A DNA stretch of 50,778 bases from Candidatus Zixiibacteriota bacterium (GTDB taxonomy: Bacteria; Zixibacteria; MSB-5A5; JAABVY01; JAHJOQ01), in the NCBI GenBank assembly GCA_018820315.1, contig JAHJOQ010000155.1:1-50778 (forward strand), read 5' to 3'. Both the position numbers and the translations under genes were made by a program. Positions 1-50,778 of the stretch are shown one piece after another (the stretch's first letter is position 1; every line of letters starts with the position of its first letter). The notes under the pieces are model-generated. The model was given only the letters and a program-made list of their open reading frames with translations. It was not told the origin of the DNA and did no database searches.

Positions 1-2
1 AA

Positions 3-86
3 ATAGAGGCAAAGGTAGATTGGCGCTTCACCAATGAAGATGCCAGGATTAAACTAAAGAGATTGTATCCTACATTATGTGGTTGA
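3..86 (+). CDS. 3' end of an IS630-family transposase (partial)
   Basis: The first bases of the window read in frame 3 as the last 27 residues of a protein, including WRFTNEDARIKLKRLYP, and stop at TGA 84-86. A C-terminal W-x-FT-x-(E/D)DARIKL-RLYP segment is what I recall at the end of IS630/Tc1-like DDE transposases. The upstream part lies outside the window, so I cannot say whether the transposase is complete. I see no clear terminal inverted repeat just after the stop. It marks an insertion-sequence copy directly before the accessory genes that follow. The identification rests on a short tail. Confidence 0.6.
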   Translation: MEAKVDWRFTNEDARIKLKRLYPTLCG

Positions 87-141
87 CGGGACACTAGTGA
101 AGAAGCTCTCAGATACTGAGGTAGAGGGAGGACGCAAAGAG

Positions 142-783
142 ATGTCGGACCGACTATTCTTTCCTGAATTATTCAATTGCCCTCACTGTAATGAACCTCT
201 GGAATTGACACTCGAGGCCAGAGAGTGTTCATCATTTCAATGCCCATATTGTGACAAATTGGTGTTGAGCAAAGAAAAGCCGGTAGTGTCAACCGATATG
301 GCCGATCAAGATGCCATGAACGAAAGAAGCGAGCCAGTATCGTCAAAAGAAAAGTGTGAACAAGATCCTATTTCAATTGAAGACGTTAAGCCTTCTTCAA
401 GTGTTCCGAAACTGATAGACGCTCTGACGGTACCCATTCTTACGATAGGAACTTTCCACGGACTTCAAGCTTACCTCAACTCGGATTCGGGCTCACTGCA
501 GATCGAACTGGGACTTGGAATGTTCCTCAAGTTGCTGTTCATCTATGCGACATTCTATGGAGTTATCATGAGGCCCATACTGAAAGCTATTTTTCGGAAA
601 CAGGCTGACACTCCTGAGGTACACGCCAATGAGAAGAAGACGGCCCCAATTCAAAAACCGACGAGTGGAACCCTGGCATGGCGATGTGCTTGTGGCGAAG
701 TTAACCTAAAGTCGGCTGGCAGCTGTCGGAAGTGTGGAGAGCTCAAACCTCATCCAGTCGTTCAAAGCGAGGAGGATGTATGA
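142..783 (+). CDS. Zinc-ribbon protein with a central membrane segment, unknown function
   Basis: The chosen ATG at 142 has a good ribosome-binding site (GGGAGGA, about 8 bases upstream); a GTG at 79 in the same frame is less likely because it overlaps the transposase tail and lacks such a site. The 213-residue product opens with a zinc ribbon (CPHC, then CPYC about 22 residues later). An acidic linker follows, then one or two hydrophobic segments around residues 100-155, and a second Cys4 ribbon near the C-terminus (CACGE, then CRKCGE, a RanBP2-like spacing). Zinc ribbons at both ends of a membrane protein suggest a scaffold or regulatory role; no enzyme motif is visible. I do not recognise a named family. 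It sits between an IS remnant and a broken TPR gene, which fits an accessory gene. Confidence 0.6.
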   Translation: MSDRLFFPELFNCPHCNEPLELTLEARECSSFQCPYCDKLVLSKEKPVVSTDMADQDAMNERSEPVSSKEKCEQDPISIEDVKPSSSVPKLIDALTVPILTIGTFHGLQAYLNSDSGSLQIELGLGMFLKLLFIYATFYGVIMRPILKAIFRKQADTPEVHANEKKTAPIQKPTSGTLAWRCACGEVNLKSAGSCRKCGELKPHPVVQSEEDV

Positions 784-943
784 TTTTCACGAAGAGCATA
801 GTTGCGTGTATCGCGACTACATGATGGGGGCGTATGCGCTAATTGAGTCGACGCTTGGTGAGGGCCAAGCCAGTGCACTCTCCCTATGCTGGGATGGCAT
901 CGGTGGTTGGAATGGTGCGACCGGCGGAATCCAATTCGATTGA
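776..943 (+). CDS. Possible small ORF, 55 residues
   Basis: An open frame beginning at ATG 776 (MYDFHEEHSC) overlaps the end of the zinc-ribbon gene and ends 15 bases before the next start. The purine-rich GAGGAGG directly abuts the ATG, which is too close for a normal ribosome-binding site. No domain is recognisable; the sequence is Gly-rich towards the end (GGWNGATGG). It could be a real small protein, a decayed gene fragment or chance. Confidence 0.25.
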   Translation: MYDFHEEHSCVYRDYMMGAYALIESTLGEGQASALSLCWDGIGGWNGATGGIQFD

Positions 944-957
944 AGGAGGACGGTTTT

Positions 958-1349
958 ATGGGCTTGTTTCGGAAGCTGTTCGGAGGACGTGACGCGGGCG
1001 GAGGTAAGTCGTGGGAAGAACTTAATACTGAAGGTGCCAGAGCAATCCAGGATGGACGTGATTCTGACGCAATCAGACTACTAAATTCCGCGATTAGGTC
1101 GTGAGAACGGCAGGTGAGACACCGCAACTTGCGTCTTCACTTACAAACCTGGCGGTCGCGCTGGACCGAAAGGGCGACTATGGCAAAGCCGAGACCTCGT
1201 TCAAGGAAGCTCTTCGGATTGTAGAAGCGACTCGCGGCAAGGAGCATCCGCGCACTGGTAGTGTTCTGAATCTCATGTCTCAATTCTATTTTCCACGGGG
1301 AAATGCCGAGCTTGCGAAGGAACTGATTGACCGTGCATGTGCGATCTAA
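958..1349 (+). pseudogene. Kinesin-light-chain-type TPR protein, split by a frameshift and truncated
   Basis: ATG 958 follows AAGGAGG and opens a 48-residue frame (MGLFRKLFGG...) holding the start of a TPR (AIQDGRDSDAIRLLNSAI). It stops at 1104. The continuation is in the -1 frame: from GTG 1101 there are 82 residues with two KLC-type repeats (TNLAVALDRKGDYGKAETSF and ALRIVEATRGKEHP), ending at 1349 in the middle of the next repeat. Joining the frames gives one continuous TPR array, so a frameshift plus a 3' truncation is the simplest reading. The GTGA stop/start overlap could instead allow translational coupling of two small proteins. The IS630 tail 0.9 kb upstream fits a region of gene decay. 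Confidence 0.55.
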
Positions 1350-1552
1350 GAGCGTCGACGGTAGTGGCAGAATAGTTGAGATCTTCTGAATCGCTCACAG
1401 CATAAATCGAAAACGCAAAGTCTGGACGTCTTGGTTCTGTACGTCTTCAGACAAAGTGGACAGGTTGTGAATGGAAGTTGAGCCACGTTCTGGACTTGCT
1501 TGACATTTTTTTAATAAGGACGCCCTTGGCTATCGGCAAGAATTCAAATGCA

Positions 1553-1577
1553 TAAGCCGCTGCAACGCAGCGGCTTA
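1553..1577 (-). terminator. Hairpin downstream of the tRNA genes
   Basis: A perfect 11-bp inverted repeat (TAAGCCGCTGC, loop AAC, GCAGCGGCTTA) lies 8 bases beyond the 3' end of tRNA-Asp. No long T-run follows on the minus strand, so it could be a terminator or a processing/stability hairpin. The 1350-1552 stretch before it holds no gene I can support. Confidence 0.5.
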
Positions 1578-1584
1578 AAGTCAA

Positions 1585-1662
1585 TGGCGGGGTTGACGAG
1601 ACTCGAACTCGCGACCTCCTGCGTGACAGGCAGGCGTTCTAACCAAACTGAACTACAACCCC
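1585..1662 (-). tRNA. tRNA-Asp (anticodon GTC)
   Basis: On the minus strand the acceptor GGGGTTG pairs with CAACCCC. The anticodon arm is CCTGC-CTGTCAC-GCAGG, giving anticodon GTC. The T arm is CGAGT-TCGAGTC-TCG-like. Discriminator G is followed by an encoded CCA. The fold is canonical. Confidence 0.93.
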
Positions 1663-1694
1663 GGCTAGATCCGTCGAATATGTCTATATCCATT

Positions 1695-1769
1695 TGGGCG
1701 ATACTGGAATCGAACCAGTGACCTCCTGCTTGTAAGGCAGGCGCTCTAAACCAACTGAGCTAACCGCCC
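1695..1769 (-). tRNA. tRNA-Val (anticodon TAC)
   Basis: The minus strand starts GGGCGGTTAGCTCAG and ends ATCGCCCA. The anticodon arm is CCTGC-CTTACAA-GCAGG with anticodon TAC, and the T arm is ACTGG-TTCGATT-CCAGT. No CCA is encoded, unlike the tRNA-Asp next to it. It lies 7 bases after the stop of the DUF3098 gene and 32 bases before tRNA-Asp, so the three are probably transcribed together. Confidence 0.93.
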
Positions 1770-1776
1770 GATATCA

Positions 1777-2025
1777 TCAATCGGCTACCTTTCGCTTGTC
1801 CTTCCAAATTATCGCCGCAGGGATAATAACACAGTATCCCAGCACAAGCAATATCGGCGCAAGAGTGTCGGAACCTAAGGACAATGTTACAAATCCAAGA
1901 ATCACTGCAAGAAGTCCCAGGGCGAACAGCATCATATTCGGCTTACCGAATGGCAGACTGTATGACTGTCTGCTCGGCTTATTGGCTGGTGCCGCCGGAG
2001 CGGCCTTTTTTCCCTTCTGCGCCAT
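1777..2025 (-). CDS. DUF3098-like two-helix membrane protein
   Basis: The product has 82 residues starting MAQKGKKAAPAAP. A basic, Ala/Pro-rich cytoplasmic start is followed by LPFGKPNMMLFALGLL, a glycine-containing turn (LSLGSD), and a second hydrophobic helix (APILLVLGYCVIIPAAIIW), ending in a basic tail. The motif F-G-K-x-N before helix 1 and the two-helix layout match the small DUF3098 family common in Bacteroidota and relatives, whose function is unknown. An upstream in-frame extension (MPCWTISREC) is unlikely: ATG 2025 gives the usual family start. It is followed by tRNA-Val after 7 bases, an unusually tight protein-tRNA linkage. Confidence 0.7.
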   Translation of the reverse strand: MAQKGKKAAPAAPANKPSRQSYSLPFGKPNMMLFALGLLAVILGFVTLSLGSDTLAPILLVLGYCVIIPAAIIWKDKRKVAD

Positions 2026-2200
2026 AATGACGCAATAGAATAACAATTTCCCCCGAATTGTCAAGCGGAAACAATCCACGAAAACGGCTAATTGACAGAT
2101 TCCATGCCCCCATTTTACAGGTTGACAACGGGGACATTCTCTCGATATTGTCCAGCATGGCAATTCATGGATTCCACATCCGACATACTGACGAGACCGT

Positions 2201-3100
2201 ATGATAGAATTCCCGATCAGCGGTGTCGAGACATACTGGTGGCTACCGGTAGTTGTCGCTTTTGTGATTTCCTGTTTTACTTCGATGGGAGGGCTTTCCG
2301 GCGCGTTTCTGCTTCTTCCATTTCAGATGAGCATCCTCGGATTCACCGGTCCTGCGGTCAGTCCGACCAACCTCGTCTATAACATTGTGTCGATCCCGAG
2401 CGGTGTTTATCGATACTATCGCGAGAAACGTATGGTCTGGCCGCTCACATGGACAATTGTCCTGGGAACAATTCCGGGAGTGTTCCTCGGAGTCATCATA
2501 CGAGTCGAGTATCTTCCGGACCCGACCGCATTCAAGCTCTTTGTGGGGCTGGTGCTGCTATATCTCGGAATCAGACTCTGTCTGGATATCCTGAAGAAAT
2601 CCAAGTCCTCATCGAACAATAGTGCCTCCGGCGAAAGGTTCGAGGTATCGCCGCTGGAATTCAACATCCGACGAATCGGCTACGAATTCGAGGGGGAGCA
2701 GTATTATGCATCTTCGATCGGGCTGTTTGCGCTGAGTTTCGTTGTCGGGATAGTCGGAGGCACGTATGGCATCGGCGGCGGTGCGATAATCGCACCGTTT
2801 CTTGTTGTCGTGTTCGGTCTGCCGGTTTATACAGTCGCCGGGGCCGCTCTCATGGCGACGTTCGTGACATCGATTGCGGGAGTGTTTTTCTATTCGGTGA
2901 TTGCTCAATTCTATGCCAATACCGGTCTTGCGATCGCACCCGACTGGCAGCTTGGCGCGCTATTCGGGATTGGCGGATTTGCCGGCATGTATGTCGGCGC
3001 ACGGTTGCAGAGATATATGCCTGCGCGCGTGATCAAAGTGCTGATCGCAGCCTGTTTGTTGTTTGTGGCCGGGAAGTATGTAATCGGATATTTCCTGTAG
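2201..3100 (+). CDS. TauE/SafE (TSUP) family membrane transporter
   Basis: This is a 299-residue polytopic membrane protein. It has two half-repeats typical of the TSUP family. The first contains FTSMGGLSGAFLLLPFQ with VSPTNLVYNIVSIPSGVYRY. The second contains VGIVGGTYGIGGGAIIAPFL, then ALMATFVTSIAGVFFY. Family members move sulfite, sulfonates or other small anions across the inner membrane; the substrate here cannot be read from sequence. It is the only plus-strand gene between the tRNA cluster and the respiratory operon, convergent with the latter, and ends inside a nested palindrome. The start at 2201 has only a weak purine-rich site but gives a sensible N-terminus. Confidence 0.85.
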   Translation: MIEFPISGVETYWWLPVVVAFVISCFTSMGGLSGAFLLLPFQMSILGFTGPAVSPTNLVYNIVSIPSGVYRYYREKRMVWPLTWTIVLGTIPGVFLGVIIRVEYLPDPTAFKLFVGLVLLYLGIRLCLDILKKSKSSSNNSASGERFEVSPLEFNIRRIGYEFEGEQYYASSIGLFALSFVVGIVGGTYGIGGGAIIAPFLVVVFGLPVYTVAGAALMATFVTSIAGVFFYSVIAQFYANTGLAIAPDWQLGALFGIGGFAGMYVGARLQRYMPARVIKVLIAACLLFVAGKYVIGYFL

Positions 3101-3162
3101 GGCAGGATTCCCCGAAGCCTGCCGCGCAGAATCAGATGGCAGGCTTGAGAACAATCCTGCCC
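3100..3162. repeat. Nested palindrome at the convergent gene ends
   Basis: GGGCAGGATT (3100-3109) pairs perfectly with AATCCTGCCC (3153-3162), and inside it AAGCCTGCC (3115-3123) pairs with GGCAGGCTT (3138-3146). It begins at the last base of the transporter's stop codon and covers the last codons of the DUF420 gene. It may act as a bidirectional terminator or be a REP-like element. Confidence 0.6.
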
Positions 3163-3578
3163 TTGTAAAGTCTATACAACATCAGATAGATTGTGACGCC
3201 GCTGACGGAGACGAACATCCAGACCGGCCAGAGATATCTTGTGATTCTCTTGTGCTTGTCAAACCTGCCACGTAATGCGAATACCACCGCTGCTATGATG
3301 AACGGAACCATGAGGGCGGCAAGGATGACATGCGGGATCAGGATCGTGAAATAGACCGGGCGCGTCCAATCGTGATATGAATACGGCACCGAACCGACCT
3401 GCTGGTGATAGATCAGATATGAAATCAAGAAGAGGGCAGAGGTGATCAGCGCAGCTATCATGAATTTCTTGTGGATGTCCGGTTTCTGCTGCTTGATTCT
3501 GATAAAACCTAACAGAAGCAGAATCGCACTGATACTGTTCAGGATCGCATTGAGTGTCGGGAGGTCTGCGACTCCCAT
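3132..3578 (-). CDS. DUF420 membrane protein, cytochrome oxidase assembly type
   Basis: The product has 148 residues and four predicted membrane helices. It opens with MGVADLPTLNAILNSISAIL and contains QKPDIHKKFMIAALITSALF, YHDWTRPVYFTILIPHVILA and HKRITRYLWPVWMFVSVSG. Conserved His residues in helices (IHKKFM, IPHVIL, KHKRIT) are typical of DUF420, which is found beside haem-copper oxidase genes and includes the Staphylococcus CtaM factor needed for oxidase maturation. ATG 3578 overlaps the TGA of the upstream SCO gene (TGATG) with CAGGAG as ribosome-binding site, so it is translationally coupled. It is the last gene of the respiratory operon. Confidence 0.82.
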   Translation of the reverse strand: MGVADLPTLNAILNSISAILLLLGFIRIKQQKPDIHKKFMIAALITSALFLISYLIYHQQVGSVPYSYHDWTRPVYFTILIPHVILAALMVPFIIAAVVFALRGRFDKHKRITRYLWPVWMFVSVSGVTIYLMLYRLYKGRIVLKPAI

Positions 3579-4177
3579 CACATCTCCTGTGCAAGTTGCT
3601 TGATATGCATTTTCAGCAGTTCCATGCCGGCATTATCTTCGGGCTGATAGTAGCCTCGTATCATACCATCAGCATCAACCAAAACAAACCGAGTGCTGTG
3701 TTCGCCCGGTAGATCTCCTGCAAGCAGAAATCCCTTCTCGTAAAGATCATTCACTTTGTCCATCTCTGCGCGCAGAAACACCCAGCCGTTGTCAGTGACT
3801 CCGAATTTCTCAGCGTATGCCTGCAAAGTTTCGAGCGTGTCACGCAACGGGTCGACCGATATCGATATAAAGCGAATCTTCTCCGAGCTTCCGTAGAAGT
3901 GATACAAATCGGACATCACGGCGCTCATCATGGGGCAGGGTCCGGGGCAGTTTGTGAATATGAAATCGACAACGTTGATCCTGCCTTTCATCTTGTCCAA
4001 CCCAAACGGCACACCGCTCCGCTCGGTGAATTCAAAATCGGGGAGTTCAGCCATCACCGGAATCGCTTTTCTCGATGAGTCCGCTTGATTGACGATGAAT
4101 GCCGCGGCTGCAGTGAGAACGATCACGACAACCGTGAAAATGAGTATATCCCGCATGAATTCTTTGGCACTGTTCAT
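3578..4177 (-). CDS. SCO1/SenC copper chaperone
   Basis: The 199-residue protein has an N-terminal signal anchor (about residues 9-29) and a thioredoxin-like domain. The copper site is visible: CPGPC in FTNCPGPCPMM and the distal His in LPGEHSTRFVLVD. SCO proteins deliver copper to the CuA centre of oxidase subunit II or reduce its cysteines, acting on the periplasmic side. The gene is 9 bases downstream of heme A synthase and overlaps DUF420, so all three belong to one assembly block. A second, more distant SCO (9020-9892) sits next to subunit II. The two may divide the work between CuA and CuB or between different oxidases, which is inference. Confidence 0.9.
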   Translation of the reverse strand: MNSAKEFMRDILIFTVVVIVLTAAAAFIVNQADSSRKAIPVMAELPDFEFTERSGVPFGLDKMKGRINVVDFIFTNCPGPCPMMSAVMSDLYHFYGSSEKIRFISISVDPLRDTLETLQAYAEKFGVTDNGWVFLRAEMDKVNDLYEKGFLLAGDLPGEHSTRFVLVDADGMIRGYYQPEDNAGMELLKMHIKQLAQEM

Positions 4178-4186
4178 GATATCCTC

Positions 4187-5107
4187 CTATGCCCTCTTCA
4201 GCTCCGAATAGGCGAGAAGCAGCATTCCGACGAGCAGGCTCGCCGCCCAGAGATGAAAAACCTGCATCAGCGCCGGAACTCCGACCAGCATTAGCGATAG
4301 CCCGATCATGATTTGAACGATGGAGAGGATCATCATTCCCCGGATTGTCTTGCTGATGATCGGCGACGGGTTCTTGCTGCCGCGCAGGATTCGAGAGCCG
4401 ACAAGCCATACCAGAGCCATTGTGAGAAGTCCGACCGCTGTGTGCATCAGGGTGATTCCCTCAACTCTCTGCAATATCTCCGCCGCGTTCAGCAGTGGGA
4501 AATTCTCCTCGATGACCTCGATTGCAGATCTCACCTGAGTACCGACTATTATCTGAGTTATTGTGACCAGCCAGACGATACCGATCCAGATGTGGGATTT
4601 AGCGGGGTACGAAGCGCCTTTCGATGCGTCAGGATTTTCGACATAGAACGCTTGCTGTGTGACATAGATCATAAGACTGACGATTATGAAAGCAAGTCCC
4701 ATATGCACCGACACGATAATGGGCTGCAGATCTGATGCAACGACCTCACCGCCTTGCCAGCCCTGGAATGCCACCAGTAATGCGGCGATAATAGATGGAT
4801 AGACTATTTTCGGGACTTTTCTATAGTGGATGACGGCCATGATAGCTGTCGCAAGTATGAGAAATCCGACTGCGACTCCGCAGAGTCTGTTGAAATACTC
4901 GATCCAGGCGAGAGTGAAATTGAAAAGGCTCGGATCAATATCATGCGGCAGCTCCATCGCACTCACGGGCGGTATCCATTTGCCGAAACATTTCGGCCAA
5001 TCGGGACATCCGAGTCCCGCGCCGGAAACTCTCACAAGGCTGCCTATGAATATGAGTAGATATGTGGCGGCGGTGGTTATGAAAGAGAGTCGTAAGAAAC
5101 CCTTCAT
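4187..5107 (-). CDS. ctaA: Heme A synthase (COX15/CtaA)
   Basis: This is an eight-helix membrane protein of 306 residues. The start region MKGFLRLSFITTAATYLLIF continues with the family motif RVSGAGLGCPDWPKCFGKW, which contains the Cys pair. Later helices carry the haem-ligating His residues (EYFNRLCG, SVHMGLAF, LMHTAVGLL, VFHLWAASLL). The enzyme oxidises the C8 methyl of haem O to the formyl group of haem A, the cofactor of aa3-type oxidases. ATG 5107 with GGAGAG 8 bases upstream is preferred; the in-frame extension upstream (MPRFARND...) comes from a palindromic repeat and is not protein coding. The partner CtaB (haem O synthase) is not in the window. Confidence 0.92.
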   Translation of the reverse strand: MKGFLRLSFITTAATYLLIFIGSLVRVSGAGLGCPDWPKCFGKWIPPVSAMELPHDIDPSLFNFTLAWIEYFNRLCGVAVGFLILATAIMAVIHYRKVPKIVYPSIIAALLVAFQGWQGGEVVASDLQPIIVSVHMGLAFIIVSLMIYVTQQAFYVENPDASKGASYPAKSHIWIGIVWLVTITQIIVGTQVRSAIEVIEENFPLLNAAEILQRVEGITLMHTAVGLLTMALVWLVGSRILRGSKNPSPIISKTIRGMMILSIVQIMIGLSLMLVGVPALMQVFHLWAASLLVGMLLLAYSELKRA

Positions 5108-5164
5108 GATACTCTCCGAATCTGTTTTGTGTGCTATCGGGTTTGTGAGGATGCCTTTGACGCA

Positions 5165-5255
5165 ATCATTGCGAGCGAAGCGTGGCAATCTTCACGTCTT
5201 ACAATAGCGTTGATTGATGCAGAGATCGCCACGTCGCTCTGCTCCTCGCGATGAC
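5165..5255. repeat. Imperfect palindromic interspersed repeat
   Basis: The left arm at 5165-5191 (CATTGCGAGCGAAGCGTGG core) is matched in inverted orientation by the right arm at 5222-5255 (CCACGTCGCTCTGCTCCTCG core). This GAGCGAAGCGTGGCAATC type of palindrome recurs between genes in many environmental genomes and gives spurious peptides such as RFARND. It separates ctaA from the oxidase genes within the operon; no gene lies in 5108-5357. Confidence 0.7.
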
Positions 5256-5357
5256 GGTTTCTGCGATACTTGTGGCTCTTTCAGCAAACCCGTTCGTCTG
5301 TGATCCTGAATGTGAACCTAATTGCATAGGAGGCTACTTTCCACTAAAATAATCATC

Positions 5358-5771
5358 TTACTGTGATGAGTCTGGCTGTATGCTGTCGTGTGGGACGGAA
5401 TGCATACCTCTGGATGAGTCATCATACATTGCGGCGTTCTCACGTATCGGTTTAGCTTCGATCTGATAGATTTGATCTCGCTCCATCGTGTCGAACATCG
5501 TGAACACAATAAAGATCGCCAGGAAGAGAATGGCACCGAGGAAGACAATCAAGTAGAGTTTGCTGTCGTACTTGAGGTGCATGAAGAAGAGCGCAACAAG
5601 CGTAGCCTTAATAGACGCTATCAGCAGCGCAACGACAAGATTCCAACCACCGAAGTGTATGAACGATATTGCTACCGTGACAAATGTGAGGACTATCAAG
5701 ACCGCGCCGACAGCAAGATATAGTCTCAGTGGCAAGACATGATTCGCGTGTTCAGCTTTGGAAGCGCTCAT
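5358..5771 (-). CDS. Cytochrome c oxidase subunit IV (caa3 type)
   Basis: The 137-residue protein has three membrane helices. The diagnostic stretch ASIKATLVALFFMHLKYDSK in helix 2 is the signature of the prokaryotic subunit IV family (CaaIV/CtaF-like). An extra hydrophilic C-terminal tail of about 40 residues (from MERDQIYQIEAKP on) is longer than usual. The subunit stabilises the oxidase and has no cofactor. It starts 6 bases after the stop of subunit III and is the last structural oxidase gene before the repeat and assembly genes. Confidence 0.87.
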   Translation of the reverse strand: MSASKAEHANHVLPLRLYLAVGAVLIVLTFVTVAISFIHFGGWNLVVALLIASIKATLVALFFMHLKYDSKLYLIVFLGAILFLAIFIVFTMFDTMERDQIYQIEAKPIRENAAMYDDSSRGMHSVPHDSIQPDSSQ

Positions 5772-5777
5772 TCGTGC

Positions 5778-6425
5778 CTATCCAATCAGGTAAAACAGTG
5801 GAAACAGGAAAATCCAAATCAGATCGACCAGATGCCAATACAATCCGCCCATCTCGACCGGAGTATAATAATCTGATGAATATTTCCCCTTAATCGTATT
5901 TCTAAGCATCCAGCTCAGGTATCCGATACCGCCAATAACATGCAGCCCGTGCAGACCGGTCATCATGAAATATATGCTGAAGAAGACATGAGGGTTCGTG
6001 CCCTCTACACCCTGAAATGTATAGTATTTGCCCGGAAGCTGTCCGAGATGAATTTTGTGGCTGTACTCGAAATACTTCACGACCAGAAACACCAACGCGA
6101 GTACGATAGTGATGGTCAGTAGCCTCGCGGCGTTCTTCTTGTCGTTTAACTGAAGAGAGCGAATTGCCAAAGCGACCGTGAGAGAGCTGGATATAAGCAC
6201 AATTGTGTTGAGTGTCCCGAGCTTGACATCGAGAAACAGGTGAGCATTGTGGAACATGTCGGGGTTCCATGTCCGGTATATGGAGTAAGCCACAAATAGT
6301 CCGCCAAAGAGCAATATTTCTGTCAGCAGAAAGAGCCACATTCCGAGTTTAGCAGACTCTCTCTGCTGGCCAGCATCGCTGAAATGATGTGCCAAATGCG
6401 TGTTGTCTGTGTGCGATTCACTCAT
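5778..6425 (-). CDS. Cytochrome c oxidase subunit III
   Basis: The 215-residue short form (about five helices) of subunit III. Recognisable motifs are KLGMWLFLLTEILLFGGLF near the N-terminus, FFSIYFMMTGLHGLHVIGGI and the terminal GGLYWHLVDLIWIFLFPLFY, where the WHxVDxxW pattern is a family hallmark. Subunit III lines a lipid-filled oxygen path and stabilises the catalytic subunit. It is 14 bases downstream of subunit I. Its stop codon is TAG, which shows that TAG is used as a normal stop in this genome. Confidence 0.93.
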   Translation of the reverse strand: MSESHTDNTHLAHHFSDAGQQRESAKLGMWLFLLTEILLFGGLFVAYSIYRTWNPDMFHNAHLFLDVKLGTLNTIVLISSSLTVALAIRSLQLNDKKNAARLLTITIVLALVFLVVKYFEYSHKIHLGQLPGKYYTFQGVEGTNPHVFFSIYFMMTGLHGLHVIGGIGYLSWMLRNTIKGKYSSDYYTPVEMGGLYWHLVDLIWIFLFPLFYLIG

Positions 6426-6439
6426 AAGCTACTGAGATT

Positions 6440-8053
6440 TCAATCTCTTTGGACATCAATCTTGTCATAGTCGTACGGGCCATGGATTATCTTCGGTGTC
6501 TCTGCGAAGTTGTACGGCGGGGGAGGAGACGGCGTTGTCCATTCGAGTGTTAGAGCTCCCCACGGGTTCGGACCGGAGCGTTTGCCTCTGTACAGGGAAT
6601 GAATCAAGTACGCCAGCATGACGATGAAACCAAGGCCGAGTATCCAGGAACCGACGGTCGAGAAAGCATGCAGCTGCTGGAATTGATCGCGATAATCGAA
6701 ATAGCGGCCAGGCATTCCTCTTGTTCCAAGAATGAACTGAACGAAGAAAGTCGCATTGAAACCGATGAATATCAGGGCGCATGCCAGCTTGCTCCAGAAG
6801 ACACTGTACTTCCTCCCGAACATCTTCGGCCACCAGTAATGCAGCCCTGCAATGAACGCCATGACTGTACCGCCCATCATAACGTAATGAAAATGTGCGA
6901 CTACGAAATACGTGTCATGCAGATGGATGTCGACTGATAGCGCGCCGAGGAAGATTCCGGTCAGTCCGCCAATCGTGAACAGCACGAGGAACGAGAGAGC
7001 GTACAGCATGGGTGTATCGAGACTGATCGAGCCTTTGTACATAGTCATCACCCAGTTGAACACTTTGATACCTGATGGGATACCTACCAGAAATGTCAGG
7101 AACGAGAATATCATCGCTGCGATTTCAGACTGACCGCTGGTGAACATGTGGTGTCCCCAGACGAGGAAGCTTACAAGCGCGATGCCCAAGCTCGAATAGG
7201 CGATTGCCTTGTATCCGAAGATTTTCTTATGCGAGAACACAGATATCAATTCGGAAATTATCCCCATCCCCGGCAAGATCATAATGTAGACCGCTGGATG
7301 AGAGTAGAACCAGAAGAAATGCTGAAACAGCACCGGATCGCCCCCCATCGCAGGATCGAATATACCGATTCCAAAGAGTCGTTCGAGCATCAATAGGGCA
7401 AGAGTGATTCCGAGAACCGGCGTGGCAAGTACCTGTATGATTGCCGTTGCGTAGAGTCCCCACACAAAGAGCGGAAGCTTGAACCAGGTCTGGCCGGGAG
7501 CTCTTAACCTGTGTATTGTAACGATGAAGTTGATCCCGGTGAATATGGATGAGAATCCGAGTATAAATGCTCCGAGAGTCATCGAAATCACAGACGTGTT
7601 TGTCTGCGTGCTGTAAGGCGTGTAGAAAGTCCATCCGGTATCTGCTGCGCCGGAGATGAGTGAGTAGAGTGCAAAGCAGGCGCCTATGACATAGATATAC
7701 CAGCTTGCGAGATTCAGGCGGGGGAATGCAACGTCTTTCGCGCCAAGCATCAGAGGCAACACGAAATTGCCGAGAGCCGCCGGAATACCGGGTATTATGA
7801 AGAGGAAGATCATTATCGCGCCATGAAGCGTGAACATCTGGTTATATGTGTCGGGCCCCATGATGTCGGGTCCAGGTCTGAAAAGCTCCAGGCGAATCAG
7901 CATCGCAAAAAACCCGCCCAGGAAGGCTGCGGTTGTGATGCCGACCAGATAGAGCACTCCTATACGCTTGTGATCGAGTGTAAGAAGCCACGACTTCAAA
8001 CCTTTTGGGTGTCTGAGAAAGCTCAGATCGAGAGCTGAATCTGTACTGCTCAT
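6440..8053 (-). CDS. Cytochrome c oxidase subunit I (A2-type haem-copper oxidase)
   Basis: This is a 537-residue, twelve-helix catalytic subunit. Haem a ligands are in MFTLHGAIM and [12 protein letters not shown]. The CuB site has FYSHPAVYI (His cross-linked to Tyr) and [10 protein letters not shown] (His-His). YSHPAV replaces the GHPEV glutamate of A1 enzymes, which places it in the A2 group used by caa3 oxidases such as that of Rhodothermus. It reduces oxygen to water and pumps protons. ATG 8053 with GGGAGA 5 bases upstream is preferred over an in-frame GTG at 8065. It lies between subunits II and III in a tight operon downstream of the alternative complex III genes. Confidence 0.95.
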
Positions 8054-8068
8054 GGATTCTCCCACCTG

Positions 8069-9013
8069 TTATTTCAAAGACTTGATATACGCGATGAGCG
8101 CGTCGATCTGCTTATCCTTCAGCAAGCCTTGATACGTCGGCATGATCGGCTGGAAGCCTTTGACGACCTTTGCCTGCGGCTCCAGAATCGATTCCCGCAC
8201 ATAATTCTCATCGACTACGATTTTCTTGCCATCGGCCATTTCTGTCTCGTGTCCGAAGATTGCCTTGAAACTCGGCCCTATCTTGGGCATGCCGTCTGTC
8301 GAGTGGCAAGTGTAACATGCCTTGGACTTGTACAACTGCTCACCGAACTCGATTGGCGTCGACCCCTCGCCGGAGCCTGATCCGGCATCGAGCCACTCTG
8401 CAAAATCCCGATCGCTGACTACCTTAACAGTCCCGATCATCTCTGAGTGCGATCTTCCGCAATACTCGGCGCAATAAAGATCATATACACCGACGTTCTT
8501 AGCCTCGAACCATGTTATAGTGTATCTATTCGGAAGCACGTCCATCTTGATCCTGAACGATGGCACGAAGAAGCTGTGGATCACGTCCCGCGATGATAGC
8601 AACAATTTGATCGGTTTGTCGACCGGCACAACAAGCTCATTGACACTTGTGGCCCCCTCGGCGTAATCAAACGACCAGAACCATTTCTGGCCGGTGACTT
8701 TCACCTCAATAGCGTCTTTAGGTACAATGTGCATTTTCATGTACGATTTGAATCCCCAGCCGAAGATAATCAGAATGAGAATCAGTGGGATTACTGTCCA
8801 GGCCACTTCGAGAGCTGTATTGTGGGACACTCCGGAAGTCATCTCGGCAGCACCTTCGCGACGGCGGTATCTGTAGATGAAGAAGGCTGTCGCAGCCACG
8901 ATGAGCACGAAGAAGAATATTGACATGTACAGGATGAAATAGAACAGAGAGTCAACTTCACCTGAAATAGTCGATTGCCCGGGGGGCATGAAGATTGTGC
9001 CGGTTGTATCCAT
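8069..9013 (-). CDS. Cytochrome c oxidase subunit II with fused cytochrome c domain
   Basis: The 314-residue protein has two N-terminal helices and then the CuA cupredoxin domain. CuA ligands are seen in DVIHSFFVPSF (His) and CAEYCGRSHSEMIG (Cys, Glu, Cys, His, Met). A C-terminal cytochrome c domain follows, with CYTCH haem attachment and the likely axial Met in QPIMPTYQG. The fusion defines a caa3-type enzyme that takes electrons without a separate soluble cytochrome. The gene follows a SCO gene by 6 bases, matching the need for copper insertion. The mature N-terminus is unclear: the start MDTTGTIFMPPG lacks an obvious cleavable signal peptide. Confidence 0.94.
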   Translation of the reverse strand: MDTTGTIFMPPGQSTISGEVDSLFYFILYMSIFFFVLIVAATAFFIYRYRRREGAAEMTSGVSHNTALEVAWTVIPLILILIIFGWGFKSYMKMHIVPKDAIEVKVTGQKWFWSFDYAEGATSVNELVVPVDKPIKLLLSSRDVIHSFFVPSFRIKMDVLPNRYTITWFEAKNVGVYDLYCAEYCGRSHSEMIGTVKVVSDRDFAEWLDAGSGSGEGSTPIEFGEQLYKSKACYTCHSTDGMPKIGPSFKAIFGHETEMADGKKIVVDENYVRESILEPQAKVVKGFQPIMPTYQGLLKDKQIDALIAYIKSLK

Positions 9014-9019
9014 ACTGTA

Positions 9020-9892
9020 TCAGGGCCTCAGAGTTGAACTTCCTGCCGGTACGCGTGTTCGCGCTCGCTTGCGTCTTTCCTTCATCCAGAGCGCTCCGAT
9101 CAGCAAACCAAGCAAGATCAGTGTCAAGGCACCGCCGAGGCGCATAACATTCCCCGCGAAGACGACATAACCTTTCGCGTTTGGATCATAATGGTAGCAA
9201 TAAAGAAGGAGCTTATCGAGAGTCGATCCGATCTTGCCTTCGGAAGCTTCAAGAAACGCGAGCCTTAAATCACGCTCCTCGAAATTTATACCATACAGGT
9301 AACGCGATATCTTGCCGTCCGGGGTCAGGACATATGCGACCGCCGGATGCGCGAACTGCTGATTCTCTTCATCGAAGAAATATTTGAATCCTACAGCATC
9401 AGCTAATGCCTTTGAATGCGATTCCTCGCCCACGAAAAATGTCCAGCCATTCTCTGCACCGGGACGGTTCAGGGCTTTTAGATAGTTTGCTTTCTTTGCA
9501 GCAGCGAGATCGTATGTCTCCCGTGGATCAAAGCTGACCGCAAGCACGCGGTACTCATTGCCCGGAAGCCACGCAAGTTGAGCAATTCCTTCATTCAGAC
9601 CGTTAAGAATGAGGTTGCAGAGCATCGGGCACGAATAATAAACAAGAACCAACAAAACCGGCTTGCCATCATTGAAATACTGCGCGAGGGCTACTGTGTC
9701 TCCGATGTCGTTGACAAAAGTCAGATCGAGAGGAATGTACTCGCCGAGTTTTTCTTCGACATCGATATTGCGCAGATCATCAGGATTCTCCTGAATCACT
9801 TGCGCCGAGACGGTCGACGACATCATCAGGAAAAACAAAAAGAATGCAACTTTCACTATCATATCTCTATTTGCCTTTAGAGAAAGCTTCAT
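9020..9892 (-). CDS. SCO-like copper protein with C-terminal membrane anchor
   Basis: The 290-residue protein starts with a signal peptide (VKVAFFLFFLMMSSTVSAQ). Its thioredoxin-like domain has CPMLC in YYSCPMLCNLIL and a distal His in FAHPAVAYV. A C-terminal helix (LGGALTLILLGLLIGALWM) anchors it, which the other SCO in this operon lacks. This long SCO form is common beside alternative complex III/caa3 operons. It probably metallates CuA of subunit II, whose gene follows directly. The start at 9892 overlaps the preceding gene by 26 bases; ATG 9862, 4 bases after that gene's stop, is an equally plausible start. Confidence 0.88.
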   Translation of the reverse strand: MKLSLKANRDMIVKVAFFLFFLMMSSTVSAQVIQENPDDLRNIDVEEKLGEYIPLDLTFVNDIGDTVALAQYFNDGKPVLLVLVYYSCPMLCNLILNGLNEGIAQLAWLPGNEYRVLAVSFDPRETYDLAAAKKANYLKALNRPGAENGWTFFVGEESHSKALADAVGFKYFFDEENQQFAHPAVAYVLTPDGKISRYLYGINFEERDLRLAFLEASEGKIGSTLDKLLLYCYHYDPNAKGYVVFAGNVMRLGGALTLILLGLLIGALWMKERRKRARTRVPAGSSTLRP

Positions 9893-10202
9893 TTGCCTCG
9901 ATCTCCATCGCCCTGTCTATCGGGACTCGGAAGATGCCCTTGTCGGCATTAATTACTCCGTATGAATTCAGAATCTCATCCTCATGTGCCCTGACCTCGC
10001 GCAGTTTGGATGATTCAGGGCTCAGAACAGTCTCATAGATGAGAGTCTCCTTTGTATACAGGAAGTACTCGCTCAAGAAGACCACTATTGCGACGATAAT
10101 GACAATCCCCACGATCGAAACACCGAATATGAATTTGAGATTGGCATCGCTCTTCTCGTAGCCTGAGCTGTCTTGATTCGTGTTGTGATTACTGTCTGTC
10201 AT
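9867..10202 (-). CDS. Small membrane protein of the Act operon
   Basis: The 111-residue protein has a hydrophilic N-terminus (MTDSNHNTNQDSSGYEKSD), one membrane helix (FIFGVSIVGIVIIVAIVVFL) and an external domain. A motif near the end, VINADKGIFRVPIDRAMEI, resembles a short conserved segment I recall in small proteins following actF genes (roughly G-x-YRIPIDRAM). It lies 8 bases after actF and overlaps the SCO gene. The position suggests an accessory subunit of alternative complex III (sometimes called ActG) or an assembly factor, but I cannot prove either. Confidence 0.6.
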   Translation of the reverse strand: MTDSNHNTNQDSSGYEKSDANLKFIFGVSIVGIVIIVAIVVFLSEYFLYTKETLIYETVLSPESSKLREVRAHEDEILNSYGVINADKGIFRVPIDRAMEIEANEAFSKGK

Positions 10203-10210
10203 GATTCAAT

Positions 10211-11395
10211 CTACATGTTCGTAAACTTGATTGAAGCCCCGAGTCTCGGATCGGTGACCGGCACTACCGCGTTCGATGTGAATGTGCGCCAGAATACCGA
10301 GATGAAGAGTCCCGTCACGGCAAGCAGGCTCGCCGCATCCATCCATGATAGCTGCACGTTGTCGTGCGACAGATTCGGCAACACCAGCCAGTAGACATCG
10401 ATCCAGTGCATAGCAAGCAGCCAAAGCGCCATTATTGTCATCATTCCAAGACTTCGTTTGGCTCCTCTGGTAATCATTATGAAGAATGGCACGGTGAAGT
10501 GTCCTATCGGAATGAGGAGACTTATGATTTTCCAGGAGCCGACCCATCTATGATGATACCAGATCGTTTCTTCTGGGATATTCGCGTACCAGATCAGAAG
10601 ATACTGCGAAAATGCGATGTACGCCCAGAAGATCATGAATGCGAACATCAATTTACCGAGATCGTGGTAGTGCTCAGTCGTAACCTCATTTTTCAGGATG
10701 CCATGTTTTCTCAGATAGATAAATGCAAGCGTAATAAACGCGACTACTCCCAGCAGTCCTCCGGAAAATACATATACACCGAATATTGTCGAATACCAGT
10801 GTGCATCAAGCGACATCAGCCAGTCGAAGCCTGCAAATGTCACCGTAATCGCAAACAAAATCATACCTGCCGCGCCGATCTTGCGAATCTTCCTGACACG
10901 CTTCTCATCAAAACCGGCGTCCTGTGCAATCGATGCTCTGTGAAGCATCCATGCCAGCAGGGACCAGACGGCGAAGTAGATCACGCTGCGTACAATGAAG
11001 AAGCCTGTGTTGAGATAAGCCGATTTGCTCTGAAGAAGTTTATCCGCAGCGACTGCATCGGCATGACTCCAATGATAGAGATCGTGAATTCCGAAAATCA
11101 CCGGTATGAAAAGAATCGCCATCAGCGGAATTGTCATCATGATGCTTTCGACAAGCCGCCTGATGATGATGCTCCAGACCGCATTTACGAGATGCTGCAG
11201 CATGACAAAGAATAGACTGCAAAGAATGATTGTTATCCAGAATGAATATGCTGTCAGGTACGAGTGGAAGAACTGTTTCGAATCGATGAAATAGGCGGCA
11301 ACGCAGAGCGCAGCTCCCAGTACGCCGACTATGAGCGAAATTCTTCCCACGCTGCCCGGGGACTTGAATCGATATGTCTCTTTGTCGAATTCCAT
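10211..11395 (-). CDS. actF: Alternative complex III membrane subunit ActF
   Basis: The 394-residue polytopic protein has about ten helices. Characteristic segments include SIIIRRLVESIMMTIPLMAI, DLYHWSHADAVAADKLL, YFAVWSLLAWMLHRASIAQD and FMIFWAYIAFSQYLLIWYAN. ActF is a shortened relative of ActC in the NrfD-like family; together they form the membrane core that binds quinol at the periplasmic side. It lies 13 bases downstream of actE. The product ends with DPRLGASIKFTNM. Confidence 0.92.
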   Translation of the reverse strand: MEFDKETYRFKSPGSVGRISLIVGVLGAALCVAAYFIDSKQFFHSYLTAYSFWITIILCSLFFVMLQHLVNAVWSIIIRRLVESIMMTIPLMAILFIPVIFGIHDLYHWSHADAVAADKLLQSKSAYLNTGFFIVRSVIYFAVWSLLAWMLHRASIAQDAGFDEKRVRKIRKIGAAGMILFAITVTFAGFDWLMSLDAHWYSTIFGVYVFSGGLLGVVAFITLAFIYLRKHGILKNEVTTEHYHDLGKLMFAFMIFWAYIAFSQYLLIWYANIPEETIWYHHRWVGSWKIISLLIPIGHFTVPFFIMITRGAKRSLGMMTIMALWLLAMHWIDVYWLVLPNLSHDNVQLSWMDAASLLAVTGLFISVFWRTFTSNAVVPVTDPRLGASIKFTNM

Positions 11396-11408
11396 AATGT
11401 CGCAGATC

Positions 11409-12032
11409 TCACTTCAAATTCGTGCGCTGCTCCTGCGGAACATCCTCGATCGTAGCATTCTGGCTTCGCTGGAGCGCTCTCAGATATGCAATTATCGCCC
11501 ACCGGTCCCTGACCGGTATCTGTTGACGATATGACGGCATATTTCTGATGCCGTTCGTCACCACATCGAAAACATAGCCATCCGGAATGTCGCGGAGCCT
11601 GTCTGAATGAAATGTCGGAGGCGGTACGTAGCCTCTTGACAGCATGATTCCCTGACCATCGCCGGTTCGTCCATGACAGGGTGAGCAATAGATGTCAAAT
11701 CTCTCCTGACCCCGTTTCAGGAGTTGCATATCCGTCAGTACAGGTGATATCTTGACCGTGTCGCCCGATTCATCAATGCCCGTGTAATAGCCGGCATCCT
11801 CACGCAGATCCCCGCGTGCAACAGTGCCAGGGATGGGTTGCCGCATGGCCGAGCCATCTTCAAAGAACTTGTTCTCTTCCTGAGCCTTATACTTTGGCTG
11901 ACTGTCCATGTCGGGCACCAGGTGAATCGGCGGCTTTTCTGACGGTCTATCTCTGAAACACCCGGAAGCGACCGTAATTAGTGCAGCCATTACCACTACT
12001 ACTGCCAGCCTAATACATCTATTACGTTTCAT
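11409..12032 (-). CDS. actE: Alternative complex III monohaem cytochrome c subunit ActE
   Basis: The 207-residue lipoprotein has a signal peptide (LAVVVVMAALITVASGC) with lipobox Cys, so it is membrane tethered on the periplasmic side. One haem site, CSPCHG, is followed by the axial Met candidates around GIRNMPSYRQQIPVRDRWAI. ActE passes electrons from the ActA haems toward the oxidase. ATG 12032 is preferred over a TTG at 12038 that overlaps the actD stop. The spacing to actF is 13 bases. Confidence 0.9.
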   Translation of the reverse strand: MKRNRCIRLAVVVVMAALITVASGCFRDRPSEKPPIHLVPDMDSQPKYKAQEENKFFEDGSAMRQPIPGTVARGDLREDAGYYTGIDESGDTVKISPVLTDMQLLKRGQERFDIYCSPCHGRTGDGQGIMLSRGYVPPPTFHSDRLRDIPDGYVFDVVTNGIRNMPSYRQQIPVRDRWAIIAYLRALQRSQNATIEDVPQEQRTNLK

Positions 12033-12034
12033 CG

Positions 12035-12580
12035 TCAATCTTCCAATACCTCGATGTTCGTTCCGCCCGATGACTCGAGCAATGAGACAATCATGTCCTG
12101 ATCGAACAACTTATCTGTAGAGTCTATGCATACGAAAAACCCATCGTCCGTGACCTTGGCAAACCGCTCCGAATTGAAAGCCGGGTGGTTCAGCATTGGC
12201 AGTCGACTCAACGCGAGCATTCCAACTACTGCGGATATCGCTCCGAGCAGCACTGCCATGCCGAATGTCACCGGCACGAATGCCGGATAACTGAAGAACG
12301 GCTTGCCGGCGATCACAAGCGGGTAATTGACAGCGCTTGTCCACCACTGCAGAAGGATTCCGCCGAGCGCACCACAGATTGCGAGTGAGCCGACTATCCA
12401 TCCAAGAGGCGAGCGCTTTGCGCCCATCGCCGAGTCCATCCCATGAATAGGGAAGGGTGAATGGCAATCGAATCGCTTATAGCCGGAATCTCTGAGTTTC
12501 CTGGCTATGTCTATGAGTGCCGCCGGATTCTCGAATTCGGCCAATATACCTGCGGTTTTCTTCACTGCACTGTTCATCAT
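12035..12580 (-). CDS. actD: Alternative complex III subunit ActD (DUF3341)
   Basis: The 181-residue protein belongs to the DUF3341 family. The N-terminal domain ([20 protein letters not shown] to [20 protein letters not shown]) is followed by two helices ([19 protein letters not shown] and [20 protein letters not shown]). The [10 protein letters not shown] motif is the family hallmark. ActD has no cofactor and packs on the cytoplasmic side of ActC. It overlaps the stop of actC by 4 bases and is followed immediately by actE. Confidence 0.92.
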
Positions 12581-13989
12581 GCTCTGCCTTCTTTCGCGGC
12601 AGGGCTGTGACTATCGTAATGATGAGGATCAGCCTGAGGCAGTACGCCTTTCACTTCCGCCATAGCAATCATAGGCAGTACCCTGATGAACAAAAGGAAT
12701 AGTGTCAGAAACAGACCGAATGATCCAATGAATATTCCGATGTCGAATATCGTCGGGGAGAAATAATCCCAGCTCGATGGAAGGAAATCATTTGCCAATG
12801 AGCTGACGACAATTACGAATCTCTCGAACCACATGCCGATATTTACAAAGATCGAGCAGATGAATAGTATCACCGTGCTTTGGCGGACTTTCTTGAACCA
12901 GAATAGCTGCGGCACGATCACATTGCATGAAATCATGATCCAGTAACCCCATGCGTACGGTCCGAATGCTCGATTCATGAAAGCGAACTGCTCATATACG
13001 TTACCGCTATACCACGCGATGAAAAACTCGCAACTGTATGCATATCCGACCATCATGGCAGTGACCAGCATGATCTTTGCCATTTTGTCGAGATGGCTCA
13101 TTGTTATGAAGTCCTTGAGTCCGAATAGTCTTCTTGCCGGGATTGCCAGACTCATCACCATCGCGAAGCCGGAGTAAATCGCACCTGCCACGAAGTATGG
13201 CGGGAATATCGTCGTATGCCAGCCGGGCAGAATGCTTGTAGCGAAGTCTGTGCTGACTACGCTGTGCACCGACAACACTAACGGCGTGGAGAGTCCTGCA
13301 AGGAGAAGGTATGAGAGTTCGTAATGTTTCCACTGGCGATTGCCACCACGCCAGCCAAGCGAAAAGATTCCAAATATGAGTTTGCGCAATTTCTTCTTGG
13401 CGCGGTCCCGAAATGATGCAAGGTCAGGCACGAGTCCGACATACCAGAACAGAGCCGAGACTGTGAAGTAAGTGCTAACCGCGAAAACGTCCCAGATGAG
13501 CGGGCTGCGGAAATTAGGCCATATCGACATCTGATTCGGAAACGGCATCATCCAGTATGCCACCCATACGCGGCCTACGTGAATGCCGGGGAATATCAGC
13601 GCACAGATAACGGCAAAGATCGTCATCGCTTCGGCAAAGCGGTTGATCGAAGTTCTCCAGCGCTGCCTGAAGAGGAACAGTATGGCGGAGATGAGCGTAC
13701 CCGCGTGACCGATACCGACCCAGAAGACGAAATTGACAATCGCCCAGCCCCATGCAACCGGAACCTGCAATCCCCAGATGCCGATGCCTTCAGAGATCAG
13801 ATAGCCGATCAGGCCGAAGAAGATGAGCATGACGGATGTCGTCGCGCCGAATACCAGGAACCACCACGGCGGAGTCTTCGCCTCGGCGATTCGGCTGATA
13901 CGATCGGTCACAGAGTGGAACGTCTGGTTGCCTGCAATCAGAGGTGGTTCCGGCACGCTGTGAAACTCTCTTTCGCTCATAGATGTCAT
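12577..13989 (-). CDS. actC: Alternative complex III membrane subunit ActC (NrfD/PsrC-like)
   Basis: The 470-residue protein has about ten helices. Recognisable motifs are [60 protein letters not shown] and [20 protein letters not shown], all typical of ActC. The protein binds menaquinol near the periplasmic iron-sulphur subunit ActB and may take part in proton translocation. The gene overlaps actB and actD by 4 bases each, so translation is tightly coupled. Confidence 0.94.
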
Positions 13990-16976
13990 GTGATTTTCTT
14001 CTGTGCCTTCTTCAACTCAGGATTCGGATTTCCAAGTTTCGCCAGATACGATGTCCTTGGCCGCGTGTTAAACTCGGCCAGGACTTCGTAATTTCGATCC
14101 AGCTTCTTAAGTCTTGCCACTTCGCTTTTGGAATCTCGTATATCACCGAATTTTATTGCATCAGCCGGGCACGCCTGCTGGCAGGCCGTTCTTATCTCGC
14201 CGTCACCGACATTGCGGCCATCTTTCTTCGCTTTGAATTTCGCAGAGTTTATCCTTTGAACACAGAACGTGCATTTTTCCATTACTCCGCGCGAACGGAC
14301 TGTAACATCAGGGTTTTGCGCCATCTTAATAGTATCAGCCAGGTTGTTTGTATAGTTGAAAAAATTGAAACGCCGCACTTTGTAAGGGCAGTTATTCGAA
14401 CAGTAGCGCGTTCCTATGCAGCGATTATAGACCATCACATTCAGACCTTCACGGTCATGCACAGTTGCGTTGACCGGGCAGACCGTTTCGCACGGTGCCA
14501 TCTCGCAGTGCTGGCACGCCACCGGCTGGTGAACCATTTCAGGTGACTTGACTTCGCCGGTGTAATATCGATCGACTCTGATCCAGTGCATCTCTCGCCC
14601 GTTTCTCACCTGCTCCTTGCCGACCAGCGCGATGTTGTTCTCACTCTGGCAAGCGATGGTGCATGCTCCGCAGCCGATGCATGCATTTAGGTCTATTGTC
14701 ATGCCCCACTGATAACCTTTGTCGTATTTGTGATCATCCCAGAGTGATTCGAGAGGCGGATGTTCGACCATCTCCCGGGCAAACTCCGGATCAATCCTGT
14801 ACTCGGTCAGCGTGCTTTCTCGCACTATTGGACGGCCTTCCATGCTGCCGTGATCCTGAGTATTCGCAAGCCCCAGCTTTCTACCTGTCTTGAATATGCT
14901 CGCTCCGCCTACGAACCAGAGTCTGTTTCTGGTTCTGAGTCGATAGGCGTTTGATCCAACATTGTTGGCAACTCCACCGGCGGAAGTTCGTCCGAAACCG
15001 AGTTCGAGGACGATTGACTTGTCCGCGACTCCCGGCACGATCCAAACGGGAAGATCAACTTGGCGGCCATCGACCGAAAGCGTGATAATATCCTCGTTTG
15101 CGACGGCGAATTCGCGCGCGCTCAACTCACTCATGACCGCGGCGTTGTCCCATGAAAGCTTTGTGATCGGATCGGGAAGTTCCTGCAGCCAACCGTTGTT
15201 TGCGAACCGGCCATCATGAACCGACGGCGAGATTTTGAATGCAATTTCTATGGTTGAATCAGATTTCGATTTTTCGAATGGCTCTCTACTCAGCAGGCTG
15301 GCAACGTTTTGTTTTATGACTCTAGCGTCTAAGTCGTTTGAAGCATCAGTCTTGATTACGCCGTCATGCAGCGCCCTGCGCCACTTCTTCTCGAATCCAG
15401 CGCCCGTCCAGATTTCCTGCCAGGTTTGCCGAACGATATCGTAGCCTCTCGCATCGATTCCTGTGGCGAGAAGCATCATCATCTCTGCACTGCTGTGCGC
15501 GCCGAATAACGGCTCGATCATGGGCTGAATGAGGCTCCGGGTGCCGTCGATTGCTGTCGCGTCACCCCAGCTTTCGAGATAATGACTCTGCGGAATGTGC
15601 CACTCGGACAATTGTGCAGTCTCATCTGCGTGAATGCCGAAATGAATCGTGTGCTGCAACTGTTTGAGAGCACCCGCAAAATCTGCATCTGCCGGAGCAT
15701 TATATATCGGATTGCAGCCGAGCACCACAAGTGACTTGATTTTGCCGGACCGCATCTTGTCAACCAGATCGCTAAACTGCCTGTTTGATGGTAAGGATGT
15801 GTATGTCTGCTGAACCAACTCTATCGCGTTGTCGACATTGCCCAGCACATCGTTTATCAGAAGTATGAGTGCATGTACAGATGCCGGCTGGCGACGTCCG
15901 GCGATAACGAGCGATTTACCTCTGGCGGCAATTAAGTCCTTTGCGACAGCAGCAAGCCATTCAGTATCGAAAGCATGCGTTCTGTATGCGCTCAGGGCAT
16001 CACCTATTTCGATTGCAAGTCCCTGCGATTGCATTTCGAGTGCAAGCGCTGCCGTAAACGCACCTACCTGACTGCTCCTGAGACGCAATCTATGATCGGC
16101 CATTGCGCCTGTGAGAGAATAGTCGCTCTCGACGCAATAGAGGCGATTCATGGAATCATTCACCGACTCGACTCTGCGCCCCTCGGCAAATCCGGTTGCA
16201 TTTCGGATGTTGTCTGTCTCGGTGAGCAGAAAATCAGAATCGAGCGATAGAATTGTCTCAGCATTTTCAAATTTGTAAACGGGGTAGAGGGACTCGCCGG
16301 TTGCTACTTTCACACCCTCATGTATATTCTCATCGCTGGCCGGTTCATACGATACCCATTCCGCATTCGGGAACCTATCGGTAAACTGCTTTTTCAGGCG
16401 CGCAAGTGTAGGCGAGGCGAACGATTCTGACAGCACGGCGAGGCCGTTGCCACCATTAGCGTCATAAGACAAATGCAGACTGCGCCAGTACGATACGAAA
16501 TCTTCCCACGATTTCTCGTTACCATTCTGAGTCACTCGCTTCGATCTATCCGGATCATAGAGACCCAGTATAGAAGCCTGCATGATGGCGTTTGACCTTC
16601 CCCGAGTCGACGGATGATCGGGATTACCTTCAATCTTGGTTGGACGTCCCTCGTTGCATTCGACCAGTAGTCCATAAGCTGCAGTGCCGAGTGGCATCGT
16701 AGTCGCATAAGTATTCGGAACACCGGGGACAATTTCTTCGGGTTGAGTAACATACGGAATAATCTTCTCAACCGGCCTGCGGCAACCTGCAACGCCCGCA
16801 AGAGCTATCGACGCACCCATCAGGGTCAGGAACTTGCGGCGAGACAGCCCCGGTATGTTGTCGTCAACAACAGAGGGGAATTCTGCTTCAAGGAATTCCT
16901 TGAACTTCGGCGTCTGCGCGAGTTGATCAAGGCTACGCCAATAGTCACGGCCAAATATCTTCAGATCATCTTTCAT
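13986..16976 (-). CDS. actB: Alternative complex III iron-sulphur/molybdopterin-like subunit ActB
   Basis: The 996-residue protein has a twin-arginine signal ([17 protein letters not shown], residues 45-61). It is a fusion of a molybdopterin oxidoreductase-like region (about 70-730) that in this family lacks the cofactor, and a ferredoxin-like region. Cysteine clusters are [12 protein letters not shown] (about residue 765), [23 protein letters not shown] and CTFCVQR with CQQACP (about 900-930), consistent with three 4Fe-4S and one 3Fe-4S clusters. It carries electrons from quinol to ActA. The start overlaps the actA stop by 4 bases. Confidence 0.95.
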
Positions 16977-17620
16977 CTATGACACGCTGAGCAGTCGACC
17001 GGTGGATCGATGCCCTTCTCCTGCTTGACTCTCATCGCGAAATCCGCCTGATCCGACGGCGGAGTCCATTTCATATTAGTGATCTCGCTCGCAGGGCGGA
17101 GGTGCATATCGGGATTGCGGTGGCATTCGAGGCACCATCCCATACTGAGAGGCTGTTTCTGCTGAACGACTTCCATTGCAGCGACATTTCCGTGGCAGCT
17201 CTGGCAGCCGACACCTGCGTTCAGATGAACGCTGTGATCGAAATAGACGTAATCGGGAAGCTTGTGCACTCGAATCCATTCGATCGGTTTGCCGGAAGCC
17301 CAGCTTTCGCGGACTGCGAGCAGCTTCTCGTTTTCGGTCCCAATCAGTTTATGGCAATTCATGCACGTCTGGGTCGGTGGAATATTCGCCATCGGCGATT
17401 TTTCGACTGTGCTGTGGCAGTAGCGGCAATCGAGACCGAGATCTCCGGCATGCAGTTTATGGCTGTAGTCAATCGGCTGCTTTGGGCGATAGCCGACATC
17501 GGTATATTTCGGAGAGAAATAGTACTACACAAACGATACAACGACCACTATCAGGATCGGAACAGCGATGGCCGCGATTGTCGGCAGCTTGTTTGTCCAT
17601 TTCGGAAACAGTTGAGCCAT
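16973..17620 (-). CDS. actA: Alternative complex III pentahaem cytochrome ActA, interrupted by an in-frame TAG
   Basis: From ATG 17620 the frame reads MAQLFPKWTNKLPTIAAIAV and a membrane anchor ending VSFV. Codon 32 (17527-17525) is TAG, and the frame then continues YYFSPKYTDVGYRPKQPIDY. In the homologues I recall, a Trp (TGG) stands at this place, so a single G-to-A change explains the stop. After it all five haem motifs follow: CRYCH (65-69), CMNCH (86-90), CQSCH (139-143), CLECH (163-167) and CSACH (210-214), ending in a 4-base overlap with actB. No ATG, GTG or TTG lies between the TAG and codon 77. Reinitiation there (17392) would lose the anchor and the first haem site. Readthrough, suppression, a real mutation or a sequence error are all possible. 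Confidence 0.88.
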
Positions 17621-17730
17621 AGACCTATACCAACATCCCCACTACTATCCTTGTTCCGGTGATCAGCAAATTAGGCTGGCAGTGGTGCGGTGTGGTTGCT
17701 GGATTGAGTACACAGTGCATCAGATCTTAA

Positions 17731-17766
17731 CCGACTGAGTCGGCTCGGCTTAGATCACACATTATA
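17731..17766 (-). promoter_or_regulatory. Putative act operon promoter region
   Basis: In the 290 bases between actA and the divergent Panacea gene, the minus strand has TATAAT at 17766-17761 without a convincing -35 box. Downstream of it lies the palindrome CCGACT-G-AGTCGG (17731-17743), a possible operator. No gene is visible in 17621-17910. Confidence 0.35.
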
Positions 17767-17994
17767 ACGATAGTCCAGCCGCCCGAGCAGATTTTTGAAT
17801 GCCGACAATTTCAGTCAATTATAAATGGGTTGCATTGTCAAGTCAAGCCAAAAATGGGTAGTGGGTCAGTTTGATAGCACATAGGCCATATAACCGACAT
17901 AAGCAACTAAGTGAGGAATTCCGATGTATATATTATAAAGCGAATAGTAAAGAAAGTGCTTGCCAGATTTGAGGAATTAGTTAGGTTTATAGTG

Positions 17995-18573
17995 ATGGAA
18001 AATATCTTCAAGAAAAGACGAATCAAACAGAATACGAAGAAGCTCATAGAGCTAATTCTGTATATTTCTCAGTCCTGCGAGAGTTCAAGGCTATTCGGTC
18101 TCACGAAGTTGAACAAAATGCTATTTGCAATCGACTTCGATACGCTTGATGAATTAGGCAGTCCCATAACGGGGGCAAGATACAAGAAAGAAGATCACGG
18201 CCCAGTCGCATATCCACTCATGCCTATACTCAAGAAACTTCAGGAATCTGGTGATCTGGAGGTCAGGGAAGAAAAGGTTAGCGGTAAGTGGCAGTTTAGA
18301 CCAGTAGCCTTGCGGTCAGCTGATATGAGCTTGTTCACGGACGCTGAGATTGAGCAAATAAACAAATGGGTGAATAGGATGAAAGGGCTTACAGCCGTTA
18401 GCTTGAGTCGGTGGTCGCACAAACTGTCATTGTGGGAAATGGCCGATGATGAAGATTTTATACCTTATGAGCGGATATACTGGAAAATGGACCAGAGCCA
18501 TCCGATAGATGAACACGATCAATCGGCAGTGGAAGAAATCAATCAATTGCGCAGAGAGGGGCTACTCGACTAA
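17995..18573 (+). CDS. Panacea-domain (SocA-like, DUF4065) protein
   Basis: From ATG 17995 the product is 192 residues; an in-frame GTG at 17911 would add 28 basic residues. The family signature is clear: LIELILYISQSC, then FGLTKLNKMLFAIDFDTLDE, then GSPITGARYKKEDHGPVAYP and LKKLQESGDL. Panacea domains act as antitoxin or chaperone-like partners in many toxin-antitoxin pairs, and SocA of Caulobacter is an adaptor for ClpXP degradation of the toxin SocB. Here no toxin follows on the same strand. The next gene is convergent and overlaps by 4 bases. The region is AT-richer than the operon before it and looks acquired. Confidence 0.8.
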   Translation: MENIFKKRRIKQNTKKLIELILYISQSCESSRLFGLTKLNKMLFAIDFDTLDELGSPITGARYKKEDHGPVAYPLMPILKKLQESGDLEVREEKVSGKWQFRPVALRSADMSLFTDAEIEQINKWVNRMKGLTAVSLSRWSHKLSLWEMADDEDFIPYERIYWKMDQSHPIDEHDQSAVEEINQLRREGLLD

Positions 18574-18893
18574 CGTTTGCGCTTGACTTTCTTAATGTTA
18601 AGTAGTCGCACAATCTCCCCGACTTCGTCATTACTGACTTCAAAGTAGATTCGCAACTCACTAAGGCAATCGCGTGTGTATGGTCTATAGCAGTACACAG
18701 TAACGCCATTGATGTCGGTGGAGGCAGACGGACATCGATGAGCATATTCTGCTAAGTTGCTTTCAACGCTATTCATAATTCCCCTAAACTCATCCTCGCT
18801 GACTTCCGCGAGATGTTCTGCACAGATTTGCGTTGCCCGTCTTTCATAGTTGCCTGTCCGCAGAACAGACCGAAGTTGTTTATTCAGTCCCAT
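18570..18893 (-). CDS. Small unknown protein convergent with the Panacea gene
   Basis: The 107-residue protein starts MGLNKQLRSVLRTGNYERRA. It contains an acidic helical stretch (HLAEVSEDEFRGIMNSVESN), a middle with several Tyr and Cys (GVTVYCYRPYTRDCLSEL), then LRIYFEVSNDEVGEIVRLLN and a basic end (KKVKRKR). I do not recognise a family. The strand-helix pattern at the end vaguely recalls RelE/HigB-type toxins, but no catalytic residues can be assigned. Its 3' end overlaps the Panacea gene by 4 bases on the other strand. The start region is preceded by a possible 71-residue frame (18884-19099). Confidence 0.5.
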   Translation of the reverse strand: MGLNKQLRSVLRTGNYERRATQICAEHLAEVSEDEFRGIMNSVESNLAEYAHRCPSASTDINGVTVYCYRPYTRDCLSELRIYFEVSNDEVGEIVRLLNIKKVKRKR

Positions 18894-19099
18894 TTGAATC
18901 CAATATACGATAGAGTGTTCAATGTCATCAATGTATTATACATTATTTTCTTCCGTTTTTTTAAGAGTCTGACAATATCCTCAAGATTCCACAGCTTAGC
19001 AGTAACACGTCTTCTTTCTTCGTCTTGGCATCGCGCTTTGTCAAGCAAGACAGCACGAGCGGGCAAGAAGAATGCAGATTCCTCTTGCTTTTTGACCAT
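18884..19099 (-). CDS. Possible 71-residue basic ORF upstream of the convergent small gene
   Basis: The frame MVKKQEESAFFLPARAVLLD continues with a charged helix (KARCQDEERRR) and LEDIVRLLKKRKK, ending 10 bases inside the next gene's start. There is no ribosome-binding site before its ATG, and the start lies just 3' of a tRNA-like gene. It may be the remnant of a larger gene. The rest of 18894-19117 holds nothing else I can support. Confidence 0.25.
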   Translation of the reverse strand: MVKKQEESAFFLPARAVLLDKARCQDEERRRVTAKLWNLEDIVRLLKKRKKIMYNTLMTLNTLSYIGFKWD

Positions 19100-19117
19100 A
19101 TTTGTCGATCTTAAAGA

Positions 19118-19188
19118 AGCCGGGGCCGGGAGTTGAACCCGAGTCGCTTCCTGTCAAGAGAAGTATTAGACCGCTTAACTACCCCGGC
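19118..19188 (-). tRNA. tRNA-like gene, unusual (loop anticodon TGA)
   Basis: The minus strand folds into a cloverleaf: acceptor GCCGGGG/CCCCGGC, D arm GTTA-AGCGGTC-TAAT, anticodon arm CTTCT-CTTGACA-GGAAG, T arm TCGGG-TTCAACT-CCCGG. The middle of the anticodon loop is TGA, which would decode Ser UCA. Three things argue against a normal tRNA-Ser: no long variable arm (only about 4 bases), a C at position 37, and a T discriminator. It has no encoded CCA. At 71 bases it could be a decayed or mobile-element tRNA, or a specialised one. Confidence 0.55.
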
Positions 19189-19193
19189 ATATA

Positions 19194-19263
19194 TGGAGAG
19201 TGACGGACTTGAACCGTCAGCATCGGGTCCAAACCCCAATGCAGTACACCCCGTACACTCCCC
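19194..19263 (-). tRNA. tRNA-Gln-like gene (anticodon TTG) with short D arm
   Basis: The acceptor GGGGAGT pairs with ACTCTCC (one G-T pair). The T arm GACGG-TTCAAGT-CCGTC is perfect. The anticodon arm is TTGGG-GTTTGGA-CCCGA, which gives anticodon TTG (Gln, CAA), and the stem can extend to eight pairs. The D arm is reduced to about TAC-GGGGT-GTA. It has 70 bases and no encoded CCA. It lies 5 bases upstream of the other tRNA-like gene, so the two form one transcript. Confidence 0.6.
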
Positions 19264-19417
19264 TCTTATCTGGCTCTGGCAAGCGCGTACGGCCTGCCAG
19301 AGCTTTCTATAATGCCTATACACCACAAGGCTTGATTTTCCTGTGGGATTCGAGTAATGGTGGCGGGCGTGCCAATGTAGAAGGCAGTGCTTCCGCAAGA
19401 AAGGAACTTGACAAGAG

Positions 19418-19446
19418 TTCAACAGTATTATATATAGACAAACGGA
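19418..19446 (+). promoter_or_regulatory. Near-consensus sigma-70-type promoter pointing into the convergent gene
   Basis: TTGACA (19418-19423) and TATATA (19441-19446) are separated by exactly 17 bases. It faces the 3' end of the minus-strand gene at 19516-19908, and no plus-strand gene is visible downstream before 20454. It could drive an antisense or small RNA, or be chance in an AT-rich spacer. The 19264-19417 stretch also has a 9-bp inverted repeat (GCTCTGGCA 19273-19281, TGCCAGAGC 19295-19303) but no gene. Confidence 0.4.
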
Positions 19447-19488
19447 AACCGCCTTTCATTTGGATTGGGAGAAGGTTTTTGAGATTTG

Positions 19489-19514
19489 AGCGGGACGCGC
19501 CAACGTTCCGCTCT
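19489..19514 (-). terminator. Hairpin after the winged-helix-like gene
   Basis: GAGCGGAAC and GTCCCGCTC on the minus strand form a 9-base stem with one mismatch, starting directly after the stop codon at 19516. The bases after it are AAATCTCAAAAACC rather than a T-run, so terminator strength is doubtful. Confidence 0.4.
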
Positions 19515-19515
19515 T

Positions 19516-19908
19516 CTACTTCTGTTCATCATTCTTTCTCAACAATCTCCAGCGAGAGTATCTTGCTTCACCCGTCTGCTCAAAGATAACGTTCTTTCCG
19601 TTATTCAATTCTCTCCGCAACTTGACAGACTTGAGTTCGATTCCATATTTGCTTTTCAACAAATCTCTGATTTCACCATTACTCATCCATCTGCTTTCTT
19701 GGTCAAGTAAGGTAGCGATTTTGTCTCTAAGCCCGTTCTGCGTGCGCGGGGCTTCGCTGGACGGCGTGAACGATATCTCCTGTTGTCCTTGTGCTGCCAT
19801 TGCCTTTCTGATCTTTTGGAGAAGTCTCTGATAATGCTCGTATTTTGCGTTCACAAATGTCAGAAAGTCCTCCAAGTCAGCAGCACTTAGTTCATTCAGA
19901 TTCGACAT
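19516..19908 (-). CDS. Small protein with coiled-coil start and winged-helix-like end
   Basis: The 130-residue protein begins MSNLNELSAADLEDFLTFVN at ATG 19908, preceded by a perfect AAGGAGGTGAT ribosome-binding site. The first 45 residues look helical (KYEHYQRLLQKIRKAMAAQG). A linker (SSEAPRTQ) leads to a winged-helix-like part: LRDKIATLLDQES, then SNGEIRDLLKSKYGIELKSV, then KLRRELNNGKNVIFEQTG and ARYSRWRLL. The pattern, with a start helix, a recognition-like helix and a terminal hairpin, recalls HTH domains that read DNA or RNA ends. No exact family is known to me. A hairpin follows the gene. Confidence 0.65.
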   Translation of the reverse strand: MSNLNELSAADLEDFLTFVNAKYEHYQRLLQKIRKAMAAQGQQEISFTPSSEAPRTQNGLRDKIATLLDQESRWMSNGEIRDLLKSKYGIELKSVKLRRELNNGKNVIFEQTGEARYSRWRLLRKNDEQK

Positions 19909-20089
19909 TCTATCACCTCCTTCGTTTGATAGTATATACAACCAGTATGTCCATTGTGTTCCATTGATTCGCCATCTTATCAACTTTCTATCGAACAAAG
20001 TATCGATAGCGAATATGATAGTCAAGAACTATTTTGAGATAATTTGAGTCGATAATGGAGTATGATAGACGATGATTGTAGCGTGATGA

Positions 20090-20281
20090 TTATTCGTCTT
20101 TATGCCACCGCGCGTTAGCGGCTTTTCGTGCGGCTTCTGACCGCTCTTTCTTGGTCAGTTTCTTGGCTCTGGCTTTCCCGCCCTTTAACCCGCCGAGTCT
20201 GCCAAGTGCTACGGCTGCGGGATTCTTTGTAGGATCGACTGGAGGGGATTCAGGTTCTTGTGTGTGGGCGTCGTTCGACAA
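20090..20281 (-). CDS. Small basic Lys/Ala/Arg-rich protein
   Basis: The 63-residue protein has an acidic, Pro-rich start (EPESPPVDPTKNP) and a basic body (AAVALGRLGGLKGGKARAKK, then ERSEAARKAANARWHKD). The G-R-L-G-G-x-K-G-G-x-A-R-A pattern followed by RxxAARKAAxARW is a recurrent small-protein family found across many phyla and probably binds nucleic acid. The only in-frame start is TTG 20281, without a clear ribosome-binding site, so the exact start is uncertain. The 20282-20453 spacer before the next gene holds no gene I can see. Confidence 0.6.
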   Translation of the reverse strand: MSNDAHTQEPESPPVDPTKNPAAVALGRLGGLKGGKARAKKLTKKERSEAARKAANARWHKDE

Positions 20282-20453
20282 TATGCGATCATATTAGTCT
20301 AATGGTACATCCGCTCCGCTGCACGCACTTTTGGGATTCAATCCCTGCGGGCTGTCGATAATTTGCCGTACATCCCAAACCCCGTTATCGGCTTTTGCCT
20401 TGACATCTGCCTAAAAATTCGTTTATCGATAACAAAACTCCGGGAGGTCATGT

Positions 20454-21608
20454 ATGAGAGACTATTACTACGATTTCAGGGATATATTCAAAGCTCCCCG
20501 CATAGCGCTCCATGGTAAGAATATCTATCTGCAGATGAAGAATCTGCTGGTTGGCTATATCGGCTATGGCATCATAGCGTATGTTGCGCTGTTCGTCGAT
20601 GGCGTCGATCTCGGATTTGCCTGGGATGTTCACTCGTTTTTTCCGGTAGGAACGCTTGGATTGGTGTCGCTTCCGGGGAAACTGATCTGGATTGCAGGTC
20701 TCCTGTGGTTCGCAGTGTGCCTTCTGCGCGGTAATCTGGCTGTGTCCAGGACTGCCTACGAAGAAATCCGAGGAAACCTGTTCTACTCCGTCACCGAAGC
20801 CAAGTCGTTTATAAAGCAGAAGAAGGGTGTCCTCTATAAGTCGTATCTGGGTGTCATTGGATTCATCGTATTCATGATCATACTCGGCCTTATCGCCGGC
20901 TTGATAGGCAAGATACCCTACGCAGGCGAGATCAGCTACGGGCTTTTCTATGCATTCCCGTATTTTATACTATCGCTCTTCACCGTGCTGATTCTCTTTC
21001 TCTTCACGACATTCGCACTAACCGGCCCGGCTGTGTTGGGCGTCAAAGGTGAGGATACGCTGACTGCGCTTTTCGATGGTTTCTCGATGGTGACATCGCG
21101 GCCGTTGCGTTGGAGCATATTGACCGGAGCATCGCTTGTCATCGCTAAAGTTTGCTCATTCGTGCTATTCTATTTCTCATACCGCGCGTTTCAGTTCACG
21201 AATGCTACTACTAGTGTGTTCATGGGAGATAAGGGGAAACTGATATTCGAATCCGCTTTCGACAAACTGCCGGTCAGTTCACCCGTGATCAAATTCCTGA
21301 GCTATCTCTATCCCGGCAGCGATTTCGGAATCAATCTGTATCTTCTCGGAGCGTTCAATCAGGCGACCACAACCTTTGCTATCGCGAGCTATCTGATCGT
21401 GATCGGTGTCAGCCTGGTGTTTGCGTTCATAATTGCGTATTTCATCAACACAATCGTCGTGGGGCAGGTGATAGCGTTCGTCAATATCCGCCGCCAGACG
21501 CATGATGAATGTCTCGCCGAGCTACCGGAAGACGAACTCTGGGACGATTTCTCGATCGAGGAGAAGACAGAAGACACCGCCGGAGAAGAAGCTAAGACTG
21601 TAGGTTAA
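20454..21608 (+). CDS. Polytopic membrane protein of unknown function
   Basis: The 384-residue protein starts at ATG 20454 after GGGAGGT. It has about seven or eight hydrophobic segments: around residues 33-47, 70-95, 135-160, 170-205, 225-250 and two near 290-345. It ends with an acidic tail (ELPEDELWDDFSIEEKTEDT). An amphipathic N-terminus (FRDIFKAPRIALHGKNIYLQ) precedes the first helix. I recognise no transporter or enzyme motif; the layout resembles uncharacterised membrane proteins of FCB-group genomes. It stands alone on the plus strand between an accessory island and the phosphate operon. Confidence 0.75.
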   Translation: MRDYYYDFRDIFKAPRIALHGKNIYLQMKNLLVGYIGYGIIAYVALFVDGVDLGFAWDVHSFFPVGTLGLVSLPGKLIWIAGLLWFAVCLLRGNLAVSRTAYEEIRGNLFYSVTEAKSFIKQKKGVLYKSYLGVIGFIVFMIILGLIAGLIGKIPYAGEISYGLFYAFPYFILSLFTVLILFLFTTFALTGPAVLGVKGEDTLTALFDGFSMVTSRPLRWSILTGASLVIAKVCSFVLFYFSYRAFQFTNATTSVFMGDKGKLIFESAFDKLPVSSPVIKFLSYLYPGSDFGINLYLLGAFNQATTTFAIASYLIVIGVSLVFAFIIAYFINTIVVGQVIAFVNIRRQTHDECLAELPEDELWDDFSIEEKTEDTAGEEAKTVG

Positions 21609-21664
21609 AACCCCCTGAGCGACGCGCGTGGCGCGAAGCGTGGTTTTGACGCTCTGCTGCAGAT

Positions 21665-21687
21665 GTCGAATCCGCAAGGGATTCGAC
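21665..21687. repeat. Short inverted repeat in the spacer
   Basis: GTCGAATCC (21665-21673) pairs perfectly with GGATTCGAC (21679-21687) around the loop GCAAG. It lies between the convergent membrane protein and phoU genes. It may be a terminator for either, or a REP-type element: the flanking GCGCGTGGCGCGAAGCGTGG at 21623-21642 is also repeat-like. Confidence 0.45.
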
Positions 21688-21724
21688 CTACAATCCTGAA
21701 TGAATGCCGAATTAGGTTATTGCG

Positions 21725-22387
21725 CTAGAACTGCGCTATCTGGTGGCGGACTATCTCGCCCGATATCATGTAAATCACATCTTCGGCGATGTTCGTGGTG
21801 TGGTCGGCGATACGTTCGAGATACCGGGATACTGACAGCAATCTTATCAAACACTCAGCATCGTCGGGATGCTTCCTGATCTCATCCTGAACCTGCCGAA
21901 ACATGGCTCGATTCATGTCATCAACTTCGTCGTCGGCCTCGAGCACGCTCCGGGCGATATCAGCATCCATGCTGACGAGTGAATCAATGCTCATTCGCAG
22001 CATATTCAACACTTTTTTCGACATCTGCGGAAAGTCGAAGAGTGTCTCGGTTGTTCTCTGACTGCAAAGAAAGTCTGCGCTTTGCGCGATATTGACCGAG
22101 AAATCGCCGATCCGTTCGAGATCGCTGTTCATCTTCAGAACTGCGACAATGAATCTCAGATCAACCGCTACCGGCTGGTACAGCGCGAGGATCTTTAGGC
22201 AGTCTTCCTCGACTTCCACTTCCATGCGATCGATTTCGATGTCGCCGTCGATGACTTTCCTCGCCAGTTCCTGATTTCTCTCGGAAACCGCCTTGACAGA
22301 ATTGTACACGCTCTCTTCGACGAGTGTACTTATGAACGTGACTTTCTTCTTCAGCGCTTCTATTTCCTTCTGCAACAAAATTACCAT
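21725..22387 (-). CDS. phoU: Phosphate transport regulator PhoU
   Basis: The 220-residue helical protein starts at ATG 22387 after GGAGAG. It has the duplicated PhoU three-helix repeat. Each half holds an E/DxxxD metal cluster: DGDIEIDRMEVEVEEDCLKI in the first and EADDEVDDMNRAMFRQVQDE in the second. The motifs VAVDLRFIVAVLKMNSDLER and RIADHTTNIAEDVIYMISGE are typical. PhoU links the Pst transporter to PhoR and keeps the Pho response off when phosphate is plentiful. It is the last gene of pstSCAB-phoU, 17 bases after pstB. Confidence 0.94.
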   Translation of the reverse strand: MVILLQKEIEALKKKVTFISTLVEESVYNSVKAVSERNQELARKVIDGDIEIDRMEVEVEEDCLKILALYQPVAVDLRFIVAVLKMNSDLERIGDFSVNIAQSADFLCSQRTTETLFDFPQMSKKVLNMLRMSIDSLVSMDADIARSVLEADDEVDDMNRAMFRQVQDEIRKHPDDAECLIRLLSVSRYLERIADHTTNIAEDVIYMISGEIVRHQIAQF

Positions 22388-22404
22388 CTGCTACTCTCCG
22401 ATAA

Positions 22405-23232
22405 TTATCCGAATCGCCCTGTGATATAATCTTCGGTCTGCTTTTTCGACGGCTTAGTGAATATCATCTTAGTCGGGCCGAATTCAACAAGAACTCCCTG
22501 ATAGAAGAACCCGGTATAATCTGAAATTCTCGCAGCCTGCTGCATATTGTGGGTCACGATGACGATTGTGTATTTCTTCTTTAGTTCTCGAATCAGTTCC
22601 TCGATTTTAGACGTCGAAATCGGATCGAGGGCCGATGCCGGTTCATCCATCAGTACTACTTCCGGCCTGACCGCCAGCGCCCGCGCGATGCACAGCCTCT
22701 GTTGTTGCCCGCCAGAGAGCATGTTCGCGCTGACATCGAGCTTGTCTTTCACCTCATCCCACAAAAAGGCAGACTGCAAGGCGGCCTCGACAGCATCTTC
22801 GACAATGTCCTTGTCGGTTACGCCATTTACACGCAGGCCGTAGGCTACGTTAGCAAAAATAGACTTAGGGAATGGATTCGATCGCTGGAAGACCATCCCG
22901 ACGCGGGTTCGCACAGTCGAAACATCTTTAATGTCATGATATATATCCAGATCATCGAGAAGTATCTTTCCCGACATCTTAGTGCCGGGGATCGTCTCGT
23001 TCATGCGGTTGAGTGTTCGCAGGAAAGTCGATTTGCCGCATCCCGACGGTCCAATCAGCGCGGTAACCTGATGTTCCCTGATATCGGTGTTTATGTCAAA
23101 GAGCACCTGGTTCGACCCATACGAGAAATTGACATTGCGGGTCTTCATCTTGTTGCCGGTTCCTACCAGCTTCCCGTCCTGATTCACCTGGAACATCGCT
23201 CTGGTCGGGCTATTCGCTGTATCATCCTGCAT
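22405..23232 (-). CDS. pstB: Phosphate ABC transporter ATP-binding protein PstB
   Basis: The 275-residue ABC ATPase has Walker A ([10 protein letters not shown]), Q-loop ([15 protein letters not shown]), signature ([15 protein letters not shown]), Walker B ([14 protein letters not shown]) and the H-loop ([10 protein letters not shown]). QRSNPFP is the PstB-specific Q-loop. An N-terminal extension of about 28 residues ([13 protein letters not shown]...) precedes the usual start near [11 protein letters not shown]. The gene overlaps the end of pstA by 11 bases, so it is translationally coupled. It energises high-affinity phosphate uptake. Confidence 0.95.
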
Positions 23233-24190
23233 GTGAACGTGCCCTTCTCATTTTCGACCTTATAACAATCGCAATGATGTTGAGGAGAAATGTCAGAACA
23301 AGAAGCACCAGCACCGTGCCGTACAGGATCGGTTTAGTCGCTTCAACATCAGGTGATTGCGTCGCCATAACATATATATGATAACCAAGTTCCATGAATT
23401 GGTCATTCAATTTCGATGGAAGATACGGTAAATAGTACGCAGCGCCTGTGAACATGATCGGCGCAACTTCGCCTGCACCTCGGCTAACAGCGAGTATTCC
23501 GCCGGTGAGTATTCCCGGCAACGCCTGAGGAATAATCACTCTGACAATGGTCTGCAGCTTAGTCGCCCCAAGAGCATAGCTTGCATCTTTCAGCTCGGCA
23601 GGAATTGTGCGCAGGGCCTCCTCGGTCGCAATGATCACCACCGGGAGAGTCAGCAGCGAGAGAGTCATCGCAGCCCAAATGATCGCAGGCTGTCCCCAGA
23701 CTGGCCGTCCACTGTCGAAGAAGACCGAATCAATGCCCGATCCTACGAAGCCGATGAAGAATCCGAGTCCGAATAACCCGAACACTATCGACGGTACACC
23801 TGCAAGGTTTGCAATCGCTATTCGAATCAGTCGTGTGATTTTGGAGTCAGGTCTGGTATATTCCTGCAGGTAAATCGCGGTCAGCACTCCTATCGGCACT
23901 ACGGCGATGACCATCAGAATCACCAAAGCAACAGTCCCGAATACTGCAGGGAATATTCCACCCGCCTCCATCCCATTCTCAGGAGGGCTTGTCAGGAAAT
24001 CCCAGCTGATAGTGCTGGCACCATGATATATAACGTTACCGATAATCACTGCCAGCATCGCAATTATTATGATAACTGCGAGAAGAGTCAGACCCTTGGA
24101 CACTGTACCCGAACTGCGTGTGAGAAAGCTTGTAGGCTGTACCTCGTAATCAACAGGCGGGGGGGTGTCAGCGATTCTCGGTTCAATCAT
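23222..24190 (-). CDS. pstA: Phosphate ABC transporter permease PstA
   Basis: The 322-residue membrane protein has six helices. Motifs are [40 protein letters not shown], the EAA loop [20 protein letters not shown] and [18 protein letters not shown]. It pairs with PstC to form the channel. Its start overlaps the pstC stop by 4 bases and its end overlaps pstB. Confidence 0.94.
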
Positions 24191-25146
24191 GACGACCTGC
24201 CCTGCAGCTTCAGCTTCAGCCGAGACAGAAGCAGGTCACCACCAAGATTTATGGCAAATGTGAAAACAAACAGCAGCGATCCTATAAAGAACAGCACATT
24301 ATAGTGAGCTGATCCGAAGACGACTTCTGCCAGTTCTGCGGCAATTGTAGCTGAAAACGTCCTGATCGAATCGGTGAAACTGGTCGAGATCACAGCCGCG
24401 TTCCCAGAAGCCATCAACACTATCATCGTCTCGCCGATAGCTCTTCCGAATCCGAGTACAACCCCTGCTGAGATGCCGGGAAGGGCAGCAGGGAGGACCA
24501 TTGTGAGTGATACCTGCCATGGATTGGCCCCGAGTGCCAGCGCTCCGTTTCTCAATGGCATCGGGACAGCCGACAATGCATCTTCAGCGACAGTGAATAT
24601 GATCGGAATCACCGCAAGTCCCAGAGCTATGCCGGCAGTGAGAGCATTTAGCCGAAAAGTCAGCCCAAGGGCTTCCTGAATTACTGTGGCAAGCACAATG
24701 AGCGCAAAAAATCCCAACACCACAGATGGAATCCCTGCGAGCAATTCGATTATTGGCTTGATTATCTCGCGGAATCTGCTCGACGCAAATTCAGAAGTGT
24801 ATATCGCGGCAGCAACGGCAAGTGGGACCGCGAAGAGCATCGCAACGATAGCAGCTTTGAGTGTTCCAAGAGCGAGCGGCAGCAACGAGTACTTCGGAAC
24901 CTCGGAATTGGGCTGCCACGACCATTTCGGAGGCTTGTCCTTGTAATATTGCTGCTGGAATGTCATCTTATCGATGCTTGCCTCTTGCTGAACCTCCGGA
25001 TCCGTGAAAATTGGGATTGATTCTTTGAAAATGAATACAAAGATCAGAAGAACCACAATCAGAGCAGAGAGGGCGCTGAGAAAGATTATCTTCTCACCCA
25101 GAAACTCCCTGATCTTCGATTTCGGCTTGAATTCGAAGTGGGACAC
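24187..25146 (-). CDS. pstC: Phosphate ABC transporter permease PstC
   Basis: The product has 319 residues from GTG 25146, which has GAGGT about 7 bases upstream. The in-frame extension to 25203 has no better start. Motifs are SLLPLALGTLKAAIVAMLFA, ELLAGIPSVVLGFFALIVLA, the EAA loop EDALSAVPMPLRNGALALGA, and GFGRAIGETMIVLMASGNAA. It forms the phosphate channel with PstA and receives substrate from PstS, encoded about 60 bases upstream. Confidence 0.93.
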   Translation of the reverse strand: MSHFEFKPKSKIREFLGEKIIFLSALSALIVVLLIFVFIFKESIPIFTDPEVQQEASIDKMTFQQQYYKDKPPKWSWQPNSEVPKYSLLPLALGTLKAAIVAMLFAVPLAVAAAIYTSEFASSRFREIIKPIIELLAGIPSVVLGFFALIVLATVIQEALGLTFRLNALTAGIALGLAVIPIIFTVAEDALSAVPMPLRNGALALGANPWQVSLTMVLPAALPGISAGVVLGFGRAIGETMIVLMASGNAAVISTSFTDSIRTFSATIAAELAEVVFGSAHYNVLFFIGSLLFVFTFAINLGGDLLLSRLKLKLQGRSS

Positions 25147-25208
25147 GATTACCTCAGCAAGAGAGGACGGGCACCGTGATGGACAACGCCCGATACTCTT
25201 CAAGAATT

Positions 25209-26063
25209 CTACTCAACCATGTTCGCTTCAGCGAGTTCTTTCGACAGAGGAACATAACCGATGTCCTCGGCGATTTTCTGGCCGGCAGGAGAGAGTGCCC
25301 AGTTGACGAGCTTCTTCAATTCGCCAGCCGGCTTCCCGTTGAAAAACCAGTACAGTTCTCTGGAGATCGGATACGATCCATCCGTAACATTTACGATTGT
25401 AGGTTCTACAGCCGGCGACTTCTCGTCTTTCTTCACATTGGCGTATTTGACTCCCTTGGCCCAGGCGATTCCGCCGTAGCCGATGCCGTTCTTGTCTCTG
25501 GAGACTGCATTGACAACTGCTGCCGTTCCGGGAAGGGTCTGTGTCTCGTCAGCATAGTCTTCTTCCTTTAGCACATGTTCTTTGAAGAAGGCATAGGTGC
25601 CGGAGTTGTTTTCGCGGCTGTAGAGAATGATCCTGGCATCAGGACCACCGACAGCTTTCCAGTTTGTGACAACACCGGTATAGATATCTTTCAATTGAGC
25701 CAGCGTGAACTGCTTCACCGGGTTCTCTTCATTTAGATAAACAGCGATACCGTCGAGAGCGACAGAAATGCGATATGGCTCAATATTGGCCTTCTCCGCC
25801 AGCGTGTACTCTTTTTCTTTCATATCGCGCGAAGCTTCGCATATGTCAGTCGTACCGTTGAGAAGCGCTGCGATCCCCGTGCCTGAACCGCCGCCTGACA
25901 CCTGAATTACCGAACCTTTGTTCAGTTTCATGTATTCTTCGGCCCATCTCTGGCCCAGCCGAACCAGCGTGTCAGAACCTTTGATGGTGATTGTGTTGCC
26001 GGCTATCACTAGTCCGAACAACAGGGCCGATGTCACTGTCATAATTACCAGATTCTTCATCAT
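25209..26063 (-). CDS. pstS: Periplasmic phosphate-binding protein PstS
   Basis: The product has 284 residues from ATG 26063; GGAGG lies 8 bases upstream. ATG 26069 is too close to that site. The signal peptide (NLVIMTVTSALLFGLVIAG) is followed by the phosphate-binding motifs: IKGSDTLVRLGQRWAEEYM, VSGGGSGTGIAALLNGTTDI, LYSRENNSGTYAFFKEHVL and KNGIGYGGIAWA. It captures phosphate for PstCA. Four 11-bp-spaced repeats lie upstream (26120-26158), so it is probably induced by PhoB under phosphate limitation. Confidence 0.94.
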   Translation of the reverse strand: MMKNLVIMTVTSALLFGLVIAGNTITIKGSDTLVRLGQRWAEEYMKLNKGSVIQVSGGGSGTGIAALLNGTTDICEASRDMKEKEYTLAEKANIEPYRISVALDGIAVYLNEENPVKQFTLAQLKDIYTGVVTNWKAVGGPDARIILYSRENNSGTYAFFKEHVLKEEDYADETQTLPGTAAVVNAVSRDKNGIGYGGIAWAKGVKYANVKKDEKSPAVEPTIVNVTDGSYPISRELYWFFNGKPAGELKKLVNWALSPAGQKIAEDIGYVPLSKELAEANMVE

Positions 26064-26119
26064 TACCATTTCCTCCGCTTTATTTACTATATCCTTGCTT
26101 GAGAACTAGCACTCTTATT

Positions 26120-26158
26120 GTTAGGTCTTAGTTAGGATGTAGCTAAATCTATGCTACA
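26120..26158 (-). promoter_or_regulatory. Tandem PhoB boxes upstream of pstS
   Basis: On the plus strand GTTAGG (26120), GTTAGG (26131), GCTAAA (26142) and GCTACA (26153) recur at exactly 11-base intervals, about 60-95 bases before the pstS start. Read in the direction of pstS they are YYTAAC-type half-sites. OmpR/PhoB regulators bind such 11-bp-phased direct repeats. The same motif precedes the porin and phoB. Confidence 0.72.
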
Positions 26159-26162
26159 TTCC

Positions 26163-27248
26163 TCACTGGAACTTCAATTGCAAATCTACTTGCAGCTTGC
26201 TGTAATCTGATTTGGCAGCGTCAAGTCCGACAGTATTTATGAAATAAGTCGCACCGAAAGCCGCATTTTTCATAACCTGCACTGAACCACCGAGTTCGTG
26301 CCCCTTCGCGTCAGTTCCTCCACCCCGGAAATCTGAATCGGTAAATGTACCGATCACCGCGTCCTTCTTCAGCTCGCGATAGTTGTACCGGAACGCCCAT
26401 GATCCGGGATCTTTCAATTTCCCAACATGGCAGCCGATCAGCCAACCGGTCTTGAGGCTGTCCGCCGCCGTGTTCGTTACATAATCACCCATGACGGTCA
26501 CCGGGATGTCATCAAGCTTGGTTTCTACCTGCGCAAAGAGCTCGATAAGGTCATATCCGTTTGCCAATCTGTCGACTGAATCGACGCTGTTGCCCTTCGG
26601 CTCACCATCGAAAAGGGGTTCGAACCCCTTGAGATTCCCGTAGTGGAAGAAACCTCCACCCGTTGCCACATTCGACTTGCCATCATTGAGGGCTAATTCA
26701 GCCACGCCTTGTCCGGCGCCGATCCATGAATCACCGTCGGATGAGCGTTCTTCCGCATAGAGCCCTGCCCCGATAAGCGCTATCTTCAGCTTGTCCTCGC
26801 TGTACTCATAACTGGCGGTGCCACCCTCCGGATTTAAGTCGGAGTCCCAGATAAGTTCCGATTCACCGGGCAAGAAGAAGGGATTCTTGAATTTACCGGC
26901 TGTGACCGTCAGGCCTGGAACTGCCTGATGGGTCATCGTGAAGTAAGCAAGATCCAGTACGATACTCTTGCTGGAAAATCCATCACCGAGAGTCTGATTG
27001 GTCGAAACCGGATCACTCGATCCAGTGGCCAGCTGAACGCCGACCTTGATGTTGGGGTTCACCTGCCCACTAATTCCTATGCGACCGCGAATGCGCTGCC
27101 TGTTGCGAACGTCCTTGCCCTCTTGGTCGATCATTTCATGGCGGTAACGCAGATCACCTTTCACCTTGACATTTTCCCACCACTCACTCGCCATTCCCGA
27201 CGAGGTGAGCAGAGCTGAAGCCATCCATGCGATCAGTATAGTTTTCAT
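26163..27248 (-). CDS. Outer-membrane porin in the phosphate cluster
   Basis: The 361-residue protein starts at ATG 27248 with a signal peptide (KTILIAWMASALLTSSGMAS). Alternating beta strands follow (VKVKGDLRYRHEMIDQEGKD, RQRIRGRIGISGQVNPNIKV, AYFTMTHQAVPGLTVTAGKF), and the C-terminal strand ends in Phe (VDLQLKFQ with F at -2). The pattern fits the putative-porin family found in Bacteroidota and relatives. Its place between phoR and pstS, and four PhoB-like repeats upstream, point to a phosphate-inducible porin analogous to PhoE or OprP. That role is inference from context. Confidence 0.78.
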   Translation of the reverse strand: MKTILIAWMASALLTSSGMASEWWENVKVKGDLRYRHEMIDQEGKDVRNRQRIRGRIGISGQVNPNIKVGVQLATGSSDPVSTNQTLGDGFSSKSIVLDLAYFTMTHQAVPGLTVTAGKFKNPFFLPGESELIWDSDLNPEGGTASYEYSEDKLKIALIGAGLYAEERSSDGDSWIGAGQGVAELALNDGKSNVATGGGFFHYGNLKGFEPLFDGEPKGNSVDSVDRLANGYDLIELFAQVETKLDDIPVTVMGDYVTNTAADSLKTGWLIGCHVGKLKDPGSWAFRYNYRELKKDAVIGTFTDSDFRGGGTDAKGHELGGSVQVMKNAAFGATYFINTVGLDAAKSDYSKLQVDLQLKFQ

Positions 27249-27356
27249 TCTGTCGCGTCTCCTCTTCATCTGCCTTTCAATTTCACCGGTTCTTAGTTTC
27301 TGTCAGCTTATGAACCATCTTTGTGTGGTTCACCGCCAGGATGAAACCGTTCTTAT

Positions 27357-27395
27357 GTTAAGATTCTGTTAAGCTTCAGTTAACTCTTAGTTAAT
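27357..27395 (-). promoter_or_regulatory. Tandem PhoB boxes upstream of the porin gene
   Basis: Plus-strand GTTAAG (27357), GTTAAG (27368), GTTAAC (27379) and GTTAAT (27390) are spaced by exactly 11 bases, about 110-145 bases before the porin start. This is the clearest of the three arrays. Both the porin and phoR read on the minus strand, so the array serves the porin. Confidence 0.78.
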
Positions 27396-27464
27396 TGTTT
27401 GCCCAAAGTTAGGTTACTGCAAACATGAATGTTGCGTTGTGGCCTCGTCTATTCGCGAACCGGA

Positions 27465-29240
27465 TCAGGTCTTCAAGATTGGGAGGTGGATGGTGCAGGT
27501 TGTTCCTTCGCCAAGTGTGCTATCTATCTCAACATTACCCCCGTGCGCAATCGCTATATGCTTGACTATCGCCAAACCGAGGCCGGTTCCCCCCTGATCA
27601 CGACTGCGCGCCTTGTCTACTCGGTAGAATCTCTCGAATACTCGCGAAAGATGCTGCTCCTCAATTCCGATTCCACGATCCATCACCGAGATGTCGATTG
27701 AGTCATTCGACATGGCGGCAATCACGTTGACCCCGCTTCCCCGGTCACTATATTTGATGGCGTTGTCTATGAGGTTAATGACAGCCTGCTCGAGCAGGGC
27801 ATGGTCAGCCTTCACATAGAGATCGGCGCTGCATTCGAGGTCAATTGTGATGTCTTTGGAAGACGCCTGCATTGCACATGCATGGATGGCGGCTGCAAGG
27901 ATTTCTCTGATGCTTGACTTTGCGAGAGTCAATCCCGATTCTGCGGCTCCCTCCTCAATCCTGGACAGACTTAAAAGGTCCTCGATGATCGTGTTAAGAC
28001 GATCCGCATGCTTCCTGACGATTTCCAGGAATCGTCTGACCTCATCTTTGTCCTCGGGTGATTGATCCAGAAGCGTCTCCACGAACCCCTTGATCGATGT
28101 GATGGGAGTTCTGAGCTCGTGTGAGACATTGGCAACGAAATCTTGACGGATGTTCTCAAGCCGCCTTATCCGGCTAACGTCGTTGAGGACTATCAGTGCG
28201 CCTTTCCGATCTCCTCGCGCATCGCGCAGTGCAGTGCCGCGGACCTGAAGGTGTTTCTCGCCACCGATTCTGAGGACGATGTCGCCTTCGACGGGCTCTC
28301 CAGCCAGGACACTCTCGACCATCTGCTGTAGATCTGCGTTTCGCACGATTTCATGGAATGAACGACCACGGGCCTTCTCATTGGTCACCCCGATGAGATA
28401 TTCTGCGGCATGATTCATTTCGAGCAGACGTTCCGCAGAATCGAACGCAATGACTCCTTCAGACATGCTCGATAATATTGCCTCCTGCTCATTCCTCTGT
28501 CGAGTCACCGTTTGAATACGGTCGTGGAGATCAGCGGCCATCTCATTCATAGCTTCCGCGAGAGCATGTACCTCATTGGATCCATCGACTCTCAGTTTTC
28601 TCTGAAGCTCACCTTTGGCGAAGTAATTCGCGCCGACCGTCAACCTCTCGATGGGGCTGCTGATTCTTCTGGAGATAATCAGGCTGACGACTATGATCAG
28701 CGCGGCAATGACTACGCAGCCGAATGCGATCTTTCTTCTGATACCGCCAAGTGTCCTTTCGACTGACGTGATCGGAATGGAAGTCCTCACGATTCCGATG
28801 ATCTCGCCGTCACTGACGAGAGGAATAGCAACGTACATCAAAGTCTCGCCAATTGTCCTGCTGAACCGAATAGATGATCCGACTGATCCTCCCAGTGCAT
28901 GTTTGATTTCCGGACGGTTGGAGTGATCGTCCATCAGAGAAGGATCTTCTTCAGAGTCTCCCAAAACTTCACCGGATGGCAGGATAACGGTGATTCTCGT
29001 TTCGGAGGCAGCGCCGAGAAGATCGCACACACTGTCCACATCAGAAGCTCGATTCTCCAGGACAGCAGTAAGAACCTGACTCTGAACCAGAGAAGCCCTG
29101 GCCTCAAGGTTGTTTGCAACATCATCTAACTGGAATTCACGTAGTTCGTTTGTAGAATACCATGCTACAGCGACAACCGATGCGAGCGTGATCAGGAGAA
29201 ACGCGGGAAAGAGCTGCCAGAACATTCGCCGTCTTGCCAT
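27465..29240 (-). CDS. phoR: Phosphate sensor histidine kinase PhoR
   Basis: The 591-residue membrane kinase has an N-terminal helix (about 10-28), a periplasmic region, a second helix (about 172-192), HAMP (about 193-245), a PAS domain (about 255-350), HisKA with SHELRTPITSIKGF (His near 375) and HATPase with NLIDNAIKYSD, DRGIGI and GGTGLGLAIVKH. A large extracytoplasmic sensor region between the helices is more than E. coli PhoR has and resembles the PhoR/ResE form of Gram-positives and FCB bacteria. It follows phoB by 2 bases and probably works with PhoU and PstSCAB to sense phosphate. Confidence 0.9.
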   Translation of the reverse strand: MARRRMFWQLFPAFLLITLASVVAVAWYSTNELREFQLDDVANNLEARASLVQSQVLTAVLENRASDVDSVCDLLGAASETRITVILPSGEVLGDSEEDPSLMDDHSNRPEIKHALGGSVGSSIRFSRTIGETLMYVAIPLVSDGEIIGIVRTSIPITSVERTLGGIRRKIAFGCVVIAALIIVVSLIISRRISSPIERLTVGANYFAKGELQRKLRVDGSNEVHALAEAMNEMAADLHDRIQTVTRQRNEQEAILSSMSEGVIAFDSAERLLEMNHAAEYLIGVTNEKARGRSFHEIVRNADLQQMVESVLAGEPVEGDIVLRIGGEKHLQVRGTALRDARGDRKGALIVLNDVSRIRRLENIRQDFVANVSHELRTPITSIKGFVETLLDQSPEDKDEVRRFLEIVRKHADRLNTIIEDLLSLSRIEEGAAESGLTLAKSSIREILAAAIHACAMQASSKDITIDLECSADLYVKADHALLEQAVINLIDNAIKYSDRGSGVNVIAAMSNDSIDISVMDRGIGIEEQHLSRVFERFYRVDKARSRDQGGTGLGLAIVKHIAIAHGGNVEIDSTLGEGTTCTIHLPILKT

Positions 29241-29242
29241 GT

Positions 29243-29929
29243 TTATCCTTTGAATCGGTAACCTACTCCACGGACTGTTTCCACGAGATGACCTTTCGAG
29301 CCGAGCTTCCTGCGCAGTCCGTGTATCTGTACATCAACGGACCTGTCAGTCACGATGGCTTCATCACCTCGCACGCCATCAACAATCTGATAGCGTGTCA
29401 ATACCCATCCCGGTCGCTTGGCGAGTAGATGCAATATGCTGAATTCGGTGGGTGTCAGTTCTATCACTTTTTCGCCCACATGAACTTCGTGTCTCCCGGG
29501 GTGAATGGTGATTTCTTGCGTATTGATTACCTTTGAATTGTCGACGGCCGGTTCAGACCTTCTCCTGATTACCGCTCTGATTCTGGCAACCACAACACGG
29601 ATGGAGAAGGGTTTTGTGACATAATCGTCCGCCCCAAGTTCAAGGCCGGTAACGACATCCGACTCCTCTCCCTTTGCGGTGATCATTATGATCGGCACGT
29701 CACGAGTGCTGTCACCGTTCCGGAGTCTTCTGCAGACTTCCTGTCCATCCATTCCCGGAAGCATCAGATCAAGGAGTACCAGATCAGGAACGGCAGATGC
29801 AGCGAGTTGCAGGCCACTCTCTCCGGTCTCTGCAGCGATTGTGTTGTATCCCTCGCGTCCAAGATTGTACTCGAGAAGTTCCATAATGTCTCTATCATCC
29901 TCAATAATGAGAATATTTTCCCGTGGCAT
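29243..29929 (-). CDS. phoB: Phosphate response regulator PhoB
   Basis: The 228-residue OmpR/PhoB-type regulator starts at ATG 29929, 7 bases after GGGAGGA. The receiver domain has acidic residues at 11-12, phospho-acceptor Asp54 (LLDLMLPGMDG) and Lys in DDYVTKPFS. The winged-helix output domain (about 130-228) ends LVETVRGVGYRFKG with the recognition helix in VDVQIHGLRRKLG. It binds tandem 11-bp repeats, and three such arrays are seen here, including one before phoB itself (29990-30017), which suggests autoregulation. Confidence 0.93.
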   Translation of the reverse strand: MPRENILIIEDDRDIMELLEYNLGREGYNTIAAETGESGLQLAASAVPDLVLLDLMLPGMDGQEVCRRLRNGDSTRDVPIIMITAKGEESDVVTGLELGADDYVTKPFSIRVVVARIRAVIRRRSEPAVDNSKVINTQEITIHPGRHEVHVGEKVIELTPTEFSILHLLAKRPGWVLTRYQIVDGVRGDEAIVTDRSVDVQIHGLRRKLGSKGHLVETVRGVGYRFKG

Positions 29930-29989
29930 CTTCAATCCTCCCACGTAATAGCAGAATCTCCGAAAAAACGCTATAGAATGCAAGTATTC

Positions 29990-30017
29990 TATTAGGATCG
30001 TGTTAGGAATCGGTTAG
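29990..30017 (-). promoter_or_regulatory. Tandem PhoB boxes upstream of phoB
   Basis: Plus-strand ATTAGG (29990), GTTAGG (30001) and GTTAGG (30012) lie at exactly 11-base intervals, 60-90 bases before the phoB start. The orientation relative to the gene is the same as at pstS and the porin. They fall in the short spacer after the kinase gene stop at 30066. Confidence 0.72.
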
Positions 30018-30065
30018 GCGAGAATTGACGAAGCGTAATGAGTGCGAGGCTCTACTGGTGAGCGT

Positions 30066-33056
30066 CTAAGTCTGGCCGGTGAGCTTTCTGAGTCTTTGTC
30101 TCGTGTCTGCTATCTCTTTTATCTCAATCTCCGGACTTCCCCAATACTTGAGCACCTCTTTGTAGGCGGCAATTGCATCTGCAGTATTTCCCAACCCCTC
30201 GTCTGCGACACCGGTATAGTAGAGCGCAAGCAAATATTCGAAGCCATCAGTCGCTTCGTATACGCCGGACAGGATCTCCTGAAGGACTTCCTTCCCTTTC
30301 TGATACTGTCCGCTCGCAACCAGAACAATCCCCAGTTCTCTAAGATTGCTGGTACTCTTCTGATTGGATTGATTCATCATATTCTCGAAGCCCTGTATCA
30401 AAGCGTTCGTATCCGCAGCGGCTCTCGCATTGAAAATCATCTCGAAATTGTCGGTGATGTCCCACATTTCCGACGGCAGCCTCTTCTTGAATTCCTCAAC
30501 TGCCGATTTCATTAGCTCACGCGCCTCTTTCTCATATGTCGGATCGATCTCTATCAGCAACATTGGATAATTAAGCGTCGAGAAATTCGATGCCCATTTG
30601 GCGGCTATCTTGCCGTAGAAGAGTGCACTGTCAGGCATCTCAAACAGAAGATATCGTGAAGCAATAGTCGCATATCGTCCCCTGACCTGCGTACTATCGC
30701 CGGTTGCCTCCGCTGAACGAGCCGCCTCGAACAATTCACTCGTGCCGGTTTGGAACTTCCCTGTCCAGAAAGCGACATTTGCCAATATCCTATGGTATCG
30801 GATTCTCAAGAAGATATCGTCAGGATCAACTTCTGTGAGCTTCTCGGCATACTGCCGCGCCATCTCGAAATCACGCTTAAGAACGCTCAATGTCGCGAGT
30901 CTACCGATTGCATCCGTGCTCTCCGGGAATTTTTCCAGCATCTCCCGGGTAATCTCCTCAGCTTCATCGTATCTTGCGTTGGCGAGGTACATCGATGACA
31001 GGTCATTATATGGCGTCGGTGATTCAGGATTCGCTTCTTTCGCACGAACGGTGTACTCGATGGCTTTCTCGTAATCCTCTCTACTCTGGTATATAGTTGC
31101 GTAAAACGAGAGTGCCAGATAGTAGTGCGGATCGAGCATCATAACTGTGTCGAGTTGAGCTAACGCCGCGTCGGAATCTCTCTGGAGAACATTGAGCATC
31201 AAAGCATAGTAGCCTCTAGTCTCTTTGTCATCCGGATAATTCTCCAAATACGCCTTTGTTTTGATAAGGGCATCATCGAAGTTCGATCTCAGCCAGATGT
31301 CGGTGTAAATGTCAAGCAGACTGCGTTCTTTTACCGGGAGTTTGCTTGCGAAGCGAGATGCCGCATTATAATAGGTGGCCGCCTGTTGATTCCGTCCCTG
31401 AAATGTGTAGGACATTCCGAGACGCATGTATGGCAGTGCGAAAGTAGAATCTATCTCAATAGCCTTTTCGAATTCAGCAATTGCCTTATCGAAATCGAGG
31501 GCGAAATCCTGCATCCCCAATATATAGTGCTTATATGCTTCCGGTGATGATGAAGTAATGTCAGCAACCTGAGTCTTCTCGGACATCATGTCGCTGATGT
31601 TTAGCGACAGCGCAATCTTCTGCGTCAAGCTATCAACCAGCACGATGGGATTTTGGCCTACCACTTTTTCACCGAGTATGATCTTGCCTGACTCGAGATC
31701 CTCCAGGCGCGCATCAATTCTCAACATATCGCCGAGTTTGTAAACTGAACCGGAGAGTACTCTTGTGGCACCGAGTGATCTTGCGGCATCTACACACGCC
31801 TGATGACTCGGCATACCTCCCTGAGACTTGGCTGCATCGCCAAGGCAGTCCAGGACTCTGCTTTGGCTGATCAGATTTATCGATCTGCTCTCTGCAAGGT
31901 CAGTCAATAGTATCTCCGGAAGTCCGGAAGTGAGCCAGTCAAGCTCCGAATCACCCGTCTTGTTCTCGAATCCGAAAATGGCAAGAGCATTCTCCTGAGC
32001 CTGCAAGCCTGTTGGCTTATTGGATCCGCTGAAATAGCTCATCGCTGCCGCAATAAGCACCACAAGCACAACAACAACTGATCCGGCCTGAATCCAGCCG
32101 CGACGGGCAAACCGTCCCTTAGACGGTTTCGCTGCATCTGTGACAATCGACGATGTATCCGATATTCCACTTTCATATTGTTTGCGGAGGCTGCGCAGAT
32201 CTATGACAAGATCCCGCGTGTCCTGATAGCGATCGTTTGGACTTTTCTGCAGGCATTTCTCGATGATTCTCTCAAGTTCAGACGGAAGAGACTCGTTTAA
32301 TTGTCTGACCGGAGCCTGCTTCGATTCGAGGATTTTCGCGAGCACCGAGACCCTGTCCGGGGCATCGAACGGGAATACTCCCGTGAACATCTTGTACATC
32401 ATCGTCCCGAACGAGAATATATCGGATCGTGAGTCGACCGTCTCGCCCCGCGCCTGCTCCGGCGACATATATGTGATCGTTCCGAGAATTTTGCCTTCCT
32501 GGGTTAATTCTTTGGATACTGTATCGGTGTCCGATGATCCTTCTCCAGCAAAGCTGGAGGCAGTTGGTTTGGCGAGGCCAAAATCGAGAATTTTCGGCTC
32601 TCCCTCTTCATCGATTCGGATATTGTCGGTCTTGATATCTCGATGCACGATTCCGAGCTTGTGGGCCGCGGCAAGCCCCGATGCAATTTTCTCTCCAACT
32701 CGCAAAAGGTCTTTGAGATTGGGATTCTTGTCACGCAGGTAATCAGTAAGAGACTCGCCTCGTATATACTCCATCACGATGAAGCTGAGTTCGCGTCCTG
32801 TCTTCTCGTCCTTTTCCGATCCGATATCATAGATGGACATGACATTCGAGTGAGAGACTTTTGCCGCCGTTCGCGCTTCTCTGTTGAGCCGCTCCAGCCT
32901 GTCGGGACTGTCGAAATACTCCGGCTGCAGAAGCTTGAGCGCCACATTTCTGCCCAGTTTCTGATCCTCTACAAGATAGACCTCGCCCATCCCGCCTTCG
33001 CCGATCTTGCGCAGGACCTTGAAGCGCGAAAACTGCTGACTAGATTCCAGTATCAT
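30066..33056 (-). CDS. Ser/Thr protein kinase with TolB-like and TPR extracytoplasmic region
   Basis: The 996-residue protein has a Hanks-type kinase domain (about 12-285): glycine loop GEGGMGEVY, VALK Lys41, HRDIKTDN with Asp140 and DFG Asp158. A membrane helix follows (about 325-345, AGSVVVVLVVLIAAAMSYF). Beyond it lies a TolB/FlgO-like domain (LAIFGFENKTGDSELDWLTS to about 490), then about ten TPRs (for example FEKAIEIDSTFALPYMRLGM). This layout is common among Acidobacteria and FCB kinases. It probably signals by phosphorylating proteins in response to envelope inputs. It overlaps the upstream phosphatase by 4 bases, a classic kinase-phosphatase pair. Confidence 0.9.
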   Translation of the reverse strand: MILESSQQFSRFKVLRKIGEGGMGEVYLVEDQKLGRNVALKLLQPEYFDSPDRLERLNREARTAAKVSHSNVMSIYDIGSEKDEKTGRELSFIVMEYIRGESLTDYLRDKNPNLKDLLRVGEKIASGLAAAHKLGIVHRDIKTDNIRIDEEGEPKILDFGLAKPTASSFAGEGSSDTDTVSKELTQEGKILGTITYMSPEQARGETVDSRSDIFSFGTMMYKMFTGVFPFDAPDRVSVLAKILESKQAPVRQLNESLPSELERIIEKCLQKSPNDRYQDTRDLVIDLRSLRKQYESGISDTSSIVTDAAKPSKGRFARRGWIQAGSVVVVLVVLIAAAMSYFSGSNKPTGLQAQENALAIFGFENKTGDSELDWLTSGLPEILLTDLAESRSINLISQSRVLDCLGDAAKSQGGMPSHQACVDAARSLGATRVLSGSVYKLGDMLRIDARLEDLESGKIILGEKVVGQNPIVLVDSLTQKIALSLNISDMMSEKTQVADITSSSPEAYKHYILGMQDFALDFDKAIAEFEKAIEIDSTFALPYMRLGMSYTFQGRNQQAATYYNAASRFASKLPVKERSLLDIYTDIWLRSNFDDALIKTKAYLENYPDDKETRGYYALMLNVLQRDSDAALAQLDTVMMLDPHYYLALSFYATIYQSREDYEKAIEYTVRAKEANPESPTPYNDLSSMYLANARYDEAEEITREMLEKFPESTDAIGRLATLSVLKRDFEMARQYAEKLTEVDPDDIFLRIRYHRILANVAFWTGKFQTGTSELFEAARSAEATGDSTQVRGRYATIASRYLLFEMPDSALFYGKIAAKWASNFSTLNYPMLLIEIDPTYEKEARELMKSAVEEFKKRLPSEMWDITDNFEMIFNARAAADTNALIQGFENMMNQSNQKSTSNLRELGIVLVASGQYQKGKEVLQEILSGVYEATDGFEYLLALYYTGVADEGLGNTADAIAAYKEVLKYWGSPEIEIKEIADTRQRLRKLTGQT

Positions 33057-34753
33057 TCTATGACTCTCTTGATAATCATCATCGTTATATCATCGGATCT
33101 CGGAGCATCCCCAATGAATTCCAGTACGTCATGCATTAGACAGTCGACGACTTCAGCAGGCTTCATTCCTCGTGACTCCACGAGGAGCTTTTCCATTCTT
33201 TCGTCGCCGTATTGATCTTCCTCTGCATCCGGTTCGTCGCTGCCGGTGGTGGCAGCGCGTTGGGCCTCGGTGACACCATCGGAGAAGATAAAAAGAATAT
33301 CGTCATCTGACAATTCAATTCGTTCTTCTTTCCATTCACTGAAATCGAACGCCCCGATCATGTGGCCAGTCGGATCAAGGTGCTCGATGCCGCCGTCTTT
33401 CCTAACAACGACCGGCGGATTGTGACCGGCGTTTACATATCTGATGATATTGTTGCCCGGTTCGGCCAGTCCGATAAACAACGTAGCGAATTCTCCGGTC
33501 CTGCTGAAATGATTTATCTGGAGCGATACTTTCCTAACGGCGCGGCTGAGATCGAATTCGTCTGATTCATAGAGGATCCTGAACGATGCGAGTATGTTCG
33601 ACATCAGGAGTGCAGCGCCCAGCCCTTTGCCGCTGACATCTGCAACCAGAAAAAGAAGCCTGCTGTCGGGAAGGACTCGCATGTCGTAGAGATCACCGCC
33701 GACCGCGCGTGACTGCTCCTGAAATGCGCGCAGAGTGTACCCCGCGAATTCGGGCGGGGTGTCGACCAGAAGTCCTTTCTGAATAGCTGAAGCCCGACGT
33801 AGCTCAGCCTCGATCACTTGCTTTTCCTGCCGCTCCGCGAGAAGTTCGTAGTTTAGAAGCCGCGATGCTATAATATTGCCAAATGTGGCGAGCACTCGCA
33901 GATGCTCGTCGTTGTAACTCTGTAATGGGCTTGTGGTGTCGACATACAGTATTCCGAGCACCCTGCCTTCATCGAACAGTGGTACAGCAACCGCCGATTT
34001 CATCTCCGACATTATGATCGATTTCTGTTCGGCGAATCTCGGATCACTCATAGGATCACCGATCAGGATCGCATTCTTATTTGTGATTATTTCTTTAACA
34101 ATCGTCCTCGACAATGTGAACTCGCCCGGGTCTCGCCCCCCCGGCAGGATTGTTGCAACAGTATACACCTCTTCCTGATCCTCTGACACGAATAGGATCG
34201 CAAGTCTCTGCGCGGGAATAACTTTTGATATCAGTTCGAGCGACCGCTGCAGCATCACTTCCTTCGGTTCCGGCAGAACCAGCATCTTTGCCATATCGAA
34301 GAGAGTCGGCAGAAGGTCTGGCAGCTCCGAACTCTTCCTGGGGAGCGGCTTAAGCGCCTCATTTATCGAAAGGAAAACTGAATTCTTGGGATCGAGATCA
34401 GAGAGCTTGGTCCTGGTGGGACCGGATGGACGGCTCTCCGGCTCATCAGAGTGTGCGAGGCGAAATTCGGTCTGGCCGAACATGATCGCATCGCCCTCCT
34501 TAACCTCTCTGCAGGAATCGAGCCGTTCGCCGTTGACGAGTGTACCGTTGTGACTACCGAGATCTGTGATGTAGTATTTGCTTCCGTCGGCATTTGCCTC
34601 AATCTCGGCATGTTTGCGCGAAACGGTCTTTTCCTGAATCGTGAATTCGCACGAGGATTGTCCAGCACCGGTCTCACGACCGATGAGATGTTTCCCGGGT
34701 GTAATTTTCCAGGAATAGAATCGTTTACCGTCTGTACCAACCAGTTTCAACAT
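33053..34753 (-). CDS. FHA-GAF-PP2C (SpoIIE-type) phosphatase
   Basis: The 566-residue protein combines three domains. An FHA domain (about 22-100; LIGRETGAG, VSRKHAEI, DLGSHNGTLVNG) binds phosphothreonine. A GAF domain follows (about 165-310; AILFVSEDQEEVYTVATILP, GILYVDTTSPLQ). The SpoIIE-type PP2C phosphatase (about 345-566) has VGGDLYDM, LVADVSGKGLGAALLMSNIL and ILFIFSDGVTEAQ, which carry the metal-binding Asp residues. The FHA domain would dock it to the phosphorylated kinase encoded in the overlapping gene downstream. SpoIIE-type phosphatases often act in sigma-factor partner switching; no anti-sigma gene is seen in this window. Confidence 0.9.
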   Translation of the reverse strand: MLKLVGTDGKRFYSWKITPGKHLIGRETGAGQSSCEFTIQEKTVSRKHAEIEANADGSKYYITDLGSHNGTLVNGERLDSCREVKEGDAIMFGQTEFRLAHSDEPESRPSGPTRTKLSDLDPKNSVFLSINEALKPLPRKSSELPDLLPTLFDMAKMLVLPEPKEVMLQRSLELISKVIPAQRLAILFVSEDQEEVYTVATILPGGRDPGEFTLSRTIVKEIITNKNAILIGDPMSDPRFAEQKSIIMSEMKSAVAVPLFDEGRVLGILYVDTTSPLQSYNDEHLRVLATFGNIIASRLLNYELLAERQEKQVIEAELRRASAIQKGLLVDTPPEFAGYTLRAFQEQSRAVGGDLYDMRVLPDSRLLFLVADVSGKGLGAALLMSNILASFRILYESDEFDLSRAVRKVSLQINHFSRTGEFATLFIGLAEPGNNIIRYVNAGHNPPVVVRKDGGIEHLDPTGHMIGAFDFSEWKEERIELSDDDILFIFSDGVTEAQRAATTGSDEPDAEEDQYGDERMEKLLVESRGMKPAEVVDCLMHDVLEFIGDAPRSDDITMMIIKRVIE

Positions 34754-35114
34754 AGAATACTTTGATCCATTCTAACCATTATTTACGTCTCACAGATAAC
34801 GCAGGTTGCAATCTAGATAGAAACACCCCGATATTGTTCCCATTCCCGGTAAGGCAGACACCACGGTCTACAGTATCCACGGTTGCATACAATAATAGAG
34901 TTTGCAGCCATAGTCAAGAAGGGATTGGGGGAGAGTCAGAATGCCCGGCTCAGAAATAAATCCTGAATGACGTGTAGTAGGCGGCTGTCGGCGGCACATG
35001 TCCGCATGTGCTCTTAACTCTTGTCCGCAAGACAGCCTGCGGGCATGAGTCCTGAGTTTCGAGGTATCCGCCCGCGCAGAGGGCAATCAGATGGCAAAGT
35101 AGGAAGACTGGCTT
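34754..35114. other. Gene-free spacer with short repeats
   Basis: No gene is supported here. It contains the left copy of the 33-bp direct repeat (34948-34980), then an inverted repeat CACATG-TCCG-CATGTG (34995-35010), and a wider imperfect palindrome (GCGGCTGTC at 34981, GACAGCCTGC at 35031), the look of an interspersed repeat element. Confidence 0.5.
34948..34980. repeat. Left copy of a 33-bp direct repeat (att-like)
   Basis: The sequence matches 36912-36944 at 32 of 33 positions (A/T difference at 34959 versus 36923). Read on the minus strand it codes for YYTSFRIYF and the stop, exactly the end of the outer-membrane protein gene at 36914. Upstream of it there is no further similarity to that gene. 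Confidence 0.85.
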
Positions 35115-35261
35115 CTACTTCTTGCTTTTCCCTTTGCGGGGAAGTGGCACTCGTTCGACCACGGTGTGGTCAGGGTCTCTGCGCGCCCGATCAACAGGAA
35201 TGAATCGACCTGATCGTGCATCGCGTCCACGCTGAACACTCTGACGTTGTTTGCTAGCCAT
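35115..35261 (-). CDS. Small basic protein (RDARSGRFIPV type)
   Basis: The 48-residue protein starts at ATG 35261 with AAGGAAT just upstream. It reads MASKQRQSVQRGRDARSGRF and later HTVVERVPLPRKGK. The RDAxxGRF(I/V)PV with TVVERVP pattern recurs in small, widespread orphan proteins often found near toxin-antitoxin or phage genes; function unknown. It is the last gene of the repeat-bounded cassette on the minus strand. Confidence 0.6.
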   Translation of the reverse strand: MASKQRQSVQRGRDARSGRFIPVDRARRDPDHTVVERVPLPRKGKSKK

Positions 35262-35398
35262 TATTCCTTTCCTTTCTCCAATGAATCTATATTGCACATG
35301 GCATAACTTGTCAATCACTTTTGCGCAGAGTTCTTCTCAATCCCTGACCATATGATGATACATGATACTCTATCATCTTAAGGGTCAAAAAAGAGCCA

Positions 35399-35632
35399 TT
35401 ATCTTCTGCGATCCTTCCATTCCTCAACTTCGCTTTTGCTAAGAAGCGTCAGAGTCTTGAATTTGTAAGTAGTTAGCTTCTCTTGATACAGGTAGTTGCG
35501 CAGCGCAGTAGTCTTGACTCCAAGCTCTTGGGATGCCTCATCGACCGTCATAAAGCGGTCAGCATTCACTTTTGTCAAGTATTCTATCTTGCTCACTGGC
35601 AGATGCATAAGTGACAGGTTATCACTTATCAA
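35399..35632 (-). CDS. Excisionase/MerR-like helix-turn-helix protein
   Basis: The 77-residue protein contains RFMTVDEASQELGVKTTALR and ends with KFKTLTLLSKSEVEEWKDRR, the usual HTH_17 layout of excisionase-type proteins. The first frame start is TTG 35632, overlapping the end of the preceding small gene; ATG 35608 is an alternative. Inverted repeats at 35607-35629 cover its own start, which suggests autoregulation. In phages and integrative elements such proteins control excision or act as repressors. No integrase is seen nearby. Confidence 0.65.
   Translation of the reverse strand: MISDNLSLMHLPVSKIEYLTKVNADRFMTVDEASQELGVKTTALRNYLYQEKLTTYKFKTLTLLSKSEVEEWKDRRR
35607..35629. promoter_or_regulatory. 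Inverted repeat over the HTH gene start
   Basis: ATAAGTGA (35607-35614) and TCACTTAT (35622-35629) form a perfect 8-bp inverted repeat separated by 7 bases. A similar TATCAC-type inverted repeat lies upstream of the protease gene (36821-36844), so both could be bound by the HTH protein. Confidence 0.45.
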
Positions 35633-35819
35633 GCCCTTTTTCTTTTTTTCTTATCTGATCAAAAATCGTATGCCTGAAGGGGGGAACGTACTTGTTTCCA
35701 ACTGGTGGCACACCCATCTTCTCTGCTTGATCGACAAGGGACAATGCCTTCTCAACAAGCTCCTTGTCTATAGCAGGATTCTTCTTGAGAATCTCTTTTC
35801 TATCTAACTCGTAGTTCAT
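35622..35819 (-). CDS. Small unknown protein between protease and HTH genes
   Basis: The 65-residue protein begins MNYELDRKEILKKNPAIDKE and contains KALSLVDQAEKMGVPPVGNK then YVPPFRHTIFDQIRKKEKG. It starts 1 base after the stop of the protease gene, and its last codons overlap the HTH gene's TTG start. This indicates one operon. The helical N-terminal half and YVPPF-type end give no known family. It could be an adaptor or a regulator for the protease, by position only. Confidence 0.6.
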   Translation of the reverse strand: MNYELDRKEILKKNPAIDKELVEKALSLVDQAEKMGVPPVGNKYVPPFRHTIFDQIRKKEKGLDK

Positions 35820-35820
35820 C

Positions 35821-36783
35821 TTATTGACCCCACCCGTCGTAACCGTGTCTCGTGTGAATTACCAGACTATGTCTTCTCCTCATCCAGTAATCCTTCAACA
35901 ATCTAAAGTAAGAGCGCGTTCGTTTATTAAGCTCGGAATCTGCCGAAAAATCCTTAATCCTAAGTTCAACAACCTCTTCGAGGGTCTTCTTGGATATTCC
36001 GCGACTGTGGGAATGCCACATTTCTGGGCTGTTTAACCGATCTGCAATATTCTTTGCCGTAAGTTTCTTTCTCTCGTGTGTTACTGTTTCGTTCTTAGTC
36101 TCAGTGACAGTCCAGTTCTTAAACTTATACCGGATGAGCCAATCCTCTATTAGGGACGTGGCTAACTGTTTTTCTTGATCGTAATGGTAGAGCGTGCCTG
36201 GATCAAACTTGTTAAGCATAAAGGCAAGCTCGGCCGACGACAGCTTCCCATCATTAGACAGACCAACAAACTTCTCAAATTCTTTCAGATAGCCGATAGC
36301 TGAAACCATGTTGCCGCCTGGAGAATCAACTTGGGGGTCTATGGGGCCAAGCACAGAATAGTAGTCCATATATATGTCATCACCAGACATTACAAGTACA
36401 GTTCCCGCGGACATGGCGAAGTTAGGAACTAAGAAATTAACTGTCTTGTAGTGATGTCGTAATATGCTGGCAATGCGTTCTACTGGTAGCAAGTAACCAC
36501 CGTTGGTTTCAATAATGAACATTAAGGTCTCTTTCTTGTCCTTGATCCGCTCAATAGCATCTCTAACAAAATCATCAACACTATAAACAAGGCTTCCAGA
36601 GAACCCAAGAACATCCGAGTCTATATGTTCTTCCAGTTGCCGAATCCCTTCAGTCAAGAGATTCTCAATCGCGACATTAGAACTTTCAGGGAATTGTTCG
36701 GACATGCTTCCACCCGCCATTTTTCTTGCCGTTCTCAGTTCAATAGTACTCATTTCGACACCAATGTCAAGCTCAATATGCAT
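35821..36783 (-). CDS. ClpP-like serine protease (serine dehydrogenase proteinase, SDH family)
   Basis: The 320-residue protein (starts at 36783; ATG 36753 and ATG 36705 are alternatives) has the SDH-proteinase fold. SLVYSVDDFVRDAIERIKDK is followed by LMFIIETNGGYLLPVERIAS, then the nucleophile region NFAMSAGTVLVMSGDDIYMD (Ser125) and YYSVLGPIDPQVDSP. This resembles the ClpP/SppA clan with a Ser-Lys type catalytic pair, and members are usually membrane-associated or phage/defence-linked. The C-terminal part is basic (YWMRRRHSLVIHTRHG). It is the first gene of a three-gene operon with a small protein and an HTH protein. Confidence 0.8.
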   Translation of the reverse strand: MHIELDIGVEMSTIELRTARKMAGGSMSEQFPESSNVAIENLLTEGIRQLEEHIDSDVLGFSGSLVYSVDDFVRDAIERIKDKKETLMFIIETNGGYLLPVERIASILRHHYKTVNFLVPNFAMSAGTVLVMSGDDIYMDYYSVLGPIDPQVDSPGGNMVSAIGYLKEFEKFVGLSNDGKLSSAELAFMLNKFDPGTLYHYDQEKQLATSLIEDWLIRYKFKNWTVTETKNETVTHERKKLTAKNIADRLNSPEMWHSHSRGISKKTLEEVVELRIKDFSADSELNKRTRSYFRLLKDYWMRRRHSLVIHTRHGYDGWGQ

Positions 36784-36820
36784 TATGACGTATCACTCAA
36801 AGAAATACGAAAGTTATAAT

Positions 36821-36844
36821 CTATCACTTTTGTCACCGTGATAG
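36821..36844. promoter_or_regulatory. Inverted repeat upstream of the protease gene
   Basis: CTATCAC (36821-36827) and GTGATAG (36838-36844) form a perfect 7-bp inverted repeat, 40-60 bases before the protease gene start. Another ATCACTTTTG copy occurs at 35314-35323. It looks like an operator. A -10-like TATAAC lies at 36818-36813 on the minus strand. Confidence 0.4.
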
Positions 36845-36911
36845 TAACACCACTGGATCGGTAGAGTTTCCGGTATTCTTAAACTCATTCAATGCCAACC
36901 ATTTGCAGGCA

Positions 36912-36944
36912 GCTCAGAAATATATCCTGAATGACGTGTAGTAG
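36912..36944. repeat. Right copy of the 33-bp direct repeat, 3' end of the outer-membrane protein gene
   Basis: This copy is the genuine end of the outer-membrane protein gene (stop codon at 36914). With the copy at 34948 it bounds about 1.96 kb of accessory genes. Direct repeats that restore a gene's 3' end are typical of site-specific integration. Confidence 0.85.
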
Positions 36945-38191
36945 ATGTCCGGGTAGCTGCCGAATTCAGAACCTATTGATACCGATATGTCGGGGTGGAC
37001 TTCACTGACCCTCAGCTTTGGCCCTCTGCCAAGGCCGGTGAACGCGCCAGCCGCTATATAGATGTTATTAGAAATGTTATATTCGATGGATGGAGCAACC
37101 AGCACCGATGGGTCTGTTGCATTGATGAGCGCCTGACCGCTGAGAGTCACCAGCGGTGTCAGTTGGTATGCAAAGCCGGGGGAAAGGTAGTGGCAGCCAA
37201 GTAGATAGACCGCACCATCGGTATAGGCGGTCGTCGAAAACTTTCCGATGTATTTATCCTGATCGGTTGTGCCAGCCTGGTTGAAGTGATATTCGATAAA
37301 GCCATAGAGACCGCTCGCGAAACTGTAGTCGAGCCCTGCCGAGCCGCGAAAATACGACTCTCCGGATATAATCCCGGAATCGCCGAGCGCATTCGCGAAA
37401 ACATAAGCGCCCTCCGCCCAGAATCCCGCTCCTCCGATTGAACGCGCTATGTTGAGTCCTGCCATTAGGTTTTCGCGGAAGCCGACCATCATGATCGATA
37501 CATCCGTGCGGCCTGCATAGAATTTGCCTCGTGCGAAAAACGCGCTCTGGTCAAATTTGAAATCATCTCCGAAGACATAACCCGCATCGATTTCGCCCAT
37601 AAATCCGAGCGGATAACGGAGGCGGATGGCGTCGACACCGACACGATCTTCCGTATCCAGCTCGTTATATGTGTATGGTGCGATTACATCGGTCGGATTG
37701 ACCGCGCGAGCCGATCCCCATGCGATAGCCTGCCTGCCGACATAAAGATCGAACTGCGATGCCCGAATTGTGACAAACATGCGATCGAGGTTTTGCGACA
37801 GCGCGAAACTCTCGGCATCGTCGATATTTCTGGGATAGAGTCTATCCTCAAGATCGATTGCGCGGTAACTGAACGGGTTGATCTGCGCTATAGTGATGGC
37901 AGATGTGAACAGCCTTTTGTCTTGCACTTTGCCGGAGAGGTCATATTCGGTGTTCAGAGCGAATTTCTCCGATATTCGCCATCGCGCCTTCATCCGAAGG
38001 CGATTGCTTACCGACCCGAGCAGCGGTTCATCCGGTCGGAATCCGGGACCGGTGAAAGCTGGGAAATCGAGGATGGTAGAGAAGTTTTTTGCGTATCCAT
38101 TAATACTCAGATTATCGGTTGCCACCGCATCGACGAACGTCGCGGCCAAGATCGCATTGACGAGAAGTATCGCTTTGAAGCGAATCATCAT
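36914..38191 (-). CDS. Outer-membrane beta-barrel protein of the export operon
   Basis: The 425-residue protein has a signal peptide (FKAILLVNAILAATFVDAVA). Beta-barrel strands follow, such as RLRMKARWRISEKFALNTEY, MFVTIRASQFDLYVGRQAIA and AGFWAEGAYVFANALGD, and it ends YYTSFRIYF with terminal Phe. The motif VGRQAIAWGSARAVNPTDV is typical of DUF1302-like outer-membrane proteins found beside LolA/MMPL or MacB-type exporters. It overlaps the ATPase stop by 4 bases. It probably forms the outer-membrane part of the exporter, but the substrate is unknown. Confidence 0.78.
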   Translation of the reverse strand: MMIRFKAILLVNAILAATFVDAVATDNLSINGYAKNFSTILDFPAFTGPGFRPDEPLLGSVSNRLRMKARWRISEKFALNTEYDLSGKVQDKRLFTSAITIAQINPFSYRAIDLEDRLYPRNIDDAESFALSQNLDRMFVTIRASQFDLYVGRQAIAWGSARAVNPTDVIAPYTYNELDTEDRVGVDAIRLRYPLGFMGEIDAGYVFGDDFKFDQSAFFARGKFYAGRTDVSIMMVGFRENLMAGLNIARSIGGAGFWAEGAYVFANALGDSGIISGESYFRGSAGLDYSFASGLYGFIEYHFNQAGTTDQDKYIGKFSTTAYTDGAVYLLGCHYLSPGFAYQLTPLVTLSGQALINATDPSVLVAPSIEYNISNNIYIAAGAFTGLGRGPKLRVSEVHPDISVSIGSEFGSYPDIYYTSFRIYF

Positions 38192-38886
38192 CGAACATCA
38201 TCCGTATCGATCAATCCATCTTTCAGCTCGATCAAACGACGCGCCTTATCCATAATCTTCACATCATGTGTCGAGAAGATGAATGTGACTCCGCTTTCTT
38301 CATTGAGTCTGCGCATCATGTCGATCAGCGCATTTGCCGATGTCGAGTCGAGATTGGCGGTCGGTTCATCCGCGAGGATCAGTTTCGGTTTGGCAACCAT
38401 CGCTCGCGCGATGGCGACACGCTGTTGCTGACCGCCGGATAGCTTGCTCGGCAGGCGGCTGCCATAGTCATCCAGCCCGACCTCTCTGAGAATATTCATC
38501 ACACGCTCGTGGCGTTCATCTTTGGACACACCCTGCAATAACATTATATATTCGATATTCTCCTCGACCGTCAGTACCGGAATCAGATTATAAGCCTGAA
38601 ATATGAACCCAATATTATCTCTGCGGAAATCGGAGAGCTCTTTGCCGCTCATGACCGACAACAGCTTACCGCCGAGCCAGACTTCGCCGTCACTAACGCT
38701 GTCGAGGCCGGAGATCACGTTCAGAAATGTCGTTTTGCCCGATCCTGAAGGTCCCACTATGGCGGTGAATTCACTCTTGGCGATTTTGAGGTCGATCCCC
38801 CGCAGCGCCATGACAGGTATCCCGTTTTCGGAGTACTCTTTAGTCACTCCTTCTGTCACAACCACGAAGCCATTGTCAATGCTCAT
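38188..38886 (-). CDS. ABC transporter ATPase, LolD/MacB type
   Basis: The 232-residue ATPase has Walker A (VGPSGSGKTTF), Q-loop (GFIFQAYNLIPVLTVEENI), signature ([15 protein letters not shown]), Walker B (KLILADEPTANLD) and H-loop (FSTHDVKIM). Short LolD/MacB/FtsE-type ATPases energise FtsX-family permeases by mechanotransmission rather than substrate translocation through the membrane. It lies 13 bases after the FtsX gene at 38900 and overlaps the outer-membrane protein gene. Confidence 0.92.
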   Translation of the reverse strand: MSIDNGFVVVTEGVTKEYSENGIPVMALRGIDLKIAKSEFTAIVGPSGSGKTTFLNVISGLDSVSDGEVWLGGKLLSVMSGKELSDFRRDNIGFIFQAYNLIPVLTVEENIEYIMLLQGVSKDERHERVMNILREVGLDDYGSRLPSKLSGGQQQRVAIARAMVAKPKLILADEPTANLDSTSANALIDMMRRLNEESGVTFIFSTHDVKIMDKARRLIELKDGLIDTDDVR

Positions 38887-38899
38887 GTCACATATCTCC

Positions 38900-40126
38900 T
38901 CACAAACTCTTCCGCATTGCTTTTGCCGGCATCAGCTTTGCCGCAAATGTAGCAGGGTAGAAGCTGACCAGCGTTGTAAACACGAACACCCAGAATGGGA
39001 ACTTAATATACTGACTGACTTCCATTACAGGGTAGAGCGGTTCACGGAAAGTGACGCCGGAATACTCAATTCCAGTATAGTCGATTCCGATCTGGCCGCT
39101 GATTATACTCACCGCCAACCCCAGGATTATGCCTATGAGGCTGCTGACTACCGCGAGAGCTCCCGCTTCGAATACGATCAGCCGTCCGATAGCAAACGGC
39201 CTTGTGCCGACCGCGCGCATCACACCGAATTCATACATGCGCTCGTAGAGCGACATAAAAAGAGTATTGATTATCCCGAGTGCCACGACACCGAACAGAA
39301 TCAGCCCAACGAGATAAGTACTGAAATCTGCCAACTCGAATGCAGCTGCCATTTGAGGCAGAATATCCGCCCAGCCGAACGCCTCGTTTTCGTCGGTGGA
39401 TAAGTTGCTCCAGAACGGTATGCTCTTATCCCTGCCGAACTCGCTGCTCGTAAATTTGATCGCGATCTCGTGTATCCCATGATCGAGTCCGAGCATATCT
39501 TGTGCCTTGCCCAGGTCGATAAACACCATCCCTTTGTCCATATCGGTGATTCGGAATCGGAATATTCCAGAGATACGGAACATCTCCTGTGCGAGATCAC
39601 CTGTCTGGGCTTCGGTTGCAGTCATGACCAAGCGATCTCCGAGCCCGACTTCCAGAATCTCTGCGAGTTTTGCACCTATTAAGATATCACGCAGATTCGA
39701 TCCGTCGATGTATTTCCCCTCGATAATGGCCTCGTCTATCTGAGACAGATCTACTTCGGTTGCCGGATCTATGCCGACCATGCTAATCGCGCTGACATTA
39801 GCCGGCGAAGTTATCATCGCGAAGGACATCACGCGCTGTGTGTAACGCTCGACGATGGGTTCTGTATCGAGCTTCGCGAGTGTTCCGTCAAGATTGCCGA
39901 TTGTTTTTTCTACTTCAAAGGTCTCTCTGAATCCGTCGCGATGAATCTGCGCGTCTCCGAGAAACGAAGCCGTCGCCGAATGAATCAGGTTTTTCTCCAT
40001 GCCGATCATCAGGGCGTCGACCCAGATGAGCGCTGCCAGTCCGATTCCGATGGCGGTGCCGGTGATGAACGTACGCCTCTTGTTGCGGAACAAATTCCTG
40101 ATTGCAAGCCTCAAGTACAGTTTCAT
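38900..40126 (-). CDS. FtsX-like ABC permease (second of two)
   Basis: The 408-residue protein has a first helix (TFITGTAIGIGLAALIWVDA), a periplasmic MacB-like domain of about 230 residues, and three helices near the end (VGLILFGVVALGIINTLFMS with SLYERMYEFGVMRAVGTRPF, then LAVVSSLIGIILGLAVSIIS and the last in FPFWVFVFTTLVSFYPATF-like sequence). The E-R-x-x-E-x-G-x-M-R-A-V-G motif is typical of MacB/LolE permeases. It is one of two different FtsX genes beside one ATPase, which suggests a heterodimer as in LolCDE. Confidence 0.9.
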   Translation of the reverse strand: MKLYLRLAIRNLFRNKRRTFITGTAIGIGLAALIWVDALMIGMEKNLIHSATASFLGDAQIHRDGFRETFEVEKTIGNLDGTLAKLDTEPIVERYTQRVMSFAMITSPANVSAISMVGIDPATEVDLSQIDEAIIEGKYIDGSNLRDILIGAKLAEILEVGLGDRLVMTATEAQTGDLAQEMFRISGIFRFRITDMDKGMVFIDLGKAQDMLGLDHGIHEIAIKFTSSEFGRDKSIPFWSNLSTDENEAFGWADILPQMAAAFELADFSTYLVGLILFGVVALGIINTLFMSLYERMYEFGVMRAVGTRPFAIGRLIVFEAGALAVVSSLIGIILGLAVSIISGQIGIDYTGIEYSGVTFREPLYPVMEVSQYIKFPFWVFVFTTLVSFYPATFAAKLMPAKAMRKSL

Positions 40127-40136
40127 TTGACGATTC

Positions 40137-41351
40137 CTAATGAGTTCGCATAGCCTTCACCGGTGCAATGTGGGCAGCCTTAAGTGCCGGAAAGATCGAT
40201 ATCAGCGTTGCAGAAATCACAATGCACAGAGCGGGAATATAGAAACAGCGAGCATTGTTTTCCCCGTACATGGTGGTGAATTCCACGCCGCCGAAAGTGA
40301 ATGACTGCCCGAGTGAGATGCCGTGTGTCGAGAGGATGTCGTTCGCAATGTAGCTGAGTCCACTGCCTATTATCACGCCGATTATCGACATAAAGAAGAC
40401 TTCAGCGAGGACGAGCCGGAACACTTGACTCGGCGATGTCCCGACCGCCCGCAGCAGTCCGTATTCTCTTGTTCGTTCGAGGACGGTCATCAGTACCGTG
40501 TTGAGCACACCAACCGCCACAACGAGAATTATGACAAACAACATCACCCACATGCCCTGCTGGTCAGCCTGCATAGCCTGATAGAACGTGTTCGCAAATT
40601 CCTTCCAGGTTTCGACAGCTAGGTCCTGTCTGTTTATCGCAGCCCTGATCTCCAGCGCCAATTCCGGGATATCACCGAGATCGGTGCCAATAACCGCTAT
40701 TTCGTGCACTTGGCCATCGAGAACGAGAAGTTCCTGAGCATCACTCACGTGAAGATAGAGTGAAATCTGATCACTCATCTTGTCGCTACTTTCGATGAAA
40801 CCAGTTGCTATGTACAGATCATTCGCGATTGAACCATCAGCTCCCTGTGACAGAATCACGACCTCGTCGCCAATCTTTGCATAAAGGACTTGCGCCAGCC
40901 CTTTACCAAGAAGTATCTCGTGTTGCGGAGTCATGGAAAGAGATTTTCCCTCAATGACTTTCTTATCAAGACGGGTTGCAGTGTTTTCCAGTCTGGGATC
41001 CACACCAATGATCTTCACACCGGCGCTTTTATCTCCAACCGATGCGAGCCCTGCTGAGAAGACGCGTGGCGCGCAGGATTGCACACACGGAACGCTCAAC
41101 ACCTGATTCTCTATCTTATCGTAGTCATGTATTGTCTTGTAAAGCGTCGGCTTATCCAAATACCCCTGTGTATGAATCTGGATATGACCGAGCTGATTAC
41201 GGGTGAAGAGATCGATTATGTTGTTGTAACTTCCGTCAGACCACCCGATCGACACCGCAGAGAGAGTGAATCCCCCGAGCATTGTCAATACCGTGAGTAT
41301 CGTGCGGCGCTTCTGCCGGAAAATATTGCGGAAGGCGATCTTTATCATCAT
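40137..41351 (-). CDS. FtsX-like ABC permease (first of two)
   Basis: The 404-residue protein starts MMIKIAFRNIFRQKRRTILT and has the same plan as its neighbour: one N-terminal helix, a large periplasmic domain, then helices with VLERTREYGLLRAVGTSPSQ and VFFMSIIGVIIGSGLSYIAN. It lies 10 bases before the other permease gene and 14 bases after the LolA-like gene. Together they resemble LolCDE, acting on lipoproteins or another hydrophobic substrate at the inner membrane's outer face. Confidence 0.9.
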   Translation of the reverse strand: MMIKIAFRNIFRQKRRTILTVLTMLGGFTLSAVSIGWSDGSYNNIIDLFTRNQLGHIQIHTQGYLDKPTLYKTIHDYDKIENQVLSVPCVQSCAPRVFSAGLASVGDKSAGVKIIGVDPRLENTATRLDKKVIEGKSLSMTPQHEILLGKGLAQVLYAKIGDEVVILSQGADGSIANDLYIATGFIESSDKMSDQISLYLHVSDAQELLVLDGQVHEIAVIGTDLGDIPELALEIRAAINRQDLAVETWKEFANTFYQAMQADQQGMWVMLFVIILVVAVGVLNTVLMTVLERTREYGLLRAVGTSPSQVFRLVLAEVFFMSIIGVIIGSGLSYIANDILSTHGISLGQSFTFGGVEFTTMYGENNARCFYIPALCIVISATLISIFPALKAAHIAPVKAMRTH

Positions 41352-41365
41352 AAGTTAGTGCCCCG

Positions 41366-42136
41366 CTACTCCTCGGTGCGAAGAGATCGGAGCGTGAACA
41401 TCTCTTCCGGGATTTCAGCGTCAAACTCAACAGTCAGATATCGGATAACAGTCTTGTTTCCCTCTTTAGTCATCGGAACCATCTCCATTGTCGATGGAAT
41501 TATGCGGTCGCCGAACTTCCTGACGTTGGAATAAGTCAGCACTCGCATGAGATTTCCCTTTTCGTCATAGTATTTCTGCCATACCGGAATATGGTCACTT
41601 TTTCTGACGGCTATCACGACATTCCCCCAGACTACTGGTAGATCCTCTCTGGGAATGCTGTTTATGAACATCAGACTGGTATCGGAATCCGGAATTTCGA
41701 TGAGTTCGTATGAGTAATCTTCGAAAAGCGAGAACTCCTTGACGAGATCATCATTGGTGAAATCCGATCCCATCCAGGAACTCATCATCATCGATGGGGG
41801 GACTTTCATGACTTTGTTGGTTTTTGGAAGATAATTCCACATCTCATTCTGGATCCTGAGAGTGGCGACGCCCATCTCCTTCTTTGGGGAGGTGATTCTC
41901 AGGAGTGTCTTTTTCATGCCTTCTGTCCAGGCTTTCATCGAGAGTGTTCGCTGCCAGTTCGGTGTCACAATCTCCATCTCGATTTCCGAGTAGCTCGACT
42001 GCGATCGATAGAGCGCGTCGATTCTGCGAATTATCTCTACCAATTCGGTCTGAGTCAAGCTGTTTTTGGATTGTTGTGCCCATAATGTCGGCACAAGGAG
42101 TAGCCAGATTAGAAGCAGAACTTTTAGATTAGCCAT
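41366..42136 (-). CDS. LolA-like outer-membrane lipoprotein-sorting protein
   Basis: The 256-residue protein starts at ATG 42136 (GAGGA 9 bases upstream) with a signal peptide (LKVLLLIWLLLVPTLWAQ). The domain motifs match the outer membrane lipoprotein-sorting family: YRSQSSYSEIEMEIVTPNWQ, LLRITSPKKEMGVATLRIQN, MWNYLPKTNKVMKVPPSMMM and SSWMGSDFTNDDLVKE. The LolA/LolB-like fold would carry a hydrophobic cargo across the periplasm. Such proteins regularly accompany MacB/MMPL exporters rather than the canonical lol genes. It is the first gene of the export operon. Confidence 0.87.
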   Translation of the reverse strand: MANLKVLLLIWLLLVPTLWAQQSKNSLTQTELVEIIRRIDALYRSQSSYSEIEMEIVTPNWQRTLSMKAWTEGMKKTLLRITSPKKEMGVATLRIQNEMWNYLPKTNKVMKVPPSMMMSSWMGSDFTNDDLVKEFSLFEDYSYELIEIPDSDTSLMFINSIPREDLPVVWGNVVIAVRKSDHIPVWQKYYDEKGNLMRVLTYSNVRKFGDRIIPSTMEMVPMTKEGNKTVIRYLTVEFDAEIPEEMFTLRSLRTEE

Positions 42137-42186
42137 TCTCTGATCCTCTGCGTCAAGCAAGTTCAGTGCTGATTAGCGGGTTACGG

Positions 42187-43278
42187 TTAATCTGACCTTA
42201 TCTGTTTCAGTGCTTCCGAGAAAGTAATGAAACGGATACGATCTCTATATTTGTTACGCGTCGTTGTTACCAACGATTCCAGAAGTTCAAGCTGCGGAGT
42301 GAACATCATCTTCGGATGGTTTATGAGCGAAACGAAGATATTCTCACCATCGCTGTGTCTGGCAACGTAATCATTAAACCCGGTGAGCAGCATTTTCAGA
42401 TCATATCCCTTCGTGTCGCAAGATAGATTGAACCAGGGATTCGTATATAGGTAGCGTAAGTTGTACTTGATGAGGGTCTTCATATTCGCCAATGTGGATT
42501 GACGCTGAGATCGAGAAACTCCGGTGCCCCGCAGCATTTTCACAGATATTGCCCTTCTCCATATGAATTCAAGCCTGTTGAGAATATCCATCTTGAATGT
42601 TCCGATTGGAATCTCGAACAGTCCGCTGGTGGACGGAGCTGTCACGCCGGTTTCGGGATTCATGAACCAGTTTGCGGAGGTAGGAGCATTGCTGTAATCG
42701 ATCTCGATTGTATCCAGTTTGAATCTAACTCCCTTTACCACACTCGAATCGAGCAGTATTCCGCTTTCCAGGAGGGCGCTGATGAGTTCCCGTTCACGAG
42801 GCTGCAGGGCGAGGCCCGCAGCACGGAATGCGATACACTTATAGTCCGAGTTCACTGGCTGAATTAGTCGATTGAGATAATCAATTCCGCGCCGAATGAC
42901 AACGGGAGCTGACAAGTGCGTGTCATCGTACCCAAGCTCGGCCATGTACATTCTGTCAGTCGAGACGCGCCATTCTCCATCACGGAATGAGGAGAACAAC
43001 CAATGTGGATGAAGGTGCAGCTGGACATCGTGGCCATCCCGAACGGCGTCGCACAGCTGCTGCTCAAAAAGATGTGGATACTTCTCGATCCCGGAATCCC
43101 GATGCGCCCATACGGAACAGACATCCGCGAAGAACGTTATCGGGACATCGATCCGCCTGCTCAGGTCAAGTAGTTCGCGTGTTGGCGCAAAAAGCACCTC
43201 GTCATCACTCAGAAAATTCCTCCCAAGGAATAACTCATAATCTGCTGTGATGAGGAGGTTTATTATGGGTGACGACAC
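42187..43278 (-). CDS. Polysaccharide deacetylase-like protein
   Basis: The 363-residue protein starts with GTG 43278, which has GAAGGA upstream. It has an NodB-like fold with the motif ITADYELFLG (likely catalytic/metal acid), PITFFADVCSVW and HDVQLHLHPHWLF (metal-binding His pair). The C-terminal half (IFVSLINHPKMM to RIRFITFSEAL) carries the distal His motif. It is related to WalW-type proteins found in polysaccharide gene clusters. It could deacetylate a cell-surface glycan. It lies 78 bases downstream of the acetyltransferase gene, a matching acetylation/deacetylation pair, and 50 bases upstream of the export operon. Confidence 0.75.
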   Translation of the reverse strand: MSSPIINLLITADYELFLGRNFLSDDEVLFAPTRELLDLSRRIDVPITFFADVCSVWAHRDSGIEKYPHLFEQQLCDAVRDGHDVQLHLHPHWLFSSFRDGEWRVSTDRMYMAELGYDDTHLSAPVVIRRGIDYLNRLIQPVNSDYKCIAFRAAGLALQPRERELISALLESGILLDSSVVKGVRFKLDTIEIDYSNAPTSANWFMNPETGVTAPSTSGLFEIPIGTFKMDILNRLEFIWRRAISVKMLRGTGVSRSQRQSTLANMKTLIKYNLRYLYTNPWFNLSCDTKGYDLKMLLTGFNDYVARHSDGENIFVSLINHPKMMFTPQLELLESLVTTTRNKYRDRIRFITFSEALKQIRSD

Positions 43279-43356
43279 GGTGCAGTCCTTCGAGTTGCAG
43301 TACCAATGTGCAGCGTTATCCTCACTACTTTGCTGTCCAGGCTCTTGATCTTCTAC

Positions 43357-44331
43357 CTACCAACTTTCTGTATCTCTGTTCTCGTCAGTGAGTTTGTCTT
43401 CGGTCAGGTACATCGTGACATGCTTCGCAGCGAGTCGCTTCAGCTCCTCGTACAGGACATCTGCTTGCATAACCCATGATTCTGCATCGCCGAATTTGAA
43501 CCGTTCGAGAATGCCTTTGCGTGCGAGATGATACGCCAGTTTTTCGCATATCCATGCGCCTTCAGGATAATCAATCCGTGTCCGTGCAATCCCCGGATCA
43601 AACCGGCAGACATCACGTTCGACCATTTCTCCGGACGAATTGATGTACTTCACCGGGAATTTGGGGGTGTGAACTTCAAAAGGAAATCCTTCCCATGTGT
43701 CCTCCATGTAGTGCGCCACGCCAAGGCCCTGAGCAATCGAGATTCCGATTCCGACCACTTTGCCCTTCAACTCCACCAATCGACCGACCGGAGAGTCTGC
43801 ATGACAGACTTCTGGAGCCATTTCGTGGCCGTTCGTCGCGTATTCGGCATGCTTTCCGATCGCGCAGCTTGACGAGAACGGATGTGAGCTGCGCAGCACC
43901 CCCGGGTATGCACGGAAGACCTCAGTGATTTTCCCTGTGGCCGACGGGGAAGTTCGAAGATCCAGCATCTTGCCATGCTTCAGGTTCCGCAAGAAAGATC
44001 CGGCTGAGTTGTAGCATGGCATGATCAGCGTACCTTCGTCTGTAAGAAGTTCGATAAGGCTTGCGATAACAGTCGCCGCGCATCCTTCCACCCTTCCTAT
44101 GCTGGAGAGTGAAGAATGTACCATGATGACATCACCGGCTCGAAATCCGGCGCTTCTCAGGTCGGCGGCGAGATCACCGAGCTTCAAGAGAGGACTGTTC
44201 TTACGATTGAGTGCCTTACTTCGAGAATGGCGGCATCGCGATAGCGCTCTAAGCGCATCCAATGCTGTTTCAGGAAGGTGTTTCCTGCACCAGATTCTTG
44301 CACTGTGGATGAGTGTCCTGACAAATCTCAT
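43357..44331 (-). CDS. Aminoglycoside N3-acetyltransferase-family protein
   Basis: The 324-residue protein has a basic N-terminus (ARIWCRKHLPE) and an AAC(3) domain: LRSAGFRAGDVIMVHSSLSS, DEGTLIMPCYNSAGSFL, VFRAYPGVLRSSHPFSSSCA and GKVVGIGISIAQGLGVAHYM with EDTWEGFPF. AAC(3)-type enzymes transfer an acetyl group from acetyl-CoA to an amino sugar. In a polysaccharide context they usually modify glycan precursors rather than give resistance. The neighbouring deacetylase gene supports a surface-glycan role. The actual substrate is unknown. Confidence 0.8.
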   Translation of the reverse strand: MRFVRTLIHSARIWCRKHLPETALDALRALSRCRHSRSKALNRKNSPLLKLGDLAADLRSAGFRAGDVIMVHSSLSSIGRVEGCAATVIASLIELLTDEGTLIMPCYNSAGSFLRNLKHGKMLDLRTSPSATGKITEVFRAYPGVLRSSHPFSSSCAIGKHAEYATNGHEMAPEVCHADSPVGRLVELKGKVVGIGISIAQGLGVAHYMEDTWEGFPFEVHTPKFPVKYINSSGEMVERDVCRFDPGIARTRIDYPEGAWICEKLAYHLARKGILERFKFGDAESWVMQADVLYEELKRLAAKHVTMYLTEDKLTDENRDTESW

Positions 44332-44669
44332 GTTGCCACGGTGTAGGTCAATCCGTGTCCTCCAGACGGAATTTCAGTTCGAAAATATAATCGGTGTAGC
44401 ATCTGTTGGCAATTCATATCTCAGAGTGTGTCGTTTCTGCACATTTTTTGGTAGAGAGATTACAGCCTTTGATCGACATAATAGACAGGAGCCAAGATGC
44501 TGTGCGCAAATAAGGTAACAGAATTCTAGTGAGAATGCACTAGTGGATCAACAAAAGGCATATTGGACTTGCTTTACCGTCGGCGCGGCTACAAGTGCGA
44601 ATGAGTCTGTAATCGGCTAATCTGCAATCGCTTAGATGGTTGTAATTGTACCAATTGTTCGACTTTTTG

Positions 44670-44699
44670 TTGACAAGGATTTTAAAACTTTCGTAATAT
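44670..44699 (+). promoter_or_regulatory. Putative promoter of the TonB-dependent receptor gene
   Basis: TTGACA (44670-44675) and TAATAT (44694-44699), spacer 18, lie about 250 bases before the receptor start. The 44332-44949 spacer contains no gene I can support; a long leader would separate promoter and start, leaving room for regulation. Confidence 0.45.
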
Positions 44700-44949
44700 T
44701 CGTGGATAGTAAGGGCTTGAACGGTTCGAGCTGACTTTTGGCTGTGGAGTAGCTTGTTGTGGTCGAAATGCCTCTCATTGTCGGCACTCTGGAAGTCAGT
44801 TGAATAGCGTTCAACATTGCTGTGCTATGATTATGCTAACGTGCAAGTTTACAGCGATTATAGGAACTTAACATTTCATGAGGAGGAGGTGTTGTATAGG
44901 CACTTTTGCTAATGACCCAGTTAAGAAACTCTTCCAAGGAGGTTTAGAC

Positions 44950-47844
44950 TTGAGCAATACAAAATTGCTTATGGCCCCGTGTATCCTCCTGGCGATCCTG
45001 TTGCTCACCTCAGCGGTGGCGATAGCAGGTACTACAGGAAAGATATCGGGGGTGGTGACGGACAAAGAAACGGGTGAGGCTCTGCCGGGTGTGGCCGTCT
45101 CAATCACTGGGACGACCATGGGAGCGCTGACCGATGTTGAAGGGAAGTTCAACATCCTAAATGTTCCGGTCGGAACTTACGCTCTCAAAGCGCAGCTGGT
45201 TGGGTACGGCTCGGTGGAAGCGACTGATCTCTTTGTACACGTCGACTTGACCACCAGCTACGATTTCCAGTTGACTACACTGGCAGTCGAGAGTGGTAAG
45301 GTCATCACGGTGAAGGCCGAGCGTCCCCTCATTCTCCAGGATCAGACTGCTTCTCTTACCGTCGTCACCAAAGATGAAATCCAGCAGATGCCTACTCGCG
45401 GGTATCAGGATATTGTCGGACTAAGTTCCGGCGTGGTAGCGTTTAAGGAAAACCGCGGCCTGCGCACACGAGGAAGCGGCAGCCGCGAGGCGACCAACGA
45501 ACCGTCGATGAACATCCGCGGTGGCCGTGAGTCTGACGTTGCATACTATGTTGACGGATTCTCGCAGCAGGATCCGCTGACCGGTATTTCAACGACTGCG
45601 ATCAACAACAATGCGATTGAAGAGGTGCAGGTCACGACTGGCGGGTTCAACGCCGAGTATGGCAAGGTCTCGGCCGGCGTTATTAACGTCACCACAAAGG
45701 AAGGTCAGAAGGACTATCACGGGAATGTCGAAGGCATAACAGATAATTTCCATGGTGATAGTTTCGACTACAATGTTTACGCAGTCGACTTTTCCGGTCC
45801 TTTGACACCGAGTTTTAGCAAGATGTCATTCTACGTCTCGGGCGAGCGCCGCTGGCAGCGCGATCGCAGCCCGAAAGCAACAGCGGATGGAGTACTCCCG
45901 CAGAATGAGCGGGATGGTTGGACGTGGCAGGGCAAGCTGCGTTACGATATCCATCCACAGGCGGATCTTCGTATCGGCGTGCTCGGATCGCTGGACAAAT
46001 GGCAGGAGTACAGACGCTCTTACATGTTTGATCTCAGTCACATGCCGAGATATGAAGACAGAAATAACTCTGCCTACATTAAGCTGACTCATACGATTTC
46101 CAAGTCGACGTTCCACACTATATCAGCCAACTTCTTCCAGACCGAGCGCTATCGCGGCGACGGTGAGCACTTCAAAGATCTGATGGACTATGGCAAACCG
46201 GAGGGCAACCTCAGATTCGAAGAGACCTCGCTCTTCCGTCCGTGGGATGATCCTGAGACGCCGGAAGATGAGGCGTATATGTTGGATGACTATTTGCATC
46301 GCAATTCATCCTACATCGGTCTCAGATGGGATGTCACTTCGCAATTGAATGCCCACAACGAAGTTCAGTTTGGTGCGGAGTATCAGCGCCACACTCTCAG
46401 ATATTATCGCCACCTATTCCCGCAGAAGATTTTCTACGAATGGGAGTACAACGAAGCCGGAACCGACAGCACACGAGTGCTGAACGGCACCGCCTGGCTC
46501 GATGTTGATAACTACGGATACAATACCGACGGTGGCGAGAACAAGCTGGATGATGGCTGGAACGCTGCGAAACATCCGTTCGAGATTGCAGCATATTTCC
46601 AGGATAAGTTCGAGTGGGAAGGCTTGATCGTCAATGCGGGAGTTCGCTTAGATTATTTCGATGCGAATACTAAGAGGCTGAGAAACGAGTTCTATCCTCT
46701 CAATCCCGATCGGACTGACACTCTTGAAAATCCCACTGATGAGCAGGTAGTCCAGGGTCAGCAATTGACAGAAGCCGATCTCGAGGACTCGAAGGCTGAA
46801 ACTCAGTTCTCTCCTCGTATTGGTATTGCCTATCCGGTATCGGATAGGACGCATTTCCGTCTATCATACGGGAAGTTCTTCCAGCGTCCTGAGCTTCAAT
46901 ATCTGTACGTCTCCTACGATTACCTTGAGTACATGACCAAGGTAGCTCCGTACTACTACCCTGTTGGAAATCCGAACCTTGAGCCGGAAGAGACGACAGC
47001 GTACGAAATCGGTGTCACACATCGCATGGGTGAAAACACACGGCTTGACATCACTGCCTACTACAAAGATGTGAAGAATCTGACAGAAGTCCTCAGGCTC
47101 CCGTCTCAGCCGAAAGGCTACCCGACGTATCGTAACCGTGACTTCGGCACGATCAAGGGTGTGGAGATGAACCTGAAGATGCGCAGAACCAGGAACGTGT
47201 CTCTTGATCTGAGCTACACATTCTCGATGGCGAACGGTACCGGTTCGTTTGCGTCCTCGCAGCGGAACATTGCCTGGACCGACACCGAGCGCCCGATCAG
47301 AGTATCGCCGCTCGATTTCGATCAAAGACACAAGTTCACTGGCATCGTTGACGTCCGTGCGGGCAAGGGTGAAGGTCCGAAACTCGGCAACATCTTCCCG
47401 CTCGAGAACACCGGTCTCAACGTGATCTTCAACTTCGCATCCGGTACGCCCTATACACCGGCGCAGGTTTACAATGAAGTGACGTTAGCTTCGGTTTCAT
47501 CGACTCCGGCATCATCGATCAACTCCAGGTATGGGCCGTGGACTTATCGCGTGGACCTGAAGTTGAGCCGAGGATTCATGCTCTATGACTTGAATTTCGA
47601 CGCATACTTCTGGGTGCTGAACGTCCTCGATCGTGATAATGCTCTTACCGTGTACGAAGGTACCGGTAAGCCTAACACTACAGGATGGCTCAGCACGCCG
47701 GCAGGGGAAGAGTTTGTAGAGACTTACAGCGAACCTAACGACTTCGGATACACTGGCGAGCAGCTCTATGAGCTCGCGCAAAATTCGCCGTTGAACTACG
47801 ACATCCCGAGACTCATCCGCTTCGGATTGCGGTTGAGCTTCTAA
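44950..47844 (+). CDS. TonB-dependent receptor with N-terminal carboxypeptidase-regulatory-like domain
   Basis: The 964-residue product begins at TTG 44950, which has AAGGAGG 7 bases upstream; an in-frame ATG 44878 is less likely. A signal peptide (LLMAPCILLAILLLTSAVAI) is followed by a carboxypeptidase-like domain (KISGVVTDKETGEALPGVAV to VGYGS), the plug (QDIVGLSSGVVAFKENRGLR, VQVTTGGFNAEYGKVSAGVI) and the 22-strand barrel, ending RLIRFGLRLSF. Typical barrel motifs include LRLSYGKFFQRPELQYLYVS-type and NPNLEPEETTAYEIG. The N-terminal domain is seen in SusC-like receptors, but no SusD-like gene follows. The substrate is unknown. The following secreted protein starts 27 bases downstream, probably in the same operon. 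Confidence 0.9.
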   Translation: MSNTKLLMAPCILLAILLLTSAVAIAGTTGKISGVVTDKETGEALPGVAVSITGTTMGALTDVEGKFNILNVPVGTYALKAQLVGYGSVEATDLFVHVDLTTSYDFQLTTLAVESGKVITVKAERPLILQDQTASLTVVTKDEIQQMPTRGYQDIVGLSSGVVAFKENRGLRTRGSGSREATNEPSMNIRGGRESDVAYYVDGFSQQDPLTGISTTAINNNAIEEVQVTTGGFNAEYGKVSAGVINVTTKEGQKDYHGNVEGITDNFHGDSFDYNVYAVDFSGPLTPSFSKMSFYVSGERRWQRDRSPKATADGVLPQNERDGWTWQGKLRYDIHPQADLRIGVLGSLDKWQEYRRSYMFDLSHMPRYEDRNNSAYIKLTHTISKSTFHTISANFFQTERYRGDGEHFKDLMDYGKPEGNLRFEETSLFRPWDDPETPEDEAYMLDDYLHRNSSYIGLRWDVTSQLNAHNEVQFGAEYQRHTLRYYRHLFPQKIFYEWEYNEAGTDSTRVLNGTAWLDVDNYGYNTDGGENKLDDGWNAAKHPFEIAAYFQDKFEWEGLIVNAGVRLDYFDANTKRLRNEFYPLNPDRTDTLENPTDEQVVQGQQLTEADLEDSKAETQFSPRIGIAYPVSDRTHFRLSYGKFFQRPELQYLYVSYDYLEYMTKVAPYYYPVGNPNLEPEETTAYEIGVTHRMGENTRLDITAYYKDVKNLTEVLRLPSQPKGYPTYRNRDFGTIKGVEMNLKMRRTRNVSLDLSYTFSMANGTGSFASSQRNIAWTDTERPIRVSPLDFDQRHKFTGIVDVRAGKGEGPKLGNIFPLENTGLNVIFNFASGTPYTPAQVYNEVTLASVSSTPASSINSRYGPWTYRVDLKLSRGFMLYDLNFDAYFWVLNVLDRDNALTVYEGTGKPNTTGWLSTPAGEEFVETYSEPNDFGYTGEQLYELAQNSPLNYDIPRLIRFGLRLSF

Positions 47845-47871
47845 TTCGGGAGCTTCACATAGGAGGAAGTA

Positions 47872-50778
47872 ATGTTTCTTAAGCGTTTGATTGTCTTCCT
47901 GGTGATCGTGTCAATGATGACGGCGGTCGCCTGGGGACTAAATTCAAAAACCGGCAAACAGTCAGGCCCTGGGATGTCGTTGATTCTGGATACCAAAACG
48001 TTCCTCTGGATCAACAGCATCTTCTGCGTTGTCTACAACAACGGCAACTTCGGGTATGACGATGCAGGCGAATTCGGAAAGACCGACGGATGGTACTATC
48101 CGTTTGGATCTGAAAAGGATGACAAGACTGTCATCTACGCGGCCGGTATCTGGGTCGGTGCGAAGGTGGGTAGTGAAACTCGCGTCGCAATCGGCGAATA
48201 TGCATCAGAATTCGTCCCCGGTCCGATGATGGATGGTACATTCCAGCAGGATCAGGCCAGTTTCCGAGTCTACAAGATAGGTGACGGATCCAATCGTGAT
48301 TTGTCGCCGTATGATGACTCAAGAGACCGCGCAGAGTGGCCGGTTGACGATGGTGCTCCGGTGGATGAAAACGGCGATCCGGCATTGCTGGGAAATCAGA
48401 TGTGCTGGTCAGTATACAACGATGCTAGTGAGGAAGGTCACTCCAACATGCAGACCAATCCTCTCGGTGTCGAGATTCAGCAGTCAACTTTCGGATTTGC
48501 TGCAAAAGGCCCCCTTGACAACGTGATGTTCATGAAGTACACTATCATAAACAAGGGTGGCAACAGACTCGACTCCACCTTCATTTCGCTCTGGGCTGAT
48601 CCGGACGTCGGCGATGCCAGCGATGATTTCGTTGGCTGTGATACCGCACTCTCACTTGGTTATGCGTACAATGACGGTTCGGACACCGATTACGGATCTT
48701 CGCCGCCAGCGGTCGGTTTCGACTTTTTCCAGGGGCCGTTGATTCCTTCAGAGGGTGACACGGCATACCTGCCAACGGGGCCGGTTCCGAACTTCAAACA
48801 GCTCGGGATGACATCGTTCAATAAGTACATCAACGGTACAGACCCGCTGAACTACACGGAAGTGTACAACTACATGAAAGGTCTTTTCCGTGATGGATCC
48901 CCGGTAATCGATCCGAATACCAATCAGGTAACCCTGTTCCAGCTTCCGGGCGACCCAGTGACCGGTGAGGGCTGGATCGATGAGGCGTCGGCTGACCGCC
49001 GTTGGATGATGACGACCGGTCCGTTCACGATGGAACCGGGCGATACCCAGGTCGTCGTTGCTGCGGCGCTCGCCGCGCAGGGCACCGGCGCGTTGGACGG
49101 TGTAACAATGCTGAAGGAAATCGATATAGCGGCTCAGGTTGTATATGACCTGAACTTCAAGATTCCTCAGCCGCCTCCGAATCCTATCGTATATGCCCGT
49201 GGACTGGAAAATGCGGTCGAGCTCGTGTGGATTGATAATGCCGAAGGTCCGGACAACTATCTTGAAGATTTCCGGAACGAGTTGAATCAGCTATACGTCT
49301 TCGAAGGCTACAATGTCTACATGGGCGATTCTCCGACAGGTCCGTGGACCAAGATCGCGACCTATGACTACGATGCGGATCAGCTCGAAGGAGCGTACGC
49401 GGAAGCGGCTGGCGACTATGTCGACTGCGAGTACGACAGTGTGAGCGGCGAGTGGGATTGCTCCGGAGGCACCATTCCTCGTATCTGGGATTATGCTCTC
49501 TTGTATGAAGATAAGGCGAAAGAGCGGATCATCAGTCAGGAAGGCACCAATAGTGGAACAGTGTACGAGTATTACACCGACCGCGATCCGAGAGACGGCT
49601 CCACGATAATTCCGTATCGTCCACACTACTTCGCAGTTACTTCGTATAGTGTGAACATTCAGCAGGTAGCATTCGAGGACTCTGTGTTCTTCGGCCCCAA
49701 CTATGCCGGGATGCTCTCCTACAATCTCGAATCTAAGATTCGAGGTGTCACGGTGATTCCATCGGGATCGGGTGCAACTCTGGCGAGAGATGCTACCAGG
49801 ATATCGGGCGCGTCTGACGGATATGTCGAGGTCGAATACCTGATACAGGAAGATCTGACCGGTCATGACTATGAAGTCACTTTCAATGCAGATCTTTCGT
49901 GGAACCTGACCGATCTGACGACTAGTGAAATGCTACTAGAGAGTCAGACCAACCAATCTGGCGACTACACTTATCCGATTGTCGACGGATTTATGGTCAG
50001 ACCGATAGGCCCGTCCCCCGGCTTCAAGCAGATTGATGAGGTCTATGCCATCGAAGAGAGCGAATGGGGACTCGATGGCGATCAGGCTTACATGGGCGGC
50101 CGGAATGCCGGCAACAACGCCAACTTCCGCGATTTCTACGTCAAATTCCTTGCTGCCCCGGATGACACCGTTCCCGGACCAGTCATCAACTATGATGGTG
50201 ACGATTATACGACCATCAGATATCTTGATGAGAACGGTGATACGATTTGGGGATACTTCATCGGCGGAAGTGCTGCGGAAGAGGATCTGTACAAAGTCTC
50301 GATTCCTTTCGCGATCTATGATCTTGGAGATGACTTCGAGAGTCCTGACGACGATGTTCGCCTCTGGCCGCTGTTCTACGACTTCTACGGAGATTTCCGT
50401 TGGTACAGTGACGACTATTTCATGTTCCTGACGAAGGACATTGGCGGTACTGACGCCAATATCTACGGTAATGACTTCTTCTCTTACTCGTACCATGACG
50501 GCGATGGACAGTACTGGGGATATAATACAGCCGATCCGATTTCGCGTCATGACTGGGATTACAGAATCTACGGATGGGCTCCGTACACTGTCATTGAGGG
50601 CTGGACAAAGGGAGACTCGGTGCTCTTCATTACCAGAAAGGCGAACACTCCCGCCGATGTGTTCAGATTCTCTGCTCCGAAGATCGGTGAGGATGATGGA
50701 ACGGTCATCGCCAGAACAATGGAAAATATCAAGACCGTCCCGAATCCATACTACAACTTCTCGCCATACTATGAGCTT
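47872..50778 (+). CDS. Large secreted protein with C-terminal sorting-type motif (partial)
   Basis: ATG 47872 has AGGAGG 8 bases upstream; the frame stays open to the end of the window (969 codons so far). A signal peptide (MFLKRLIVFLVIVSMMTAVA) precedes a secreted region with WVGAKVGSETRVAIGEY and LDNVMFMKYTIINKGGNRLD. An Fn3-like stretch follows (about 440-475, RGLENAVELVWIDNAEGPD), and near the end is NIKTVPNPYYNFSPYYEL. VPNPYY followed by a Ser and Tyr/Glu is the start of a C-terminal sorting/FlgD-like region seen in secreted proteins of FCB bacteria. The close link to the receptor suggests a partner in binding or processing a substrate. The function is unknown. Confidence 0.82.
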   Translation, partial: MFLKRLIVFLVIVSMMTAVAWGLNSKTGKQSGPGMSLILDTKTFLWINSIFCVVYNNGNFGYDDAGEFGKTDGWYYPFGSEKDDKTVIYAAGIWVGAKVGSETRVAIGEYASEFVPGPMMDGTFQQDQASFRVYKIGDGSNRDLSPYDDSRDRAEWPVDDGAPVDENGDPALLGNQMCWSVYNDASEEGHSNMQTNPLGVEIQQSTFGFAAKGPLDNVMFMKYTIINKGGNRLDSTFISLWADPDVGDASDDFVGCDTALSLGYAYNDGSDTDYGSSPPAVGFDFFQGPLIPSEGDTAYLPTGPVPNFKQLGMTSFNKYINGTDPLNYTEVYNYMKGLFRDGSPVIDPNTNQVTLFQLPGDPVTGEGWIDEASADRRWMMTTGPFTMEPGDTQVVVAAALAAQGTGALDGVTMLKEIDIAAQVVYDLNFKIPQPPPNPIVYARGLENAVELVWIDNAEGPDNYLEDFRNELNQLYVFEGYNVYMGDSPTGPWTKIATYDYDADQLEGAYAEAAGDYVDCEYDSVSGEWDCSGGTIPRIWDYALLYEDKAKERIISQEGTNSGTVYEYYTDRDPRDGSTIIPYRPHYFAVTSYSVNIQQVAFEDSVFFGPNYAGMLSYNLESKIRGVTVIPSGSGATLARDATRISGASDGYVEVEYLIQEDLTGHDYEVTFNADLSWNLTDLTTSEMLLESQTNQSGDYTYPIVDGFMVRPIGPSPGFKQIDEVYAIEESEWGLDGDQAYMGGRNAGNNANFRDFYVKFLAAPDDTVPGPVINYDGDDYTTIRYLDENGDTIWGYFIGGSAAEEDLYKVSIPFAIYDLGDDFESPDDDVRLWPLFYDFYGDFRWYSDDYFMFLTKDIGGTDANIYGNDFFSYSYHDGDGQYWGYNTADPISRHDWDYRIYGWAPYTVIEGWTKGDSVLFITRKANTPADVFRFSAPKIGEDDGTVIARTMENIKTVPNPYYNFSPYYEL

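Follow-up and report, generated by a model that had tools for sequence, protein, structure and literature searches.

A protease cassette between two copies of the end of an outer-membrane protein gene in a Zixibacteria genome

How did a foreign-looking block come to lie between two copies of the end of the same gene? The gene encodes an outer-membrane beta-barrel protein (OMP; 36914–38191, minus strand, 425 aa) and is the last of a permease-permease-ATPase-OMP operon in a contig of a Candidatus Zixiibacteriota bacterium, of which we analysed a stretch of 50,778 nucleotides, referred to here as the window. A repeat search of the window returned two 33-nt direct copies with 97% identity and a start-to-start spacing of 1964 bp, both oriented on the minus strand. 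The right copy (copy A, 36912–36944) comprises the last codons of the OMP gene, the stop codon and 2 nt past the stop; the left copy (copy B, 34948–34980; GCTCAGAAATAAATCCTGAATGACGTGTAGTAG), presumed to be the original junction to the downstream region, differs from it by one base (21 exact positions, the mismatch and 11 exact positions). The minus-strand reading, TAC TAC ACG TCA TTC AGG ATA/ATT TAT TTC TGA, gives YYTSFRIYF-stop, the C-terminus of the OMP, and the sole mismatch (ATA/ATT) is synonymous. The two matches in the window compare with 0 expected from window shuffles, and they are the only two in the genome (3.78-Mb assembly in 173 contigs, ≤3 mismatches); the longest exact word shared by random pairs of 2-kb segments was 10–13 bp (500 trials). 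A first-pass annotation of this DNA had reported the 33-bp repeat with one mismatch at the OMP 3' end, and the coordinates, uniqueness, shuffles and synonymous change all agree with it. It had also reasoned that integration would lose its support if copy B were part of a decayed paralogue; this source was rejected, because the sequence upstream of copy B contains nothing OMP-like.

The block between the copies (34981–36911, minus strand) spans 1931 bp and has a GC content of 0.446, compared with 0.503 ± 0.017 in equal-sized stretches elsewhere in the window, only 1 of 448 of which is as low. By part, GC is 0.41–0.44 in the genes for a protease, a 65-aa protein and a helix-turn-helix (HTH) protein, 0.50 and thus host-like in a small basic open reading frame (ORF), and 0.59 in the 134 bp adjoining copy B (34981–35114), a GC-rich segment with small inverted repeats (e.g. 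GCACATGCGGACATGTGC). Family profile searches found no recombinase family in the block, comparison with the genome's own recombinases revealed no integrase remnant above noise, and no integration or transfer genes lie inside, confirming the earlier statement that the interval lacks an integrase. The remaining block sequence had only chance-level matches elsewhere in the genome. Downstream of copy B (30066–34753), a gene for an FHA-GAF-SpoIIE phosphatase overlaps a serine/threonine kinase gene, the two being a probable signalling pair.

The permease-permease-ATPase-OMP operon is conserved within the class, and the first-pass annotation had proposed to look for the OMP gene in related genomes. 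Ten homologues, all from other genera, were found (44–60% identity); each has an intact end with a C-terminal motif of the same type, and none of the ten has the cassette downstream. The OMP gene is missing from the three genomes of the same family that were compared. The cassette protease is patchy in the phylum, occurring in 6 of 133 genomes at E ≤ 1e-20. The best reading of the locus, to which we assign a probability of about 0.85, is that a foreign cassette devoid of a recombinase was inserted here and the OMP gene was preserved.

What does the cassette encode? The protein specified by 35821–36783 (minus strand) was identified from profile matches, alignments and the predicted structure as an SDH-type serine protease of the ClpP fold. 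It matches Pfam PF01972 (3.7e-16; 59.4 bits, gathering cut-off 31.3) and PHROG 11747 (1.4e-46), the latter matched by all 33 aligned members of the family, and scores 72.6 bits, below the 250-bit cut-off, against NF047768. The AlphaFold model, based on an alignment of 33 homologues, has a pLDDT of 90, and Foldseek ranks SppA and ClpP as its best matches, at modest TM-scores; the ClpP/SppA fold together with the Pfam score above gathering places the protein among the SDH-type proteases. Its true start is probably the ATG at 36705 rather than 36783, judging from the family alignment and the low pLDDT before residue 30. The nucleophile is probably Ser125 in an SAGT motif that is invariant across the 33 aligned homologues, a conservation compatible with the proteolytic activity that we infer for the protein. 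Like other SDH-family Clp-fold serine proteinases (PF01972, NF047768, PHROG 11747), the window protein has the SAGT and GPIDPQ core, but its subgroup is distinguished by its own conserved C-terminal half and by a small downstream partner. A promoter-like TTGACA-16-TACTAT (36743–36770, minus strand) precedes the likely start at 36705; this is a consensus match only (10/12), and 5 sites scoring so were found in the region versus 3.9 expected.

The 65-aa partner protein (35622–35819, minus strand) begins one base past the protease stop and is the positional equivalent of the small gene (~56–79 aa) that directly follows the protease in most homologous loci inspected. These partners are variable in sequence, with recurrent position, size and a loose C-terminal motif. 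The next gene (35399–35632, minus strand; probable start ATG 35608) encodes an HTH_17/MerR-like DNA-binding protein. Its HTH_17 domain and similar size recall xis/AlpA-type excisionases, but it scores 28.1 bits against TIGR01764 (excise), just under the 28.8 cut-off, and there is no integrase beside it in the window, so that it lacks both a family match over the cut-off and the linkage to an integrase that would identify an excisionase. The one close relative found, 59% identical, is encoded next to another SDH-type protease in a second genome from the class; the HTH protein thus appears to travel with such proteases, which suggests that it is a partner or regulator of them. The block is completed by a small basic ORF (35115–35318, minus strand; 67 aa, or more likely 48 aa if translated from an internal ATG), for which no match was found in phages. 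The ORFs between the repeats are therefore those first described, with a corrected start for the protease, and the label 'excisionase' holds only weakly, at the family level.

The protease and its small partner are a conserved pair across phyla and are also found in chromosomes as a bare ~1.2-kb insert; none of the compact inserts inspected encodes a recombinase. A parallel to the window comes from a Cloacimonadota genome (L061), where the 27-bp terminator of groEL is present in two perfect copies that enclose the pair immediately downstream of groEL, the second copy overlapping the small gene's stop codon. The corresponding empty site is available from two relatives (G147 and G150), each with a single terminator copy ahead of the same downstream gene; two bases common to both L061 copies differ from both of these relatives. 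A hairpin common to the OMP and groEL targets was considered and rejected, as the folding of the OMP repeat is equalled by 32% of random 33-mers from the window. In Sphingobacterium hungaricum, the pair sits between lipoprotein and gamma-carbonic-anhydrase genes, which are adjacent in dozens of relatives, mostly 20–130 bp apart; this insertion has no significant repeat, the 8-bp repeat present comparing with ~0.65 such matches expected by our estimate. Elsewhere, the pair is flanked on both sides by part of a DegT aminotransferase gene (~110 bp, the copies 89% identical; G388). An alphaproteobacterial MAG (L150) has a second copy of the pair enclosed by two near-identical direct repeats of ~950 bp, each comprising hipB and the beginning of hipA (hipB-hipA'; 13450–14397 and 16277–17224). 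When a bracketing direct repeat is defined by a score of at least 25 within 3.2 kb, one is present at 4 of 18 chromosomal copies of the pair and at 4 of 1006 random stretches (p = 4.5e-6; p = 1.3e-4 without the window, which was chosen for its repeat), the control stretches being drawn from a limited set of loci and not fully independent. Two further repeats were discounted and left out of this count, one recurring several times within its locus (L170) and the other being short and terminator-like (L201). Repeats at the other copies of the pair have no sequence in common and have lengths between 27 and ~950 bp, and around many copies there is no repeat.

By which process, then, was the end of the OMP gene duplicated? 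The first-pass annotation had proposed site-specific integration that preserves the 3' end of the gene. The insertion itself is borne out by the unique repeat, the GC content, the ten cassette-free relatives and the L061 parallel, whereas the agency of an integrase is less well supported: the cassette holds neither an integrase nor a detectable remnant of one, none of the recombinase loci retrieved from the genome carries the site, and repeats of ~110 and ~950 bp bracket the pair elsewhere. A search for recombinases in the genome, likewise proposed at first pass, did recover four tyrosine and four large serine enzymes. Two of the tyrosine recombinases are, by gene context, XerC (adjoining topA and hslV) and XerD; another is a 365-aa phage-type integrase directly beside tRNA-Ser (G000:C121, L056:9216-10313), and the fourth lies on a 4.9-kb contig. 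The 33-bp site was present at none of the fetched recombinase loci and in none of the viral contigs.

In its length and position, the window repeat is typical of tyrosine-recombinase attachment sites in gene 3' ends, where elements of this class typically produce repeats of 8–60 bp (PMC5704250). An element with both repeats and no integrase is defined as a cis-mobilizable element (CIME; PMC5704250), and the window element, with flanking direct repeats, the gene end kept and no integration or transfer genes inside, matches this definition. It resembles CIMEs and decayed IMEs or ICEs in gene 3' ends in that both repeats are kept, the target is preserved and the repeat falls within 8–60 bp, but it contains no recognisable ICE, IME or phage remnant, no autonomous relative sharing its repeat was found, and the same cargo is bracketed elsewhere by quite different repeats. 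The ~110- and ~950-bp repeats are too long for att cores, and a single integrase is disfavoured by the copies' unrelated targets and widely differing repeat lengths. For the window insertion, we put site-specific recombination at roughly even odds.

Insertion driven by homology, without a dedicated recombinase, would duplicate whatever length of homology is present, either through single crossover (Campbell-type) of a circle carrying the pair and a fragment of the target gene, or through homology-facilitated illegitimate recombination of linear DNA. This would account for the differences in sequence and size among the bracketing repeats (27 bp in L061, ~110 bp at 89% identity in DegT, ~950 bp of hipB-hipA') and for the compact inserts inspected, all of which lack a recombinase; moreover, the minimum homology for RecA-dependent recombination is near 27–33 bp, the size of the repeats in L061 and the window. 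Yet these two repeats are short, attachment-site-like and placed exactly on gene ends, and the long-repeat cases may reflect a different process, so that we regard homology-driven insertion as possible but doubtful. Far less probable is sequence-relaxed transposition by an enzyme acting in trans and generating target-site duplications of ~30 bp. The 27- and 33-bp duplications at unrelated targets would agree with it, as would the two bases that both L061 copies share and that differ from both empty-site relatives, as from duplication in place, but the repeat lengths vary, neither terminal inverted repeats nor conserved ends were recognised, and the target-site duplications of well-known transposons are far shorter. 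That there was no insertion at all, the arrangement being ancestral and copy B the relic of a second OMP gene or of a local duplication, is hardly tenable: the compared relatives are all outside the genus and differ in gene order downstream of the OMP gene, but no OMP-like sequence precedes copy B, the block is GC-poor and its protease is patchy across the phylum.

We thus return to the insertion of a foreign cassette as the preferred reading. Insertion of a horizontally acquired, non-autonomous cassette at the OMP 3' end would have duplicated the last 33 bases of the gene and left it intact. Entry would most likely have occurred by site-specific recombination, the cassette being either a decayed, CIME-like integrative element or the substrate of a recombinase supplied in trans. 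Its core would be a two-gene module of the SDH-type ClpP-fold serine protease and the small downstream partner, which probably recognises the substrate or delivers it to the protease; the HTH protein would probably be a regulator or a third component.

The provenance of the pair offers a clue to what such a module may do. In a viral contig collection, 102 stretches encode a relative (80 loci returned), and in the inspected prophages the pair often lies behind a CI-type repressor on the same strand. Peptidase_S24 was confirmed in 10 of 10 upstream neighbours tested, all chosen for their repressor-like look, other loci having other neighbours. The protease occurs in 20 of 5426 E. coli genomes, a chromosomal example reading cI - protease - small protein - N, which is the rexAB slot of lambdoid prophages; an SDH-type protease and a 57-aa protein occupy this slot (L092:7920-8993; L285:3001-4074; these 20 genomes), and three more E. 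coli genomes (H45–H47) match the small partner gene alone. The cI-N region is a known mosaic site of accessory genes such as rexAB and bstA (PMC7067206). Like these lysogenically expressed exclusion genes, the prophage pair immediately follows the CI repressor in the same orientation, but no sequence relation to them is known, and the window copy is chromosomal and has no repressor, so that the slot for lysogenically expressed genes is occupied by its homologues. From this position of the pair, we infer that its most likely job is the exclusion of other phages by proteolysis. PADLOC, which has no model for the pair, gave no match to a known defence family for the 33 members, and our literature search found neither a description of the SDH-type protease pair as a defence system nor experiments on it.

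Homologues of the protease also occur in other settings. On Rhizobium plasmids (L093, L095, L096), the protease follows genes for multiubiquitin, a ThiF-type E1 and DUF6527, an arrangement reminiscent of bacterial ubiquitin-like defence operons. In Absconditabacteria, a homologue (G145:C11:441025-441903; L069/L109) is open only when ten TGA codons are read through, as expected from the recoded TGA of this group.

Taken as a whole, an explanation that combines a horizontally acquired non-autonomous cassette, site-specific entry and a protease module that excludes phages is, in our judgement, slightly favoured. The pair looks like a mobile, still uncharacterised prophage-type module. A more general proposal, that it spreads between chromosomes as a bare, recombinase-less cassette, repeatedly landing at gene ends with target duplication and working as an unrecognised phage-exclusion system, is speculative and, as we see it, unlikely. 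The locus is one of several in which a tiny cassette without a recombinase is bounded by direct repeats derived from its target, and the sequenced empty site in one lineage makes the mechanism of insertion testable. The protease pair also occupies the phage-exclusion slot of prophages, including those of E. coli, where its predicted function would be directly assayable.
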